64,000 nucleotides of DNA. It comes from Labrys monachus (GTDB lineage: Bacteria; Pseudomonadota; Alphaproteobacteria; Rhizobiales; Labraceae). How positions within the stretch are numbered: position 1 is the stretch's first letter; each line of letters begins with the position of its first letter. Location: positions 6,517,001 to 6,581,000 of the forward strand of contig NZ_JAUSVK010000001.1 in the NCBI RefSeq assembly GCF_030814655.1, in the 5' to 3' direction. Made by a program: the position numbers and the translations under genes. Below, piece after piece: positions 1 to 64,000 of the stretch. A model generated the notes under the pieces. It had not been told where the DNA came from. It did no database searches and saw only the letters and a program-made list of their open reading frames with translations.

Positions 1-1
1 C

Positions 2-370
2 GCCACCGCGCCGGAGGCGGGCGTCACCGCGCCCTGCGACGGCTGGGTTGTCTTCGCCGGCACATTCCGCTCTTATGGGCGGCTCTTGATCATCAATGCG
101 GGTGGCGGGTACCATGTCGTGATGGCCGGCATGGACAAAATCAATGTCGGCCTTGGTCAGTTCGTCTTGACGGGCGAACCGGTTGCCGCCATGGGAGCTG
201 ACAAAATCGTGGGAAACGGGACGATCTCCGACGCCGATGTGGCGAAAGTGGCGCTGACGGGTGCTTCAAGCGCCGCCAAGCCCACCCTATATATCGAGTT
301 CAGGAAAGACGGCGTTTCCATAGATCCCACCCCCTGGTGGTCCAATCAAGGCGAGAAGGCACGCGGATGA
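2..370 (+). CDS. Murein hydrolase activator EnvC-like protein, LytM domain, C-terminal part
   Basis: Only the last 122 residues lie in the window; the start is upstream. They form a LytM/M23 fold, with GWVVFAGTFRSYGRLLIIN followed by a late LYIEFRKDG strand. In active LytM peptidases a metal-binding His-x-His precedes that strand; here it reads KPTLYIEF, so the zinc site is lost, as in EnvC-type factors that activate cell-wall amidases instead of cutting murein. The stop overlaps the start of the S41 protease gene (ATGA), so the two are translationally coupled. An envC-ctpA pair is common in Hyphomicrobiales. The family is secure; the exact partner amidase is unknown. Confidence 0.8.
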   Translation, partial: ATAPEAGVTAPCDGWVVFAGTFRSYGRLLIINAGGGYHVVMAGMDKINVGLGQFVLTGEPVAAMGADKIVGNGTISDADVAKVALTGASSAAKPTLYIEFRKDGVSIDPTPWWSNQGEKARG

Positions 371-1692
371 TTCGCAAGCTTCCCATTCTATTCTGCGGTG
401 TCGCACTCGGCGCTGTCGTGACAATCGCGGCGACGCAGCCGCTTGCCCTGATGGGCGGCGCCAATGCTGCCGTCACGGACACCTACAAGCAGCTCAACCT
501 CTTCGGCGACGTCTTCGAGCGGGTGCGGACCGACTATGTCGAGCAGCCCGACGACTCCAAGCTGATCGAAGCCGCCATCAACGGCATGCTCTCCTCGCTG
601 GACCCGCATTCCAGCTACATGGATGCCAAGAGCTTCCAGGACATGCAGGTTCAGACGAAGGGCGAATTCGGCGGCCTCGGCATCGAGGTGACGATGGAGG
701 ACAATGTCCTCAAGGTCGTCTCGCCGATCGACGATTCGCCGGCGTCCAAGGCGGGCGTCCTGGCCGGTGACGTCATCACCGCCCTGGACGGCGAAGCGAT
801 CCAGGGCATGACGCTGCAGCAGGCGGTCGACAAGATGCGCGGCGCGGTCAACAGCCCGATCACCCTCAAGATCCAGCGCGGCAAGGACAAGCCGTTCGAC
901 GTCAAGATCGTGCGCGACGTCATCAAGGTCAAATCGGTCCGTTCGAAGAAGATCGGCGACGATATCGGCTATATCCGCATCACCCAGTTCACCGAGCAGA
1001 CCTTCGACGGCCTGAAGAAGAGCCTGGACAGCCTCAGCAAGGATATCGGCCAGGACAAGATCAAGGGCTATGTCGTCGACCTGCGCAACAATCCCGGCGG
1101 CCTGCTCGACCAGGCGATCGAAGTCTCGGATGCGTTCCTCGAGCGCGGCGAGATCGTGTCGACGCGCGGGCGCAGCCCGGACGACATCCAGCGCTTCACC
1201 GCCCGGGCCGGCGACCTGACCAACGGCAAGCCGGTGATCGTGCTGGTGAACGGCGGTTCGGCTTCGGCGTCCGAGATCGTCGCCGGCGCCCTGCAGGATC
1301 ACAAGCGCGCCACCATCCTGGGCACGCGCTCCTTCGGCAAGGGGTCGGTGCAGACCATCATCCCGCTGCAGGGCAACGGCGCCCTGCGGCTGACCACGGC
1401 GCGCTACTACACCCCGTCGGGCCGCTCGATCCAGGCCAAGGGCATCGAGCCCGAGATCGTGGTGCAGGAGAATGTGCCGGCCGATCTGCAGGGCAAGGAC
1501 CAGACCAAGGGCGAAGCCGGCCTCAAGGGCCATCTGGAAAGCTCGGACAAGGCGGAGGAGGGCGGTTCGTCGGCCTATGTCCCGGCCGAGGAGAAGGACG
1601 ACACCCAGCTCAATGCCGCGATCGCGCTGCTGCGCGGGACGCAGAAGAGCGCCTTCTTCCCGCCCAATCCGAAGATGGCCATCCCGAACTGA
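367..1692 (+). CDS. ctpA: S41 family carboxy-terminal processing protease (CtpA type)
   Basis: The protein has 441 residues and begins at the ATG that overlaps the upstream stop codon. An N-terminal signal or anchor ends near GGANAA (about residue 35). A PDZ domain (GGLGIEVTMEDN) spans roughly 90-175 and the S41 protease core follows. The catalytic serine lies in GGSASASEI (about Ser300) and the lysine in SFGKGSVQT (Lys325), the 25-residue spacing seen in this family. It should act in the periplasm, trimming C termini of envelope proteins and probably regulating murein hydrolases, which fits its coupling to the EnvC-like gene. A low-complexity charged stretch (about 385-415) precedes the C terminus. 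Confidence 0.9.
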   Translation: MIRKLPILFCGVALGAVVTIAATQPLALMGGANAAVTDTYKQLNLFGDVFERVRTDYVEQPDDSKLIEAAINGMLSSLDPHSSYMDAKSFQDMQVQTKGEFGGLGIEVTMEDNVLKVVSPIDDSPASKAGVLAGDVITALDGEAIQGMTLQQAVDKMRGAVNSPITLKIQRGKDKPFDVKIVRDVIKVKSVRSKKIGDDIGYIRITQFTEQTFDGLKKSLDSLSKDIGQDKIKGYVVDLRNNPGGLLDQAIEVSDAFLERGEIVSTRGRSPDDIQRFTARAGDLTNGKPVIVLVNGGSASASEIVAGALQDHKRATILGTRSFGKGSVQTIIPLQGNGALRLTTARYYTPSGRSIQAKGIEPEIVVQENVPADLQGKDQTKGEAGLKGHLESSDKAEEGGSSAYVPAEEKDDTQLNAAIALLRGTQKSAFFPPNPKMAIPN

Positions 1693-1718
1693 CGGGACCG
1701 CCCATCTCCTCGTGCTTG

Positions 1719-1743
1719 CAACGCCGGGCTCGTCCCGGCGTTG
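1719..1743 (+). terminator. Candidate rho-independent terminator after ctpA
   Basis: A perfect 10-bp inverted repeat (CAACGCCGGG / CCCGGCGTTG) with a 5-base loop lies 27 bases past the ctpA stop codon. It is followed by CCGTTTGAG, so the T run is short. It separates the envC-ctpA operon from the homocysteine methyltransferase gene. Confidence 0.55.
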
Positions 1744-1817
1744 CCGTTTGAGATTCCCGCTTGAATCGCGACCGCAACGGTCTATTTGGAAGCACGTCTT
1801 CCCGTGAAGGATCTCCC

Positions 1818-2813
1818 ATGCGCCTGACAGATCTCCTGGCCCAGAAGCCCGTGCTGCTCGCCGACGGTGCGACCGGAACCAATCTGTTCGAGATGGGGCT
1901 GATGTCCGGTGACCCGCCGGAGATCTGGAACATCGAGCATCCCGACCGCATCCTCGCGCTGCACCAGTCCTTCGTCGATGCCGGGGCCGACATCATCCTC
2001 ACCAATTCCTTCGGCGACAACCGCAGGCGCCTGGCGCTGCACAAGCTCGACGGCCGGGTGAAGGAACTCAACGCCATCGCCGCCCGCAATGCCCGCAAGG
2101 TGGCGGACGGCGCCGGCCGGCCGGTGGTGGTGGCCGGTTCCGTCGGCCCGACGGGCGATCTCTTCGTCCCGCTCGGCCCGTTGACGGAGGAGGACGCCGT
2201 CGAGATCTTTGCCGAGCAGATCGAAGGGCTGAAGGAAGGCGGAGCCGACGTCATCTGGATCGAGACGATGTCGGCGGCCGAGGAGATGCGCGCGGCCGCC
2301 AAGGCGGCGGTGAAGGTCGGCATGCCCTATACGGTGACGGCGAGCTTCGACACGGCGGGCAAGACCATGATGGGCATTCCGCCCGCCTCCATGCCGGGCG
2401 TCGCCGCGGACATCGATCCTCGTCCGGTGGCGGTCGGCGCCAATTGCGGCGTCGGCGCATCGGATCTGCTGGTCTCGATCCTGTCGATGACCGAGGCGGA
2501 TCCCGATGCCGTCATCATCGCCAAGGCCAATGCGGGCATTCCGCAGTTCCACGGCGACCATATCCATTATTCCGGCACGCCCGAGCTGATGGCCGAATAT
2601 GCGCGCCTGGCCGTCGACGCCGGCGCCCGCATCATCGGCGGCTGCTGCGGCACCTCGCCCGCCCATCTCGCCGCCATGCGGCAGGCCATCGACAGCCATC
2701 AGCGCGCCGAGCGCCCGGACACCGCCAAGGTGGTCGCCGAGATCGGGCCGCTGGTCGCCCCGCCCAAGGCGGCGAGCAGCGAAGACCCGGCGCGCCGCCG
2801 CCGCCGGCACTGA
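1818..2813 (+). CDS. bmt: Homocysteine S-methyltransferase family protein (betaine-homocysteine type)
   Basis: The protein has 331 residues. The chosen ATG has GAAGGA upstream and starts directly before the family's first strand (VLLADGATGTNLFEMG). The TIM barrel carries the two zinc-ligand regions: GANCG mid-chain and IIGGCCGTSPAHL near the C terminus, whose paired cysteines bind the zinc that activates homocysteine. The reaction is methyl transfer to homocysteine, making methionine in the cytosol. Length and NSFGDNRRRL resemble rhizobial betaine-homocysteine methyltransferases, but the methyl donor is not proven by sequence. A longer in-frame start at 1761 would overlap the terminator's far side and lacks family support. 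Confidence 0.8.
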   Translation: MRLTDLLAQKPVLLADGATGTNLFEMGLMSGDPPEIWNIEHPDRILALHQSFVDAGADIILTNSFGDNRRRLALHKLDGRVKELNAIAARNARKVADGAGRPVVVAGSVGPTGDLFVPLGPLTEEDAVEIFAEQIEGLKEGGADVIWIETMSAAEEMRAAAKAAVKVGMPYTVTASFDTAGKTMMGIPPASMPGVAADIDPRPVAVGANCGVGASDLLVSILSMTEADPDAVIIAKANAGIPQFHGDHIHYSGTPELMAEYARLAVDAGARIIGGCCGTSPAHLAAMRQAIDSHQRAERPDTAKVVAEIGPLVAPPKAASSEDPARRRRRH

Positions 2814-2883
2814 CGGACGGGCGTCTTTTCTCCGAGCTGCCGGGCTTGCCGGCGTCTCCGAACCGACATCGCGCCAGCTTCGT

Positions 2884-3259
2884 TTACGCGGGCGTGATGT
2901 CGGTCTGCGCGAAATCGTTGCCCTTGCACAATAGCGGAGCGTTGAAATGGCGCGCCGCGGCATAGGACGGGCAGTCTCCCATGTTCAGGGCTGCCGGATG
3001 CCTGCCCTTGCCGTAACGCTCGCGCGCGAGGACCGCATGCCGTCGAAGAAGGCCTTGTCGGGACGCTCACCTGTATCCGGTGCTGCATCGATCTGGCTGT
3101 GAATGACGGCGGCCTCGTTTCCAACGGCAGAACCCTGCGATCCCTAGCCAACATTTCGCGGCAGGCGATCCGTACGGCTTCGGTAATGGAAATGCCGCGG
3201 ACGGCCGCCAGCTCGCGGGCTGCAGCATCGGCGGCCGGGTCGGTGATGTGAAGAGTCAT
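2884..3259 (-). pseudogene. Decayed vapBC toxin-antitoxin pair
   Basis: Reading leftwards from 3259, the first 40 residues (MTLHITDPAADAAARELAAV onward to REMLARD) are a VapB antitoxin of the Rv0623/PSK-operon type. Near 3118 the frame shifts; the antitoxin tail ([20 protein letters not shown]) continues in another frame. Directly after it, in a third frame, comes the last ~45 residues of a PIN-domain VapC toxin ([20 protein letters not shown], then [17 protein letters not shown] and a stop at 2884). The toxin's N-terminal two-thirds, with its catalytic acids, is absent. So one frameshift plus one internal deletion destroyed the pair. It occupies the site downstream of lysA. Confidence 0.75.
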
Positions 3260-3278
3260 GGCACGTCTCTCGACAGAA

Positions 3279-3308
3279 AATGTACATGACGTGGTCTTGA
3301 ATGTACAT
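3279..3308. promoter_or_regulatory. Paired operator AATGTACAT of the vapBC remnant
   Basis: Two identical 9-mers AATGTACAT, each containing the palindrome TGTACA, begin 21 bp apart (3279 and 3300), just upstream of the decayed vapB start. A spacing of two helical turns suits a dimeric antitoxin binding on one DNA face. The site looks intact although the genes are broken. Confidence 0.5.
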
Positions 3309-3352
3309 CGGCACCATGAAGAAGTCTGGAATGCGCCTGGGCTGAATCGGCT

Positions 3353-4621
3353 TCACACGAGCCAGTCGGGGATGATGTCCAGCCCCAGCATCTCGTCATA
3401 GGTCGGACGCTTGCGGATGACGGCGAACTTGTCTCCGTCGACCAGCACTTCCGGGACGAGCGGGCGGGTGTTGTAGGTGCCGGCCTGCACCGCGCCATAG
3501 GCGCCCGCCGACATCACGGCGACGAGATCGCCCGAGGCGACCAGGGGAATGGCGCGATCCAGCGCGAGATAGTCGCCCGTCTCGCAGACGGGACCGACGA
3601 CGTCGGCGGTGATCATGGCGCCGCCGGCCTGGCGCTCCCTCACCGGCCAGATCGCATGATAGGCGTCATAGAGCGTCGGCCGGATGAGGTCGTTCATGGC
3701 GGCGTCGACGATGACGAAGGTCTTGCCCTCGCCCTGCTTCACATAGACGACTTCGGAGACGAGGATGCCGGCATTGCCGGCGATGAGCCGCCCCGGCTCG
3801 AAGACGAGGGTGGCGTCGAGGTCGCGCGCATAGCGCTTGACCACGGCGGCATAGTCGTCGGGATGGGGCGGAGGCTCGTTGTCGTCGCGATAGGGGATGC
3901 CGAGGCCGCCGCCGAAATCGATATGGTCGATGGTATGGCCGTCGGCGCGCAGAAGCCGCACCAGCCCGACCAGCCGCTCGATCGAGGCATCATAGGGTTC
4001 CAGCGCCGTGATCTGGCTGCCGATATGCATGTCGACGCCGGTGACCCGGATGCCCGGCAGCCTGGCGGCGCGGGCATAGAGCTCGCGCGCCTCGGCGATG
4101 GGAATGCCGAACTTGTTCTCCGACTTGCCGGTCGCGATCTTGCGGTGCGTCTTGGCGTCGACATCGGGGTTGATGCGCAGCGAGATGCGCGCAATGCGGC
4201 CTTTGGCGCTGGCGATGCGGGAGAGCAGCTCCAGCTCCGGCTCGGATTCGACATTGAAGCAGAGGATGTCCTCGTCGAGCGCATAGGCGAGCTCGCGCGC
4301 CAGCTTGCCGACGCCGGAGAACATGATCCTGTCGGCGGGCACGCCGGCGGCGCGGGCGCGCCGCAGCTCGCCTTCCGACACCACGTCCATGCCGGCGCCG
4401 AGTTCGGCGAGTACGCGCAGCACGGCCAGGTTGGAATTGGCCTTCATCGCATAGCACACGAGCGAGGACACGTCGGCGAAGGCGCCGGCGAAGACCTTGA
4501 AATGGCGGCGCAGGGTGGCGGCGGAATAGCAGTAGAACGGCGTTCCCACGTCGGCGGCGATCGCCGGCAGCGGCACGTCCTCGGCGTGCAGCACGCCGTC
4601 GCGATAGGTGAAATGGTGCAT
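3353..4621 (-). CDS. lysA: Diaminopimelate decarboxylase
   Basis: The protein has 422 residues, standard for LysA. It decarboxylates meso-diaminopimelate to L-lysine using pyridoxal phosphate. The PLP lysine is Lys60 in CYAMKANSN; the phosphate-binding glycine run (HIDFGGGLGIPY) is mid-barrel, FEPGRLIAGNAG follows, and the second active-site segment VCETGDYLA supplies the cysteine from the partner subunit. It lies 7 bases after the LptM-like gene on the same strand, in the argH-lptM-lysA order common in Alphaproteobacteria, so it is likely the last gene of that operon. Confidence 0.97.
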   Translation of the reverse strand: MHHFTYRDGVLHAEDVPLPAIAADVGTPFYCYSAATLRRHFKVFAGAFADVSSLVCYAMKANSNLAVLRVLAELGAGMDVVSEGELRRARAAGVPADRIMFSGVGKLARELAYALDEDILCFNVESEPELELLSRIASAKGRIARISLRINPDVDAKTHRKIATGKSENKFGIPIAEARELYARAARLPGIRVTGVDMHIGSQITALEPYDASIERLVGLVRLLRADGHTIDHIDFGGGLGIPYRDDNEPPPHPDDYAAVVKRYARDLDATLVFEPGRLIAGNAGILVSEVVYVKQGEGKTFVIVDAAMNDLIRPTLYDAYHAIWPVRERQAGGAMITADVVGPVCETGDYLALDRAIPLVASGDLVAVMSAGAYGAVQAGTYNTRPLVPEVLVDGDKFAVIRKRPTYDEMLGLDIIPDWLV

Positions 4622-4628
4622 TTTTGGA

Positions 4629-4829
4629 TCAGTTCAGCAGGAAATCCATCGGAAGGGCCTTATGCTCCTTGACGAAGCCGGGGTCCTTCTTTTTGCCCGT
4701 CCCCTCGCCCTTCTCGGGGACATTCTGCTCCGGCGGCGGCTCGAGCTTGCCGCGGCGGCCGCAGCCGGCAAGGGCGAGGCTGGATATCAGCGCCAGAGCG
4801 AGTGCGACACGGAACGCGGGGCCTAGCAT
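4629..4829 (-). CDS. lptM: Small lipoprotein, LptM (YifL)-like
   Basis: The product is a 66-residue lipoprotein precursor. The start (ATG at 4829) follows AGGAG. A hydrophobic signal leads to the lipobox LALAGC, followed by GRRGKLEPPP, the short Cys-Gly-x-x-Gly-x-Leu pattern of LptM. The rest is charged and proline-rich (EKGEGTGKKKDPG). In E. coli LptM helps mature the outer-membrane lipopolysaccharide translocon LptD. Its place between argH and lysA is conserved in many Alphaproteobacteria. The function is inferred from the N-terminal pattern and position. Confidence 0.8.
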   Translation of the reverse strand: MLGPAFRVALALALISSLALAGCGRRGKLEPPPEQNVPEKGEGTGKKKDPGFVKEHKALPMDFLLN

Positions 4830-4919
4830 GGACAACTCCTGATCATGAGGCTGTGTAGCATGGATTCGATCGAAATGCCGGTGTCCCGGCCGGCATTTTG
4901 CCGCGCCGGGGGCCACCGC

Positions 4920-6305
4920 TCACGAACGCAGCGCCTTCAGCCAGCGCTCCGCCTGGGCCTTGACGTTGTCCGGCGCCGTGCCGCCATAGGAGGTGCGGCT
5001 GCGCACCGAGTTCTCGACGCCCAGCACCGCGTAGACGCCCTCGTGGATGCGAGGCTCGACCTCGCGCATCTCGGCGAGCGTGAGGCTCTCGAGCGGCGCG
5101 TCGCCCTTCGCCGAGGCCATGCCGACCAGCCTGCCGGTGGCGTGATGGGCCTCGCGGAACGGCAGGCCGAGCTCGCGCACCAGCCAGTCGGCGAGGTCGG
5201 TCGCGGTCGCATAGCCGGCGCCGGCGGCTGTCTTCATGCGCGCGGTGTCGGGGCGCAGATCGCGCACCATGCCGGCCATGGCGGCGGTGGCGAGCGACAG
5301 CGTCTGCAGCGCGTCGAAGGCCTGCTCCTTGTCCTCCTGCATGTCCTTGGCATAGGCCAGCGGCAAGCCCTTCATCACCACGAGCAGCGCGACGAGCGCG
5401 CCGATGACGCGGCCGGCCTTGGCGCGCACCAGCTCGGCCGCGTCGGGATTGCGCTTCTGCGGCATGATCGAAGAGCCGGTGGTGAACTTGTCGGACAGGG
5501 CGACGAAGGCGAATTGCGGCGTCGTCCAGATCACGATCTCCTCGGCGAAGCGCGACAGATGCATGGCGCCGATCGCAGCCGCCGCGAGCGCCTCGAGCAC
5601 GAAGTCGCGGTCCGACACCGAATCGATGGAGTTGGCCGTCGGGCGGTCGAAGCCGAGGGCGGCGGCGGTGGCGCGCCGATCGATCGGGAAGGAGGTGCCG
5701 GCGAGGGCGGCCGCGCCCAGCGGGCTCTCGTTGAGCCGCCGGCGGGCGTCGGCGAAACGCCCCCTGTCGCGGCCGAGCATCTCCACATAAGCGAGGAGGT
5801 GGTGGCCGAAGGTGACCGGCTGGGCCGATTGCAGATGGGTGAAGCCGGGCATCACCGCATCGTGGAAGGCGAGCGCCTTCTCGGCGAGGGCGGTCATCAG
5901 ATCCGCGAGCTGGCCGTCGAGCTCGTCGATGGTGTCGCGCACCCACAGGCGGAAATCGGTGGCGACCTGGTCATTGCGCGAGCGCGCCGTATGCAGGCGG
6001 CCTGCGGCGGGCCCGGCGATGGCGGCCAGGCGCGACTCGACATTCATATGGATGTCTTCGAGCGCACGCGAAAAAGTGAACGTCCCGCCCTCGATTTCGC
6101 CGCGGACGGCCTCTAGACCATCGCTGATGGCCTTGGCATCCGCCGTTCCGACGATGCCTTGCGCTTCGAGCATGGAGAGATGGGCGAGCGATCCGCGAAT
6201 GTCCTGCGCCCACAGGCGCTTGTCAAAGTCGATCGAGGCGTTGATCTCTTCCATGAGCGCGTCGGGTCCTGACTGGAACCGGCCGCCCCACATTTTGTTG
6301 CTCAT
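4920..6305 (-). CDS. argH: Argininosuccinate lyase
   Basis: The protein has 461 residues and starts at [20 protein letters not shown], the canonical ArgH N terminus. It splits argininosuccinate into arginine and fumarate. The fumarase/aspartase superfamily signature [11 protein letters not shown] lies in the second half, and [12 protein letters not shown], the first conserved block, near residue 110. It appears to be the first gene of argH-lptM-lysA. Its start codon lies only 15 bases from the start of the divergent tlpA gene, so the two promoters must overlap coding sequence. Confidence 0.97.
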
Positions 6306-6320
6306 CTGAACAGGCTCGCA

Positions 6321-7013
6321 ATGGACGAAAACACTCGGGACGAAACTCCCCGGGACGAAGCAACCGAGGCGCGGCCGCCGCGGAAATCGTCGGCACGCTG
6401 GATGATCGGCGCGGCGGTCGTGGCCGGCGTGGTGGCCGGCGTGGCGGCGATATACGGGACAAAGGACGGTTCCCGCAATCAGGAAAGCGCCGCCTGCCCG
6501 GGTTCGGCCGCGGTCGCCGCGAAAATGGACCCGCTCGCCAAGGGCCAGATCGCCGCGCTCAATGTCAGCGCCGCACCGCAGCCTCTGCCGCCGATCAGCT
6601 TTCAGCGGGCGGACGGCACCAGCATGTCGCTCGCCGATTTCAAGGGGCGCACGGTGCTCCTCAATCTGTGGGCGACGTGGTGCGTGCCCTGCCGGCGCGA
6701 GATGCCGGCGCTCAACAAGCTGGAGGGCGATCTCGGCGGCAAGGATTTCGAGGTCGTCGCCGTCAATATCGATACCCGCAATGCGGACAGGGTCGCCGCC
6801 TTCCTCGATGACAACAAGATCGACAGGCTCGCCCGTTACGCCGATCCCTCGACCGGCATCCTGCAGAGCCTGAAGGACGAAGGCCTCGGCCAGGGCCTGC
6901 CGACCTCGGTGGTGATCGACCGCCAGGGCTGCCGCCTCGCCGCAATGGCCGGGCCCGCCGAATGGGCGAGCGACGAGGCCAAGGCGGTGATCAAGGCGGC
7001 GACGGGACTTTAG
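6321..7013 (+). CDS. tlpA: TlpA family thioredoxin-like disulfide reductase
   Basis: The protein has 230 residues. A charged cytoplasmic tail ([20 protein letters not shown]) precedes one membrane anchor (about 28-45, [19 protein letters not shown]), and a periplasmic thioredoxin fold begins near residue 90. The redox motif is WCVPC, Cys121 and Cys124. The family reduces periplasmic disulfides, including those of cytochrome oxidase assembly proteins. A cis-proline precedes the last strands ([12 protein letters not shown]). No strong ribosome binding site precedes the ATG. It is divergent from argH, an order seen in other rhizobial genomes. Confidence 0.9.
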
Positions 7014-7030
7014 TTGATCCTTCCAGGTCG

Positions 7031-7075
7031 CGCCGCCCCTCACCTCTATCCTCTCCCCGCAAGCGGGGAGAGGGG
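7031..7075 (+). repeat. Hairpin repeat A, left copy beside the DUF559 gene
   Basis: The element begins GCCGCCCCTCACCTCTAT and ends in a hairpin with 11-bp arms (CCTCTCCCCGC at 7050-7060, complement at 7063-7073) joined by AA. A near-perfect copy lies at 7571-7622 in the opposite orientation. Such hairpins are widespread intergenic repeats in rhizobial genomes. Confidence 0.8.
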
Positions 7076-7162
7076 ACTTCGATGTCGCGCCGGTCCTGAA
7101 AGGCCTCCATCTCGCAGCCTGGAGATTGAGGCTTCGGTGTTCGGCGATCGGAATACGGAAAA

Positions 7163-7525
7163 TCAACCTTCCTGTTCTTCCATAGCGGCGAGAATCAGCT
7201 CGAGCACGCCCTCGATACTCTCCCGGACGGCGGCATTTGATACTCGCAATACACGGTATCCATTCTGCTGCAGGTATTTCGTCCGCAGCAGATCATGTGC
7301 GACTTCGGAAGCCGTCGAATGCGTGGCCCCGTCGACTTCGACGATGAGCTTTCGCTCCCGGCAGACGAAGTCGACGAAATAGGGACCGATCGGAGATTGG
7401 CGGATGAATTTGTGCCCCGCCAGGGAGCGGTTTCTCAGGTGACGCCAGATGATTTTCTCGGCCGTCGGAGCGTCCCTGCGCAATCGCTGGGCACGTGCAT
7501 GTGTCGGAAGATCGACAGAACGCAT
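7163..7525 (-). CDS. DUF559 domain protein, Vsr-like endonuclease
   Basis: The protein has 120 residues. It matches DUF559, a small family related to the very-short-patch repair endonuclease Vsr. The N-terminal block [20 protein letters not shown] is followed by the PD-(D/E)xK-like core: [14 protein letters not shown] supplies the first acid and [11 protein letters not shown] the ExD pair, with [11 protein letters not shown] after it. It probably cuts or nicks DNA, but no member's substrate is known to me. It stands alone between two inverted copies of hairpin repeat A, downstream of rlmH and tlpA. Confidence 0.85.
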
Positions 7526-7570
7526 CTATCCCTCCTTGCAGCGGTTCAGACATGACCGCGACGCTGGTGC

Positions 7571-7622
7571 CCCCCTCTCCCCGCCTTGCGGGGAGAGGAT
7601 AGAGGTGAGGGGCAGCGCCGCC
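7571..7622 (-). repeat. Hairpin repeat A, right copy, inverted
   Basis: Reading on the minus strand it repeats the left element almost base for base over about 30 positions (GCTGCCCCTCACCTCTAT, then the CCTCTCCCCGC arm). Its hairpin spans 7574-7598 with 11-bp arms and a 3-base loop. Together the copies form inverted flanks around the DUF559 gene; this one ends 22 bases from the rlmH stop. Confidence 0.8.
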
Positions 7623-7644
7623 ATCCACCATGGAATAGCTCCCG

Positions 7645-8124
7645 TCACACCCGGTGATAGGGATGCCCGGCGATGATGGTCGAGGCGCGGTAGAGCTGTT
7701 CGGCCAGGAGGATGCGCACGATCTGGTGCGGCCATGTCATCCGGCCGAAGGAGAGGGTCATCGCGGCCTTCGCCTTCACGGCCTCGCCATGGCCGTCGGC
7801 GCCGCCGATCAGGAAGGCGAGCGATGGCGTGCCGGCGTCGCGCCAGCCTGCGATCTTCGCGGCGAAGGCCTCGCTGCCGGGAAGGGCGCCGTTCTCGTCG
7901 AGGGCGGCGACCAGCGCCTCGCCGGCGGCGGCGAGCAGTTTTTCAGCCTCTTCCGCCTTGCGGTCCTCGGCGCGCCGCGCCCGGCTCTCGTCGATTTCGA
8001 CGATGTCGAGCGGGCCGAGCGCCAGGCTGCGCCCGCCGGCGTTCAGCCTCTCGACATAGCGGGCCACGAGATCGCGCTCCGGCCCGGCCTTGAGCCGGCC
8101 GACGGCGCAGATCGAAAGCCGCAC
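7645..8124 (-). CDS. rlmH: 23S rRNA (pseudouridine1915-N3)-methyltransferase
   Basis: The protein has 159 residues, the usual length of this SPOUT-class enzyme. It methylates pseudouridine 1915 in helix 69 of 23S rRNA in assembled ribosomes. The SAM-binding knot is visible: FLIGGADGHG, then the C-terminal run LSFGRMTWPHQIVRILLAEQ and YRASTIIAGHPYHRV, the family's closing motif. It lies 6 bases after rsfS on the same strand in the conserved nadD-rsfS-rlmH order. Confidence 0.97.
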   Translation of the reverse strand: MRLSICAVGRLKAGPERDLVARYVERLNAGGRSLALGPLDIVEIDESRARRAEDRKAEEAEKLLAAAGEALVAALDENGALPGSEAFAAKIAGWRDAGTPSLAFLIGGADGHGEAVKAKAAMTLSFGRMTWPHQIVRILLAEQLYRASTIIAGHPYHRV

Positions 8125-8130
8125 CGGACG

Positions 8131-8535
8131 TCAGCTCGACCGGATCTCGTTCGGCCGGGCGGACGACCACATCTTTTCGAGATTGTAGAAGGCACGGACC
8201 TCGGGCCGGAAGATGTGCACGATCACGTCGCCCGCGTCGATCAGCACCCAGTCGCAGACCGGGACACCCTCGATGCGGATATTGTGAACGCCGGCTGCCT
8301 TGAGATCTTTCACCGCGCGATCCGCGATCGCATCAACATGCCTGGCAACCCGGCCGGTCGCGATGATCATCGCATCGGCGATGGCGCTCTTGCCGCGCAG
8401 GTCGATTTCCACAATCTCCTCGGCCTTCATGTCGTCCAGGCTTTTGAGGAGCAGGCGGACCGTGTCTTCGGCGTCCGGGCGGGAGGCTCGGGACACGGGA
8501 TGAAGCGGAATGACATCCGCTTCGCGTCTCACCAT
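8131..8535 (-). CDS. rsfS: Ribosomal silencing factor RsfS
   Basis: The protein has 134 residues from the chosen ATG at 8535. RsfS binds ribosomal protein uL14 and blocks subunit joining when nutrients fall. The core LLLKSLDDMKAEEIVEIDLR, then ADAMIIATGRVARHVDAIAD and DWVLIDAGDVIVHIF, is the DUF143 signature. A TTG at 8631 would add 32 residues, but that codon lies inside a good promoter -35 box, so the ATG is preferred. It sits between nadD and rlmH. Confidence 0.9.
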   Translation of the reverse strand: MVRREADVIPLHPVSRASRPDAEDTVRLLLKSLDDMKAEEIVEIDLRGKSAIADAMIIATGRVARHVDAIADRAVKDLKAAGVHNIRIEGVPVCDWVLIDAGDVIVHIFRPEVRAFYNLEKMWSSARPNEIRSS

Positions 8536-8603
8536 CGTGGTCAGGGGCAAACCCTCATGCTTATCGATATCCGCGGACCTCCGCGAATTCCATTTGCGCT
8601 TTA

Positions 8604-8631
8604 ATATTAGCAAGTAATGGCGTCGTTTCAA
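8604..8631 (-). promoter_or_regulatory. Candidate sigma-70 promoter for rsfS-rlmH
   Basis: On the minus strand TTGAAA (8631-8626) and TAATAT (8609-8604) are separated by 16 bases, in an AT-rich patch between nadD and rsfS. It would start transcription about 60 bases before the rsfS ATG, giving rsfS-rlmH its own promoter apart from nadD. Confidence 0.4.
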
Positions 8632-8676
8632 TGACGTCGACGCCCGTAAGGGGCCCCGGGAGGCCCGCAGAGCAGC

Positions 8677-9333
8677 TTATTTTTGCTGTTCGGGCCGATT
8701 CGGCACCAGGCCGGCCCCCCTGGCCCTCAGGGCCGTCGACGAGGTGGCGTCGAGCGGGGCATGGAGGAACACCCAGGCCGGCGGCGCGCGGCGCTTGAGG
8801 GTGCGCGCGGCGTGCTCGGGCAGGCGCCAGGGAGCGAAGGCGCGGGCCGCCTTGGCGAGCGGCCCCTTGGTGGTGGCGCCCGGCCGGGCGACCACGGCGA
8901 TCGGCATGGTCCGCGCGATGCCGCGCCAATGCTGCCAGCGATGGAAGGAGGCGAGGTTGTCGGCGCCCATGATCCAGATGAAGGTCACGCCCGGACAGCG
9001 GCGCGCGAGCCAGCGGATGGTGTCATAGGTGTAGCGGGTATGGATCGCCGCCTCGACGCCGGTGACGACGATGCGCGGATCGGCGGCGATGCGGCGGGCC
9101 GCGGCCACGCGCATTTCGAGCGGCGGCAGCCCGTCATTGTCCTTGAGCGGGTTGCCCGGCGTCACCAGCCACCAGATGCGGTCGAGCCCCAGCCGCGTCA
9201 GCGCGACGAGGCTGGCATGGCGGTGCCCTTCATGCGGCGGGTTGAAGGTGCCGCCGAACAGCCCGATCGTCATGCCCTGCGAGAAGGGCGGCAGGCGGCG
9301 GGCATCGGCCGGCGAGGGGAGGACAGGGTGCAT
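8677..9333 (-). CDS. nadD: Nicotinate-nucleotide adenylyltransferase
   Basis: The protein has 218 residues. The ATG at 9333 places 19 residues before the nucleotidyltransferase strand GLFGGTFNPPHEGHRHAS, whose HxGH-type motif binds ATP. It converts nicotinate mononucleotide to deaminated NAD in NAD synthesis. Other family blocks: WWLVTPGNPLK, FIWIMGADNLASFHRW and the C-terminal SSTALRARG (usually SST-x-IR). It heads the nadD-rsfS-rlmH block. Confidence 0.95.
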   Translation of the reverse strand: MHPVLPSPADARRLPPFSQGMTIGLFGGTFNPPHEGHRHASLVALTRLGLDRIWWLVTPGNPLKDNDGLPPLEMRVAAARRIAADPRIVVTGVEAAIHTRYTYDTIRWLARRCPGVTFIWIMGADNLASFHRWQHWRGIARTMPIAVVARPGATTKGPLAKAARAFAPWRLPEHAARTLKRRAPPAWVFLHAPLDATSSTALRARGAGLVPNRPEQQK

Positions 9334-9363
9334 CGATCGGCTTCGCGCGTTGCTCCGAACGAG

Positions 9364-9434
9364 CGAGGCGCCACCTCGCGCAAGGTGGCGCCTTCGCCGC
9401 ATCCAGGCCTCTTTCCCGCAAGGGAGGGGCAGGT
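9364..9434. repeat. Two intergenic hairpins upstream of nadD
   Basis: A perfect 9-bp inverted repeat (GGCGCCACC at 9367-9375, GGTGGCGCC at 9384-9392) is followed by CCTCTTTCCCGCAAGGGAGG, a decayed relative of hairpin repeat A. Both lie in the 213-bp gap between nadD and leuC. Confidence 0.55.
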
Positions 9435-9515
9435 GACGTCCGCGCCCCGGATCAATCGCGATCTCACCGAATCGCGATTTTCTCCAACTCGTCGGTCGGA
9501 CGCCTTTCCTTAATC

Positions 9516-9535
9516 GAAAAGTCCATCGACTTTTC
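9516..9535 (-). terminator. Hairpin immediately after leuC
   Basis: The perfect 8-bp arms GAAAAGTC and GACTTTTC with a 4-base loop lie 11 bases past the leuC stop. No clear U run follows on the leuC strand, so it may be a terminator or an RNA-stabilising 3' hairpin. Confidence 0.4.
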
Positions 9536-9546
9536 CGGAAAATGCC

Positions 9547-10968
9547 TCAGGCGTGCAAGGACGCCTTGTCCCATTCGCGGATGTCGACGAAATGGCCGGC
9601 GATCGCCGCGGCCGCCGCCATTTGCGGCGAGACCAGATGCGTGCGGCCCTTATAGCCTTGCCGTCCCTCGAAATTGCGGTTCGAGGTCGAGGCGCAGCGC
9701 TCGCCCGGCTTCAGCTTGTCGGCGTTCATGGCCAAGCACATCGAGCAGCCCGGTTCGCGCCAGTCGAAGCCGGCGGCGCGGAAGATCTTGTCGAGACCTT
9801 CGGCCTCGGCCTGCATCTTCACCAGGCCCGAGCCCGGCACGATCATGGCATCGACATTGGCGTTGACGGTCTTGCCGGCGACGATGCCGGCGACGGCGCG
9901 CAGATCCTCGATGCGGCCATTGGTGCAGGAGCCGATGAACACGCGGTCGAGCTTGAGGTCGATGATCTTCTCGCCGCCCTTGAGGCCCATATAGGCGAGG
10001 GCCCGCTCGATCGACACGCGCTTGTGCTCGTTGGCGGCATCGTCGGGATGGGGCACCGTGCCGGTGATCGAGGCGACGTCCTGCGGGCTGGTGCCCCAGG
10101 TGACGATCGGCGGCAGCGAGGCGGCGTCGAGCCGGACCTCGCGGTCGAACACGGCGCCTTCCTCGGTGTAGAGCGTCTGCCAATAGGCCAGAGCCTGCTC
10201 CCAGGCATCGCCCTTCGGCGCCTTGGGCCGGTCCTTCAGATAGGCATAGGTCTTCTCGTCCGGCGCGATCAGGCCGGCGCGCGCGCCGCCTTCGATCGAC
10301 ATGTTGCACACCGTCATGCGCCCTTCCATCGAGAGGGCGCGGATCGCCTCGCCGGCATATTCGAGCACGTGGCCGGTGCCGCCGGCGGTACCGATCTCGC
10401 CGATGATGGCGAGGATGATGTCCTTGGCGGTCACGCCGTCTGGCAGCTTGCCGTCGACGGTGACGCGCATGTTCTTCGCCTTCTTCTGGATCAGCGTCTG
10501 CGTGGCGAGCACATGCTCGACCTCGGAGGTGCCGATGCCGTGGGCGAGGGCGCCGAAGGCGCCATGCGTCGAGGTGTGGCTGTCGCCGCACACGATGGTG
10601 GTGCCCGGCAGAGTGAAGCCCTGCTCGGGGCCGACGATGTGCACGATGCCCTGGCGCGTGTCGCGCTCGGAATAATATTCGACGCCGAAATCGAGCGCGT
10701 TCTGGGCGAGGGTGTCGACCTGCATGGCGCTTTCGGGGTCGTCGATGCCCTTGGAGCGGTCCGTCGTCGGCACGTTGTGATCCACCACCGCCAGCGTGCG
10801 CTGGGGCGAATGCACCTTGCGGCCGGAGACGCGCAGGCCCTCGAAGGCCTGCGGGCTCGTCACCTCATGCACGAGATGGCGGTCGATATAGAGCAGGCTC
10901 GTCCCGTCCGGAGCGGTTTCGACGACGTGGTCGTCCCAGATCTTGTCGTAGAGCGTGCGGGGAGCCAT
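9547..10968 (-). CDS. leuC: 3-isopropylmalate dehydratase large subunit
   Basis: The protein has 473 residues, typical for LeuC. It isomerises 2-isopropylmalate to 3-isopropylmalate in leucine synthesis, together with the small subunit LeuD, which is not in this window. The three 4Fe-4S cysteines are present: Cys348 in FIGSCTNGR, and Cys408 and Cys411 in GCSMCLAMN. The aconitase signatures [17 protein letters not shown] and the N-terminal [11 protein letters not shown] are clear. It is monocistronic here; the nearest neighbours are not leucine genes. Confidence 0.97.
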
Positions 10969-11088
10969 GGCATTTCCTGCATGTGACGTGAGTTTGACCG
11001 TGATTTAGCCAAAAGCGAGCCCCAGGAAAAGAGTGCAAAAACTAATAGCTTCGGTTGGGCCGGTCGCCTCGGGCGTTTGCCGGCCGTT

Positions 11089-11841
11089 TCAGGGCCCGGC
11101 GGTCACGCCCAGCATCGGGCCGAGGCTGCGCCAGCCGCCGACGGGCGGCAGGGGCGGGGCGTAGAGCGTGGAGATCGAGCCGTCGAGGAAGAGCGCGTTC
11201 TGGGTGCCGAGCCGGTCGCGGAACAGCCTGGCGAAGGCGTAGAAGCTCACCGGTTCGGTCGAGATCGCGAAGACCACCGTGCCGTCGTCGCGCACGCCGA
11301 CGCCGTTGCGGACCTTCTCCGAGGCACCGTCCGGCTGGAGCTTGGGGTGGATCTGGCCGTCGATCACCAGCATGGGGCCGGACTGGGTGGCGAAGGCGGG
11401 GTTGAGGCGGGCCTTGAGGAAGCGGCCGGTCTCCATCACCCCCGCCTTGCCGTCGCCGAAATAGAACACGCCGTTCGGCTTGAGATGGAAATTGCCGGCG
11501 CCGTTGCGCAGATTGGCCCGATGCAGCATGCGGCCGTTCTCGACATAGAGCCCGATGGGAGCGAGCGCGGTGTCGTACATGCCCGCATTCATGGCGAAGA
11601 CCAGCTTGCGGCCGGTGGCGGCCACCGCGTCGGCGAGCCGTTCGGTCGTCGCCAGCGGCATGCCGTCGGCGCCGCGCCAATAGAGCGAGAGCGCGTCGCT
11701 GCGCGGGTCGAACCGGCAGGCGACGTAATCGTGCCCGTCCTCGGTCAGGGGCTCGCAGCCGGCCCGCGCCGAGGCGGCGATGCCGGCGAGACAGGCGGCG
11801 AGCATGGCGCGGCAGGCGATCCAGCGCAGGAATGACGGCAA
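11089..11841 (-). CDS. Secreted phosphodiester glycosidase (NAGPA) family protein
   Basis: The protein has 250 residues. The N terminus is a signal peptide ending near ASARAG. The rest matches the phosphodiester glycosidase fold (YigE-like): KLVFAMNAGMYD, GLYVENGRML, GNFHLKPNGVFYF, ATQSGPMLVIDGQIHPKL and FLDGSISTLYAP. Homologues of the mammalian uncovering enzyme cleave GlcNAc-phosphodiesters; the bacterial substrate is unknown. It should act in the periplasm. It lies 247 bp from the convergent-free LysE gene and has no obvious functional partner. A distant start codon context leaves two possible N termini; the signal peptide supports this one. Confidence 0.8.
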   Translation of the reverse strand: MPSFLRWIACRAMLAACLAGIAASARAGCEPLTEDGHDYVACRFDPRSDALSLYWRGADGMPLATTERLADAVAATGRKLVFAMNAGMYDTALAPIGLYVENGRMLHRANLRNGAGNFHLKPNGVFYFGDGKAGVMETGRFLKARLNPAFATQSGPMLVIDGQIHPKLQPDGASEKVRNGVGVRDDGTVVFAISTEPVSFYAFARLFRDRLGTQNALFLDGSISTLYAPPLPPVGGWRSLGPMLGVTAGP

Positions 11842-11929
11842 CAGGAAACTCCCGGAACGAATCGGGCCGCAGCGCGCGGACCGCAGCTTGACGGCGGCTT
11901 ATACAAAAAGAACGGCCGGAGAAGAACGC

Positions 11930-12571
11930 TCAGCGCGCCTGCGTCGTCAGGATCTTGAACGCGAAGAGGCCGAACACGCCGGCGAAGGTGAAGTCGATGC
12001 CGCGCAGGACGCGCGGCCGGGCCTTCAGCCACGCCACCACCTTCTCGGCGCCGAGAATGAGGACAAAGGCGAGCGGCAAATTGATGGCGACGAAATAGAG
12101 GCCGAGGAAGAACAGCTTCTGCGCCGCATGCGGGTCGTTGGCCTGCACGAATTGCGGCAGGAAGGTCAGGAAGAACAGTACCACCTTCGGGTTGGTGATG
12201 TTGACGCCGAGCCCGAGCAGGAAGGTCGACCGGAAGCTTCCGGGCGGCTTGGCCTCCGCCTTGACGTTGAGGGCGGAGCCGGAGCGGATGGCGCTGAAGG
12301 CGAGCCAGAGGAGATAGAGGGCGCCGATGATCTTCATCGCCGCGAAGGCGGTGGCCGAGGCCGCGAGCAGGGCCGACAGGCCGATGGCGGCGAAGACGGT
12401 GTGGCAGACGCAGCCGACCTGCGTGCCGAGCATCGCCGCCGTGCCGCCGCGCCGGCCGCCGCTGATGGTCTTGGCGAGCCACAGGCTCATGTCGGGGCCG
12501 GGCGTGACGAAGAGCAGCACGCAGGCCAGCGAATACAGCACGAAAGTGTGGGAATCGGGAAGAAAGTCCAT
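11930..12571 (-). CDS. LysE family amino-acid exporter
   Basis: The protein has 213 residues and six predicted membrane segments. The ATG at 12571 follows GAGGGACC. The RhtB/LysE signature is present: CVLLFVTPGPDMSLWLAKTI near the N terminus with the family's TPGP, and LGLGVNITNPKVVLFFLTFLPQF in the middle. Members export amino acids or related small molecules by proton exchange; the substrate cannot be inferred. It lies 98 bp downstream of the RhaD-type gene on the same strand and could be read with it. Confidence 0.88.
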   Translation of the reverse strand: MDFLPDSHTFVLYSLACVLLFVTPGPDMSLWLAKTISGGRRGGTAAMLGTQVGCVCHTVFAAIGLSALLAASATAFAAMKIIGALYLLWLAFSAIRSGSALNVKAEAKPPGSFRSTFLLGLGVNITNPKVVLFFLTFLPQFVQANDPHAAQKLFFLGLYFVAINLPLAFVLILGAEKVVAWLKARPRVLRGIDFTFAGVFGLFAFKILTTQAR

Positions 12572-12669
12572 CGGGGTCGGTCCCTCGGCATCGGCGGCCA
12601 TGGGTGCTACACCCGGCGCGGCTTTTGCGAAAGGGGGAGGGCGGTCGTCTTCTCCCAGGAGATTCGCTG

Positions 12670-14754
12670 TCAGCGCGAAAAGCTCACCGCATTGCCGGCG
12701 TCGACGTTGAGGAAATTGCCGGTCGACTTGGCCGAGAGGTCGGAGGCGAAGAAGTAGACGGCCTCGGCGACGTCCTCGGGGAAGACCGAGCGCTGCAGCA
12801 GCGAGCGCTTGCGGTAGAATTCCTCCAGATCGTCCTCCGCGATCCGGTTGGAGGCGGCGCGCTGCTGGCGCCATTCGCCCTGCCAGATCCGGGAGCCGCG
12901 CAGCACCGCATCAGGGTTGACGACGTTGACGCGGATGCCGAGGGGGGCCCCTTCGAGCGCCATGCAGCGCGCGAGATGGATCTCGGCCGCCTTGGCGGTG
13001 CAATAGGCCGAGGCGCCGGCCGAGGCGGCGACGCCGTTCTTGGAGGCGATGAAGACGAGCGAGCCGCCATTGCCCTGGCGCTTCATCAGGCGGTAGCCTT
13101 CGCGCGCCACCAGGAAATAGCCGGTGGCGAGGATCGAGATGTTGCGGTTCCACAGTTCCAGCGTGGTGTCCTCCACCGGCGCCGCCGAGGAGATGCCAGC
13201 ATTGTTGACGACGATGTCGAGGCCGCCGAAGGCCCGCACCGTCTGCTCGAAGGAGGCGATCACCGCGGCCTCGTCGGTGACGTCGACCCTGACGCCGCGC
13301 ACGACGTCGCGCCCGAACGTCTTGCCGAAGGCGGCGACGCTCTCGTCGAGCGCAGCCTGGTCGATGTCGGCGAGCACGACGCAGGCGCCCTCCGCCATCA
13401 GCCGGGCCGCGATGGCGCTGCCGATGCCGCCGGCGCCGCCGGTGACGAGGGCGATGCGGCCGGCCAGGCTCTTGGGCTTGGGCATGCGCTGGAGCTTGGC
13501 TTCCTCCAGCAGCCAATATTCGATGTCGAAGGCTTCCTGCTCGGGCAGGCCGACATAGGTGTCGACGCCGGTCGCCCCGCGCATGACGTTGATGGCGTTC
13601 ACATAGAATTCGCCGGCGACGCGGGCCGTGGCCTTGTCGGCGGCGAAGGAGATCATGCCGACGCCCGGGACGAGATAGATCACGGCGTTGGGATCGCGCA
13701 TGGCGGGGGAGTCGGGGTGCCTGCAGCGCTCGTAATAGGCGGCGTAGCCGGCGCGATAGTCGCCGATCAGGCCGTCGAGCGCCTCGACCGTGGCCTCGAC
13801 GCCGCGGGCGGGATCGAAGGGGACGATCAGCGGCCGGATCTTGGTGCGCAGGAAATGGTCGGGGCAGGAGGTGCCGAGCGGCGCCAGCGCCTCCAGCGCG
13901 TTGGCGTTCACGAATTCCAGCACTTCCGGTGCGTCGGTGAAATGGCCGGCCTTGGCCCGTTCCCTGCCGATGCGGCCGCGGATCTCCGGCATCAGCCGGG
14001 TGGCGACGGCGGCGCGCTCCTCGGGCGCGAGGGCCGGCGTCTTCTCGCCGCCGAAGGCCGGCTGCCTCGCATTCGCCTCGATCCAGTCGGCCGCCTTCTG
14101 GATGATGCGCAGCGTGGTGCGGTAGCATTCCCGCGCGTCGTCGTCCCAGGTGAAGAGGCCGTGGCCGCCGAGCACGACACCGACCAGATGCGGATTCTCG
14201 GCCGCGAGCGTGCCGAGCTTGAGGCCGAGATCGAAGCCGGGGCGCTGCCAGGGCAGATAGCCGATCTCGCCGCCGAAGATCTCCGCCGTGAGCTTTTCCG
14301 AATTCTGCGAGGCCGCGATGGCGATCACCGCGTCGGGATGGACGTGGTCGACATGGATCTTCGGCACGAAGGCATGCAGGGGGGTGTCGATCGAGGCAGC
14401 GCGCGGATTGAGGTCGAAGGTGCAGTGCGGCAGGTAGCCGACCATCTCGTCCTCGTGCTCGATGCCGCGATAGAGGCCCTTGAGGGCTTCGAGCCTGTCG
14501 AGATAGAGGGTCGAGAAGCCGTCGAGCTTCATCGAGCCGATGTCGCCGCCCGAGCCCTTGACCCAGAGCACGGTGACCTCGCCGCGGGTCAAGGGATCGG
14601 TCGCCTTCACCTTGGCCGACGTGTTGCCGCCGCCGAAATTGGTGATGCGCAGATCGGATCCCAAGAGGTTCGAGCGGTAGAGCAGCTTGCCCGGCTCGTC
14701 CAGCGTGGCGGCGACGTTGTCGTCCCAGAGATCGGCGAGTTTTCCTGAAGCCAT
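12670..14754 (-). CDS. rhaD: Bifunctional rhamnulose-1-phosphate aldolase/lactaldehyde dehydrogenase (RhaD type)
   Basis: The protein has 694 residues and two domains. The first ~400 residues are a class II aldolase domain (NFGGGNTSAKV, then HVDHVHPDAVIAIA with zinc-binding histidines and GGHGLFTWDDDA). The C-terminal ~250 are a short-chain dehydrogenase with VTGGAGGIGSAIAARLMAEG and the catalytic pair in SAYCTAKAAE. This fusion is the rhizobial RhaD, which splits rhamnulose-1-phosphate to dihydroxyacetone phosphate and lactaldehyde and oxidises the latter. It faces the DeoR gene across a shared operator region. No rhamnose isomerase is in the window, so the sugar could be another deoxyhexulose. 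Confidence 0.82.
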   Translation of the reverse strand: MASGKLADLWDDNVAATLDEPGKLLYRSNLLGSDLRITNFGGGNTSAKVKATDPLTRGEVTVLWVKGSGGDIGSMKLDGFSTLYLDRLEALKGLYRGIEHEDEMVGYLPHCTFDLNPRAASIDTPLHAFVPKIHVDHVHPDAVIAIAASQNSEKLTAEIFGGEIGYLPWQRPGFDLGLKLGTLAAENPHLVGVVLGGHGLFTWDDDARECYRTTLRIIQKAADWIEANARQPAFGGEKTPALAPEERAAVATRLMPEIRGRIGRERAKAGHFTDAPEVLEFVNANALEALAPLGTSCPDHFLRTKIRPLIVPFDPARGVEATVEALDGLIGDYRAGYAAYYERCRHPDSPAMRDPNAVIYLVPGVGMISFAADKATARVAGEFYVNAINVMRGATGVDTYVGLPEQEAFDIEYWLLEEAKLQRMPKPKSLAGRIALVTGGAGGIGSAIAARLMAEGACVVLADIDQAALDESVAAFGKTFGRDVVRGVRVDVTDEAAVIASFEQTVRAFGGLDIVVNNAGISSAAPVEDTTLELWNRNISILATGYFLVAREGYRLMKRQGNGGSLVFIASKNGVAASAGASAYCTAKAAEIHLARCMALEGAPLGIRVNVVNPDAVLRGSRIWQGEWRQQRAASNRIAEDDLEEFYRKRSLLQRSVFPEDVAEAVYFFASDLSAKSTGNFLNVDAGNAVSFSR

Positions 14755-14855
14755 CGGAGCGATCCTCGAAGTGGAAGCAGAGCCTGCGCGGACCGGCAGG
14801 CCGGTCGTTTTCGGCGCGGACGATAGGAAGGCCGGCGGTCACGGTCAATCATAAG

Positions 14856-14925
14856 CGCTCATGATGCGGCGCAAAATCTTCTGGTTGCGGCGCAAGATCG
14901 CTCATGAAGTTGACATCGATGAGCG
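14856..14925. promoter_or_regulatory. Operator repeats between rhaD and the deoR-type gene
   Basis: The region holds two copies of TGCGGCGCAA(A/G)ATC starting 21 bp apart (14865, 14886), two copies of CGCTCATGA (14856, 14899) and an inverted GATGAGCG near 14919. A TTGACA box lies at 14910-14915. The helical spacing and symmetry suggest binding sites for the DeoR regulator encoded next door, controlling both divergent genes. Confidence 0.55.
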
Positions 14926-14957
14926 TTTGCGCAAGGTTGTGAGCGATTGGAGGGCCG

Positions 14958-15728
14958 ATGCACGAGCAGGAGCGCTGGCAGACCATTCTCACCCTCGTGC
15001 GCGAGCGCCCGATCGTCTCGGCGCGGGACCTGGCCGAGATCACGCAGGCCTCGGCGGCGACGCTCCGGCGCGACCTGGCGCGCCTCGCCGCGCGCGGGCT
15101 GGTGCGCCGCGTCCATGGCGGCGTGCAGGCGATCGGCGGCGGCGGGGCGCGGCTGGAGGCGCGCCGCTTCGACGTCAGCCAGGGCCTGTTCGCCGAACGC
15201 AAGCGCGCCATCGCCCGCCGGGCCGTGGCCCTGTGCCGGGATGGCGAATCGATCATCATCAACGGCGGCTCGACGACGTTCCACATGGTCGAGTTCCTGC
15301 GCGCCGCGCGCCTGCAGATCCTCACCAATTCCTTCCCGATCGCCGAGGCCCTGGTGCGCCAGAGCGACAACCGCATCATCCTGCCGGGCGGCGAGGTCTA
15401 TCGCGACCAGAACATTATCCTGTCGCCCTTCGACGAAGATTCGATCCAGCACTACACGGCATCGAAAATGTTCATGAGCGCCATGTCGATCGGCCCGCTC
15501 GGCCTCGTCGAGAGCGATCCGCTCATCGCCCGCGCCGAGGCCAAGCTCCTCAGCCGCGCGGCCGACCTCGTCGTGCTCGCCGATTCCTCGAAATTCGAGC
15601 CGCGCGGCTCGATCGCGGTCGCCCCGCTCTCCCGCATCCGGCGGCTGATCACCGACGACGGCGCGCCGGACGCCGCCTTCGCCATGCTGCGCGAGGCGGG
15701 CGTGGAGGTCGAGGTGGCGGGAGGGTAG
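14958..15728 (+). CDS. DeoR family transcriptional regulator
   Basis: The protein has 256 residues. The N-terminal winged helix-turn-helix is typical of DeoR (ERWQTILTLVRERPIVSARD, then ASAATLRRDLARLAARGLVRRVHGG). The C-terminal sugar-phosphate sensor domain carries GGSTTFHMVEFL, ILTNSFPIAEAL, ILPGGEVYRDQN and LADSSKFEPRG. GGAGG precedes the ATG. It is divergent from rhaD and upstream of two FGGY kinases, the arrangement of rhizobial RhaR, so it likely represses the locus until a phosphorylated sugar intermediate binds. Confidence 0.9.
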   Translation: MHEQERWQTILTLVRERPIVSARDLAEITQASAATLRRDLARLAARGLVRRVHGGVQAIGGGGARLEARRFDVSQGLFAERKRAIARRAVALCRDGESIIINGGSTTFHMVEFLRAARLQILTNSFPIAEALVRQSDNRIILPGGEVYRDQNIILSPFDEDSIQHYTASKMFMSAMSIGPLGLVESDPLIARAEAKLLSRAADLVVLADSSKFEPRGSIAVAPLSRIRRLITDDGAPDAAFAMLREAGVEVEVAGG

Positions 15729-15913
15729 GCCGATTCGGCATCCCCATGATTTCCATCATATCCATGTCTTCGTTCGCGAGGCCGACGTGATCCTGGCCTG
15801 CTTCATGTGAAACCCCGGTTCCGTGCCCGGGTCCAGGAGGCCTCCGGCCTTCTGCGATTGCGAATCAGGCGCCAAGATCGGAAGCCGTTCGAAACGGACG
15901 GGGAGCGCAGCTT

Positions 15914-17545
15914 ATGGCCGAGCAATTCTTCATGGGCGTCGATGTCGGCACCGGATCGGCCCGGGCCGGCGTGTTCGACGGTGCCGGCACTCTTCTCGGC
16001 GCGTCGAAGCAGGCCATCGCCATCTGGCACGAGGCGGGCGACATCGCCGAGCAGTCCTCCGAGGATATCTGGCGCGCCGTCTGCGAGGCGGCGAAGGGCG
16101 CCATGGCGATCGCCGGGATCGCGCCCGCCGCCGTCGCGGGCATCGGCTTCGACGCCACCTGCTCGCTGGTCGTCGTCGACCGCCAGGGCCGGCCGCTGCC
16201 GGTCGGCGCCTCGGGCGATGCCGAGCGCAACATCATCGTGTGGATGGATCATCGCGCCCTCGACCAGACCCGGCGTATCAACGAGACGCATGCGGACGTG
16301 CTGCGCTATGTCGGCGGCGTGATCTCGCCGGAAATGGAGACGCCGAAGCTGCTGTGGCTGAAGGAGAACAAGCCGGCGGTGTTCGCCGCCGCGGGCTGGT
16401 TCTTCGACCTGCCGGACTATCTGAGCTGGCGGGCGACCGGCAGCCTCGACCGCTCGGCCTGCACCGTCACCTGCAAGTGGACCTATCTCGCCCATGAGAA
16501 GCGCTGGGACGCCGGCTATTTCCACCGCATCGGCCTCGGCGAGCTCGCCGACGAGGGCTTTGCCCGCATCGGCGACCGCATCGTCGACGTCGCCACGCCG
16601 CTCGGCGCGGGACTGACGGCGCAGGCGGCCGCCGACCTCGGCCTCGTGCCCGGCATCGCCGTCGGCGCCTCGCTGATCGACGCCCATGCCGGCGGGGTCG
16701 GCACGGTGGGCGCCGCCGGGCCGGACGACGCAGCCGCGGCGGTGACGAGCCGCCTCGCCTATGTCTTCGGCACCTCGGCCTGCACGATGGCGACCACGAA
16801 GGAGCCCGCCTTCGTGCCGGGGGTGTGGGGACCCTATTATTCGGCGATGGTGCCGGGGCTCTGGCTCAACGAGGGCGGCCAGTCGGCGGCCGGCGCGGCG
16901 CTCGACCATCTGCTGACGCTGCATCCGGCCCATGCCGAGGCGGCGAAGGCGGCGCGCGAGGCGGGCCAGCCGCTGCTCGCCTGGCTGGAAGGCCGGGCCG
17001 TCGCGCATGCCGGAAGCGCCGGCGAGGCGGTGCGGCGGGCCGCGAACGTCCATGTCGTCCCCGAATTCCTCGGCAATCGCGCGCCCTATGCCGATCCCGA
17101 CGCGCGGGCGGTGATCGCCGGCCTCGGCCTCGATGCGGATCTCCAAAGCCTGGTCACGCTCTATGTGGCCGGCCTGTGCGGCCTCGCCTATGGCGCGCGG
17201 CAGATCGTCGAGGCGATGGCGGCCAAGGGCATCGCGCTCGAGCAGATCATCATCAGCGGCGGCGCGGCGCAGAGCCCGCTGGTGCGCCAGATCATCGCGG
17301 ACGCCACCGGCCTCGAGGTCGCGGTCGCCGATACGCCCGAGCCGGTGCTGCTCGGCGCCGCGATGCTCGGTGCGGTGGCGGGCGGCGCCTTTGCCGGCCT
17401 CGGCGAGGCGATGGGCGGCATGTCGCGCCTCGGCGAGGTCAGGGCACCCGCCGGCGGCGCGGCCGGCGCGCTGCACGACGCGCGCTTCAAGGTCTACCAA
17501 TTGCTGCAGGCGGCCGGGCGCGAGGCCCGCAGGATCATGGCGTGA
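15914..17545 (+). CDS. FGGY-family pentulose kinase
   Basis: The protein has 543 residues. It has the FGGY kinase actin-like fold: GVDVGTGSARAGVFD binds ATP phosphates, IVWMDHRA is the sugar-site block, and the C-terminal IIISGGAAQSPLVRQIIADATG is the second nucleotide motif. The pattern GGVISPEMETPKLLWLKENKP and GASLIDAHAGGVG match the D-ribulokinase (YDR109C-like) subfamily. It phosphorylates a ketose in the cytosol. It follows deoR by 185 bp. The true substrate is unknown; the L-ribulokinase branch is the alternative. Confidence 0.85.
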   Translation: MAEQFFMGVDVGTGSARAGVFDGAGTLLGASKQAIAIWHEAGDIAEQSSEDIWRAVCEAAKGAMAIAGIAPAAVAGIGFDATCSLVVVDRQGRPLPVGASGDAERNIIVWMDHRALDQTRRINETHADVLRYVGGVISPEMETPKLLWLKENKPAVFAAAGWFFDLPDYLSWRATGSLDRSACTVTCKWTYLAHEKRWDAGYFHRIGLGELADEGFARIGDRIVDVATPLGAGLTAQAAADLGLVPGIAVGASLIDAHAGGVGTVGAAGPDDAAAAVTSRLAYVFGTSACTMATTKEPAFVPGVWGPYYSAMVPGLWLNEGGQSAAGAALDHLLTLHPAHAEAAKAAREAGQPLLAWLEGRAVAHAGSAGEAVRRAANVHVVPEFLGNRAPYADPDARAVIAGLGLDADLQSLVTLYVAGLCGLAYGARQIVEAMAAKGIALEQIIISGGAAQSPLVRQIIADATGLEVAVADTPEPVLLGAAMLGAVAGGAFAGLGEAMGGMSRLGEVRAPAGGAAGALHDARFKVYQLLQAAGREARRIMA

Positions 17546-17647
17546 GGCGGGGCCGAAACCTTGGTAACGTCACGTTTGAAAAGAACATGGCATTGGGATG
17601 AGATGCCGGCGGCCGCTGATTCGGCCGCTCGAACGGACGGAGCCCCC

Positions 17648-18712
17648 ATGACCGATCTCTTCAGCCGCCGCCAGATTCTGGGCCGGGCCCTGAGCGCGCT
17701 GGCCGCTGCCGGCCTCGCCGGTGCAGCGCCGGCGGCTTTCGCGGCGCCGCTCGACGCGCCGGCGATGCCTGCGCCGGCGCCCGTGGCCAATCTCAGGCTG
17801 GCGCTCATCCTGCCGGTGGCGGACGATCCGTTCTACAAGGCCTGCCAGGCCGGCGTTCAGGAGGCGGTGACGGCCATGGGCGGCGTCGATCTGCTCATCG
17901 GCGCGCCCGACAAGCGCACGCTGCGCAACCAGGTCGGGCTGGTGAACGGCTTCATCAAGCAGAAGGTCGATGCGATCGCCATCGTGCCGGTCGACGAGAG
18001 GGCGCTCGGCCCCGTCTGCCGCCGCGCCATCCTGCGCGGCATCAAGGTCGTCTCCTTCGCGGAGCCCATGGTCGAGGCCGGGCGCCTCCTGCAGCTGAGC
18101 GGAGCCGGGGCGCGCGGCAAGGCGCAGATGTTCATGCAGATGCTCGCCGACGACATCAAGGCGGGCGGCGACGTGGCGATCCTCGCCGGCAGGCGCGGGG
18201 ACGACGCGAGCCGGAGCCTTCTCTCCGAAACGATGCGCGAATGGCTGAAGCCCGATTACAGCCGGCTCAAGCTCGCCGCGACCCGCTACGGCGTCGACGG
18301 CGACGATGCCGGCTATGCCGCCGCCGAGGCCGTCCTCGCGGCGCATCCCAGCCTCAAGGGCCTTCTCGCCTTCGATCCGGCGGCCCTGGCCGGCGCGGCC
18401 CGCTGCGTGCGGGACAAGGGATTGGCCGGCAAGGTCTCCGTCACCGGCTTCGGCCGTCCGTCCCTCCTGAAGGCGGCGATGAGCGAGCCGCCGGCGGTCG
18501 AACGCTTCGCCATCGTCAATCCTGTCGACCTCGGCTACGGTGCGGCCGAGATCGCCGTCGCGCTGGCCAAGGGCCAGGCCGCGGCGAGCTCCGGCGCGAC
18601 GATCGCCGCCGGGCGTCTCGGCGCCATCGCCGTCGGCCCTGGCGCCGTGGCGACGCTGCCGCCCTTCGTGGTGAACGGCCAGAACTTCTCGACATTCGCG
18701 GACGTGTTCTGA
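17648..18712 (+). CDS. Periplasmic sugar-binding protein, orphan
   Basis: The protein has 354 residues and a twin-arginine-like signal (SRRQILGRALSALAAAG, cut near AFAAP). The mature part is a LacI/RbsB-type two-lobe binding protein: LRLALILPVADDPFYKACQAG, IVPVDERALGPVCRRA, GDVAILAGRRGDDAS and LLAFDPAALAGAARC. It is expected to bind a sugar in the periplasm. No ABC permease or ATPase is near; it sits between two kinases. It may share a transporter encoded elsewhere or feed a sensor. Confidence 0.85.
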   Translation: MTDLFSRRQILGRALSALAAAGLAGAAPAAFAAPLDAPAMPAPAPVANLRLALILPVADDPFYKACQAGVQEAVTAMGGVDLLIGAPDKRTLRNQVGLVNGFIKQKVDAIAIVPVDERALGPVCRRAILRGIKVVSFAEPMVEAGRLLQLSGAGARGKAQMFMQMLADDIKAGGDVAILAGRRGDDASRSLLSETMREWLKPDYSRLKLAATRYGVDGDDAGYAAAEAVLAAHPSLKGLLAFDPAALAGAARCVRDKGLAGKVSVTGFGRPSLLKAAMSEPPAVERFAIVNPVDLGYGAAEIAVALAKGQAAASSGATIAAGRLGAIAVGPGAVATLPPFVVNGQNFSTFADVF

Positions 18713-18933
18713 CCGATCCCGGACGTCGGAGCGCCCGACCGGCCGCATGGGCGCGGCGCTCTCCTGGCGGCGGCGATCCGGGCTTGACCCGGCGCCTGCG
18801 CAGCGGGCCAATAGGATAAAGCGATTCCTCCCCCGCGGGACGAGGAACGGGGCGGAAACGAGCAGGGGAGGCACGGCGCCATGGCCGCCAGCCCATATCG
18901 CCGGACACCGGCGTCGCCTTCGCCGAGGCCGCC

Positions 18934-20301
18934 ATGCCGGTGACCGCGGTCCTCGACGTCGGCAAGACAAATGTGAAACTGGTGCTGTTCGAGGGCACGG
19001 CCGTGCTCTGGCAGGCCTCGACGCCGAACCGGTCGCTGCCGGCGCCGCCTTATCCGCATGCCGATGTCGAGGCGATCTGGCGCTTCTTGATGGCGGGCCT
19101 GCGCGAGGCGGCCCGGCATCACGCCATCGAGGATATCGTCGTCACCTCGCATGGCGCCACGCTCGCGCTGGTCGGCGACGGCGAACTCGCCTTGCCGGTG
19201 ATGGATTATGAATTCGCCGGCGTCGATGCGATCGAAACGGCCTATGCGCCCTTCCGGCCGCCCTTCGCCGAAACCCTGTCGCCGCCGATCTCGGCCGGCC
19301 TCAATGCCGGCAAGCAGGTCTTCTATCAGGAGGCCATGCATCCCGAGGCGTTCGCCCGCGTCCGCCACATCCTGCCCTATGCGCAATATTTCGCCTGGCG
19401 GCTGACCGGCATCGCGCGCGGGGAGGTCACCGGGCTCGGCTGCCACGCCGACCTGTGGGCGATCCCCGGCGGGCACCTCTCCTCGCTGGCGACGCGGCGC
19501 GGCTGGGAGCCGCTGTTCCCGCCGATGGTGCCGGCCTATGCCGTGATCGGCCCTCCCTCATCCGCCGTGCTGGCCGAGACCGGCCTGCCGCCGACCGTCC
19601 GGGTCCGGGCCGGCATCCACGATTCCAGCGGTTCGCTTCTGCCGCATCTCCTGGCGATCGAGCCGCCCTTCACCGTGATCTCGACCGGCACCTGGGTGGT
19701 GATCATGGCGCTCGGCGCGGCCGCGGCGCGGCTCGATCCAGCGCGCGACATGCTCGCCTATGCCGACGTCGAGGGGCGGGGGGTGCCGGCGGCCAAGTTC
19801 ATGGGCGGACGCGAGTTCGCCATCATCCTCGCGGATGGCGGGACGGCCTGCGACGAGACGGACGTCGCCGCGGCGATCGCCGCCGGAGTGCTGGCGCTGC
19901 CCTCCTTCGTCGCGAACGGCGGGCCTTTTCCGGGCCGGCCCGCCGCCATCCGCGGCAGCCTGCCGGCCGGGGACGGCATGCGCGCGGCGCTTGCCAGCCT
20001 CTATTGCGCGCTGGTGACCGACTATCTCCTCGAAGCGCTCGATGCGGCGCGGGGCCCGCTGGTGATCGAAGGGAGCTTCGCCCTCAACCGCTGCTATTGC
20101 GGCATCCTCGCCGCGCTGCGTCCCGGCCAGGACGTGCTGACCGGGGCCGACGGCGGCGGCACGGCCTATGGCGCCTCGCTGCTCGCGATCTGGCCGCAGG
20201 GGCCCGAGCGGCCGCCGATGGCGAGGACCCCGGCATATGCCGATGCCGAGGGGCTCCTGCGCTACCGCGCGCTGTGGCGGGCAGCCCTGGCGTCATCATA
20301 G
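18934..20301 (+). CDS. FGGY-family carbohydrate kinase, RhaK-like
   Basis: The protein has 455 residues. The ATP motif is at the very N terminus (AVLDVGKTNVKLVLFEG), the phosphate loop segment is VISTGTWVVIM, and the C-terminal GADGGGTAYGASLLAIW closes the site. DVGKTN in place of DxGTxS is a mark of the rhizobial RhaK/L-fuculokinase group. Together with the RhaD-type aldolase and DeoR regulator it is the better candidate for the ketose 1-kinase of a deoxyhexose pathway. A 221-bp gap with no recognisable gene separates it from the binding protein. Confidence 0.82.
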   Translation: MPVTAVLDVGKTNVKLVLFEGTAVLWQASTPNRSLPAPPYPHADVEAIWRFLMAGLREAARHHAIEDIVVTSHGATLALVGDGELALPVMDYEFAGVDAIETAYAPFRPPFAETLSPPISAGLNAGKQVFYQEAMHPEAFARVRHILPYAQYFAWRLTGIARGEVTGLGCHADLWAIPGGHLSSLATRRGWEPLFPPMVPAYAVIGPPSSAVLAETGLPPTVRVRAGIHDSSGSLLPHLLAIEPPFTVISTGTWVVIMALGAAAARLDPARDMLAYADVEGRGVPAAKFMGGREFAIILADGGTACDETDVAAAIAAGVLALPSFVANGGPFPGRPAAIRGSLPAGDGMRAALASLYCALVTDYLLEALDAARGPLVIEGSFALNRCYCGILAALRPGQDVLTGADGGGTAYGASLLAIWPQGPERPPMARTPAYADAEGLLRYRALWRAALASS

Positions 20302-20754
20302 GGTCATCGGAGCGCGGCCATCCTGTCCGCACGCGAAGCGGCGGGCTTGCGGAAGAAGGAGCGGACAGGAGGTCCGCACTCCGTTTCTTGCCGGTGGAGG
20401 GTGCTCCACGCAAGAAAACGTCGCGGTGGCTATTTTGTGTGCTTGTGACCGCGGCGGAAATGTGGCATGTCAGCTTTCCGTATTTAGGACAGCCTTGCTG
20501 TCCAATCTCGGTGCTGCCGCTTTCCCTCTTGCGGGGGCGCGTAGCTCGCGGGCAAGCCGAAGATGGCCCACAGGCCCGGCCAGACCGTATGGCAAGAACG
20601 TCGCTCTCGCGTTTCAACGCGGGACGGTGCAGCATGGTGGTGATCCGACAGATGAGGCGGCATGATCGCTGTTCCCGCTTGACTGCGGAATGGCGGACCA
20701 GGCGGCTGAGTGATTGGCAGATTTCAATAGAGGCGAGAAGAGAGGAATTCGGCG
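20302..20754. repeat. 453-bp non-coding gap with several hairpins before gltB
   Basis: No gene is supported here. Visible hairpins: CCTGTCCGC (20322) pairing with GCGGACAGG (20361); TTTCTTG (20384) with CAAGAAA (20411), enclosing GTGGAG/CTCCAC; and GGACAGC (20487) with GCTGTCC (20497), a perfect 7-bp stem. The last ~100 bases before gltB, which end in GAAGAGAGGA, probably hold its promoter and leader, but I cannot place the boxes. Confidence 0.5.
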
Positions 20755-23700
20755 ATGAGCGCGATCTTCGAACACGGATGGCAGGCGGTTTCGGCAGCGG
20801 CGACGGCGGCTGCGACGAAAACGAACGACCGTCCGGTGGCGAAAGATCGCCTCGTGATGCGCGATCCCGGCCTGCCGGACGCCCAGGGCCTCTATGATCC
20901 CTCCCGCGAGAAGGATGCCTGCGGCGTCGGCTTCATCGCCGACATGAAGAACCGCAAGAGCCACGCGATCATCGCGCAGGGCCTGCAGATCCTGCACAAC
21001 CTCGACCATCGCGGCGCCGTCGGCGCCGATCCGAAGGCCGGGGACGGCTGCGGCATGCTCGTGCAGATCCCGCATGCCTTCTTCGCCGCCGAATGCGCCG
21101 CGCTGGGCTTCGCCCTGCCGGAGCCGGGCGACTATGCCGTCGGCTTCTTCTTCCTGCCGCGCAACGAGGAAGGCCGCCTCCACGCCATGCGCGTCATCGA
21201 GAAGGTGGTGGCGGACGAGGGCGAGGTCTTCCTCGGCTGGCGTGCCGTGCCCGTCGACAATGCGGGCCTCGGCGAGACCGTGCTGCCGACCGAGCCGCTG
21301 CACATGCAGGCCTTCATCGGCCGTTCGGCGGCGACGCCCGACCAGGTCGAGTTCGAGCGCCGGCTCTTCATCATCCGCAAGGTGATCTCGAACACCATCT
21401 ACAACGATGCCGCCACCCGGCCGCTGACCACGGGCTTCTACCCCGTCTCGGTGTCGAGCCGCACCGTGACCTATAAGGGCATGCTGCTCGCCACCCAGCT
21501 CGGCGACTATTTCAAGGACCTGTCGGACGAGCGCTTCCAGAGCGCCATGGCGCTGGTGCACCAGCGTTTCTCGACCAACACCTTCCCGAGCTGGACCCTC
21601 GCCCATCCCTACCGCATGGTCGCGCATAACGGCGAGATCAATACCCTGCGCGGCAACGTCAACTGGATGGCGGCGCGCCAGGCCTCCGTCGATTCCGAAC
21701 TGTTCGGCAACGACATCGGCAAGCTGTGGCCGATCTCCTATGAAGGCCAGTCGGACACCGCCTGCTTCGACAACGCGCTGGAATTCCTGGTCCAGGGCGG
21801 CTATTCGCTCGCCCATGCCATGATGATGCTGATCCCCGAGGCATGGGCGGGCAACCCGCTGATGTCGGAGGACCGGCGCGCCTTCTACGAATATCATGCC
21901 GCCCTGATGGAGCCGTGGGACGGGCCGGCCGCCGTGGTCTTCACCGACGGGCGCCAGATCGGCGCCACGCTCGACCGCAACGGCCTCCGGCCGGCGCGCT
22001 ATCTCGTCACCAAGGACGGGCTCGTCGTGCTCGCCTCCGAATTCGGCGTGCTGCCGATCCCGGAGAGCGACATCGTCGAGAAGTGGCGCCTGCAGCCCGG
22101 CAAGATGCTGCTGATCGACCTCGAGGAAGGCCGCATCATCTCCGACGACGAGATGAAGGCCTCGCTCGCCACCGCCAACCCCTATCGCGAATGGCTCAAG
22201 CGCACCCAGATCGTGCTGGAGACGCTGCCGCCGGTGGAGGCGCGCGCCTCGCGCACCGACGTGTCGCTGCTCGACCGCCAGCAGGCCTTCGGCTACACCC
22301 AGGAAGACATCAAGCTCCTGCTGCCGCCGATGGCGACGACGGGCCAGGAAGCCGTCGGCTCGATGGGCACGGACACGCCGATCTCGGCGCTGTCCGACAA
22401 GTCCAAGCTGCTCTACACCTATTTCAAGCAGAATTTCGCGCAGGTCACCAACCCGCCGATCGACCCGATCCGCGAGGAGCTGGTGATGAGCCTCGTCTCC
22501 TTCATCGGGCCGCGGCCGAACATCCTCGACCTCGAGGGCACCTCGCGCAAGAAGCGGCTCGAAGTGCGCCAGCCCATCCTCACCAATGAGGATTTGGAGA
22601 AGATCCGCTGCATCGGCCATGTCGAGGAGCGCTTCGACACCAAGACGCTCGACATGACCTATCCGGCGACCCAGGGCGCCGAGGGCATGCGCGGGGCGCT
22701 CGACCGCCTGTGCGAGCGCGCCGAGGCGGCGGTGCATGGCGGCTACAACATCATCATCCTCTCCGACCGGCAGACCGGCGCCGACCGCATTCCGATCCCG
22801 GCGCTGCTGGCGACGGCGGCGGTGCATCATCACCTCATCCGCCGCGGTCTGCGCACGGCGGCGGGGCTGGTGGTCGAGACGGGCGAGGCGCGCGAGATCC
22901 ATCATTTCTGCTGCCTCGCCGGCTATGGCGCGGAGGCCATCAACCCCTATCTCGCCTTCGAGACGCTGTCGGCGCTGCATGCCCAGCTCGACTTCCCCGA
23001 GGAGGTCGACGAGCAGGAAATCGTCAAGCGCTACATCAAGTCGATCGGCAAGGGCGTGCTGAAGGTGATGTCCAAGATGGGCATCTCGACCTATCAGTCC
23101 TATTGCGGCGCGCAGATCTTCGACGCGGTGGGCCTGTCCTCGGCGCTGGTCGACGAGTTCTTCTTCGGCACCGCCACCATGATCGAAGGCGTCGGCCTCA
23201 ACGAGATCGCCGCCGAGGCGGTCTCGCGCCATCGCGACGCCTTCTCCGACGCGCCGGTCTATCGCAGCGCCCTCGATGTCGGCGGCGAATATGCCTACCG
23301 CATCCGCGGCGAGGACCATGTCTGGACGCCGGACAGCGTCGCCACGCTGCAGCATGCCGTGCGCGCCAATGCGCAGGACCGCTATCGCGACTATGCCGCA
23401 AGCGTGAACGAACAGGCGGCGCATCTCCAGACCATCCGGGGCCTGTTCCGCATCAAGTCGGCGCAGCAGCGCGGGCTCGCGCCCGTGCCTCTCGAGGATG
23501 TCGAGCCGGCAAAGGAACTGGTGAAGCGCTTCGTCACCGGGGCGATGTCGTTCGGCTCGATCTCGCGCGAGGCGCATGAATCGCTGGCCATCGCCATGAA
23601 CGCCATCGGCGGCAAGTCCAACACCGGCGAAGGCGGCGAGGAGGCCGAGCGCTTCAAGACGTTGCCGGACGGGCGGTCCAAGCGCTCGGCGATCAAGCAG

Positions 23701-25503
23701 GTCGCCTCGGGCCGCTTCGGCGTCACGGCGGAATATCTCGTCAACGCCGACATGATGCAGATCAAGGTCGCGCAGGGCGCCAAGCCCGGCGAAGGCGGCC
23801 AGCTGCCCGGCCACAAGGTCGACGCCGTCATCGCCAAGGTGCGCCATTCGACGCCCGGCGTCGGCCTGATCTCGCCGCCGCCCCATCACGACATCTATTC
23901 GATCGAGGATCTGGCGCAGCTGATCTTCGACCTGAAGAACGTCAACCCGGCGGCGGACGTCTCGGTCAAGCTGGTGTCGGAAGTCGGCGTCGGCACGGTC
24001 GCGGCCGGCGTCGCCAAGGCGCGGGCCGACCATATCACCGTGTCCGGCTTCGAGGGCGGCACCGGCGCCTCGCCGCTGACCTCGATCAAGCATGCCGGCT
24101 CGCCCTGGGAGATCGGCCTCGCCGAGACCCAGCAGACGCTGGTGCTCAACCGCCTGCGCTCGCGCGTGCGGCTGCAGGTCGACGGCGGCCTGCGCACCGG
24201 GCGCGACGTCGTCATCGGCGCGCTGCTGGGGGCGGACGAGTTCGGCTTCTCCACCGCGCCGCTGATCGCGGCCGGCTGCATCATGATGCGCAAGTGCCAT
24301 CTCAACACCTGCCCGGTGGGCGTGGCGACGCAGGACCCCGTCCTGCGCAAGCGCTTCAAGGGCACGCCCGAGCACATCATCAACTTCTTCTTCTTCGTCG
24401 CCGAGGAAGTGCGCGAGCTGATGGCCGAGCTCGGCTTCAAGCGGTTCGAGGACATGGTCGGCCGCTCGGACCTGCTCGACCGCCGGGAGGCCGTCGAGCA
24501 TTGGAAGGCGAAGGGGCTCGACTTCTCGCGGATCTTCCACAAGGTCGACATGCCCGCCAATGTCGGCATCCGCCACAGCGAGAAGCAGCACCATCCGATC
24601 GAGCACGTGCTCGACAGGACGCTGATCGCCGAGGCGGCGCCGGCGCTCGATTACGGCCGCGAGGTCACGATCGAGGCCCGCATCAACAACACCCAGCGTA
24701 CCGCCGGCGCCATGCTGTCGGGCGAGGTCGCCCTGCGCTACGGCTATGAGGGCCTGCCGGACGGCACCATCAAGGTGAACCTCACCGGCACGGCGGGCCA
24801 GAGCTTCGGCTCCTTCCTGGCGGCGGGCGTCGACCTCACCCTCGTCGGCCAGGCCAACGACTATGTCGGCAAGGGCCTGTCGGGCGGGCGCATCGTCATC
24901 AAGCCGCATCCGGATTCGGGCGCGGTGCCGGAGAAGTCGATCATCGTCGGCAACACCGTGCTCTACGGCGCGGTGTCGGGCGAATGCTATTTCCGCGGCG
25001 TCGCCGGGGAACGCTTCGCCGTGCGCAATTCCGGCGCGGCGGCGGTGGTCGAGGGCACCGGCGACCATGGCTGCGAATACATGACCGGCGGCGTGGTGGT
25101 GGTGCTCGGGCAGACGGGCCGCAACTTCGCGGCCGGCATGTCCGGCGGCGTCGCCTATGTCTATGACGAGGACAACTCCTTCGCCAAGCGCTGCAACCTC
25201 TCCATGGTCGACCTCGAGCCGGTGGAAGAGGAAGAGGACCTGATGGAGCGCCTCCACCATCATGGCGGCGATCTGGAATTCAAGGGCCGCATCGACGTGT
25301 CCGGCGACATGGGCCGGCACGACGAGGAACGCCTGCGCAAGATGATCGAGAACCATCTGCACTATACGGGCTCGACCCTGGCGCAGACGATGCTGGACGA
25401 TTGGGCGACCTATCGCACCCGCTTCGTCAAGGTGATGCCGGTGGAATACCGGCGCGCCCTGCGCGAGATGGAGAAGGCCCGTACGCTGATGGCGGCCGAG
25501 TAG
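20755..25503 (+). CDS. gltB: Glutamate synthase (NADPH) large subunit
   Basis: The protein has 1582 residues. It makes glutamate from glutamine and 2-oxoglutarate. The glutaminase nucleophile is Cys56 in KDACGVGF, exposed after removal of a 55-residue propeptide. The FMN-binding synthase domain spans roughly 870-1260; its 3Fe-4S cysteines are Cys1175, Cys1181 and Cys1186 ([12 protein letters not shown]). The C-terminal beta-helix (GXGXG repeats such as [20 protein letters not shown]) completes it. A functional enzyme needs GltD, encoded 669 bp downstream after an inserted nuclease cassette. Confidence 0.98.
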
Positions 25504-25510
25504 GGATGCA

Positions 25511-25642
25511 GTCATCCCGTGCGCACTGCGCCATGCAATGGCGCGGTGCAGACACGGGACCGCAGGAGGAGTTGAGCTCTTTTCTGCGGACGGTCCCGGA
25601 TCTGCGAAGCGTCACTTCGTGCCGCATCGCGTCCGGGATGAC
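25511..25642 (+). repeat. Repeat C, left copy (132 bp, terminal inverted repeats)
   Basis: It starts GTCATCCCG and ends CGGGATGAC, a 9-bp terminal inverted repeat. Its last 52 bases (from 25591) are identical to the end of the right copy, and the first parts share ATGCAATGG, GGGA and CGCAGG patches. It begins 7 bases after the gltB stop. Confidence 0.85.
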
Positions 25643-25669
25643 ATTCCGCTGCCGACGGCAGAGAGTTCG

Positions 25670-25969
25670 ATGTCCGACGAGCGCTTCCACGTCTACATGA
25701 TGGCGACGCGCAAGGGCGGACCCATCTACACGGGCATTACGAATGATCTTTTTCGCCGGGTCCATGAGCACAAATCTCATGTCTGGCGAGGATTTACGGC
25801 GAAATATAATGTCGACAAGCTGGTTTGGTGCGAGCCCTATGACAACCCCGGGGAGGCCATAGCTCGCGAAAAACAGCTCAAGAAATGGCGGAGAGCCTGG
25901 AAGGTCGCTTTGATCGAGGAGGAAAAGCCCGATTGGCGTGACTTGGCAGGGGATTTGCTTGGGCAATGA
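25670..25969 (+). CDS. GIY-YIG nuclease domain protein (UPF0213-like)
   Basis: The product has 99 residues and is a minimal GIY-YIG domain: FHVYMMATRKGGPIYTGITN carries the two tyrosines of the family motif, DLFRRVHEHK the catalytic arginine and histidine, and NPGEAIAREKQLKKWRRAWK the glutamate-bearing helix. Such single-domain proteins may cut or bind branched or nicked DNA, but their role is unknown. It lies between two copies of repeat C, and the right copy begins two bases after its stop. An in-frame upstream start at 25538 lies within repeat C and is rejected. Confidence 0.88.
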   Translation: MSDERFHVYMMATRKGGPIYTGITNDLFRRVHEHKSHVWRGFTAKYNVDKLVWCEPYDNPGEAIAREKQLKKWRRAWKVALIEEEKPDWRDLAGDLLGQ

Positions 25970-25971
25970 TT

Positions 25972-26102
25972 GTCATCCCGGAGGCCATGTATCATGCAAT
26001 GGTGCGTTGCAGGTCCGGGATCGCAGGCGGAGCCGAGTTCCTTCTGCAATCGGTCCCGGATCTGCGAAGCGTCACTTCGTGCCGCATCGCGTCCGGGATG
26101 AC
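25972..26102 (+). repeat. Repeat C, right copy (131 bp)
   Basis: It has the same ends as the left copy (GTCATCCCG, CGGGATGAC), in the same direction. The final 52 bases (26051-26102) match the left copy exactly; the first ~75 bases have diverged. It begins directly after the GIY-YIG stop codon, so gene and repeat look like one unit. Confidence 0.85.
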
Positions 26103-26122
26103 TTTGGTTTTATTGCGATCCT

Positions 26123-26160
26123 GATCTGCGAGCGTCACTCCGCATCGCGTCCGGGATGAC
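26123..26160 (+). repeat. Repeat C, truncated third copy
   Basis: GATCTGCGAGCGTCACT, then CGCATCGCGTCCGGGATGAC, repeats the 3' end of repeat C with two small deletions. It ends 12 bases before the gltD start, so it occupies the gltD leader and ribosome-binding region. Confidence 0.75.
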
Positions 26161-26172
26161 GAGGATTGAAGT

Positions 26173-27597
26173 ATGGGCAAGGCAACAGGTTTTCTCGAGA
26201 TCGACCGGCAGGACCAGAAGTACCTGCCGGCGGCCGATCGTATCCGCAACTACCGCGAGTTCACGCTGCCGCTCGACGACAAGGACGTCGCCAAGCAGGC
26301 GGCGCGCTGCATGGATTGCGGCATTCCCTATTGCCACGGCCCGACGGGGTGCCCGGTCAACAACCAGATCCCGGACTGGAACGACCTCGTCTACCAGGAC
26401 GATTGGGAGGAGGCGACGCGCAACCTCCACTCGACCAACAACTTCCCCGAATTCACCGGCCGCATCTGCCCGGCGCCCTGCGAGGAAGCCTGCACGCTCA
26501 ACCTCGAGAACGTGCCGGTGACGATCAAGACGATCGAGCAGTCGATCGCCGACAAGGCCTGGGCGATGGGCTGGATCAAGCCGGAGATGCCCCTGGTGAA
26601 GACCGGCCGGAAGGTCGCGGTCGTCGGCTCGGGGCCGGCCGGCATGGCGGCGGCGCAGCAACTCGCCCGCGCCGGCCACGACGTGCATGTGTATGAGCGC
26701 GAACCGCGGGCCGGAGGCCTGCTGCGCTACGGCATTCCCGACTTCAAGATGGAAAAGCACCACATCGAGCGCCGCGTGCGCCAGATGGAGGCCGAGGGCG
26801 TCACCTTCCACTACAACGTCAATATCGGCGTCACCCTCAGCTTCGCCGATCTCAAGGCAGGCCATGACGCGGTGCTGATGGCGGCCGGCGCCGAGGCGCC
26901 GCGCGATCCGACATTGCCGGGCGCCGACCTCGAAGGCGTCCATTTCGCCATGCCCTACCTCGTCCAGCAGAACCGCCGCGTCGCCGGCGAGGATGTCAGC
27001 CGCGAGGAGCCGATCCTGGCGACCGGCAAGCACATCGTCGTCATCGGCGGCGGCGACACCGCTTCGGACTGCGTCGGCACCTCCTTCCGCCAGGGCGCGA
27101 TCTCGGTGACCCAGCTCGACATCCGCCCGCGTCCGCCCGAGCGCGAGGACAAGCTGGCGATCTGGCCCTATTGGCCGACCAAGCTCAGGACGTCCTCCTC
27201 CCAGGCCGAGGGCGCCGAGCGCGAGTTCCAGGCCGCCACGCTCGCGGTGGTCGGCAAGAAGGGCCGCGTCACCGGCGTCCGCGTCGCCCGCGTCGACGAG
27301 AAGCGCCGGCCGATCGAGGGAACCGAGTTCGTGATCCGGGCCGATGCCGTGTTCATCGCGCTCGGCTTCACCGGCCCGCTCAAGGCCGGGCTGGTGGAGC
27401 AGTCCGGCGTCGACCTCGACAAGCGCGGCAACATCGCCGCTGACGACGAGAACTATCGGACATCGCAGGACAAGGTCTTCGCGGCGGGCGACATGCGCCG
27501 GGGCCAGTCCCTCGTCGTCTGGGCGATCCGCGAGGGCCGGCAGGCCGCCCGCGCCATCGACGAGGCGCTGATGGGCACGACGACGCTGCCGCGATAG
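26173..27597 (+). CDS. gltD: Glutamate synthase (NADPH) small subunit
   Basis: The protein has 474 residues. It passes electrons from NADPH to GltB. The N-terminal ferredoxin-like region has cysteines at 46, 49, 54 and 60 ([16 protein letters not shown]) and a second group in [15 protein letters not shown], ligating two 4Fe-4S clusters. FAD- and NADPH-binding folds follow: [20 protein letters not shown] (near 145) and [16 protein letters not shown] (near 290). The C-terminal [21 protein letters not shown] is standard. It is separated from gltB by the repeat C/GIY-YIG insertion. Confidence 0.97.
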
Positions 27598-27608
27598 CTC
27601 CGGGCGTC

Positions 27609-28760
27609 CTATTGCGCCCCTTCCGGCCAGCGGAAATCGTCGGCGCGCCCCTCCTTCGGGGGCAGGGGCTCGCCGCGGGCGAGCGCCGCCGCGACGCTGG
27701 GATCGGCAGCCGAGGGCGGCGGGGCGGCATTCGTGCCGAGCAGGGTGCCGCCGGGCGTCGGATCATAGTCGCGCAGCGGCAGGACGGGACCGTATTCCGG
27801 CTTTTCGACCACGCCGGGCTTCAGGGTATCGTCGGGTTCGCCCAGCGGCGCCGTGGCGACGACCGGGGCCGGGGCGCCCTCGCCGAGCGCCCGCCGCAGG
27901 TCGCCCTCGACGAAATGGGCGGCGATGCGTGCCCCCTCGTCGGAGAAATGCACGCCGTCGGGCAGGCGCAGGCGTGCCGGCTGGCCGTCGAGGCCGGTGC
28001 CGCTCGCCGCATAGCTGCCGTCCGCATTCACGAAGCCGTCCCAGATATCGGTGTAGAGCCCGCCCGCCGCGGTCACCCTGTCGCGATAGAGGCCGTTGAG
28101 CTCGGCCATGCCGGCGCTCAGCGCCTCGTCCCGCATCGGCGGGAGGCCGAGCCAGAAGATACGGATGTTGCGGGCCTTCAGCGGTGCCAGCATGGCGTCG
28201 ATCCGCCTGGCATAGGCCTTGCGCCAGCCCTCGGTGTGCGGCTCCAGGGCGGCGCCGCCGTCCTCGATCGGCACTTCGTCATTGCTGCCGAGAAGGATCA
28301 CCACGGCATCGATCCTGTCGCCGCCGGCGAGCAGCCTGGCGACCGCCTGGTTCCAATCATAGGCATCCGGCCGCGCCAGGCCGGACTCGTCGTTGGTGTC
28401 GTCCTTCACGGCGATGTCGGGCCGGTCGGCGAGGAGCCGGGACAGCGCGGCCCCGGTCTGGTCCGCCAGCGAGTCGCCGAGCACATGCACGAAGATGGAC
28501 GGCGGCGGGGCGGGAGGCGCCTTCAGCCGCTGCATCGGGAGGGAGAAGGGCGAGGCACGCACCTTGGTGCGCCGGATGGGCGCAGGCCGGCGCGTGCGCT
28601 GGGTCTCCTGCATGTGCCGGTACTGGCGCAGGGCATCGAACGGCGTGTCGCCGCCGTCGCGCGCCTGGCCATAGAAGGCGCCGGCGCCGATGAACCCCGC
28701 CAGCAGGACCAGAAACATCAGCGCTCGGGCAGACGGGAGCATCCGCAGGGGTACCTTCAC
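27609..28760 (-). CDS. DUF459 SGNH-hydrolase-like envelope protein
   Basis: The protein has 383 residues. An N-terminal membrane anchor (about 13-30) is followed by a proline-rich linker and a DUF459/SGNH domain: FVHVLGDSLADQTGAALSRL carries the GDSL serine, VVILLGSNDE the fourth block, and LPDGVHFSDEGA the catalytic Asp-x-x-His. Rhizobial members are linked to polysaccharide or cell-wall acyl chemistry, but the substrate is unknown. The C-terminal ~80 residues are proline-rich and disordered. The first codon is GTG; ATG at 28742 is a close alternative. Confidence 0.8.
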   Translation of the reverse strand: MKVPLRMLPSARALMFLVLLAGFIGAGAFYGQARDGGDTPFDALRQYRHMQETQRTRRPAPIRRTKVRASPFSLPMQRLKAPPAPPPSIFVHVLGDSLADQTGAALSRLLADRPDIAVKDDTNDESGLARPDAYDWNQAVARLLAGGDRIDAVVILLGSNDEVPIEDGGAALEPHTEGWRKAYARRIDAMLAPLKARNIRIFWLGLPPMRDEALSAGMAELNGLYRDRVTAAGGLYTDIWDGFVNADGSYAASGTGLDGQPARLRLPDGVHFSDEGARIAAHFVEGDLRRALGEGAPAPVVATAPLGEPDDTLKPGVVEKPEYGPVLPLRDYDPTPGGTLLGTNAAPPPSAADPSVAAALARGEPLPPKEGRADDFRWPEGAQ

Positions 28761-28912
28761 GCTACAATATTCCCAGCATAGCCGACAATTTCGCGCCGAG
28801 GAGAATACGCTCGAACAATAGGTTCGAGGACGTTGCGATTCGATGAAATCGCCATCGGCCGCGGGAGCAGGGCCCGTTTCCGCGCGAACGCCATGCCGCT
28901 CCGCTGCTGCGT

Positions 28913-30112
28913 TCAGGGCGTCGCGCCGAGGCGCTGCAGCATAGCGGGCGTCGGGTAGCCGTCGGCCGTCAGCCCGACCGAGGCCTGCCAGCTGCGCAGC
29001 GCCGTCCTCACCGCGGGACCGATCTTGCCGTCGACCGTATCGATCGGATAGCCGAGGGACCGGAGCTTTTCCTGCATGGCGGCGACCTGGGCATGGTCGA
29101 GCGGCGTCTCCTGCGCCGGCCAGGCGCCCTTGAGAGGTCCGCCGCCGCGCAGGCGGTCCGCCAGCAGCCCGACCGAGAGCGTGTAGGAATCGGAGATGTT
29201 GTAGCTCTTGATGGCCCAGTAATTCTCCGAGATCAGGAAGGCCGGGCCCTTGGCGCCCGCCGGCAGGAACAGCCAGGCCTTGCCGTCCGCCGGCAGCGCC
29301 TGGCCATCGGCACGGACGAGGCCGAGATCGGCCCAGGCCGGGATCGGGCCGCCGTCATGGGCATTGATGGCGGTGAAATCGAAAGTCCGGGGCAGGCGGA
29401 CCTCATAGCCCCAGCGCCGCATCGGCGCCCAGTCATGCATCTTCAGGTAGTTGGCGATCGACCCGAGCACGTCGGGCTCCTCGCTCCAGATATTGCGCTT
29501 GCCGTCGCCGTTCATGTCGACCGCGAATTTCAGGAAGCTGGACGGCATGAACTGCACCTGCCCGAGCGCCCCGGCCCAGGAGCCGGTCATGGCGCGGGGG
29601 GCGATGTCGTGCTCCTGCAGGATCTTGAGGGCAGCGATCAATTCGTCGCGGAACAGCTCCGGCCGCTTGCCCGTGCAGCAGGCCAGCGTCGCCAGCGAGC
29701 GGATGATGTCGGAGCGGCCCGGCGAGGCGCCGTAATTGCTTTCCAGCGACCAGATGGCGAGCACGACGTAGCGGTCGACCCCGAAGCGCGCCTCGACCTT
29801 GTCGAGCCAGGGCTTCCAGCGCTCGGCCATCAGCCGGCCCTGGCTGATGCGGCCCGGCGTGAGGCGCGTCTCGATATAGGCATGGATGGTCTGGTTGAAT
29901 TCGGGCTGGGTGCCCGCGAGCGCGATGACCTTGGGGTCGGCGCTGAGGCCGGCGAAGGCGGCATCGAAGGTGTCGCGGGAGATGCCGGCCGCCCGGGCCC
30001 GCGGCCAGAGGGCCGTCAGGAAGGTGAGATAGCGGTCGGCCGCGGCGCAGGCCGGCGTCAGCGGCGAAGCGAAGGCGAGGGCAAGCAGCAGGATCCGGAT
30101 CGAACGTGGCAT
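28913..30112 (-). CDS. Lytic murein transglycosylase, MltB type with peptidoglycan-binding domain
   Basis: The protein has 399 residues with a signal peptide ending at ACAAAD. The SLT_2/MltB catalytic domain spans about 28-325; the catalytic acid is Glu124 in IWSLESNYG, and GSWAGALGQVQFMPSSFLKF and DMNGDGKRNIW are family blocks. A C-terminal PG_binding_1 domain (QEKLRSLGYPIDTVDGKIGP) follows. It cleaves the glycan strand, leaving 1,6-anhydro ends, in the periplasm. No lipobox is present, so unlike E. coli MltB it is probably soluble. Confidence 0.92.
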   Translation of the reverse strand: MPRSIRILLLALAFASPLTPACAAADRYLTFLTALWPRARAAGISRDTFDAAFAGLSADPKVIALAGTQPEFNQTIHAYIETRLTPGRISQGRLMAERWKPWLDKVEARFGVDRYVVLAIWSLESNYGASPGRSDIIRSLATLACCTGKRPELFRDELIAALKILQEHDIAPRAMTGSWAGALGQVQFMPSSFLKFAVDMNGDGKRNIWSEEPDVLGSIANYLKMHDWAPMRRWGYEVRLPRTFDFTAINAHDGGPIPAWADLGLVRADGQALPADGKAWLFLPAGAKGPAFLISENYWAIKSYNISDSYTLSVGLLADRLRGGGPLKGAWPAQETPLDHAQVAAMQEKLRSLGYPIDTVDGKIGPAVRTALRSWQASVGLTADGYPTPAMLQRLGATP

Positions 30113-30299
30113 CGGTGCCTCCGCGGATGATTCGTGCCGTCCTCGAACGGAACGGCCTCCGGCAGCGTCGGGTCAAGCGCCGATCGCCGGCGCGCGGCGA
30201 AAATCGTCGGCTTCCCGCAGCGCCGGCGCGGCCGGACCCTGACGTTCGCGGAATTTGTGCTAAACAGCGCCGCGATACAATCTCCGACAGGAACGATGC

Positions 30300-31307
30300 A
30301 TGGCGACGACCGGGCAGGCGGAGCAGAAGCGGCAGGCGGAGGCGGGCGCGGTGCTGCGGTCCGCCCTCAGGACGATCGAGACCGAGCGGGCGGGCCTGGA
30401 GGCCCTGGCGCGGGCGCTCTCGGACGATCTCGGCCCGGCCTTCGCCGCCAGCGTCGAGCGGATCGCCGGCCTGAAGGGGCGCGTCATCGTCACCGGCATG
30501 GGAAAGTCGGGCCATATCGGCAAGAAGGTGGCGGCGACCTTCGCCTCCACCGGCACGCCCGCCTTCTTCGTGCATCCGAGCGAGGCGAGCCACGGCGATC
30601 TCGGCATGATCACCACCGACGACGCGGTGATCGCGCTGTCCTGGTCGGGCGAGACGCGCGAGCTCGGCGACATCCTCGATTATGCCGCCCGCTTCGACGT
30701 GCCGCTCATCGCCGTGACCTCGGCGCCGAACTCGACCCTCGCCCGGGCCGCCGATATCCGCCTCGTCCTGCCGCGGGTGGAGGAAGCCTGCCCGAACGGG
30801 CTCGCCCCCACCACCTCCTCGCTGATGCAGCTGGCGCTGGGCGATGCGCTTGCGGTCGCGCTGCTGGAGGCGCGCGGCTTCACCGCCGTCGACTTCCGTG
30901 TCTTCCATCCCGGCGGCAAGCTCGGCGCCGCGCTCAAATTCGTGCGTGACGTCATGCGCGCCGGCGAGGCCATGCCGCTCGTCGCCCGGGGCACGCCGAT
31001 GTCGGAGGCGGTGCTGGTGATGTCGCGCATGGGCGTCGGCTGCGTCGGCGTGACGGACGAGGCCGGCGCCCTCATCGGCATCGCCACGGACGGAGACCTG
31101 CGCCGCCACATGGCGCCGGACCTGATGACGCGCCGGGTCGACGACATCATGACGCACAGCCCCAAGGTGATCCGCGCCGACGCGCTGGTGGGCGAGGCGC
31201 TGGAGGTGATGGATTCCCGGCGCATCAGCGCCTTGTTCGCGATGGAGGGCGACCGCCCCGTCGGCGTCGTGCACATGCACGACCTCCTGCGCATCGGCCT
31301 GGTGTGA
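30300..31307 (+). CDS. kdsD: D-arabinose 5-phosphate isomerase (KpsF/GutQ family)
   Basis: The protein has 335 residues. The sugar-isomerase SIS domain (about 40-185) contains VIVTGMGKSGHIGKKVAATF and SWSGETRELGDIL; two CBS domains (about 215-330) contain DVMRAGEAMPLV and GIATDGDLRRHMAPDL. It interconverts ribulose 5-phosphate and arabinose 5-phosphate, the first step toward KDO for lipopolysaccharide. A conserved metal or active-site block FHPGGKLGAALK joins the parts. The stop overlaps the GTG start of ccmA, so it is coupled to cytochrome c maturation genes without an obvious functional link. Confidence 0.93.
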   Translation: MATTGQAEQKRQAEAGAVLRSALRTIETERAGLEALARALSDDLGPAFAASVERIAGLKGRVIVTGMGKSGHIGKKVAATFASTGTPAFFVHPSEASHGDLGMITTDDAVIALSWSGETRELGDILDYAARFDVPLIAVTSAPNSTLARAADIRLVLPRVEEACPNGLAPTTSSLMQLALGDALAVALLEARGFTAVDFRVFHPGGKLGAALKFVRDVMRAGEAMPLVARGTPMSEAVLVMSRMGVGCVGVTDEAGALIGIATDGDLRRHMAPDLMTRRVDDIMTHSPKVIRADALVGEALEVMDSRRISALFAMEGDRPVGVVHMHDLLRIGLV

Positions 31308-31933
31308 GCCCGGCGCCGCTCCGGCTGACGGTGAGCGACCTCGCCTGCGAAAGGGGCGGGCGGGCGGTGTTCGCCGGCGTGTCCTTCGCGGCGGGCGCGG
31401 GTGACCTCGTCGCCGTCGTCGGCCATAACGGGGCCGGCAAGTCGAGCCTCCTGCGCGTCATCGCCGGGCTGGTGCCGAAGGCGGCCGGCTCGGTGGTGGT
31501 GGAGGGGGCCGAGACGTCCGGGGACGAAGGGCGCCCCTCGGGCGAGCACATGCATTATTGCGGCCATGCCGACGCCCTCAAGCCGGCGCTGACGGTGCGG
31601 GAGAACCTCGCCTTCTGGCGCGACTATTATGGCGGGGCCGCGCTCGCGCCGGAGGACGCGCTCGACCTCTTCGCCATCGAGCCCCTGGCCGACCTGCCCG
31701 CCGCCTATCTGTCGGCGGGCCAGAAGCGGCGGCTCGCGCTCTGCCGCCTCTTCGTCTCGTACCGGCCGGTCTGGCTGCTCGACGAGCCGACCTCGGCGCT
31801 CGACGTGGCGACGCAGGCCCGCCTGTCGGAACGCATGCGCGAGCATCTCGCCGGCGGCGGCATCATCCTCGCCGCGACCCATGGCGATCTCGGCCTGGCA
31901 CCCGCGCTGGTGCTGACCATCGGTGCCGCATGA
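31304..31933 (+). CDS. ccmA: Cytochrome c maturation ABC transporter ATP-binding protein
   Basis: The protein has 209 residues and begins with GTG overlapping the kdsD stop. It is the ATPase of the CcmABCD complex that releases holo-CcmE after haem attachment. Walker A is GHNGAGKSSLLR, the signature is YLSAGQKRRLAL, Walker B is PVWLLDEPTSALD, and the switch histidine is in AATHGDLG. It overlaps ccmB by four bases (ATGA). Confidence 0.95.
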   Translation: MSPAPLRLTVSDLACERGGRAVFAGVSFAAGAGDLVAVVGHNGAGKSSLLRVIAGLVPKAAGSVVVEGAETSGDEGRPSGEHMHYCGHADALKPALTVRENLAFWRDYYGGAALAPEDALDLFAIEPLADLPAAYLSAGQKRRLALCRLFVSYRPVWLLDEPTSALDVATQARLSERMREHLAGGGIILAATHGDLGLAPALVLTIGAA

Positions 31934-32598
31934 GGGCGCTGTCCGCCCTGCTCGTGCGGGAGCTGCGCCTGGCGGTGCGGGCCGGCGGCGGCGCGCCGGT
32001 CGGCGTCGTCTTCTTCCTGGCGGTGGTGACGGTCGTGCCCTTCGGCGTCGGACCGGACCTCAACCTGCTGGCGCGCATCGGCCCGGCCATCCTCTGGCTC
32101 GGCGCGCTCCTCGCCACCCTGCTCGGCCTCGACCGCCTGTTCCAGGCCGATCTCGACGACGGCTCGCTCGACCTCATCCATCTCGGCCCGGTGCCGCTGG
32201 AACTGGCGGTCGCCGTCAAGGCGCTGGCGCACTGGATCGCGACCGGCCTGCCGCTGGTGGTCGCCGCGCCCCTGCTCGGCCTCTTCGTCAACCTGCCCGC
32301 GAGCGGCATCGGCGCGGTCACGCTCACCTTGCTGGTCGGCACGCCCGCGCTCACCTTCCTCGGCACCATCGGCGCGGCGCTGACGGTGGCGCTGCGCCGC
32401 GGCGGCCTGCTGCTGTCGATCCTGATCCTGCCGCTCGCCATCCCCGTGCTGATCTTCGGCGTCGCCGCCGCCAATGCCGCCATCGCCGGGCCGATGCCGT
32501 TCCTGCCGCCCTTCCTGCTGCTCTGCGCCATGACGCTGTTCTCGATCGTGCTCGGCACGGTCGCCTCGGCCTGGGCGCTCCGGTTCGGGCTGGAATAG
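31930..32598 (+). CDS. ccmB: Haem exporter protein CcmB
   Basis: The protein has 222 residues with six hydrophobic segments. It starts RALSALLVRELRLAVRAGGG, a conserved N-terminal amphipathic block, and contains GPAILWLGALLATLLGLDRL and the charged loop FQADLDDGSLDLI, both CcmB hallmarks. It is the membrane partner of CcmA. The start overlaps the ccmA stop. Confidence 0.95.
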   Translation: MRALSALLVRELRLAVRAGGGAPVGVVFFLAVVTVVPFGVGPDLNLLARIGPAILWLGALLATLLGLDRLFQADLDDGSLDLIHLGPVPLELAVAVKALAHWIATGLPLVVAAPLLGLFVNLPASGIGAVTLTLLVGTPALTFLGTIGAALTVALRRGGLLLSILILPLAIPVLIFGVAAANAAIAGPMPFLPPFLLLCAMTLFSIVLGTVASAWALRFGLE

Positions 32599-32620
32599 GG
32601 GGCCGGCCGTTTTTTATAAC

Positions 32621-32672
32621 AGGCGGGTCGGGTGGTCCGCCCACCGGCGGGCCGGTCTCCCGGCCGGCATGC
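32621..32672. repeat. Hairpin repeat B between ccmB and ccmC
   Basis: AGGCGGGTCGGGTGGTCCGC is followed by a second stem, GCCGG/CCGGC around TCTC. The same order, GGCGGGTC...GACCCGCC then CCGGTC...GACCGG, occurs at 50021-50058. It lies in the 150-bp gap that interrupts the otherwise tight ccm operon. Confidence 0.55.
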
Positions 32673-32748
32673 TTCATCTTGCGCGATCCCGCGTATTTGT
32701 GTTCCCGCCGTCATTGTTTCGCCGCTTCGTCCCGTCTAGAACATCTCC

Positions 32749-33504
32749 ATGTGGAAGATCGCCAATCCCACCGTCTTCATGGGTCTCGCCGGCCGCATCC
32801 TGCCGTGGCTGGCCGGCGTCACGCTCGTGCTGTTCGCGATCGGCATCTATGGCAGCGTGATCGCGCCCGACGACTACCAGCAGGGCGCCACGGTGAAGAT
32901 CATGTTCATCCACGTGCCCTTCGCCTGGCTCGGCATGGCCGGCTGGATGGTGATGTCGGCATCGGCGATCGGGGTGCTGGTCTGGCGCCATCCGCTCGCC
33001 GAGGTGGCGATGAAGGCGGCGGCGCCGATCGGCGCGACCTTCACTCTGCTCTGCCTCGTCACCGGCTCGCTGTGGGGCCAGCCGATGTGGGGGACGTGGT
33101 GGGTCTGGGATGCGAGGCTCACCTCGGTCCTCGTGCTGTTCCTGATGTATCTCGCGCTGCTGGCGCTCTGGCACAGCGTCGAGGACCCCGGCCGCGCCGC
33201 CAAGATCTGCGCCGTCCTCGTGCTGGTCGGGGCGGTCAACATCCCCATCATCAAGTTCTCGGTCGAATGGTGGTACACGCTGCACCAGGGCGAATCGGTG
33301 TTCCGCATGGGCGGATCGACCATCGATGCCTCCATGCTCTGGCCGCTCCTGGTGATGGCGCTCGCCTTCACCGGCCTGTTCTTCACCCTGCATCTGATGG
33401 CGATGCGGGCCGAGATCCTGCGCCGGCGCATCCGCACCATGCGCCTGATGGCGGCAGCCGGCGTGGCGACCACGATGGCGCCCGCGATGCCGGCGGAGGC
33501 CTGA
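32749..33504 (+). CDS. ccmC: Haem transporter/lyase subunit CcmC
   Basis: The protein has 251 residues and six membrane segments. The tryptophan-rich haem-handling motif WGTWWVWDARLTS is present, with flanking haem-ligand histidines in IMFIHVPFAW and EDPGRAAKICA-side loop LWHSVED. CcmC loads haem on CcmE in the periplasm. An alanine-rich C-terminal tail after residue 225 is extra compared with E. coli. Confidence 0.95.
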   Translation: MWKIANPTVFMGLAGRILPWLAGVTLVLFAIGIYGSVIAPDDYQQGATVKIMFIHVPFAWLGMAGWMVMSASAIGVLVWRHPLAEVAMKAAAPIGATFTLLCLVTGSLWGQPMWGTWWVWDARLTSVLVLFLMYLALLALWHSVEDPGRAAKICAVLVLVGAVNIPIIKFSVEWWYTLHQGESVFRMGGSTIDASMLWPLLVMALAFTGLFFTLHLMAMRAEILRRRIRTMRLMAAAGVATTMAPAMPAEA

Positions 33505-33505
33505 C

Positions 33506-33703
33506 ATGGTCGTCCTCGGCATGGACCTCGGGCCGCATTGGGCCTTCATCACATGGGCCTATGGGCTGGCGATCGCGGTGATCGCCGCGCTCGCCGCCTG
33601 GATCCTGGTCGACTACCGCAGCCAGCTGAAGACGCTCGCCGAGCTCGAGGCGCGCGGCCTCAGGCGGCGCTCGCGGTCGCGGACGGAGGGCGCTCCGCGA
33701 TGA
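33506..33703 (+). CDS. ccmD: Haem exporter protein CcmD
   Basis: The protein has 65 residues with one membrane helix (about 13-35: FITWAYGLAIAVIAALAAWI) and a basic cytoplasmic tail (RRRSRSR). CcmD stabilises the CcmC-CcmE complex. It follows ccmC by one base and overlaps ccmG by four (ATGA), as expected for this operon. Confidence 0.9.
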   Translation: MVVLGMDLGPHWAFITWAYGLAIAVIAALAAWILVDYRSQLKTLAELEARGLRRRSRSRTEGAPR

Positions 33704-34290
33704 GCGAGACCCAGGCCCTGCCGGTCCGGCCGCGGCGGCGCTGGCTCGCCTTCCTGCCCATCGCGGTGTTCGCCGCCCTGGCGCTGCTGTTCTGGCGCCA
33801 GCTCGGCGCGGGCGACCCGAGCACGCTGCCCTCGGCGCTGATCGGCAAGACCGTCCCCGACATGAAGCTGCCGCCGCTCGACGGCCTGCAGCGCGACGGC
33901 AGGCCGGTGCCGGGCCTCGGCACGGCGGATCTCGAGGCCGGCGGCGTGACGGTGGTGAACGTCTTCGCCTCCTGGTGCGGCCCCTGCCAGGACGAGCATC
34001 CCGTGCTGATGCGGCTCGCCGCGCAGAAGAAGGTTCGCATCGCCGCCATCAACTACAAGGACCTGCCGGACAATGCCCGCCGCTTCCTCGGCACCTTCGG
34101 CGATCCCTACGACGCCGTCGGGGTCGACGCCAATGGCCGCTCGGCCATCGACTGGGGCGTCTACGGCGTGCCGGAGACCTTCCTGGTCGGCAAGGACGGC
34201 GTCATCCTCGACAAGATCGTCGGCCCGCTGAGCGACGACGTCGTGGCCGGCCGCCTGCTGCCCGCCATCGAGGCGGCGGCAAAGAAATAG
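33700..34290 (+). CDS. ccmG: DsbE/CcmG thiol:disulfide interchange protein
   Basis: The protein has 196 residues with an N-terminal anchor (about 15-33) and a periplasmic thioredoxin fold. The redox motif is WCGPC (Cys93, Cys96) with FASWC upstream, and the cis-proline lies in YGVPETFLVG. CcmG reduces apocytochrome c cysteines before haem attachment. It closes kdsD-ccmABCDG; ccmE, F and H are not in the window. Confidence 0.94.
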   Translation: MSETQALPVRPRRRWLAFLPIAVFAALALLFWRQLGAGDPSTLPSALIGKTVPDMKLPPLDGLQRDGRPVPGLGTADLEAGGVTVVNVFASWCGPCQDEHPVLMRLAAQKKVRIAAINYKDLPDNARRFLGTFGDPYDAVGVDANGRSAIDWGVYGVPETFLVGKDGVILDKIVGPLSDDVVAGRLLPAIEAAAKK

Positions 34291-34308
34291 GCAGGACGCG
34301 AGGCAGAC

Positions 34309-34818
34309 ATGAACGACCGGAGCAAGCTTCCCTACCGGCCCTGCGCGGGCGCGGCGCTGTTCAACGCGGCCGGCGAGGTCCTGCTCGGGCGGCGCAAGCC
34401 GAAACCCGGCCAGGCCGAGCGCAGCGGCAGCTTCGAGTGGCAGATGCCGCAGGGCGGCATCGACGAGGGCGAGGATCCGCGCGACGCGGCGATCCGCGAA
34501 CTCTATGAGGAGACCAGTGTGCGCTCGATCGAGTTCCTCGCCGAAGCGCCGGAATGGTATGCCTACGACCTGCCGGAAGAGATGGTCGGCAGCGGCTGGA
34601 CGCAGCATTACCGCGGCCAGATCCAGAAATGGTTCGCCTTCCGCTTCACCGGGCAGGAGAGCGAGATCGACGTCGACCATCCGGGCGAGGGCCGGTTCAA
34701 GGCCGAATTCGACCAATGGCGCTGGCAGCCGCTGGAGGCGCTGCCGGACCTCGTCATCCCCTTCAAGGCCGGCGTCTACCGCAACGTCGTCGACGCCTTC
34801 CGCTTCCTCGTCCGATGA
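34309..34818 (+). CDS. rppH: RNA pyrophosphohydrolase RppH-like Nudix protein (first of two)
   Basis: The protein has 169 residues. The Nudix box GGIDEGEDPRDAAIRELYEE is complete. The RppH marks are there: SGSFEWQMPQGGIDEGE, QHYRGQIQKWFAFRF and FDQWRWQPLEALPDLVIPFK. RppH removes pyrophosphate from 5'-triphosphate RNA and starts mRNA decay. Its stop overlaps the start of a second related gene. PYRPCAGAALF deviates slightly from the usual PYRPNVGI found in the neighbour, so either copy could be the main enzyme. Confidence 0.85.
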   Translation: MNDRSKLPYRPCAGAALFNAAGEVLLGRRKPKPGQAERSGSFEWQMPQGGIDEGEDPRDAAIRELYEETSVRSIEFLAEAPEWYAYDLPEEMVGSGWTQHYRGQIQKWFAFRFTGQESEIDVDHPGEGRFKAEFDQWRWQPLEALPDLVIPFKAGVYRNVVDAFRFLVR

Positions 34819-35321
34819 CGGGCCAGGCGCTCCCCTACCGGCCGAATGTCGGCATCGCCCTGTTCAGCAGCCAGGGCCTCGTCCTGGTCGGCCGGGCGAA
34901 GACCTCGGGCCCCGAGCTGATCGTCCCCGGCTTCGAATGGCAATGCCCGCAGGGCGGCATCGACGAGGGCGAGGACATCGTCGCCGCGGCGCGGCGCGAA
35001 TTGTGGGAAGAAACCAATGTGCGCTCGGCGGCCCTGCTCGCGGTGACGCCGGACTGGTGGGACTACGACTTCCCGCCCTATGACGGCCCGCGGCACAAAT
35101 TGTCGCCCTTCCGTGGCCAGAAGCAGCGCTGGGTCGCCTTCCGCTTCGAGGGCGACGACGGCGAGATCGACGTGGTCAACCTGCCGACGGGCGAGCCGCA
35201 GGAGTTCTTCGGCTGGCGCTGGGAGAGGCTCGCGCGGCTGCCCGGCCTGGTCACCCCGCACAAGCGGGCGGTGTATGAGCGTGTGGCGCTGGCCTTCGCG
35301 GCGTTCGGGACGGCATCATAG
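34815..35321 (+). CDS. RNA pyrophosphohydrolase RppH-like Nudix protein (second copy)
   Basis: The protein has 168 residues and starts in a four-base overlap with the first copy. It has PYRPNVGIALFSSQGLVLVG, FEWQCPQGGIDEGEDIVAAA and RRELWEETNVRS, so the Nudix box is intact. It shares the same closing block (EFFGWRWERLARLPGLVTPHK). The two are clear paralogues from a tandem duplication, but quite diverged. One may act on RNA and the other on dinucleoside polyphosphates, both known substrates of the family. Confidence 0.85.
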   Translation: MTGQALPYRPNVGIALFSSQGLVLVGRAKTSGPELIVPGFEWQCPQGGIDEGEDIVAAARRELWEETNVRSAALLAVTPDWWDYDFPPYDGPRHKLSPFRGQKQRWVAFRFEGDDGEIDVVNLPTGEPQEFFGWRWERLARLPGLVTPHKRAVYERVALAFAAFGTAS

Positions 35322-35531
35322 CAGCCGTCGGGGTCTCCCTCTCCGGCGGCCCCGGTGCGCGTATTGCCGAGGGTGAAAGAGCTCGCCGAAGAAGGCGACG
35401 GCCCGGCCCTTTGCGTCCAGCAGCAATGCCCGGGGTCTCGCATGGCAGGCCGCCAGGGAGCGCCTCGCGGCAACGAAAGTCGAAACCGGGACCAGACACC
35501 TGAAAGCGGGTCGAACATAGGTCCTCCCTTC

Positions 35532-36515
35532 TCAGGGGGCCGTAAGCGAAACATCCTCCGCCCGCTCCCGCCGCAGCAGCGGCAGGACGGTCCGGTCGAG
35601 ATCGACGAGATCCGGGCCATAGCGGTATTCAAATCCCGTCTGGTCGGCATCCAGCAGGTCGAGAACTCTCTCGGCGCCCGTCGTGTAAACAACGACATCG
35701 GCCCAATCGAGTGCCGGCCCCAATTCGGGCGTGTCGAGGACCACCGCCCTGCATTCCGCCACATGGGGCGCAAAGCGCTGCGCGCCCGATTTCAGCATCG
35801 GCAGGAAATCGGGGAAATGAGAGACGACCGCGAGCCTGGCATAGGGGTCCAGGCCCGCAAGCGCCTGTCGGGTCTTCTCCGTCGGAAGAAATCTGATCGA
35901 GACCACCCTGAGGCGCGGGAGAAGCGCTGCGATCTCGCGCTGCCGATTGGGAAAGGTGACGACGAGTTCCACGTCACGCAGCGATTTCCGAAAGCCCTCG
36001 TCGCTGCGGACGCGATCGAGCGTGCAGGCCCCGACCTGGAAGTCCGCCCCCAGATGAGAGGCGATGGCCGCCGCATAGTCGCGCGTCGCCTCTTCGAACA
36101 TGCCGATGGTAACGACGCGCCGCGTCTCGCCCGCCTTCTCCTGCGCCGCGAAGCGGGTCTGGACCATCGCGGTGAAGTCCGCCCGGCTGAGGCCGAGCCA
36201 CCGCACATCGTGAATCAACTGGTCGAGGCGCTCGGTGACGGCGCTCATCTCCGTCGGCGCGATCGCCGCATCCGGGTTGCGCTCGGCGACATAGGTTCCA
36301 TCGCCCGGACGGGCTTCGATCAGGCGGGCGTTCCTGAGATAGCGATACACTTGCGACACGGTCATCGGAGCAACGCCGAGGGATTCGGCGAGATCGCGCA
36401 CCGAGGGCAGCCTCTCGCCGGGCGTGAACTCGCCGCTGACGATGCCGTGCTCGATCAGCCCGCGAAGCTGCGTGCCCAGCGGGACGGGAAGGCTGCGATC
36501 CACGCTCAGTTTCAA
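35532..36515 (-). CDS. GntR-family regulator with sugar-binding-protein-like sensor domain
   Basis: The protein has 327 residues. The winged helix is GntR type (LRGLIEHGIVSGEFTPGERL, SVRDLAESLGVAPMTVSQVY, YLRNARLIEARPGDGTYV). The C-terminal ~230 residues (VVTIGMFEEATRDYAAAI onward) have the alternating strand-helix pattern of a two-lobe periplasmic-binding fold instead of FadR or UTRA domains, similar in plan to AraR. It faces the ABC/dioxygenase operon, and matching 21-bp sites lie next to its start and at the operon promoter, so it likely controls both. Confidence 0.8.
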   Translation of the reverse strand: MKLSVDRSLPVPLGTQLRGLIEHGIVSGEFTPGERLPSVRDLAESLGVAPMTVSQVYRYLRNARLIEARPGDGTYVAERNPDAAIAPTEMSAVTERLDQLIHDVRWLGLSRADFTAMVQTRFAAQEKAGETRRVVTIGMFEEATRDYAAAIASHLGADFQVGACTLDRVRSDEGFRKSLRDVELVVTFPNRQREIAALLPRLRVVSIRFLPTEKTRQALAGLDPYARLAVVSHFPDFLPMLKSGAQRFAPHVAECRAVVLDTPELGPALDWADVVVYTTGAERVLDLLDADQTGFEYRYGPDLVDLDRTVLPLLRRERAEDVSLTAP

Positions 36516-36536
36516 GGCGTCAAGCCTCCTGCCAAA

Positions 36537-36557
36537 GTTCTAATCAATTAGCACACT
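36537..36557. promoter_or_regulatory. Operator copy 1 near the gntR-type start
   Basis: GTTCTAATCAATTAGCACACT contains the inverted repeat CTAAT-CA-ATTAG. It lies 21 bases upstream of the regulator's start codon and is repeated exactly 120 bp away at 36657, with four changes. It is a candidate autoregulation site. Confidence 0.55.
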
Positions 36558-36629
36558 GATTTTCGCATACCAACGCAGATTTTGCCCAAATAACAGCATT
36601 TACGCCGGAAACCAGCGATAAATATGAGC

Positions 36630-36658
36630 TTGACGCTCCATTTTCCCAGCCATATCGT
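36630..36658 (+). promoter_or_regulatory. Promoter of the ABC transporter/dioxygenase operon
   Basis: TTGACG (36630-36635) and TATCGT (36653-36658) are 17 bases apart, matching the sigma-70 pattern. The predicted start site, about 36665, falls inside operator copy 2, so the bound regulator would block it. Confidence 0.5.
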
Positions 36659-36677
36659 TCTAGTCAATTAGTACATT
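36657..36677. promoter_or_regulatory. Operator copy 2 over the transport operon start
   Basis: GTTCTAGTCAATTAGTACATT repeats operator copy 1 at 17 of 21 positions, in the same orientation. It overlaps the -10 box and predicted transcription start, the position expected for a repressor site. Confidence 0.55.
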
Positions 36678-36735
36678 AAGCATAAAAACGCAGGCTTTGA
36701 ACGTCTTCGAAGCGACACCGCCAGGGGTATGGGGA

Positions 36736-38295
36736 ATGTTGAAAACAACACGCAGGCAGACTTTAGCAGGTCTGGCAGGCTTGGGCGCAAGTGCCTTCCT
36801 GCCTCTGGGTTGGGCGTCGCGGGCCATCGCTGCGCCGGTGAAGGGTGGCTCCGTGAAGTTCGGCGTGGCCGGCGGCGCAACCTCGGATACGCTGGATCCA
36901 CGCGGATCGCCGGATACGCATGTCGCCCTCGCTTGGTGGGCGCTGCGCAATTCGCTGACGGAAGTGATGCCCGATGGGTCGCTGGTCGGCGAGTTGGCGG
37001 CGTCCTGGGCGCCTTCCGACGAGGCCAAGACGTGGACGTTCCAGATCCGGAACGGCGTGACGTTTCACGACGGCAAGCCGCTCACGGCCGAGGATGTGGT
37101 TGCCTCGATCAACTTCCACCGCGGCGACAAGAGCGTCTCGGCCGGCAAGACGCTGGTCGAGCCCATCGCCGACATCAAGGCGACAGGGCCGCTGACGGTC
37201 GTCGTCGAACTGTCGAAGAGCAACGCCGATTTCCCCTTCCTGATGAGCGACTATCACATGCTGATCCTCCCCGTCGTCGACGGCAAGGTCGATTGGCAAT
37301 CGGGGAACGGCACGGGCGGCTACGTCCTCGAAAGCTTCGAGCCGGGCGTGTCGATCAAGCTCAAGCGCAACCCCAACTATTTCAAGGGCGACAGCCGCGC
37401 CCATTTCGACCAAGTCGAGCTGATCAACATTCCCGACGCGGCCGCGCGGCAGACGGCGCTGATGTCCGGCGAGGTCGATGCGATCGGCCGCGTCGACGTC
37501 AAGACCGTGCTGCGCCTCGGCGGCGTTCCGGGCATCCGCATCGTCGAGACCACCGGGCCCCAATATTCGACCATCCTGATGGACACCACCTCGTCCCTCT
37601 TCCGGGACAAGGATGTCCGCCTGGCGTTCAAATATGCCGTCGACCGCGAGGAAATGCTGAAGCGGGTGCTGCTCGGGCACGGCACCATCGGCAACGACCA
37701 GCCGATCGGGCCGACCTACCCTTATTTCGACAAGGGCCTCGCCCAGCGCAGCTACGATCCCGACAAGGCCAAGTTCCTGCTGAAGAAGGCGGGGGCGGAA
37801 GGCATCACGGTCGACCTCGAAACCGCAGAAGTCGCCTGGCCGGCGGGGGCCATCGACGCCGCCGTGCTCTATGCAGAACAGGCGAAGGCGGCCGGTATCC
37901 GGATCAACGTCGTCAAGCGTCCCAATGACGGCTTCTGGTCCAACACCTGGTCGAAGGTGCCCTTCACCATGGGCTATGTCGGCGGCCGGCCGACCGAAGA
38001 CTGGATCTTCACGGCCTTCTACGCGGCCAAGGCCGAGAACAACGACACGCATTGGGACAATCCTCATTTCGAGGATCTGCTCGTGAAGGGGCGGCTGACC
38101 GTGGATCCCGCCGAGCGGCGTGCGGTCTACGCGGAAATGCAGCACCTCCTCAACGAGGATGGCGGCCTCATCGCCCCCCTGTTCGCCAACCACATCGTCG
38201 GTCTGGGATCGAAGGTCACGACCCCCGAAAAGCTGAGCGGCAACTGGGAAATGGACAATTGGCGGGCTGTCGAGCGCTGGTCGCTGTCCGCCTGA
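36736..38295 (+). CDS. ABC transporter substrate-binding protein, peptide/opine type
   Basis: The protein has 519 residues. The N terminus is a twin-arginine signal (TTRRQTLAGLAG, cut near AIAAP). The rest is family 5 binding protein (DppA/OppA cluster): LVGELAASWAPSDEAKTWTF, FQIRNGVTFHDGKPLTAEDV and DKDVRLAFKYAVDREEML. Family members bind peptides, opines, nickel or sugars. The genes that follow, a dioxygenase, two permeases and a fused ATPase, form one operon. The ligand cannot be read from sequence. Confidence 0.9.
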   Translation: MLKTTRRQTLAGLAGLGASAFLPLGWASRAIAAPVKGGSVKFGVAGGATSDTLDPRGSPDTHVALAWWALRNSLTEVMPDGSLVGELAASWAPSDEAKTWTFQIRNGVTFHDGKPLTAEDVVASINFHRGDKSVSAGKTLVEPIADIKATGPLTVVVELSKSNADFPFLMSDYHMLILPVVDGKVDWQSGNGTGGYVLESFEPGVSIKLKRNPNYFKGDSRAHFDQVELINIPDAAARQTALMSGEVDAIGRVDVKTVLRLGGVPGIRIVETTGPQYSTILMDTTSSLFRDKDVRLAFKYAVDREEMLKRVLLGHGTIGNDQPIGPTYPYFDKGLAQRSYDPDKAKFLLKKAGAEGITVDLETAEVAWPAGAIDAAVLYAEQAKAAGIRINVVKRPNDGFWSNTWSKVPFTMGYVGGRPTEDWIFTAFYAAKAENNDTHWDNPHFEDLLVKGRLTVDPAERRAVYAEMQHLLNEDGGLIAPLFANHIVGLGSKVTTPEKLSGNWEMDNWRAVERWSLSA

Positions 38296-38321
38296 CTGCA
38301 GAATTTCGACAAAGGAATCGT

Positions 38322-39230
38322 ATGATGTTCGAGGCCGTCAACAAGGGGCAGCGGATTCCGGACCACCTGATCCGGGAACTGCCGGATCGCGCACCGCTGC
38401 TGGCCGACCTTCCCCGCCTGCGCGAGGTCCTCGCGGAGGAAGGCTACGTCCTCCTGCGCAACGTCCTGCCCGTGGCGGACGTGATGGCGGCGCGGCAGGA
38501 GGTCGCCGATCGGCTCGCTTCGGTCGGCGAACTGCGGGAGCCGGCGATCGACGGCATCGTGACCGGTGTCAGCCAGCGCGACAAGGTCCACCCCGACCTC
38601 GGTGCCTTCTGGAAGACGGCCAGCGAGGGCGAGAAGCTTCGCAGCGTCACGCATGGCGCCCGCATGCGCGAGATCCTCGGCGCCATCCACGGCGCGCCGG
38701 CGGTCGGCCACGACCTCGTCTATCTGCGCGTCGCGGCGCCCGGCAGGGCCCTCGACATGCATTACGACTATCCCTTCTTCGCCAAGGGCACGCCCGATCT
38801 CTACACCGTCTGGACACCGCTCGGCGACGTGCCGGTCACGGATGGACCTCTCTTCATCATCGACAAGTCGAACACCTATCGCGACCTGATCGACGACGTG
38901 GTCGCCGCGGGCGAGACGGCGTCCGTGGCGCGCAAGCTCGCCTATAACCGGCCGGCCTATGAATTCGCCGAGGAGCGTCACACGTCGATCATGTGCGCGG
39001 ATCTCCATGCCGGCGACATCATCGTCTTCAGCCTCTTCACCGCCCATGGGTCGCTCGACAATTGCTCGCCGATCAACCGTGCCCGCATGTCGTGCGACGT
39101 CCGCTACCAGCGGGCGGACATGCCGCGCGATCCCCGCTATTTCGGTGAGAATCCCGTCGGCTACAATGGCAAGGGATATGCGGACCTCAACGGCTCCAAG
39201 CCGCTGACCGCCAGCTGGATCACGAATTAG
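38322..39230 (+). CDS. Phytanoyl-CoA dioxygenase (PhyH) family protein
   Basis: The protein has 302 residues. It is an Fe(II)/2-oxoglutarate dioxygenase of the PhyH family: His147-Tyr-Asp149 (MHYDYPFF) and His242 (FTAHGSLDN) form the metal triad, and the arginine in RARMSCDVRYQ should hold 2-oxoglutarate. It hydroxylates a small molecule in the cytosol. AAAGGAAT precedes the ATGATG start. Its place between the binding protein and the permeases argues that it acts on the imported compound; phosphonates, betaine-like or amino-acid derivatives are family precedents. Confidence 0.85.
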   Translation: MMFEAVNKGQRIPDHLIRELPDRAPLLADLPRLREVLAEEGYVLLRNVLPVADVMAARQEVADRLASVGELREPAIDGIVTGVSQRDKVHPDLGAFWKTASEGEKLRSVTHGARMREILGAIHGAPAVGHDLVYLRVAAPGRALDMHYDYPFFAKGTPDLYTVWTPLGDVPVTDGPLFIIDKSNTYRDLIDDVVAAGETASVARKLAYNRPAYEFAEERHTSIMCADLHAGDIIVFSLFTAHGSLDNCSPINRARMSCDVRYQRADMPRDPRYFGENPVGYNGKGYADLNGSKPLTASWITN

Positions 39231-39254
39231 CCGTTCCGGAACCGGGAGAGACAG

Positions 39255-40232
39255 GTGCGATTCGACCGCGATCGTTCACGGCAATTGGCGGGCATGATCG
39301 CCAGGCGCCTCGCCGTCGGCCTGTTCGTCCTCGCCGCGGTGTCGTGCCTGATCTTCCTCGCGGTCTCACTTCTTCCGGGCGACTTCGCCACCGAGGTGCT
39401 CGGCAGGGATGCGACGAAGGAGACCATATCCGCGCTCCGGCTGGAAATGGGGCTGGACCGGCCCCTTCCCGTCCGCTTCCTCGCCTGGATAGGCGGCATC
39501 CTGCATGGCGACCTCGGCCGCTCCCTGGCGAGCCATCGCCAGATTTCCGAAATGATCGGACCGAGGCTGTACAACACCTTCTTCCTGGCGGGCTTCGCCG
39601 CCGCCATCGCCGTTCCGCTTGCGGTGGTCCTCGGCCTCGTATCGGTCCTGTTTCGCGACAGCTGGATCGACCGGGCGCTGAATCTGGCAACGCTTTCCAC
39701 GATCTCCTTCCCCGAATTCTTCATCGCCTATGTGCTGATCGTCGTCTTCGCGGTCAAGCTGCACTGGCTGCCCAGCCTCTCCCACGTTTCCTGGGGCGAT
39801 CCCTTGCCCGAAAGGCTGCTGAAGACGCTGATGCCGGCGCTCGTGCTGGCTCTGGCCGTCCTCGGCCACATGATGCGGATGACCCGCGCCGCCGTCGCCG
39901 CCCTCATGGATCAACCCTATATCGAGATGGCCGTTCTCAAGGGCGCCTCGCGCTGGCAGGTCATCACCCGTCACGCTTTGGTCAATGCGTGGCCTCCGGT
40001 GATGACCGTCATCCTGTTCAATCTCGCCTATCTCGTGGTGGGCGTGGTCGTGGTGGAGATGATCTTCGTCTATCCGGGCCTCGGCCAGTTGATGGTCGAC
40101 GCCGTCGTCGTCCGCGACGTGCCGGTCATCCAGGCCTGCAGCCTGGTCTTCGCCGCGAGCTATATCCTGCTCAACCTCCTGGCGGACCTTTTCGCGATGA
40201 TCACCAATCCGCGTCTCCTGAGGCTGCGATGA
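39255..40232 (+). CDS. ABC transporter permease, DppB type
   Basis: The protein has 325 residues with six membrane segments; GTG start after GGGAGAGA. Family marks are the N-terminal RRLAVGLFVLAAVSCLIFLA, the LGRDATKETI-ALRLEMGLDRP loop typical of dipeptide permease B, and the ATPase-contact loop EMAVLKGASRWQVITRHALV. It pairs with the next gene, which overlaps it by four bases (ATGA). Confidence 0.92.
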   Translation: MRFDRDRSRQLAGMIARRLAVGLFVLAAVSCLIFLAVSLLPGDFATEVLGRDATKETISALRLEMGLDRPLPVRFLAWIGGILHGDLGRSLASHRQISEMIGPRLYNTFFLAGFAAAIAVPLAVVLGLVSVLFRDSWIDRALNLATLSTISFPEFFIAYVLIVVFAVKLHWLPSLSHVSWGDPLPERLLKTLMPALVLALAVLGHMMRMTRAAVAALMDQPYIEMAVLKGASRWQVITRHALVNAWPPVMTVILFNLAYLVVGVVVVEMIFVYPGLGQLMVDAVVVRDVPVIQACSLVFAASYILLNLLADLFAMITNPRLLRLR

Positions 40233-41098
40233 AACCGGGAGGCGCCCTGCCGTCGCGCGGCCGGCGGCCGTCCGTGCCGGACTGGCTCGCAACGATGGAC
40301 TGGAGTGCGCGCCTGGGCGCCGTCGTCATGGTGGTCTACGCCGTCGTGACCCTGGCGGTTCCCCTGCTGGCGCCGCACGGCGAATCCGAAATCGTCGGCT
40401 CCGCCTTCGATCCGTGGAGCGCGGCGTTCCCCCTCGGAACGGATAATCTCGGCCGGGACATGCTCAGTCGCCTCCTGTTCGGCATCCGCAATACGATCGG
40501 CATCAGCATCGCTGCCAGTGCGCTGTCCTTCATGGCCGGCTGCTCGCTCGGGCTGCTCTCGGCGGCCGTCGGCGGCTGGTTCGACTTCGTCCTGTGCCGC
40601 GTCGTCGACGTGATGATGTCGGTGCCGCAGCTCATCTTCTCGCTGCTGCTGCTGACGATCCTCGGCACCTCCATACCGGTGCTGATCCTGGTGATTGCGC
40701 TGATGGAAGCGACCCGGCTCTTCCGGCTGAGCCGTGCGCTCGGCATGGACGTCGCCGCGATGGACTATATGAACGTCGCCCGCATGCGGGGCGAAGGCAG
40801 CTTCTGGCTGGTGCGCCGGGAAATCCTGCCGAACGTCAGGAAGATCCTGATCGCGGAAGCCGGATTGCGGTTCTGCTTCGTCTTCCTGCTGATCAGCGCG
40901 CTTTCCTTCATGGGGCTCGGATTGCAGCCGCCTGCCGCCGATCTCGGCTCGATGGTGCGGGAGAATGCGGACCTGATCACCTATGGCGACATCACGCCCA
41001 TGCTGCCGGCCGCAGCGATCGGAGTGCTGACGATTGCCGTGAACTTCGTCTCCGACTGGTACATCCGCAAGACGGCTCGTCCCGATGCCAGCCGCTGA
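40229..41098 (+). CDS. ABC transporter permease, DppC type
   Basis: The protein has 289 residues. DppC marks are LGTDNLGRDMLSRLLFGIR in the first periplasmic loop and the ATPase-contact loop YMNVARMRGEGSFWLVRREI with LPNVRKILIAEAGLRF. GLGLQPPAADLGSMV near the C terminus is standard. Its last 14 bases overlap the start of the ATPase gene in another frame, so the operon is tightly coupled. Confidence 0.92.
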   Translation: MKPGGALPSRGRRPSVPDWLATMDWSARLGAVVMVVYAVVTLAVPLLAPHGESEIVGSAFDPWSAAFPLGTDNLGRDMLSRLLFGIRNTIGISIAASALSFMAGCSLGLLSAAVGGWFDFVLCRVVDVMMSVPQLIFSLLLLTILGTSIPVLILVIALMEATRLFRLSRALGMDVAAMDYMNVARMRGEGSFWLVRREILPNVRKILIAEAGLRFCFVFLLISALSFMGLGLQPPAADLGSMVRENADLITYGDITPMLPAAAIGVLTIAVNFVSDWYIRKTARPDASR

Positions 41099-42695
41099 CG
41101 CGCCGCTGCTCGACATACGCGATCTGCGGGTCGAAGCGCCGGACGGGCGCGGCTGGCGCGAGATCGTCAAGGGCGTATCGCTGACGCTGAAGCCGGGCGA
41201 GGTTCTCGGCCTGATCGGCGAATCCGGGGCGGGAAAATCGACCATCGGCCTTGCGGCCATGGCCTATGCGCGCGGCGGCTGCCGTATCAGCGGCGGCGAG
41301 GTCATCCTGAAGGGCGAGGACATCCTGCGCCTGCCGCCCCGGCGCCTCAGGCAATTGCGCGGCGGGCGCATCGCCTATGTCGCGCAGAGCGCCGCCGCCG
41401 CGTTCAATCCGGCGCGCCGCATCATCGACCAGTATGTCGAGGCCGTCCGGTTCCACCGGCGGACCGCATCGGCCGATGCGCGGCGCGAGGCGGTCGCGAT
41501 ATACCGGCGTCTGCGCCTGCCGTCGCCGGAGACGATCGGCGAGCGCTATCCTCACGAACTCTCGGGCGGCCAGCTGCAGCGGGCGATGGTCGCGATGGCG
41601 ATGGCCTGCCGGCCCGACATCATCGTCTTCGACGAGCCGACGACGGCGCTCGACGTGACGACCCAGATCGAGGTCCTCGTGGCGATCAAGGACGTCGTCG
41701 CCGAAGCCGGCGTCGCGGCCTTGTACATCAGCCACGACCTCTCCGTCGTCGCCCAGATGACCGACCGCGTCATGGTCCTGCGGCATGGGCGCACCATCGA
41801 GCACGGCCGGACCGCCGACCTCATCCGCGCACCGCGCGAGGACTATACCCGCCAACTCCTGGGCGCGCGGCCTTCGCGGCGGCCGTCGCCGTCGGTCGGC
41901 GCCGCTCTTCTCCAGATCGAATCGCTTTCGGCCCGCTATGGACGGGCAATGCCGGTCCTGAGCGAGGTCAGCCTGGCCGTGCCCAAGGGGGCGACGGTCG
42001 CCATCGTCGGCGAGTCCGGCTCCGGCAAGTCGACCCTGGGCAGGATCGTCAGCGGCCTGCTGGCGCCGGTATCGGGCCGCATCACCTTCGCCGGCGAGCC
42101 GCTTGCGCCCCTCGTCCGCCAGCGCCCGCAGAACCTTCTCTGGCGCATCCAGGCCATCCACCAGATCCCGGACGAGGCCCTCAATCCCGGCCACCGGATC
42201 CGGGAGACGATTGGACGCGTGCTCTCGCTGCGCCACGCCCTGCGCGGCCGCGCACTCGATCGGCGTATTTTCGAGCTCCTGGAGATGACCGAGCTCGATG
42301 CGGATCTCATCGATCGGCTGCCTTCGGAACTGTCCGGCGGACAGAAGCAGCGTGTCTGCATCGCAAGGGCGATCGCCGCAGATCCCGCCTTGATCATCTG
42401 CGACGAAGTGACTTCGGCGCTCGACCCGCTGGTCGCGAGAGGCATCATCGATCTTCTGGGACGCCTCCAGTCCGGGACGGGGACCTCCTGCATCTTCATC
42501 GCGCACGATCTGGCCACGGTCGCGCAGATCGCCGACGAGATCGTCGTTCTCAAGGCCGGCCGGGTCGTCGAAAGCGGCCCGGCCGCCGGCCTGCTCGCCG
42601 ATCCGCGGGAACTATACACGCAGGTCCTCCTCGGCTCGGTGCCGACGCTGGATCCAGGCTGGCTCGCCACGGTAAGGCGCAGCGACGTTTTATGA
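41085..42695 (+). CDS. ABC transporter ATP-binding protein, fused DppD-DppF type
   Basis: The protein has 536 residues and contains two complete ATPase domains. Domain 1 has Walker A GESGAGKSTIG (near 48), signature ELSGGQLQRAMVA and Walker B IIVFDEPTTALD. Domain 2 has GESGSGKSTLG, LSGGQKQRVCIARAI and LIICDEVTSALD; the E after D is kept. It energises peptide/opine-type uptake with the two permeases. It is the last gene of the operon; the following ~230 bp hold a toxin remnant. Confidence 0.93.
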   Translation: MPAADAPLLDIRDLRVEAPDGRGWREIVKGVSLTLKPGEVLGLIGESGAGKSTIGLAAMAYARGGCRISGGEVILKGEDILRLPPRRLRQLRGGRIAYVAQSAAAAFNPARRIIDQYVEAVRFHRRTASADARREAVAIYRRLRLPSPETIGERYPHELSGGQLQRAMVAMAMACRPDIIVFDEPTTALDVTTQIEVLVAIKDVVAEAGVAALYISHDLSVVAQMTDRVMVLRHGRTIEHGRTADLIRAPREDYTRQLLGARPSRRPSPSVGAALLQIESLSARYGRAMPVLSEVSLAVPKGATVAIVGESGSGKSTLGRIVSGLLAPVSGRITFAGEPLAPLVRQRPQNLLWRIQAIHQIPDEALNPGHRIRETIGRVLSLRHALRGRALDRRIFELLEMTELDADLIDRLPSELSGGQKQRVCIARAIAADPALIICDEVTSALDPLVARGIIDLLGRLQSGTGTSCIFIAHDLATVAQIADEIVVLKAGRVVESGPAAGLLADPRELYTQVLLGSVPTLDPGWLATVRRSDVL

Positions 42696-42725
42696 ATTCG
42701 CGGATCCTGGCCCGAGCGGCCATAG

Positions 42726-42929
42726 GCCTGGTCCAAGGCTCTGTTCGCCCATCCCGTCGGCGCGGCGGGCATCGCCTGCCATGCGCGTCACGACGACGAA
42801 GCCTTGTGCTACGCCCTGCACGAGCGCTGCGCCCCGGACCTGGCGGAGATCGAGCGGACCGCCGATCTCGACGCCGACTGGTTCTGGCGCCTGGCGGAGC
42901 GCTACGGGATCGGCCTTTCGCCGAGCTGA
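42726..42929 (+). pseudogene. C-terminal remnant of a RES-domain protein
   Basis: Reading from a stop at 42723, the frame gives 67 residues: AWSKALFAHPVGAAGIACHA, RHDDEALCYALHERCAP, ending WFWRLAERYGIGLSPS and a stop. This resembles the end of RES-domain toxins (WSRALY...P.GI.Y.SRHD....CVALFDR). No start codon or N-terminal half is present, and the tail overlaps the convergent exporter gene by 28 bases. I read it as a decayed Xre-RES toxin; the identification rests on a short match. Confidence 0.45.
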
Positions 42930-43852
42930 TCGGCCCGGCCGCTTCCGCCGGCGTCCAGGGCCGTTTCAGCCGGCTTCCTCGCCGCCAGGATCTGGTCGCG
43001 CGAGGCCAGCAGCGCACCGCCGACGATCAGCAGCACCGCCAGGCCGAGCGCCAGCGTCGGCGCGGCGAAGCCGACGGCGACGAGGATGAGGGTCGAGAGC
43101 ACGGGCGTGGCATAGGAGGCGACGCCGAGGAGGCGGATGTCGCCATGCTTGACGCCGCGGTCCCAGGCGTAGAAGGCCAGGCCCACCGGGCCGAGCCCCA
43201 GGCCGAGAATGGCGAGCCACTCGGTGCCGTCCGGCCATACCGTCTCCTCGAGCAGCAGGTGGCAGGCGAAGGCGAGGACGCAGGTGACGCCGCAGAAGCC
43301 GACCACCGCGTCGGTCGGCACCGCCTTGAACCGGCGCGAGAGCACCGAATAGCCGGACCAGATGAAGGCGCAGGCCAGGGCCAGCGCGTAGCCGGGCGCA
43401 TGCGCGGCGTCGAACCCCGCGGCGCCCTTTGCGAGCCCGAGCGCCAGCACGCCGGCAAAGCCGAGCGCCGCGCCGGCGACATGGTACCAGCGCAGCCTTT
43501 CGCCCGGCAGCATCGCCGAGAACAGCACGATGAGGAGCGGCCAGAGATAGGCGATCAGGCTGGCCTCGGCCGGCGGCGCCCGCTTCAGCGCCGCGAAATA
43601 GACCGCGTGATAGCCGAACAGGCCACCGACGCCGAGCGCCCACACCGCCGGGGGCTGGCGCAGGGCCGCCGCGGCGCCCGGGCGGAACGGCCAGGAGGCG
43701 GCGCCCATCGCGGTGGCGACGGCGAAGGTCAGGCCGAGCAGCTCGAAGGCGGGAATGCGGTAGGTGAGGGCGGTCGTCAGGGCGAGGACGGCCCAGAGCA
43801 GGATGGCGATCAATCCCGTGAGGGTGGCAAGCAGCTTGGACGACATCGGCAT
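42902..43852 (-). CDS. DMT-superfamily exporter, YddG-like
   Basis: The protein has 316 residues and ten predicted membrane segments in two EamA repeats. WAVLALTTALTYRIPAFELL at the start, AVYFAALKRAPPAEASLIAY and FIWSGYSVLSRRFKAVPTDA fit the YddG branch of drug/metabolite transporters, which exports aromatic amino acids. The substrate here is unproven. The C terminus (SGRADQLGERPIP) extends over the tail of the RES remnant. Confidence 0.85.
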   Translation of the reverse strand: MPMSSKLLATLTGLIAILLWAVLALTTALTYRIPAFELLGLTFAVATAMGAASWPFRPGAAAALRQPPAVWALGVGGLFGYHAVYFAALKRAPPAEASLIAYLWPLLIVLFSAMLPGERLRWYHVAGAALGFAGVLALGLAKGAAGFDAAHAPGYALALACAFIWSGYSVLSRRFKAVPTDAVVGFCGVTCVLAFACHLLLEETVWPDGTEWLAILGLGLGPVGLAFYAWDRGVKHGDIRLLGVASYATPVLSTLILVAVGFAAPTLALGLAVLLIVGGALLASRDQILAARKPAETALDAGGSGRADQLGERPIP

Positions 43853-43910
43853 CTCGCGGAACCAGGCCGCACGCTATGCCGCAAACCGCGCCCGGACGCC
43901 ATAGGAGAGA

Positions 43911-44336
43911 TCAGGCCGGCTGCGGCCGGGCCTGGTGGCGGGGCGTGCGGACCTCGCCCTGCTGGGTGCCGACCGCCATGTCGAAGCTGTCGGCGATGCG
44001 GCGGGCGCGGTCGATGAACAGCAGGGCCGCCTGCCGCCCGAGCACGTCGAGCGCGGTGCGCTCGAAAAGATCGAGCCAGCGGTCGAAATGCCGCCCCTGC
44101 AGCGGCATCGACAGATGCGGGCGCAGAGGCCGGCCGTCATAGCGGCCGGTGCGCAGGACGATCGACGACCAGAACGCGCACAGCTTGGCGAGATGGTCGT
44201 CCCAGTCGCCGACCCTGGCATCGAAGAGGGGGCCGATCAGGTCGTCCGCCCGCACCCGGGCGTAGAAGGTGTGCACGAGCGTGGCGATCATCGCCTCGGT
44301 GACGGCCGGCTCGTCCGGGCTCGGGATGGCATCCAT
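43911..44336 (-). CDS. Group III truncated haemoglobin
   Basis: The protein has 141 residues from the ATG at 44336; an upstream in-frame codon would add a basic tail with no globin match. The 2-on-2 globin pattern of group III is present: FYARVRADDLIGPLFDARVG, DDHLAKLCAFWSSIVLRTGR and PLQGRHFDRWLDLF, where the histidine is the proximal haem ligand. These proteins bind oxygen or nitric oxide; roles are poorly known. It is divergent from the TPR-caspase gene. Confidence 0.88.
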   Translation of the reverse strand: MDAIPSPDEPAVTEAMIATLVHTFYARVRADDLIGPLFDARVGDWDDHLAKLCAFWSSIVLRTGRYDGRPLRPHLSMPLQGRHFDRWLDLFERTALDVLGRQAALLFIDRARRIADSFDMAVGTQQGEVRTPRHQARPQPA

Positions 44337-44529
44337 CGTGACCGCTTCAAATTTTGGAGCCGTCCACGCGGCCGATATGGTAAATAGGGAGCGGGATCCC
44401 GGCCGGCAAGGCCGGACCCGGATCGCCACCGCTTCGGGGCCTGCCGAGGCATGTATCCGGCCGCACATCGGCCCTGTCTGGAAATGCTATGATTTCTCAT
44501 CGGTAAACCTGCAGCGCTGGAGCCCGGAA

Positions 44530-46305
44530 ATGCGCAGATGGCCTTTGCTGACGATCCTCCTGGCCGCCGCTGGCGGCATCGCGTCGCCGGCCCGGGCGGT
44601 GGACTGGAACGGCTGCCAGTCGCCGACGGCGGCCATCTCCATCGCGGCCTGCACGGACATCATCGCGTCGGACGGCCAGAGCCAGAGGGAAAAGGCGGCC
44701 GCCTACCGGAACCGGGGTCTCGCCTATGACGGGGAGGGCGATCATGAACGGGCGATCGCCGACTATACCAGCTCGATCCAGCTCAAGCCGGACTTTGCCG
44801 ACGCCTATAACAGCCGCGGCTACGCCTATAGCGAGAAGGGCGATCTCGACAACGCCATCGCCGACTACACCCAGGCGATCGGCTATAAGCCGGACCTCAT
44901 CCTGGCGCTCGACAATCGCGGGCTCGCCTATGAGAGCCGGGGGCTGCACGACCTCGCCATCGCCGACTACACCAAGGCGATCGGCTACCAGCCCGGCAAC
45001 GCCTGGATCTACGATTATCGCGGCACGGCCTATGACAACAAGGGCGCGCATGACCGCGCCATCGCCGACTACACCAAGGCGATCAAGCTCGATCCGAAAT
45101 TCGCCGTCGCCTATAACGACCGCAGCCTCGTCTACGAGGCCAAAGGCGAGCACGACAAGGCCCTCGCCGACCTGAACATGGCCATCGCCCTCAAGCCCGA
45201 CTATCACGACGCCTATATGCAGCGCGGCATGATCAGCGTGAACAAAGGCAGTTTCGAGCAGGGCGCCTTCGACTACGGCAAGGCGGCCGAGCTCAGGCCG
45301 GCCGATCCCTATCCCTACAAGGGACGGGGCGATGCCTATTACGACATGAAGCTCTACGCGAAGGCGGTCGAGGATTTCAGCAAGGCGCTCGAACTCAAGC
45401 CCGATTACGCCTATGCCGCCTATGACCGCGGCCTCGCCTATGCGGCCCTCGGGCTCAAGGACAAGGCCCTCCAGGACATGCGGATGGCGGCGCGGCTGAT
45501 CCCGGCGGGCGATGCGTTCAATGCCTATGCCCTCACCGAAATCGCCAAGCTCGAGGCTGCGCCGGCCGCCGTGCCGGCTGCACCGGCCCCCGTGCCGCAG
45601 GATGGCACCCGCGTCGCGCTGGTCATCGGCAATTCGTCCTATCGCTCCGTCGGCCTCCTGCCCAATCCCGCCAAGGATGCCGAGCTCGTCGGCGCGGCGC
45701 TGCGCAATGCCGGCGTCGGCGACGTCACCGTCGTGCACGACCTCGACCATGACGGCATGATCGCCGCGCTCAGGGCCTTTGCCAGGAAGGCGGACCAGGC
45801 CGATTGGGCGATGATCTATTATGCCGGCCACGGCATGGAGATGGACGGCAAGAACTACCTGATCCCGGTCGATGCCAGGCTGGAATCCGACCGCGACGTC
45901 GCCGACGAGACGGTGTCGCTCGACCGGATGATGAGCGCCATCGAAGGCGCCCACAGGCTGAAGCTCGTGGTCCTCGACGCCTGCCGCAACAATCCCTTCG
46001 CCTCGCAGATGAAGATGACGAGTGCCGCCCGCGCGATCGACCGCGGCCTGTCCCGCGTCGAGCCGGCCAGCGCGACCCTGGTGGTCTACGCGGCCAAGGA
46101 AGGCACGACGGCGCAGGACGGCAACCGCGGCGACAGCCCCTTCGCCCTCGCTTTCGCCAAGCGCATCGTCGAGCCGGGCGTCGAGATCAACAAGGTGTTC
46201 CGCTTCGTGACGCGCGACGTGCTCTCGGACACCGGAAACCAGCAGGAGCCCTTCGTCTACGGCTCGCTGCCGCCCGACGACTTCATCTTCGTGCCGGCGA
46301 AGTGA
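44530..46305 (+). CDS. Secreted TPR-repeat protein with caspase-like protease domain
   Basis: The protein has 591 residues with a signal peptide ending ASPARA. Residues ~55-340 are about eight tetratricopeptide repeats with recurrent DYTKAI and LKPDFADAYNSRG patterns. After an alanine/proline linker, a peptidase C14 (caspase/metacaspase) domain runs from about 365 (RVALVIGNSSYRSVGLLPNP). The catalytic pair is His434 in IYYAGHGMEM and Cys485 in VLDACRNNPF. So it is probably an active cysteine peptidase exported to the periplasm. Prokaryotic caspase homologues take part in stress, death or signalling, but the role of this type is unknown. Confidence 0.88.
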   Translation: MRRWPLLTILLAAAGGIASPARAVDWNGCQSPTAAISIAACTDIIASDGQSQREKAAAYRNRGLAYDGEGDHERAIADYTSSIQLKPDFADAYNSRGYAYSEKGDLDNAIADYTQAIGYKPDLILALDNRGLAYESRGLHDLAIADYTKAIGYQPGNAWIYDYRGTAYDNKGAHDRAIADYTKAIKLDPKFAVAYNDRSLVYEAKGEHDKALADLNMAIALKPDYHDAYMQRGMISVNKGSFEQGAFDYGKAAELRPADPYPYKGRGDAYYDMKLYAKAVEDFSKALELKPDYAYAAYDRGLAYAALGLKDKALQDMRMAARLIPAGDAFNAYALTEIAKLEAAPAAVPAAPAPVPQDGTRVALVIGNSSYRSVGLLPNPAKDAELVGAALRNAGVGDVTVVHDLDHDGMIAALRAFARKADQADWAMIYYAGHGMEMDGKNYLIPVDARLESDRDVADETVSLDRMMSAIEGAHRLKLVVLDACRNNPFASQMKMTSAARAIDRGLSRVEPASATLVVYAAKEGTTAQDGNRGDSPFALAFAKRIVEPGVEINKVFRFVTRDVLSDTGNQQEPFVYGSLPPDDFIFVPAK

Positions 46306-46489
46306 GGCGCCGCCCCGCGCGCATGCCGGGATGGAGCACGGACGGAATACCATACTATTTCTGTATTGAATTGGATTACCCGAAGATGCAGTGATGAATG
46401 ACGGGCTGCAGCGTTGCGCCGTCCGCTTCCCGACTGCTTCAGCAATTTTGGGGCCGCCGCGGGCCCCGCCAATCCATACGGAGATCGCC

Positions 46490-47812
46490 ATGGCTCAGTC
46501 CCGCCAGCTCAGGCTCGGCGCCTTCATGCGGCCGGCCAGCATCCATACCGGCGCCTGGCGCTATCCGGGCGCCTGGCCCGATGCGAATTTCAATTTTCCG
46601 CGCCTGCGCCGGCTCGCCCAGACGCTGGAGCGCGCGCGCTTCGACGCCTTCTTCATGGCGGATCACCTCGCCGTGCTCAACATGCCCCTGGAGGCGCTCA
46701 AGCGCAGCCATACCGCGACCTCCTTCGAGCCGTTCACGCTGCTGTCCGCCCTGGCGGGCGCCACCGAGCATATCGGCCTCGTCGCCACCGCCTCGACCAC
46801 CTTCGACGAGGCCTACCACATCGCCCGGCGCTTCGCCTCGCTCGACCATATCAGCGGTGGGCGCGCCGGCTGGAACGTCGTCACCACCTCCAATCCGGAC
46901 GCGGCGCTGAATTTCGGCCTCACCGATCACGTCGACCATGACGAGCGCTATCGCCGGGCCCGCGAATTCTACGACGTGGTGACCGGCCTGTGGGACAGCT
47001 GGGCCGACGACGCCTTCATCCGCGACGTCGAAAGCGGCATCTTCTTCGATCCAGCCAGGATGCATGTGCTCGATCACAAGGGCGAGCACCTCTCGGTGCG
47101 CGGCCCGCTCAACATCGCCCGCCCGGTGCAGGGTTGGCCGGTGATCGTACAGGCCGGCTCGTCCGAAGCCGGGCGCCAGCTCGCGGCCGAGACGGCGGAG
47201 GCGGTGTTCACCGCGCCGGCGACGCTGGCGGACGGCCGGCGCTTCTATGCCGACGTCAAGGGGCGGATGGAAAAGCTCGGCCGCGACCGCGACCATATGA
47301 AGATCCTGCCGGCCTGTTTCGTCGTGGTCGGCGACACCCTCGAAGAGGCGAAGGCCAAGCGCGCCAGGCTCGACAGCCTCGTCCATTACGACAGCGCCAT
47401 CGCCTCGCTCTCGGTCGCGCTCGGCCACGACGCCTCCCGCTTCGATCCCGACGGCCCCCTGCCGCCGGTGCCGGAGACCAACCAGAGCAAGAGCGGGCGC
47501 GAGCGGGCGATCCAGCTCGCCGAGCGCGAGGGCCTCACGGTGCGCCAGCTCGCCCAGCGCCTCGGCGGCTATGCCGGGCTGGCGATCGTCGGAACGCCGG
47601 CCAGCATCGCCGACACCATGGAGGAATGGCTGTTCACCGAGGGGTCCGACGGGTTCAACATCATGTTCCCCTACCTTCCCGGCGGCCTCGACGACTTCGC
47701 CGAGAAGGTGGTGCCCGTCCTGCAGGACCGCGGCCTGTTCCGGCGGGACTATGAGGGCACGACCCTGCGCGAGAATCTCGGCCTGCCCCGCCCGGCGAAC
47801 CGGTTCTTCTGA
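46490..47812 (+). CDS. FMN-dependent monooxygenase, NtaA/SnaA/DszA family
   Basis: The protein has 440 residues with a luciferase-like TIM barrel. Family marks: FDAFFMADHLAV, GLVATASTTFDEAYHIARRF, GRAGWNVVTTSNPDAALNFG and the FMN-site run WPVIVQAGSSEAGRQLAAET. Related enzymes oxidise nitrilotriacetate, dibenzothiophene sulfone, pristinamycin or dimethyl sulfide with reduced FMN from a separate reductase, not encoded here. The substrate is unknown. It converges on an aldo/keto reductase gene. Confidence 0.88.
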   Translation: MAQSRQLRLGAFMRPASIHTGAWRYPGAWPDANFNFPRLRRLAQTLERARFDAFFMADHLAVLNMPLEALKRSHTATSFEPFTLLSALAGATEHIGLVATASTTFDEAYHIARRFASLDHISGGRAGWNVVTTSNPDAALNFGLTDHVDHDERYRRAREFYDVVTGLWDSWADDAFIRDVESGIFFDPARMHVLDHKGEHLSVRGPLNIARPVQGWPVIVQAGSSEAGRQLAAETAEAVFTAPATLADGRRFYADVKGRMEKLGRDRDHMKILPACFVVVGDTLEEAKAKRARLDSLVHYDSAIASLSVALGHDASRFDPDGPLPPVPETNQSKSGRERAIQLAEREGLTVRQLAQRLGGYAGLAIVGTPASIADTMEEWLFTEGSDGFNIMFPYLPGGLDDFAEKVVPVLQDRGLFRRDYEGTTLRENLGLPRPANRFF

Positions 47813-47856
47813 GGAAAGCTCTGCGAAGGGAGGCGTATACAAGAAATGGCGCAATT

Positions 47857-47879
47857 CCTTCTCCCGAACCGGGAGAAGG
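47857..47879. terminator. Perfect hairpin between convergent genes
   Basis: CCTTCTCCCG and CGGGAGAAGG are 10-bp arms around AAC, in the 103-bp gap between the convergent monooxygenase and aldo/keto reductase genes. It could terminate both. The same CCTTCTCCCG sequence recurs in the palindromic element at 51198, so it may instead be a repeat. Confidence 0.5.
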
Positions 47880-47915
47880 AGCCGTAACGTCTATGCCGGC
47901 GGTTGAGCCGGCCGC

Positions 47916-48740
47916 TCAGCCGAACACCTCCGGATCGGGGCCGATGCGGCCGTCCGGGCGGTCGAGCTTGTCGATGGCGGCGATGTCCTCCTCGGAAAGC
48001 CTGAAGTCGAACAGGTCGAAGTTCTCGACGATGCGCGCCGGCGTGACCGACTTCGGAATGGCGATCAGGCCGAGGTCGAGATGCCAGCGCAGGATGACCT
48101 GGGCGGCCGTCTTGCCGTATTTCCGGCCGATGGCGGCGAGCTGCGGGTCGTCGATCAGGCTGCCCTGGCCGAGCGGGCTCCAGGATTCCGTCGCGATGCC
48201 GGCCTTGGCGTGATAGGCGCGCAGCGCCTTCTGCTGGAAGCGGGGGTGGAGCTCGATCTGGTTGACGCTCGGCATCACGCCGGTCTCGTCGCGCAGGCGT
48301 TCGAGATTGGGCACGGTGAAGTTGGAGACGCCGATCGAGGCGATGCGGCCCTCGTCCCGCAGCTTGACGAACGCCTTCCAGGTGTCGAGATAGGCGCCGC
48401 GGTGCACGGCCTGCCAGTGGATGAGGTAGAGGTCGAGCTTCTCGATGCGGAGCAGCTTCATGCTGGCGTCGAAGGCGCGCAGGGTGGACTCGTAGCCCTG
48501 GTCCGGATTGGCCAGCTTGGTGGTGATGAAAAGCGCGTCGCGCCCGACGGGCGAGGCGGCGATGGCATCGCCCACGCCCTCTTCGTTGCGATAGGCGGCT
48601 GCGGTGTCGATCAGGCGGTAGCCGGCATCGATCGCCGCGGTCACGGCGGCGGCCGCGCCGGCATTCGGCACCTGCCAGACGCCGAAGCCGAGCTGCGGGA
48701 TTTCATAGCCGTCATTGAGGCGGATGACAGGGCTGTTCAT
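47916..48740 (-). CDS. Aldo/keto reductase, DkgA/DkgB type
   Basis: The protein has 274 residues. NADPH-dependent aldo/keto reductase signatures: RLIDTAAAYRNEEGVGDAIA carries the active-site Asp and Tyr, LYLIHWQAVH the His, and ISPLG-region reads SWSPLGQGSLIDD; IPKSVTPARIVENFDLFDF is the cofactor motif. It reduces aldehydes, ketones or diketogulonate-like sugars. The ATG at 48740 matches the family start. It lies 114 bp from a second, unrelated-subfamily reductase on the same strand. Confidence 0.9.
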   Translation of the reverse strand: MNSPVIRLNDGYEIPQLGFGVWQVPNAGAAAAVTAAIDAGYRLIDTAAAYRNEEGVGDAIAASPVGRDALFITTKLANPDQGYESTLRAFDASMKLLRIEKLDLYLIHWQAVHRGAYLDTWKAFVKLRDEGRIASIGVSNFTVPNLERLRDETGVMPSVNQIELHPRFQQKALRAYHAKAGIATESWSPLGQGSLIDDPQLAAIGRKYGKTAAQVILRWHLDLGLIAIPKSVTPARIVENFDLFDFRLSEEDIAAIDKLDRPDGRIGPDPEVFG

Positions 48741-48854
48741 CGCATATCTCCAGATTTGCAAGGGGTTTCGTCGTCGCCGCGAACGTGCGATGCCGCGATC
48801 GGCAGGCCCGCGGCGATGGTCTTCGTGTCGGCTCCATCGGGTGCGCCGCCGGGC

Positions 48855-49835
48855 TTACTGGAAGCCGACGACCGGGTGCGGGACATAGGGAGCCTCGAGT
48901 TCGGCGATCTCGTCGGCGGTGAGCCACAGCGCCAGGGCGGCGGCGGCATCGGTGAGATGCTGCGGCTTCGAGGCGCCGACGATCGGCGCGGTGATCGCGC
49001 TCTTCTGCAGGAGCCAGGCCAGCGCCACCTGGGCGCGCGGGACGCCGCGCTTCCCGGCGACGGCGGCGACCGCCTCGACGATCCTGCGGTCCGAATCGAG
49101 CCCGTGCTCGTAGAGGACCTCGCCGAACCTGTCGCTCTGCTGGCGTTCCGTGGTCTCGTTCCAGTCGCGCGTCAGCCGCCCGCGGGCGAGCGGGCTCCAG
49201 GGAATCACGCCGATGCCCTGGTCCTCGCACAGCGGCAGCATCTCGCGCTCCTCCTCGCGATGGAGCAGGTTAACGTGGTTCTGCATGCTGACGAATTCCG
49301 TCCAGCCGTTGAGGCGCGAGACATAGAGGGCCTTCGAGAACTGCCAGGCATACATCGAGGACGCGCCGATATAGCGCGCCTTGCCCGCCTTCACGACGTC
49401 GTGCAGCGCCTCGAGCGTCTCCTCGATCGGCGTCGCCGGATCCCAGCGATGGATCTGGTAGAGATCGACATAGTCGGTGCCGAGCCGGCGCAGGCTGTTG
49501 TCGATCTCGCCGAGGATGGCGCGGCGCGACAGGCCGGCGCCGTTGGGGCCCGGCCGCATGCGGGAATTGACCTTGGTGGCGAGCACGATGTCCTCGCGCC
49601 GGGAGAAATCCCGGATGGCGCGGCCGACGATCTCCTCGGAGGAACCGTCCGAATAGACATTCGCGGTGTCGAGAAAATTGATGCCGAGCTCGATCGCCTG
49701 GCGCAGCAGCGGACGGCTCTCTTCTTCGGGCAGCGTCCAGGTGTGGTTGCCGCGGTCGGGCTCGCCATAGGTCATGCAGCCGAGGCAGATGCGGGAGACT
49801 TCGAGGCCGGTCGACCCGAGCTTGACGTAATCCAT
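48855..49835 (-). CDS. Aldo/keto reductase, Tas/YajO-like
   Basis: The protein has 326 residues. It begins MDYVKLGSTGLEVSRICLGC, typical of the AKR potassium-channel-beta/Tas group. The catalytic Asp-Tyr pair lies in FLDTANVYSDGSSEE, Lys in ATKVNSRM and His in LYQIHRWDP; the cofactor-binding tail is APIVGASKPQHLTDA. The physiological substrate is unknown. It is transcribed upstream of the first reductase and may be cotranscribed. Confidence 0.9.
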   Translation of the reverse strand: MDYVKLGSTGLEVSRICLGCMTYGEPDRGNHTWTLPEEESRPLLRQAIELGINFLDTANVYSDGSSEEIVGRAIRDFSRREDIVLATKVNSRMRPGPNGAGLSRRAILGEIDNSLRRLGTDYVDLYQIHRWDPATPIEETLEALHDVVKAGKARYIGASSMYAWQFSKALYVSRLNGWTEFVSMQNHVNLLHREEEREMLPLCEDQGIGVIPWSPLARGRLTRDWNETTERQQSDRFGEVLYEHGLDSDRRIVEAVAAVAGKRGVPRAQVALAWLLQKSAITAPIVGASKPQHLTDAAAALALWLTADEIAELEAPYVPHPVVGFQ

Positions 49836-49975
49836 TGATGAACTCCGGAATGAAATGGACTGAAAATGCGGCAGCGACAGCTACCACCGGCGGGGCAATG
49901 TGTTAATTCACGCAATCGTTCACGGGCCGTGAAGCGGAACGTCGCCCGCTGCCCGACGAGGCTCGCCGGGCGGTG

Positions 49976-50058
49976 TGCCGGTCCCCCGACCGGCACGCAA
50001 GCGCGGCGCTCGCGGAAAAAGGCGGGTCAGGGGACCCGCCCACCGGTCCTCCGACCGG
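49976..50058. repeat. Hairpin repeat B, three tandem tetraloop hairpins
   Basis: Three perfect stems follow one another: TGCCGGTC/GACCGGCA (49976-49995), GGCGGGTC/GACCCGCC (50021-50040) and CCGGTC/GACCGG (50043-50058), each with a 4-base loop. The latter two match the element between ccmB and ccmC. They lie just beyond the exported methyltransferase stop codon. Confidence 0.65.
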
Positions 50059-50071
50059 CACCGCGCAGGCG

Positions 50072-50920
50072 TCAGCCAGCCGGCTTCTGGAACTTCAGCA
50101 CGAAACGGTCGCTTTCGCCGATCGCCTCGTATCGCGCGTGGTCCTTGTCCTTCAACCGATAGGTCGGCGGCAGGGTCCACACGCCGGCCGGATAGTCCTT
50201 GGTGTCCTTGGGGTTGGCATTGACCTCGGAACTGCCGACGAGCCTGAACCCCGCGGCCTCGGCGAAGCCGACCGCCACGTCCTGGCGCACATAGCCGGAC
50301 TTGGCGAGCGGGTCCTGCGGCTGGTCGGGCCTGCCGCGATGCTCCTCGACGCCGAGGATGCCGCCGGGCTTGAGGGCCTTGTAGAAGGCGGCGAAGGCCT
50401 CCTTCGTCTCGCCGGCGGCCATCCAGTTGTGGATGTTGCGGAAGGTCAGCACGAAGTCGGCACTGCCGGGCGGGGCGATGGCGTGCTTGTCGGCGGCGAA
50501 TTCGGTGACCTCGACCCTGCCGTAATCGGCGGGATCGGCCGTGAGCTTGGCGGCCAGCGCGGCATTGTCCTTGCGGGTTTCTTCGGACGTCGAGGCTTTC
50601 TCGCCATTGGCGGCGATGTAGCGGCCATGGGCCTTCAGATAGGGTGCCAGGATCTCGGTCCAATAGCCGCCGCTGCCGGGCAGGATCTCGACGACGGTGC
50701 TGTCGGGCCGGACGCCGAAGAAGGTCAGCAGCTCGGCGGGATGGCGGTATTTGTCGCGTACGCTGTTGGCCGGCGAGCGCTGCGGTCCCTTGATCAGGGC
50801 CTCGAGCGCCGGATCGACGGCCTGGGCCCGGGCGGCCGGCATGCCGATGGCAAGGCCGAGGGCGGCGAGGGCCGCCAGGCCGGCACGGCGGGAAAACGAC
50901 CGCGATGGCGTCAAATGCAT
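50072..50920 (-). CDS. Exported class I SAM-dependent methyltransferase-like protein
   Basis: The protein has 282 residues; the ATG at 50920 has AAGGAA eight bases upstream. The N terminus is a Tat- or Sec-type signal (SFSRRAGLAALAALG, cut near ARAQ). The rest is a Rossmann methyltransferase fold: VVEILPGSGGYWTEILAPYL is the SAM motif, DFVLTFRNIHNW motif post-I/II, and LKPGGILGVEEHRG the fourth strand. Why a SAM-dependent enzyme should be exported is unclear, since SAM is cytosolic. Similar secreted proteins are widespread but uncharacterised. Confidence 0.85.
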   Translation of the reverse strand: MHLTPSRSFSRRAGLAALAALGLAIGMPAARAQAVDPALEALIKGPQRSPANSVRDKYRHPAELLTFFGVRPDSTVVEILPGSGGYWTEILAPYLKAHGRYIAANGEKASTSEETRKDNAALAAKLTADPADYGRVEVTEFAADKHAIAPPGSADFVLTFRNIHNWMAAGETKEAFAAFYKALKPGGILGVEEHRGRPDQPQDPLAKSGYVRQDVAVGFAEAAGFRLVGSSEVNANPKDTKDYPAGVWTLPPTYRLKDKDHARYEAIGESDRFVLKFQKPAG

Positions 50921-51112
50921 GAAGCAATTCCTTTGCATGAAAGCTCGCCCGCACGGGCCGCAGCCGGTATGGCTGCCGATAGTCCATAAAATCAGTCGAA
51001 AATGCTATGCGTCAAGGGCCTGTCAGGGCATCGGATGACCGGACCTGGGGATGCGCCTCAACGGCTTCCTGGCCGGGACCTGCACGCCGGCAGCATAATC
51101 CCCGGGACCGCA

Positions 51113-51427
51113 GGCTTCCAGCCTGCCCTTGGAACCTCGACGCTTCAGGAAGATGCAGGCTGGAAGCCCATAGGCGCTAACGTAACGGAAATACCCGCCT
51201 TCTCCCGGTTCGGGACACCGCATTTCCTTTGGAAATGCTTGGGGTCCCGGCAGGGGGATGAGGGTCTAAACGTCAACGCAGATAGCTCAATAGTCGCGCT
51301 GGAATTGCACAAGTCCAGACCCTCAACCGCCGCTTCGCGCCACCCCCAGCATTTCCGCAGGAAATGCGAAGTCCCGCATGGGAGAAGGAAAATCGTGCTA
51401 TTGTCGGCAAAGTTAGCGCATATGGGC
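51113..51427. repeat. Long palindromic intergenic element (~260 bp) with satellite hairpin
   Basis: Four arm pairs nest around an axis at about 51,293: GCCCATAGGCGCTAAC (51166) with GTTAGCGCATATGGGC (51412); CCTTCTCCCGGTTCGGGAC (51198) with GTCCCGCATGGGAGAAGG (51371); GCATTTCC...GGAAATGC at 51220 with the same at 51349; and TGAGGGTCT (51259) with AGACCCTCA (51317). A separate 14-bp perfect inverted repeat, GGCTTCCAGCCTGC (51113) with GCAGGCTGGAAGCC (51155), lies at the left. It fills the 602-bp gap between the methyltransferase and ROK kinase genes. No open frame in it looks coding. Confidence 0.75.
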
Positions 51428-51522
51428 GAGACGCCCGCGGTCCCAGCGGGGCAGTCCCGGTTGCGATCGCTTCGCCCGTGACCCTGGTCCTCTTGCTCAA
51501 GGGCGGCCCCTGACGGCGTGCA

Positions 51523-52482
51523 TCACGCCTGCGCCCGGCGTCGTTCGTCGAACAGGATGAGCGCCGCCGCGCCGACGAGCCCGGCATTGTCGCCGAGCCC
51601 GGCCCTGACCACGCGGACGTCGCGGAACGAGGGCATGGCGGTTTCTTCGATCACCCTGTGGATGCGCGCCTGCATGAGATCGAGGCCGTTGGAGACGCCG
51701 CCGCCGATGATCACGCGCTCGGGGCTGTAGAGATGGATCAGGCTGGTGATGCCCTCGCCGAGATAGGCCGCCTCCTGGTCGAGCAGGCGCAGGGCCACGG
51801 CGTCGCCTTGCCGCGCCGCTTCGACGACATGGCCGGCATGGGCGGGGTCCGTCGCCGCCATGGATGCGAGCAGGCTGTCCGGATGGTCGAGGACGGCCTG
51901 GCGCGCCCGCCGGTCGAGCGCCGTGCCCGCCGCGAAGGCTTCGAAGCAGCCGACGGCGCCGCAGGCGCAGCGCGGGCCGTCCGTCGCCATGCGGAAATGG
52001 CCGACATGGGCCGCCATGCCGCGCCGTCCATGCAGGAGACGCCCATCCGAGACGACGCCGCCGCCGATGCCGGTGGAGACGGTGATGTAGAGCAGGTGGT
52101 CGAGCCCCCTGCCAGCACCGAAGCGCCATTCGCCATAGGCGGCGGCGATGGCGTCGCCCTCGACCACGACCGGCAGGCCGAGATCGGCGGCCAGGCGGTC
52201 GCGCAGCGCAAAGCCTTCCCAGCGCGGCAAAGTCGGCACGTGGATGAAGGTGCCGGTGGCGCTGTCGAGCGGGCCGGGCGCGCAGACGCCGACCCCGGCG
52301 AGCGTCGCGGTATCGGCGCCGATCTCGGCCATCAGCCGGGCGAACTGGGCGAGGATGGCGGGGGGCCCGCCGCCGACATCGGTGCGGGCCGAAGCGCGCC
52401 TGAGCACGGCGCCGTCCGCGTCGACGAGCGCGGCCCGCACCTGCGTGCCGCCGAGATCGATGCCGAGGGCGCGCCGCCGCAT
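51523..52482 (-). CDS. ROK family sugar kinase
   Basis: The protein has 319 residues. The ATP motif LGIDLGGTQVRAALVD is at the N terminus, the catalytic aspartate lies in VVEGDAIAAAYGEW, and the zinc-binding block is CACGAVGCFEA. STGIGGGVVSDGRLLHGRRG precedes it. It phosphorylates a hexose or N-acyl sugar. It ends the five-gene sugar operon and follows the epimerase by 3 bases. The pairing of a ROK kinase with an RPE-family epimerase recalls allose catabolism (AlsK/AlsE), but the sugar is not known. Confidence 0.88.
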   Translation of the reverse strand: MRRRALGIDLGGTQVRAALVDADGAVLRRASARTDVGGGPPAILAQFARLMAEIGADTATLAGVGVCAPGPLDSATGTFIHVPTLPRWEGFALRDRLAADLGLPVVVEGDAIAAAYGEWRFGAGRGLDHLLYITVSTGIGGGVVSDGRLLHGRRGMAAHVGHFRMATDGPRCACGAVGCFEAFAAGTALDRRARQAVLDHPDSLLASMAATDPAHAGHVVEAARQGDAVALRLLDQEAAYLGEGITSLIHLYSPERVIIGGGVSNGLDLMQARIHRVIEETAMPSFRDVRVVRAGLGDNAGLVGAAALILFDERRRAQA

Positions 52483-52485
52483 GGC

Positions 52486-53190
52486 TCAGGCCTCCCGTTC
52501 CAGCCCGTGCACCCAGGCCATGCGAGCGGCGAGGTCCGGCGCGCCGAAGGCGAGCGAGCCCATGACGATGGTCTCGGCACCGGCGCGGCGCAGGTCGGGC
52601 ACGGTATTCTCGCGAATGCCGCCGTCTGCGGCGAGGACGATGCGGCGCGGCGCCTGCCCGGCGAGCAGGCGCCGGGCTTCGCGCAGGCGCGCCGTCGCGC
52701 TGTCGTCGAGGCCGACGCCCTTGATGCCCATCCTGGTGCCGAGCAGCGTCAGCATGGCGAGGCGGTCGAGGAAGGGCGCCGCGGCGGCGACCGGCGTGTG
52801 CAGCTGCAGCACCATGCCGGCGGCGAGGCCCAGGCGCTCGATGGCGCCGAGCGCCTCGTCGGCATTGGCGTTCTCGGCATGGAGGCTGATCAAGTCGGCG
52901 CCCGCCTCGGCGAACTGTCCGATCTGGTCGATGAGGATGGCGTCGGCCGTCATCAGGTGGACATGCAGCGGCTTGGCAGTCTGCCTGCGCACCGCGGCGA
53001 CGAGATCGGGGAAATACAGCATGGATGGCGAGAAATGCCCGTCCGCCACGTCGATGTGGAAGATGTCGACATGCGGCTCGACGCGGGCGATGTCGTCGGC
53101 CAGACGGCCGAGATCGGCCGACCACAGCGAGAATTCGGCGAGGAGGCGGTCGGCGGGCAGGGTGTCCAGCCAGCCGGAAGGGGGCTTCAT
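52486..53190 (-). CDS. Ribulose-phosphate 3-epimerase family protein
   Basis: The protein has 234 residues and is a TIM barrel of the RPE family: DIFHIDVADGHFSPSMLYFP holds the metal His and Asp, KPLHVHLMTAD the next His-x-x-x block, and VLAADGGIRENTVPDLRRAG the phosphate loop (usually DGG). The first conserved block, normally SxLSADF, reads EFSLWSADLGRLAD. It probably epimerises a ketose phosphate at C3; AlsE (allulose 6-phosphate epimerase) belongs here. Its start overlaps the hydrolase stop (ATGA). Confidence 0.85.
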   Translation of the reverse strand: MKPPSGWLDTLPADRLLAEFSLWSADLGRLADDIARVEPHVDIFHIDVADGHFSPSMLYFPDLVAAVRRQTAKPLHVHLMTADAILIDQIGQFAEAGADLISLHAENANADEALGAIERLGLAAGMVLQLHTPVAAAAPFLDRLAMLTLLGTRMGIKGVGLDDSATARLREARRLLAGQAPRRIVLAADGGIRENTVPDLRRAGAETIVMGSLAFGAPDLAARMAWVHGLEREA

Positions 53191-53993
53191 GGGGCGGTCT
53201 CCAAAAGGAACTGGGCGAGGGCGGCGCTGAAATCCCGGCGATAGAGCTCGCGGCTCTCGGCCTTGGGCGTGATGCGGACGAGCCTGGCGGCGGGAATGAG
53301 TGCCGCCAGGGCTTCGGCATGGCTCAGCGGATGGACGGCGTCCCTGGCATGGCCGATCACCAGCGTCGGCACGGCGAGGGCGGCGACCGCCGCGCGCGTC
53401 ACGCCCGGGCCGTCCCGCGATATGCGCGAGAGCAGGGCGGCGGTCACCGGCTGCGGGGAGCGTGCGAAGAAGCCGCGCAGGGAAGCGAGATTGTCGGGCG
53501 CCTGCGCTTCGAGGTCGCGGACGAGGTCGAGGGCCTCGAAGCGGCGCCGTGCCTCGTCGGCGGGAAAACGGGCCAGCAGGTCGCCGACGACGGCGTTGGG
53601 CGCCATGTTGGCGGGCGCGGCCTCGGTGACCCAGGCCGGCCGGGCGAGCACCAGCGCGCGGACGAGGTCGGGCCGGGTCACGGCGAGGCGCAGGGCGATC
53701 GCCGCGCCCATCGAAATGCCGCCGATGGCGAGCGGGGCGAGGCCGAGCGTCTCGATCCAGGCGGCGATGTCCTCGGCGAAGGCGGCGATCGAGAAGCCGG
53801 CGTCATCCCCCGGCTCGGAGGCGCCGTGGCCGCGGCATTCGAGCGTCAGGCAGCGGCCGGGCAGGTCGAAGGGGAAGACCTCGGCGGGCTGGGCCGCGTC
53901 GCCGCACAGCCCGTGCTGGAAGACCATGGGCATGCCGGCGCCCCGATCGGCGACCGCGAGCTTCAGGCCGCCCTGCGCGAAGACGCCGCTCAC
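53187..53993 (-). CDS. Alpha/beta hydrolase
   Basis: The protein has 268 residues and begins with GTG overlapping the upstream isomerase stop (GTGA). The fold marks are MVFQHGLCGDA (oxyanion hole), LECRGHGASEP, and the nucleophile elbow GGISMGAAIALRLAV. The acid is likely in VIGHARDAVHPL; the expected C-terminal His is that of AVHPLSHAEAL or is displaced, since RITPKAESREL lacks the usual GH. It may be a lactonase or esterase acting on a sugar derivative made by the dehydrogenase of the same operon. Confidence 0.82.
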   Translation of the reverse strand: MSGVFAQGGLKLAVADRGAGMPMVFQHGLCGDAAQPAEVFPFDLPGRCLTLECRGHGASEPGDDAGFSIAAFAEDIAAWIETLGLAPLAIGGISMGAAIALRLAVTRPDLVRALVLARPAWVTEAAPANMAPNAVVGDLLARFPADEARRRFEALDLVRDLEAQAPDNLASLRGFFARSPQPVTAALLSRISRDGPGVTRAAVAALAVPTLVIGHARDAVHPLSHAEALAALIPAARLVRITPKAESRELYRRDFSAALAQFLLETAP

Positions 53994-54826
53994 GCGGGAA
54001 GCCCGGCGATCTGCTGCTGCAGGAAGCGGGCGACGTCGGAGGCCTCGCCGGCGGCAAGCCCATGCGTCACCAGCGGGCCGTCGAAGCCGGCATGGGCGAG
54101 GCATTTGAGGTAGTGGTCGTAATCGAGCACGCCGGTGCCGGCGGTGGCGAAGCGCCCCCGCGCGTCGCGGTCCTTGGCATGGGCGAGGGCGATGCGGTCG
54201 GCCAGCAAAGCGATGCCGGCGGCGACGATGCGGCGCTGGGCGTCCAGCGGCTCGGATTCGAACAGATTGGCAGGGTCGAGCACGATTTTGAGCCGCGGAC
54301 TGTTGACCTCGTCGATCAGGCTGCGGGCCTTGGCGGCGGAATTCACGACATTGGCGAGTTCCGGCTCGATGCCGAGATCGACGTCGTGCTCGTCCGCCAC
54401 GGCGACGGCGACCGTCATGGCGTCGAGCAGGTCGCCCCAGGCCTGCGGCGCCTCGTTGTCGGGATGGGCGCGCCACTGATCGTCGGGATCGCGCGTGCCG
54501 GTGCACAGCGTGAGGAGGCGCGTGCCCATCCGATGGGCCGAGCCGGCGATCACCCGGAGCGATTCGTGTCCCCGCGCGCGGACGGCCGGGTCGGGATGGA
54601 TCATGTTGTAGGTCGCGGAGACCGCGACGACGGCGATGCCGTGCTCGATGGCGGCGGCCCGCACCGCATCGGCAGCCTGGTCGGGAATCGCCGACGGCAT
54701 GGAGGCGAGGCCCGAGCACGCCATGTTGTACTGCACGGCCTGGTAGCCGGCGAGCCGGGCGGCGTTCATCACCGCATCCGGCATGGTCCCGCTGAAGGTC
54801 TTGGCGAAGATGCCGAGCTGCATCAC
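53990..54826 (-). CDS. Sugar phosphate isomerase/epimerase, xylose-isomerase-like TIM barrel
   Basis: The protein has 278 residues of the AP endonuclease 2/IolE-YcjR superfamily. LGIFAKTFSGTMPDAVMNAA at the start, VDLGIEPELANVVNSAAKA and LKIVLDPANLFE carry the barrel's metal ligands (Glu, Asp), and ALAHAKDRDARGRFATAGTG gives the later His and Asp. In E. coli, YcjR with the dehydrogenase YcjS epimerises 3-keto-glycosides, a good model for this pair. It overlaps both neighbours by four bases. Confidence 0.82.
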   Translation of the reverse strand: MMQLGIFAKTFSGTMPDAVMNAARLAGYQAVQYNMACSGLASMPSAIPDQAADAVRAAAIEHGIAVVAVSATYNMIHPDPAVRARGHESLRVIAGSAHRMGTRLLTLCTGTRDPDDQWRAHPDNEAPQAWGDLLDAMTVAVAVADEHDVDLGIEPELANVVNSAAKARSLIDEVNSPRLKIVLDPANLFESEPLDAQRRIVAAGIALLADRIALAHAKDRDARGRFATAGTGVLDYDHYLKCLAHAGFDGPLVTHGLAAGEASDVARFLQQQIAGLPA

Positions 54827-55899
54827 AGGTCTCCCGAGACATCCGCCAGGCGGACGGGCCGGCCGGCCTCGGCGGAGCGGGCGATGGCGATCATCGCCCG
54901 GACCGAGGCGGCGCCGTCCTCGATGTCCGCGCCCCGCATCGGCGCGCCGTCGAGGACGACGCTGGCGAAGCCTTCGAGCTGGCGGCGGTAGAAATGGCCG
55001 TCCGCGCCGAGGACGCGCGTCGTCACGGCGTCCTTCTCGCGGAAGATGTCGACCTCGCTGGTCTTGTAGTACCAGGGATTATAGGTCTTGCCGACCACGC
55101 TGCCATTCTCGCCATAGATCTGGAAGCCCTCGTGCCAGTCCATGCGCACGGCGACGGTGAGATCGAGATGGCCGAGCGCGCCGTCGGCGAAGGCGACGTC
55201 GACGAACCAGCAGCGCGCGCCGAAGCGTTCCAGGAAGCGCGCCTCGACTTCCACGATCTCGCCGCCGAAATAGCGGGCGGTGTCGACGAGGTGGCTGCCA
55301 TGGGCGAGCATGTAATAGCGCTCGAGGTCGGCCTTCGGGTCGCCGGCCGGCTTGCGGGCCCGGCTGCTGGTCACGATCAGGGGCTGGACGGCGTCCGTCA
55401 TGGGGTAGCGGTGGGTCGAATCGCAATACCAGGCCTTGAGGGCGAGCATCCGGCCCATTTCGGCGTCGATGAAGTCCCTGGCGGCCTCCAGCCCTGCGTC
55501 GAAGCGCTTCATATGGCCGACCTGCAGCACCTTGCCGCTGGCGGCGACGGCGCGGCGCAGCGTCTCGATCTCCTCGACGCCGGTGCCGATCGGCTTTTCG
55601 CACAGGACGTGCTTGCCGGCCTCCAGCGCGGCGATCGAGGCCGGCACGTGGAAGGCGTCGGAGGTGGCGACGATCACGGCGTCGAGCTCGGGGTCCGCCA
55701 GCATGGCGGCGTAGTCGGAAAAGGTCCGCTCGGGCTTGTGCGTCCAGGCCATGCGCTCCAGCAGATCCGGCGCGACGTCGCAGATGGCATGGAGATCGGC
55801 GTTGCGCGCCTTGGTGCAGCTCTCGAAATGGGCGGCCTGGGCGATCGGCCCGCACCCGAGCACGCCGACCTTCAGGCGGCGGTCATCCTTCTTCGGCAA
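54823..55899 (-). CDS. Gfo/Idh/MocA family oxidoreductase
   Basis: The protein has 358 residues. The N-terminal Rossmann fold has LKVGVLGCGPIAQAAHFESC and the conserved catalytic lysine block HVLCEKPIGTG (Lys near 101). The C-terminal alpha/beta domain includes YMLAHGSHLVDTARYFGGEI with the HxxD pair. These enzymes oxidise sugars or inositols, often at C3, with NAD. It is the first gene of the five-gene operon and faces the ROK repressor across an operator. Confidence 0.9.
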   Translation of the reverse strand: MPKKDDRRLKVGVLGCGPIAQAAHFESCTKARNADLHAICDVAPDLLERMAWTHKPERTFSDYAAMLADPELDAVIVATSDAFHVPASIAALEAGKHVLCEKPIGTGVEEIETLRRAVAASGKVLQVGHMKRFDAGLEAARDFIDAEMGRMLALKAWYCDSTHRYPMTDAVQPLIVTSSRARKPAGDPKADLERYYMLAHGSHLVDTARYFGGEIVEVEARFLERFGARCWFVDVAFADGALGHLDLTVAVRMDWHEGFQIYGENGSVVGKTYNPWYYKTSEVDIFREKDAVTTRVLGADGHFYRRQLEGFASVVLDGAPMRGADIEDGAASVRAMIAIARSAEAGRPVRLADVSGDL

Positions 55900-55923
55900 G
55901 GCGGATTCTCCTTTTCGACGTCT

Positions 55924-55946
55924 ATTTATTTACTATCTAAATTAAT
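55924..55946. promoter_or_regulatory. Palindromic operator between ROK repressor and sugar operon
   Basis: ATTTATTTA-CTATC-TAAATTAAT is a 9-bp inverted repeat with one mismatch per arm and a 5-base spacer, AT-rich in a GC-rich context. It lies 25 bases upstream of the dehydrogenase start. ROK repressors use such TTTA/TAAA half-sites. Confidence 0.6.
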
Positions 55947-56092
55947 TGTGGCAAGTCTTTTGTTGCCCAGGATGGAGTTGGCCATGAGCATGAGGAATCC
56001 GGCGCGTCCCCCGCCCGCCCATAGACAGGCACCTGAGATCGAGGCCATCGGCACGACGCCTCAGGCCGCCTGACACTCCCGAAGTCCGCTCC

Positions 56093-57283
56093 ATGGCCGA
56101 CCAGACCTTCGCCCGCTACGTCAATGAACGGCGCATCCTCACGCAGCTGCGCCTGCAGGGGGCGATGCCGCGCGCCGAACTCGCCCGCCGCCTGTCGCTG
56201 ACGCCGGCCACGATCACCAACCTCGTCGACAACCTCATCGCCGGCGCCCTCGTCGTCGAGCAGCGCGCCGTGCGGGACGACGGCGCACGGCGCGACGTCG
56301 GCCGGCCCGGCGTCGCCATCGCGCTCAATCCGGGCGGGGGCTGCTTCCTCGGCGCCGAGATCGGCGTCGGCGTGGTGCGATTCGCGCTGGTCGACCTTGC
56401 CCTCGGCGTGGTGGACACGCACACCGCCGCTCTCGCCAGCACCGTGACCCCTGCTGCCGCCGCCGGGATCATCGCCGGCCATGTCCGCGATCTCGAACGG
56501 CGCGATCGCCTGGGGGCGGGCCTGCGCTCGGTCGGCATCACCGTGCCCGGCCTGGTGCGCGCGGACGGCTTCGTCGTGCATCTGCCCATCCTGGGCTGGA
56601 AGGAGCAGAACCTGAAGGCGCTGGCCGAGACGGCGCTGGGCCTGCCGGTCTTCGTCGAGAACAACGCCAATGCCGCCGCCTTCGGCGAGGTCTACACCCA
56701 GCCCGGACTGCAGGCCGACACCATCATCTACCTCAAGCTCGGGACCGGCTGCGGCGGCGCCGCCATCGTCAACGGCCGGCTGCTCCGGGGCGCCAGCGGC
56801 ACCGGCAGCGAGTTCGGCCATATGCGCATCCACGGCGCCGGCATCCGCTGCTCCTGCGGGCAGCGGGGGTGCCTGGAAACCTTCGTCAACATCGCCGCGC
56901 TCGACCGGGCCTACAGGCCGGGCCAGGCCTTCGGCGTCGACGGCCTGTCCGCCCTGCCGGCGACGGTGGCCGCGGCTGCATCGGCGGGAGACCGCAGCGC
57001 CGGCGCGGCGATGGACGCGATCGCCGGCGATCTCGCCTTGGGCCTCGTCTCGCTGGTCAACATCTTCAACCCCAGCACGATCGTGCTCGGCGGCTCGATG
57101 CGGCCGGTGCTCGCCGCCCGGCTCGCCGCCATCGGCGACACGGTCGGCGCCGGCATCCTGCCCGGCATGCTCCGGCCGGCGATCCGCCTGTCGACGCTCG
57201 GCGCGATGGAATGCGCGGTCGGCGCCGCCACCATCGCCCATCACCAGGCGCTGGACGTCTCGAACATCGAGATCGGCACATAG
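56093..57283 (+). CDS. ROK family transcriptional repressor
   Basis: The protein has 396 residues. A winged helix-turn-helix (RAELARRLSLTPATITNLVD) precedes a ROK sugar-binding domain: FLGAEIGVGVVRFALVDL in the ATP-loop position (degenerate, no GGTK), the zinc motif CSCGQRGCLE, and FVENNANAAAFGE, in which the kinases' catalytic Asp is Asn. So it should bind sugar without phosphorylating it. It is divergent from the sugar operon and likely represses it until a ligand binds. Confidence 0.88.
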   Translation: MADQTFARYVNERRILTQLRLQGAMPRAELARRLSLTPATITNLVDNLIAGALVVEQRAVRDDGARRDVGRPGVAIALNPGGGCFLGAEIGVGVVRFALVDLALGVVDTHTAALASTVTPAAAAGIIAGHVRDLERRDRLGAGLRSVGITVPGLVRADGFVVHLPILGWKEQNLKALAETALGLPVFVENNANAAAFGEVYTQPGLQADTIIYLKLGTGCGGAAIVNGRLLRGASGTGSEFGHMRIHGAGIRCSCGQRGCLETFVNIAALDRAYRPGQAFGVDGLSALPATVAAAASAGDRSAGAAMDAIAGDLALGLVSLVNIFNPSTIVLGGSMRPVLAARLAAIGDTVGAGILPGMLRPAIRLSTLGAMECAVGAATIAHHQALDVSNIEIGT

Positions 57284-57337
57284 CCGCGCGGAGGGCCGCC
57301 TTGCGCCGGCCTCACAGGCGGGCGCCGGCACGCCCCC

Positions 57338-57778
57338 TCACGACACGTCTTCTTCCACCCGCGTCTGGGCGATCTGCCCGATGCCGCCATTGAGGTGCCG
57401 GGCCGCCGCGTAGCCCAGCGTCGCCGAGGCGAGGCAGAGCAGCACGGACATGGCGACGTTGGCGAGCGCCCGCTCCGGCGCGCCCTGGCGCAGCAGGTCG
57501 AGCGTCTGCAGGCTGAAGGAGGAGAAGGTGGTGAAGCCGCCGCAGATGCCGACCATGAAGAAGAGCCGCCAGGTCTCCGGCAGCGGATGACGCCCGCTGA
57601 TCACCGTCAGGGTGCCGAAGAAGGTGATGGCGAAGGAGCCGGCAATGTTGATGACGATGGTTCCCCACGGCATGGACTGGCTGTAGGGCGCCATCCACAT
57701 GCCGACCCAGTAGCGGGCGACGGTGCCGAGCGCGCCGCCGAGCGCGATCCAGAATGTGGTCAACAGGGAGCCGGGCAT
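57338..57778 (-). CDS. crcB: Fluoride efflux transporter CrcB
   Basis: The protein has 146 residues and four membrane segments, GGAGGCTCC before the ATG. It has the CrcB/Fluc marks: [36 protein letters not shown] (pore Asn) and [20 protein letters not shown], the phenylalanine/threonine fluoride track. It exports fluoride as a dual-topology dimer. It is single-copy here and I saw no fluoride riboswitch in the ~230 bp upstream. Confidence 0.93.
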
Positions 57779-58006
57779 GGAGCCTCCGAGGCATGGGAGC
57801 GAAAGGGTTTCCCGGAACGGCCGGTTGCCGGCCGGCGGTCCCAGGCTTGTCCGGGCGCTTCGGAGGGGGAGATCGATACGAACGCCCGCCGGCGCGAAGC
57901 ACCTGGCAGGAGTCATCAGCCTTGCGGCGGTTTCGGGGAACTCCATCCCCATCAGGCCCGTCGTTTCTACAGCGGCCCGGCGGGAGGCGTCAATCGCCGC
58001 TGCCGG

Positions 58007-58861
58007 TCAAAGCCGGTAGAAGCGGGTCGCATTGCCGCGATAGAGCCTTTCGATCTCGTCCCGCGAGGCCCCCGCGCAGACGCGGTCGACGATGCCGACC
58101 CAGTGCGCATAGCGGATCGCGTGCTCGGAGACCGGCCAGTCGCCGCCGAACATCACGCGCTCGAAGCCGAAGCAGTCGATGGCGTGGCGGATATAGGGGC
58201 TGATCTGTTCCTCGGTCCAGGCGGCGTGGTCGGCCTCGGTCGCGACGCCCGAGATCTTGCATTCGACGTTGGGCTCCTGCGCCAGGGCCTTGAGGTCGCT
58301 CGCCCACGGCTCGAACAGATGGGCCTTGATGCCGGGCTTGGCGATATGGTCCATGACGAAGCGCACCTCCGGGCAGGCCCGGACGAGCGCGATCGCATCC
58401 TTCAGCTGCGGGTGGAAGATGCACAGGTCGAAGGACAGGCCGAAACGCGGGAGAAGCCTGACGCCTTCGACGAAGGAGGGCTGAAGGGCCCAGCCGGGCG
58501 AATCGACATATTTCTGCAGCAGCCAGCGTATGCCCCGGACATGCGGCAGGGCGGCGAGCGCCTCCAGGTCGCCCTCGACGGCGGCGCCCTTGTGGAGCGG
58601 AGCGCAGGCGACCATGCCCCTCAGGCGCTTGTCGCCGCCGATCTCGGCCTCGACCCAGCGCGCCTCGTCGACATGGCCGCCTTCGGCCGCGTCGACTTCG
58701 ACGAAGACGACGCCGTCGACCTCGACGCCGGCCGTCAGGCGCTCGAACTCGGCAAGGCCGTGGGGCTTGTTGAGGAGCGGGTCGTGCCGCATCCAGTCGA
58801 AGCGGATGGCGGCGGGGTCATAGAGGTGGACATGGGCGTCGATGATGGGGAAATCGGGCAT
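58007..58861 (-). CDS. Amidohydrolase family protein, L-fuconolactonase-like
   Basis: The protein has 284 residues of the COG3618 amidohydrolase group: IIDAHVHLYDP carries the metal His-x-His, FVMDHIAKPGI the third block and VMFGGDWPVSEHA the catalytic Asp. Members open sugar lactones (fucono-, rhamnono-) or 2-pyrone dicarboxylate. It stands alone, 228 bp from crcB, and could serve either sugar locus in the window. The substrate is inferred only from family. Confidence 0.85.
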   Translation of the reverse strand: MPDFPIIDAHVHLYDPAAIRFDWMRHDPLLNKPHGLAEFERLTAGVEVDGVVFVEVDAAEGGHVDEARWVEAEIGGDKRLRGMVACAPLHKGAAVEGDLEALAALPHVRGIRWLLQKYVDSPGWALQPSFVEGVRLLPRFGLSFDLCIFHPQLKDAIALVRACPEVRFVMDHIAKPGIKAHLFEPWASDLKALAQEPNVECKISGVATEADHAAWTEEQISPYIRHAIDCFGFERVMFGGDWPVSEHAIRYAHWVGIVDRVCAGASRDEIERLYRGNATRFYRL

Positions 58862-59217
58862 TTTCAGCTCCCTGTGGCGCGTTGCCGGCGCTTGGCGGTC
58901 CTACCGCTACGACGAGCGCGCGGCTGTTGAAAAGGGGGGAGCGCGCGAAGGGGCCGGGTCGCCCCCGAGGCCGGCGGCGACGGCCGCGGGCATGGCGCCC
59001 GCCGGCGGCAGGGAACCGGAGGACGGCGCATCCCGGCCGCATGGCCCGGACGGAACTCTTATAGTGGCGCCATACTGCATGAATATTTATCAAAATTTCC
59101 GCTACTTGCATAATAAACGTGCGGCGCCGGTCCGAGAAAGCAATTTTCCGACCTTCAATTTGCGTCTAAAATCTATTCTTGTCCCTGTTCCCGGAATTTC
59201 GGATCGAACGCTTGAGC
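58862..59217. other. 356-bp divergent intergenic region, no gene seen
   Basis: The left ~190 bp is GC-rich. From about 59,060 to 59,180 it becomes AT-rich (AATATTTATCAAAATTTCC, TAATAAACG), which suggests a promoter for glsA or the amidohydrolase. I could not assign boxes with confidence. Confidence 0.4.
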
Positions 59218-60201
59218 ATGAACATCGCGCCGCCCGACCATAGAGACGAGCTGCAATTTATATTGGACGACGTCTATCGGCGCGGGCTGGATCAACGCGA
59301 CGGTGCGCTCGCCGATTATATTCCGGAGCTGGCGCGGGTCGAGCCGGAATCTTTCGGCATCGCGATCGCGACCGCCAAGGGCAAGGTGTACGCCGTCGGC
59401 GACGCGGAGGTGGCGTTCACGATCCAGTCGGTGTCGAAGGCGTTCGGCTACTGTCTCGCCATCGAGCAGATCGGCCGGGCCCAGGTGCTGCAGCGCGTCG
59501 GCGTCGAGCCGAGCGGCGATGCCTTCAACGCCATCGAGTTCGATCCCCATACGCGCCGCCCCTATAATCCGATGGTGAATGCGGGCGCCATCACGGTGGC
59601 CGGCATTCTCCACGACCGGTTCGGCGATGGCGCCTTCGATTTCATGATGGACCGCTTCTCGCGCGCCGCCGGGCGGCCGCTCGGCTTCGACGAGAAGGTC
59701 TACCGCTCCGAATCGGAGACCGGGCACAGGAACCGGGCGATCGCCCATCTGCTGCTAGCCGGCGGCATCATCTCGGAAGCGGTCGAGGCGATCGTCGATC
59801 TCTATTTCCGGCAGTGCTCGATCCTGGTGACAGCGGTCGACCTCGCCCGCATGGGCGCGACGCTCGCCAATATGGGCGAGAACCCGATGACCGGCGACCA
59901 GGTCTTCGAGCTGCAGGCCGTGCGGGATACCCAGGCCGTGATGTTCTCCTGCGGCATGTACGACTATTCCGGCAATTGGATCTACGACATCGGCATTCCC
60001 GCCAAGAGCGGCGTCGGCGGCGGCATCGTCGGCGTGGTCAACCGCCAGCTCGGCATCGGCACCTATTCGCCGCGCCTCGACCGCAAGGGCAATTCGGTGC
60101 GCGGGGTCGCCGCCGTCGCCGCGCTCTCGGACGAGCTCGGGCTGCACGCTTTCGACTGCACCAATGTGGGGTCGTCCCTGCTCGGCCGCTTCATCACCTG
60201 A
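59218..60201 (+). CDS. glsA: Glutaminase A
   Basis: The protein has 327 residues. It hydrolyses glutamine to glutamate and ammonia. It is a serine beta-lactamase-like glutaminase: the nucleophile Ser-x-x-Lys lies in FTIQSVSKAFGYCL, and NPMVNAGAIT, AHLLLAGGIISEAVEA and FSCGMYDYSGNWIYDIGIPA are conserved. The ATG at 59218 was preferred over a TTG at 59179. It is monocistronic, between the lactonase-like gene and the YeiH exporter. Confidence 0.95.
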   Translation: MNIAPPDHRDELQFILDDVYRRGLDQRDGALADYIPELARVEPESFGIAIATAKGKVYAVGDAEVAFTIQSVSKAFGYCLAIEQIGRAQVLQRVGVEPSGDAFNAIEFDPHTRRPYNPMVNAGAITVAGILHDRFGDGAFDFMMDRFSRAAGRPLGFDEKVYRSESETGHRNRAIAHLLLAGGIISEAVEAIVDLYFRQCSILVTAVDLARMGATLANMGENPMTGDQVFELQAVRDTQAVMFSCGMYDYSGNWIYDIGIPAKSGVGGGIVGVVNRQLGIGTYSPRLDRKGNSVRGVAAVAALSDELGLHAFDCTNVGSSLLGRFIT

Positions 60202-60270
60202 CCGGCGGGTCACTGCACGGATGCCGATCGGGACGAGCCGGGCAGGCTGGACGATGAGTTCCGCCGGGTT

Positions 60271-61332
60271 CTAGGCCACTTTCAGCACGAGGATCAGCGC
60301 GTAGCTGATGGCGCCGAGGCCCAGCAAGGAGAGGATCACCGTCGAGGTGACGCGCGGGCCGGCCTTGGCGACGGCGCGGATGTCGACTGTGAGGCCGAGG
60401 GCCGCCATCGAGAGGATGGTGAGGGTGTTGGCGGCGGAGGCGATCGGCTCCAGCGAGGCCTGCGGCAGCAGGCCGAAGGAGCGCAGCGCCATCATCACCA
60501 GGAAGCCGACGATGAACCAGGGCACGATCTGCCCGAGGGAGGGGCGGGCGCGCACGCTGCCGGCCGCCGCGTCGGCCGCATGCGCCAGCTTGCGCTGGCC
60601 CTCGCCGATGAGGGCGAGCACGAGGATGACCGGGCCGAGCATGAGCACGCGGGTGAGCTTGACGAGCGTGCCGATCTGCACGCTGAGGGCGGCGACCGGC
60701 GCGGTGGCGGCGAGGACCTGGGGCACGGCATAGACCGTGAGGCCGGCGAGCACGCCATATTGTCCCGCCGACAGGCCGAGCGCCGGCACCAGCAGCGGCA
60801 GGCCGATCACCGCGGCGACGCCGAGGACGGCGGTGAAGGCGATCGAGGCCGCCACGTCCTTGCCGTCGGCGCCGATCACCGGCGCGGCGGCGGCGATGGC
60901 GGAGTTGCCGCAGATCGAGTTGCCGCAGGCGACGAGGAGCGCCATGCGATAGGGCAGGCCGAGGCCGCGGCCGATGCCGAAGCTGAACAGGATCGAGGTC
61001 GCCACCACGCCGAAGATGCCGAGGATCAGGGCCGGGCCGGCATCGGCGATGGCCGCGGCGCTGACGGAGGCGCCGAGGAGGACGACGGCGACCTCCAGCA
61101 GCGTCTTGGCCCCGAAGGTGATGCCGTGGCTGAAGCGGGCCGCCGGGCTGGCGAAGGTGCGGATCAGCGCGCCGATGAGGATGGCGAGCACCAGCGCCTC
61201 CAGCCACGCCTTGCCGAAGATACGGGCCTCGACGAGCTGGGCCGCCATCGCCAGGGCGGTGACGACGATGCACAGGCCCAAGCCGGGGACGATGTCGCGA
61301 AGCCTGCCGCTCATGCCGCTCATACCACTCAT
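60271..61332 (-). CDS. YeiH family putative sulfate exporter
   Basis: The protein has 353 residues and about ten membrane helices (UPF0324). SIAGGSA-like blocks read LLVACGNSICGNSAIAAAAP, and SIAFTAVLGVAAVIGLPLLV and LGLTVDIRAVAKAG are typical. The N terminus is a triple MSG repeat, encoded by three 9-bp units each with an ATG, so the true start is ambiguous. It faces a LysR gene across a 98-bp gap with a perfect palindrome, the YeiE-YeiH arrangement known from E. coli, where a sulfite/sulfate link has been proposed. Confidence 0.88.
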   Translation of the reverse strand: MSGMSGMSGRLRDIVPGLGLCIVVTALAMAAQLVEARIFGKAWLEALVLAILIGALIRTFASPAARFSHGITFGAKTLLEVAVVLLGASVSAAAIADAGPALILGIFGVVATSILFSFGIGRGLGLPYRMALLVACGNSICGNSAIAAAAPVIGADGKDVAASIAFTAVLGVAAVIGLPLLVPALGLSAGQYGVLAGLTVYAVPQVLAATAPVAALSVQIGTLVKLTRVLMLGPVILVLALIGEGQRKLAHAADAAAGSVRARPSLGQIVPWFIVGFLVMMALRSFGLLPQASLEPIASAANTLTILSMAALGLTVDIRAVAKAGPRVTSTVILSLLGLGAISYALILVLKVA

Positions 61333-61404
61333 GTCGCACCTTTCGATCCGCTCTGTTTTCGGCCGAAATCGCTGTTCAATCCATTTCGAAATATCGTAGG
61401 TTTC

Positions 61405-61421
61405 GTTCGATCCAATCGAAC
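61405..61421. promoter_or_regulatory. LysR-type operator between yeiH and lysR genes
   Basis: GTTCGAT-CCA-ATCGAAC is a perfect 7-bp inverted repeat and contains a T-N11-A core, the LysR consensus. It ends 9 bases before the regulator's start codon, so it may mediate autorepression and yeiH activation. Confidence 0.6.
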
Positions 61422-61430
61422 GGTTCCGGC

Positions 61431-62318
61431 ATGACCCTCGAACAGCTGCGCATCTTCGTCACCGTCGCCGAGCATGAACACCTCACCCGGGCCGCCGGCA
61501 TGCTGCATCTGACGCCCTCGGCCGTGAGTTCGGCGGTCCGGGTGCTGGAGGAGCGCTACGGTGCGACCTTGTTCCACCGCGTAGGCCGGCGCATCGAGCT
61601 GACCGATGCCGCCCGCGAGTTCCTTCCGGCGGCGCGCGCCACCCTGGCTTCGGCCAAGGCGGCGGAACTGGCGCTGTCGGAGCTCGGCGCCGGCCTGCGT
61701 GGCTCGCTCACGGTGCAGGCGAGCCAGACCATCGCGAGCTATTGGGTGGTGCCGTTCCTGGCGCGCTATCACGACGTCCATCCGGCCATCGACCTCAGGC
61801 TGGAGATCGGCAACACCCAGAGCGTGGCGCAGGCGGTGCTGGAGGGGGAGGCCGATATCGGCTTCATCGAGGGCGCCATCGACGAGCCGGCGCTGTCGTC
61901 GCGGGTGGTGGCGCATGACCGGCTGATCGTGGTGGTGGCGCCCGGCCATGCCTGGGCCGACGGCCGCGAGATCCGCGCCTACGACATCGCCACGGCGCGC
62001 TGGATCATGCGCGAGGCGGGCTCCGGCACGCGCTCCGCCTTCGAGAGCGCGCTCACGGCGCGCGGCGTCGACGCCGCCGCCCTCAACGTCGCGCTGGTGC
62101 TGCCCTCGAACGAGGCGGTGCGCTCGGCGGTGCGCGCCGGGCCCTACGCCACCGTGATGTCGGAGCTCGTCGCCGGGCCGGACCTGCAGGCGGGCCGCCT
62201 CGTCCGCGTCGGCTTCGACATGCCGCCGCGCGCCTTCCGCCTGCTGCGCCACAAGGAACGCTACCGCACGAAGGCCTCGATCATGCTTGAGATGGCGATC
62301 ACGCAGGAGGGCGGGTGA
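61431..62318 (+). CDS. LysR family transcriptional regulator, YeiE-like
   Basis: The protein has 295 residues. The N-terminal helix-turn-helix is EQLRIFVTVAEHEHLTRAAG followed by LTPSAVSSAVRVLEERYGA; the effector domain starts near 90 (GSLTVQASQTIASYWVVPFL). It is divergent from yeiH and probably controls it. The last 20 bases overlap the convergent XRE-type gene. Confidence 0.92.
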   Translation: MTLEQLRIFVTVAEHEHLTRAAGMLHLTPSAVSSAVRVLEERYGATLFHRVGRRIELTDAAREFLPAARATLASAKAAELALSELGAGLRGSLTVQASQTIASYWVVPFLARYHDVHPAIDLRLEIGNTQSVAQAVLEGEADIGFIEGAIDEPALSSRVVAHDRLIVVVAPGHAWADGREIRAYDIATARWIMREAGSGTRSAFESALTARGVDAAALNVALVLPSNEAVRSAVRAGPYATVMSELVAGPDLQAGRLVRVGFDMPPRAFRLLRHKERYRTKASIMLEMAITQEGG

Positions 62319-63225
62319 GGCGCCGACCGGGAGACGGCATGTCCCGGGGGGCCGCGCCGCGTGCCTCCGGCCGGCCGTCGAGCGATGCCAGCAGCCGGTC
62401 GAGCTTGCCGATCGTCTGCTCCTCCTCGAGCGGCGTGTAGGCGACGAGCTTCATGTCGGGCTGCTCGGCGACGGCCAGGCTGGTATATTCGAACACCATG
62501 CGTCCGGCGCCCGGGTGGTCGATGCGCTTGTGGCCGCCGAAGGGCCGCAGCACCTCCTGCTTCGGCCACCAGGCGCGGAATTCCCGGCTCGCCGCCTTCA
62601 GGATGGCGATGAGCCGCTCGAAATCCGGATCGCCGGCATAGCGGACGCTGTCGGCCCGGAACATGGCGAGCGAGGCCGGCGCCAGCCCGTCCCAATCCAC
62701 CATCCTCCGGCGGTGGTCCGGGTCGGCGAACACCATATGCATGATATTGCGTGCATCGCCGTCGAGCCGTTCATAGTCGCCGAACACGGCGACCGCCGCC
62801 CGGTTCCAGGCCAGGACGTCCCAGCGGCGGCCGAGCACATAGGCCGGCTGGCCCCGCATGCTGTCGAGCATGCGCAGGAGCGGCACCGGCACGATTTCCG
62901 GCCCGGAGCGGCGCGTTTCGGGCGGTGCCCGGTCATCGAGCAGGAACAGATGCCGTGTCTCGGTCGGGTCGAGCCGCAGCGCCTTGGCGAGCGCCGACAG
63001 CACCTCGCGCGACGGGCGCACGTCCCGCCCCTGTTCGAGCCATGTGTACCAGGTGGTGCCGACGCCCGCGAGCAGCGCCACCTCTTCGCGCCGCAGGCCC
63101 GGCGTGCGCCGCCGCAGCCCCGGCGGCAAGCCGACATCCTCCGGCGCCAGCCTTTCGCGGCGGCTGCGCAGGAACGCCGCAAAGGCGCGGCGGCGATTGT
63201 CGTGCGTGGCGGGCCGGGTGTCCAT
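62299..63225 (-). CDS. XRE-family regulator with MmyB-like ligand-binding domain
   Basis: The protein has 308 residues. The N-terminal helix-turn-helix (LRREEVALLAGVGTTWYTWL) is followed by the MmyB-like PAS-related domain: YVLGRRWDVLAWNRAAVAVF, MVFADPDHRRRMVDWDGLA and ELLRPFGGHKRIDHPGAGRM region. Such regulators usually repress a neighbouring short-chain dehydrogenase gene, here divergent 149 bp away. The ATG at 63225 matches the family start. Confidence 0.9.
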   Translation of the reverse strand: MDTRPATHDNRRRAFAAFLRSRRERLAPEDVGLPPGLRRRTPGLRREEVALLAGVGTTWYTWLEQGRDVRPSREVLSALAKALRLDPTETRHLFLLDDRAPPETRRSGPEIVPVPLLRMLDSMRGQPAYVLGRRWDVLAWNRAAVAVFGDYERLDGDARNIMHMVFADPDHRRRMVDWDGLAPASLAMFRADSVRYAGDPDFERLIAILKAASREFRAWWPKQEVLRPFGGHKRIDHPGAGRMVFEYTSLAVAEQPDMKLVAYTPLEEEQTIGKLDRLLASLDGRPEARGAAPRDMPSPGRRLTRPPA

Positions 63226-63374
63226 GATGCCGATGATAGTAGTGCCAGTACCAGGATAACGCCAGTTCTGTTTGCGCCTTTTCCGCCATGCGAGGGTCCG
63301 TTCCGCGACGACGGCGGCCGACAAAAACATCTTTGTCGGCCTCCCCGATCGCGCAATCCTGAAAGGACGTCACC

Positions 63375-64000
63375 ATGTCACCACAGCACACCGTCATCGC
63401 CGGCGGCTCGTCCGGCATCGGCCTCGCCACTGCGGAAATGCTCCTCGATGCCGGCCACCGGGTCAGCGTCACCGGCCGCCGCGTCGAGCGGCTGCACGAG
63501 GCCGCGACGCGGCTCGGCGGCCGGGCGCAGGCCGTCGCCATGGATGCGGCGGACCCGGACGGCGTGAGGCGCGCCTTCGAGGGCATCGGTCCCTTCGATC
63601 ATCTCGTGCTGGCGCTCGGGTCCGCCAAGGGAGCGGGGCCGTTCGCATCGGTCGACCTCGGCGAGGTGCGGCAGGGCTTCGCGGAGAAGGTCTTTCCGCA
63701 TTTCGCCACGGCGCAGGCGGCGCTGCCCCTGCTTGCGGCGGGCGGCAGCATCACCTTCGTCGCCGCCGTCACCGCCCATGCGGCGATGCCGGGAACCGCC
63801 GGCATCGGCGCGGCCAATGCGGCCGTCGCGGCGCTGGTGCCGATCCTCGCCGCCGAGCTCAAGCCGGTCAGGGTCAATGGCGTGTCGCCCGGGGTGATCG
63901 ACACGCCGTGGTGGGATTTCCTCGCCGCCGACGTCAAGGCATCCGTCTTCGCCGATTATGCCGCGAAGACGCCGGTCGGCCGGGTCGGCACAGCCGACGA
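63375..64000 (+). CDS. Short-chain dehydrogenase/reductase-like protein (3' end outside window)
   Basis: The first 208 residues are present. The cofactor motif VIAGGSSGIGLATAEMLLDA and the NRR-type GRRVERLHE are clear. The catalytic triad is not: where Ser-x12-Tyr-x3-Lys is expected the sequence reads FVAAVTAHAAMPGTAGIGAA then NAAVAAL, so Tyr and Lys are replaced. RVNGVSPGVIDTPWW, the typical PG block, follows. It may bind NAD(P) without reducing a carbonyl, or belong to the NmrA-like atypical group. It is divergent from the MmyB-type regulator. Confidence 0.85.
   Translation, partial: MSPQHTVIAGGSSGIGLATAEMLLDAGHRVSVTGRRVERLHEAATRLGGRAQAVAMDAADPDGVRRAFEGIGPFDHLVLALGSAKGAGPFASVDLGEVRQGFAEKVFPHFATAQAALPLLAAGGSITFVAAVTAHAAMPGTAGIGAANAAVAALVPILAAELKPVRVNGVSPGVIDTPWWDFLAADVKASVFADYAAKTPVGRVGTAD

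Follow-up and report, generated by a model that had tools for sequence, protein, structure and literature searches.

The glutamate synthase genes gltB and gltD in the window, by which we mean the whole 64-kb stretch of DNA that was analysed, are separated by a gap of 669 bp, counted from the end of the gltB stop codon to the gltD start. This gap holds a stand-alone gene of the GIY-YIG nuclease superfamily, which is enclosed by two direct palindromic repeats of 131-132 bp and followed by a truncated third repeat copy (Table 1). The first-pass annotation of this DNA had described the enclosed gene, the third copy before gltD and a right repeat placed two bases past the stop codon of the gene. 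All three were seen again on re-analysis, the third copy being 85% identical and the right repeat beginning 2 nt after the stop. The gene comprises 99 codons plus the stop, and an upstream ATG at 25538 in the open frame gives an ORF of 143 aa. In the first-pass annotation gltD was also taken to depend on read-through or on a promoter in the cassette; a scan gave a single weak match resembling a promoter, at 25943-25970, and none resembling a terminator.

Table 1. Features in and around the gltB-gltD gap, in positions of the window.
Feature	Position	Strand	Basis
gltB, glutamate synthase large subunit, left neighbour	20755..25503	+	ORF and family matches
Left palindromic repeat; pair of long hairpin units with GTCAT tags, inverted, tags outward	25511..25642	+	alignment, folding
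Stand-alone GIY-YIG nuclease gene, 99 aa; Y9, Y20, R30 and E67 present	25670..25969	+	ORF, Pfam, alignment
Right palindromic repeat; family and orientation as left copy	25972..26102	+	alignment, folding
Third repeat copy, truncated (right-hand unit), in gltD leader	about 26120..26160	+	alignment
gltD, glutamate synthase small subunit, right neighbour	26173..27597	+	ORF and family matches

The left and right repeats are 83% identical overall, with 74% identity in the initial 72 nt and 94% in the final 64 nt, and their ends read GTCATCCCG / CGGGATGAC. The motif CGTCCGGGATGAC, with at most one mismatch, occurs four times in the 64 kb, each time in the gltB-gltD gap; shuffled sequence contained it 0.27 times on average, and none of 100 shuffles gave four occurrences. 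Because the two full copies fold far better than their shuffled counterparts (z-scores of -7.21 and -7.15), each repeat can be described as a long palindrome, a property that is absent from the first-pass annotation. Each full copy consists of an inverted pair of long hairpins, with GTCAT at both outer ends. When 23 genome places were aligned, a few of them only partly homologous, double compensatory changes were found at 14 of the 30 predicted pairs, and the covariation term for this alignment was small (-0.91). Rfam gave no match up to E 1 across positions 24500-27500.

The Stand-Alone GIY-YIG Protein

The gene product matches the Pfam family GIY-YIG (PF01541) with an E-value of 1.9e-14 and 54.1 bits against a cut-off of 22.6 (55.4 bits in the genome search), and NCBIfam returned no family for it. 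Across 46 aligned members the residues Y9, G22, T24, R30 and H34 are invariant and Y20 nearly so, and the block R66-W73 (REKQLKKW), which includes E67, is likewise invariant. The two tyrosines, the arginine and the glutamate (Y9, Y20, R30, and E67) are what we take to be the catalytic residues of the GIY-YIG superfamily, and the predicted active site is intact. In an AlphaFold2 model of the 99-aa protein (mean pLDDT 88.8), the closest solved fold is that of the UPF0213 protein 1zg2, followed by chains of Slx1, a structure-selective nuclease according to the titles of the matched structures; the sequence similarity to 1zg2 is weak (E 0.0059). An active site of this Slx1-like kind may act on hairpin or branched DNA.

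Two other identities were considered and rejected. The protein is not a UvrC, as it is only 99 aa long and a UvrC-like gene, with a frame of 887 aa, lies elsewhere in the genome. Neither is it a RAYT, as Pfam gives GIY-YIG alone and no HuH tyrosine transposase (Y1_Tnp).

Repeat and Gene in the Own Genome and in Congeners

A search of the own genome for the repeat yielded 41 match rows that correspond to 27 distinct places, three in the gap and 24 elsewhere, so that the repeat is not confined to the locus. The first-pass annotation had proposed that the gene and its repeats moved or spread as a unit, and of this proposal the part on the repeat stands, since the repeat is multi-copy, whereas a spread of the gene along with it is not supported in this genome: a GIY-YIG gene was found at none of the 24 other places. 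The nuclease gene is single copy in this genome, the sole other GIY-YIG match lying within the UvrC-like frame. A comparison of gltB-gltD spacing in close relatives, also suggested at the outset, gave 672 bp from the stop codon here vs. 101, 100, 223, and 119 bp in the congeners G001-G004. The GIY-YIG gene is absent from the gap in all four, and hence the cassette is not common to all relatives.

The repeat itself has a different distribution, with 44 match rows in G003, 23 in G002, three in G001 and none in G004 (both strands counted). This indicates that the repeat is older than the cassette in this lineage, or that the nuclease was lost elsewhere. In G002, where the 131-bp repeat is present, a search for the nuclease gave no match at E ≤ 0.001, which suggests that the repeat can persist independently of this copy of the gene. 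The gaps of G003 and G004 contain other palindromic sequences, and the gltB-gltD spot therefore seems to collect repeats.

The same gap is occupied in a Methylobacterium (sp. DS2.3.33 MAG, 5320-7800), where the order is gltB, REP, GIY-YIG gene, inverted REP and gltD, and GGTGAG stands at either side of the unit, which spans about 441 bp. The GIY-YIG gene of this unit is 62% identical to that of the window, and the left REP is 81% identical to the left repeat of the window over 64 bp; this unit may be the window cassette in simple form. Since a related cassette occupies the Methylobacterium site, the data do not prove that the insertion in this species is recent, and they agree equally well with ancient occupancy followed by losses or with one site being used repeatedly. 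For this locus only, we rate somewhat below an even chance the view that the gap was occupied anciently, that the occupant was inherited by this species and a Methylobacterium, and that it was lost in four congeners. The gene order and the similarities shared with the Methylobacterium unit speak for it, as does a GTCAT-tagged hairpin that is kept in the G004 gap (read by eye), but the cassette is missing from all four congeners, and an independent insertion at a favored site is equally possible.

Nesting of the Gene Family in CGTC REPs

In the available text of Di Nocera 2013 (PMC3733652), CGTC REPs are defined by a (C/T)GTC tag, a stem of 8-9 bp starting with AT, a loop of 4-5 and a CCA tail, and they include dRS3 of Neisseria as well as RPE-4/RPE-6 of Rickettsia. 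Our REP detector was built from this published definition, but loops of up to 30 were allowed. The strict CGTC-REP detector was negative on the window repeats, in which the GTC and the AT stem are present, the hairpins are long and the tail is not CCA. We propose that the repeat flanking the gene in the window is a lineage-specific long version of a CGTC REP pair.

The set of loci consisted of the own locus, 29 homologous loci from 60 other genomes and, out of at least 561 loci from named genomes, the best 80. Record titles of these best 80 include Alphaproteobacteria, Nitrospirales, Calditrichaeota, Zixiibacteriota, Bacteroidetes, Patescibacteria, Cloacimonadota, Spirochaetes, and others. The flanks were tested at 107 of the 110 loci, those of the other three being short. 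At most listed loci the sequence common to the flanks is a hairpin of the type GTCATTCCCGCGAANGCGGGAATCCA (GTCAT...ATCCA). Among the 107 genes, taken from the set with the best 80 of at least 561, the left and right flanks of 300 bp resemble each other (score ≥16) in 79 cases, vs. 1.1% of 4132 random placements. A CGTC REP was detected no more than 300 bp away from 82 of the genes, and 59 have one on each side; random placement gave on average 6.15 and 0.3 of 102, respectively, and the density of REPs is 3.75 per kb near the genes vs. 0.16 per kb elsewhere in the loci. Compared with other ORFs bordered on either side by at least 100 bp of intergenic DNA, the GIY-YIG ORF, taken from 67 of the best 80 (of at least 561) loci, had similar flanks in 32 of 67 cases vs. 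0 of 76; among all other ORFs of those loci the count was 6 of 435.

Most often, one REP directly precedes the start codon and an inverted one directly follows the stop, with the tags outward. In the loci that include the best 80 of at least 561, 181 of 239 flanking REPs have the CCA tail, which the detector does not require, and where REPs occur on both sides they are inverted with their tags outward at 35 of 59 genes, with tags inward at 13 and in tandem at 11. With tags outward, the REP precedes the start codon by a median of 19 nt (53 upstream REPs) and follows the stop codon by a median of 10.5 nt (44 REPs), and 32 such units measure 343-468 bp, with a median of 378. Several independent controls put it beyond reasonable doubt that a GIY-YIG subfamily is nested in CGTC REPs, and the layout of a gene inside repeats is a property of the whole family, which was not visible to the first-pass annotation.

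Synteny was rejected as a full explanation of the nesting: four Microvirga loci are mutually syntenic, but at another site. Two loci in two congeners are mutually syntenic and not flanked by REPs.

Specificity of the Association and Co-occurrence With REPs

The set containing the best 80 of at least 561 loci leans toward relatives of the window protein, and two further searches were run as an offset. The first covered 60 genomes of the order, and 110 of its 135 PF01541 matches were tested, the remainder being 16 UvrC-like or long frames and nine contig-edge, fragmentary, interrupted or other frames. Similar flanks were found for 38 of 63 stand-alone proteins, but for none of 40 UvrC and none of six longer GIY-YIG proteins, and flanking REPs for 29 of 64, one of 40 and none of six, respectively. 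In a tree of these proteins, a single clade (support 99/97) contains 42 flanked members out of 48, while the remaining stand-alone rows contain two out of 16; this tree is based on few columns and has many unresolved forks, and the flanking label needs at least six changes by its starred branches. As a control, 30 HTH_17 genes, which are small and partly mobile, had REPs in no case and similar flanks in one, with just 12 of the 30 being short frames. REPs are intergenic by nature, and two mobile things might merely gather in one intergenic space. Such a coincidence is strongly disfavored and in our view very improbable, given 0/76 matched intergenic ORFs, 0/30 HTH_17 and 1/40 UvrC genes vs. 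42/48 in the clade.

The second sample comprised 150 genomes of the phylum and was itself searched with the window protein. Out of 57 matches, 40 were fetched (six were already in the earlier set and 11 were short or low-scoring), and 37 of these 40 loci are flanked, including 12 of 13 even where the genome has two or fewer canonical REPs. The nuclease gene is present in 33 of the 150 genomes. This patchy distribution, together with the several paralogues that a genome may have at different loci, each with REPs, argues against a host or domesticated repair enzyme of the Slx1 kind, which would resolve REP hairpins or cruciforms without mobilization, the REPs regulating the gene or having been retained. 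The Slx1 chains that are the nearest solved folds after UPF0213, the short spacing between REP and start codon and the mostly chromosomal location of the gene are in line with such a role, which we hold to be improbable.

Genomes with the gene tend to have more REPs. In the 60-genome sample the median number of canonical REPs was 12 with the gene (31 genomes, E ≤ 1e-10) vs. 0 without it (p 3e-5), and among the 150 genomes at least 10 REPs were present in 17 of 33 with the gene vs. 11 of 117 without. The mean REP density was higher with the gene in seven of the eight families of this sample that have both states. Of the 33 genomes with the gene, 11 contain no more than two canonical REPs. Nine REP-rich genomes were searched for the nuclease with a profile, resulting in no match in six and weak matches in three; in REP-rich genomes that are free of the nuclease, the REPs may be fossils of lost enzymes. 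Protein distance and REP distance are weakly correlated (r 0.20, p 0.0055).

Several individual genomes and loci stand out. G148, G120, G089, and G108 contain 604, 436, 394, and 274 canonical REPs, respectively, and the nuclease is found in all four; sampled congeners of G148 and G120 have 0 to 62 canonical REPs. At six loci from four genomes of one genus, a long REP, GTCATCC...GGATCCATGCCGTGACG, adjoins the gene, and we regard it as a lineage-specific repeat type that is related to, but distinct from, the canonical one; some of these genomes have few or no canonical REPs. Two paralogues in another genome (G188) adjoin two quite different repeat types and offer a natural test of enzyme-repeat matching. 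In Neisseria viridiae and Bergeriella the nuclease gene adjoins CGTCATTCCCGCG-type repeats, which are equated with dRS3 in Neisseriae in the text available of PMC3733652.

Possible Movement and Proposed Role of the Nuclease

A clean target-site duplication could not be established: duplications of at least 5 bp were found at three of 32 units vs. 0.38 expected, with no fixed length of the kind that marks a classical insertion sequence. In one genome (G015), three paralogues have the gene and its REPs in common, and the clearest pair is homologous up to the outer edge of the REP and no further, which is weak evidence for movement because these paralogues are old (72-74% DNA identity). At the one other site compared, occupied in two of five congeners, presence and absence differ by about 860 bp, which is wider than REP-gene-REP. 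What looks like a decayed unit was seen at G006:C84:6375-6585, where two inverted canonical REPs, separated by about 185 bp, enclose a remnant match of 28 residues to the nuclease. A phage vehicle was rejected, as there was no match in 50,697 phage records at E 1e-8, while 31 of 72,556 plasmid records, several of them megabase-sized, match at E 1e-12.

This scarcity in phages and plasmids, in contrast to many homing genes, speaks against the idea that the nuclease is a selfish gene which cuts REPs without an insert and is copied in by repair guided by REP homology, so that the REPs would be landing sites and not what spreads. The higher number of REPs in gene-bearing genomes is not predicted by pure landing, except via the number of targets, and the own genome does not show a multi-copy burst of the gene. 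On the other hand, the repeat family occurs in G002, where the nuclease was not found, the gene is often placed between two partner REPs, much as an insert would be in a REP dimer, and GIY-YIG proteins include homing endonucleases (PMC1564403, available part). We hold homing to be unlikely.

The most economical reading, and judging from the sequences a probable one, is that the nuclease acts on the CGTC REPs that flank it; that it mobilizes them is less certain. As the family is usually wrapped in one kind of hairpin repeat, the nuclease is the best candidate for the missing CGTC REP enzyme. It would recognize the hairpin or cruciform formed by the REP and nick or cut near the GTC tag, after which REPs, singly or in pairs, and sometimes the gene together with its REPs would be copied or excised. 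These steps would parallel those of the RAYT (HuH) transposases, which are thought to do likewise for GTAG REPs, and by analogy the nuclease may work like a RAYT. We see an even chance that the CGTC REP superfamily has its dedicated enzymes in the stand-alone GIY-YIG nucleases of this clade and that the unit of 340-470 bp is autonomous and mobile. If so, this unit (REP, a gene of about 100 codons and an inverted REP) would be among the smallest autonomous mobile elements known, and the action of GIY-YIG on hairpins would be a chemistry undescribed for bacterial repeat mobilization, extending over many phyla. With a specific, purifiable candidate of 99 aa and defined hairpin substrates, the question of the CGTC REP partner becomes testable.

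Comparison With Known Systems

Possible counterparts of the window repeat are RIME and Bru-RS, intergenic double palindromes of about 100-130 bp from rhizobia and Brucella in the Alphaproteobacteria. The window repeat would resemble them in size, in being a double palindrome and in its occurrence in Alphaproteobacteria, and neither is known to have a nuclease partner.

The protein shares its predicted fold and its size with the stand-alone GIY-YIG proteins of the UPF0213/Slx1-like type (1zg2, 1ywl), but differs in that stand-alone rows outside the main clade are flanked by REPs in only two of 16 cases and in that its similarity to 1zg2 is weak. According to the part of the 2006 study available, prokaryotic Slx1-like proteins are mainly vertically inherited, and the question whether GIY-YIG proteins of other kinds "may function as molecular parasites" was left open there (Dunin-Horkawicz, PMC1564403). 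The pairing of GIY-YIG with REPs answers this question in the form of a hypothesis.

The flanking repeats correspond to CGTC REPs in their tag, their stem of 8-9 bp beginning with AT, the short loop and the CCA tail beside GIY-YIG genes in many phyla, whereas the window repeat, although related, is longer and differs in its tail. In the available text of the 2013 survey, CGTC REPs "apparently lack a dedicated transposase," none was found beside them, and the term GIY does not occur (PMC3733652). The accessible portion of the RepRanger article (PMC12306157) likewise contains no occurrence of nuclease, RAYT or GIY. Among the matches listed in our literature search, which had subscription papers and preprints outside its scope, no paper joining GIY-YIG to REPs was found.

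REPs are among the commonest repeats of bacterial chromosomes, and RAYTs are the accepted partner of the GTAG REPs. The units described here resemble the RAYT/REPtron system in that the palindromes are short and extragenic, carry an unpaired tag and often form inverted pairs, and in that they flank a small, mostly chromosomal gene of patchy distribution. They differ in that the enzyme is a GIY-YIG protein and not a HuH tyrosine transposase, and in that the tag is (C/T)GTC instead of GTAG. What is new is the pairing of enzyme and repeat, that is, the RAYT-REP principle with a different nuclease.
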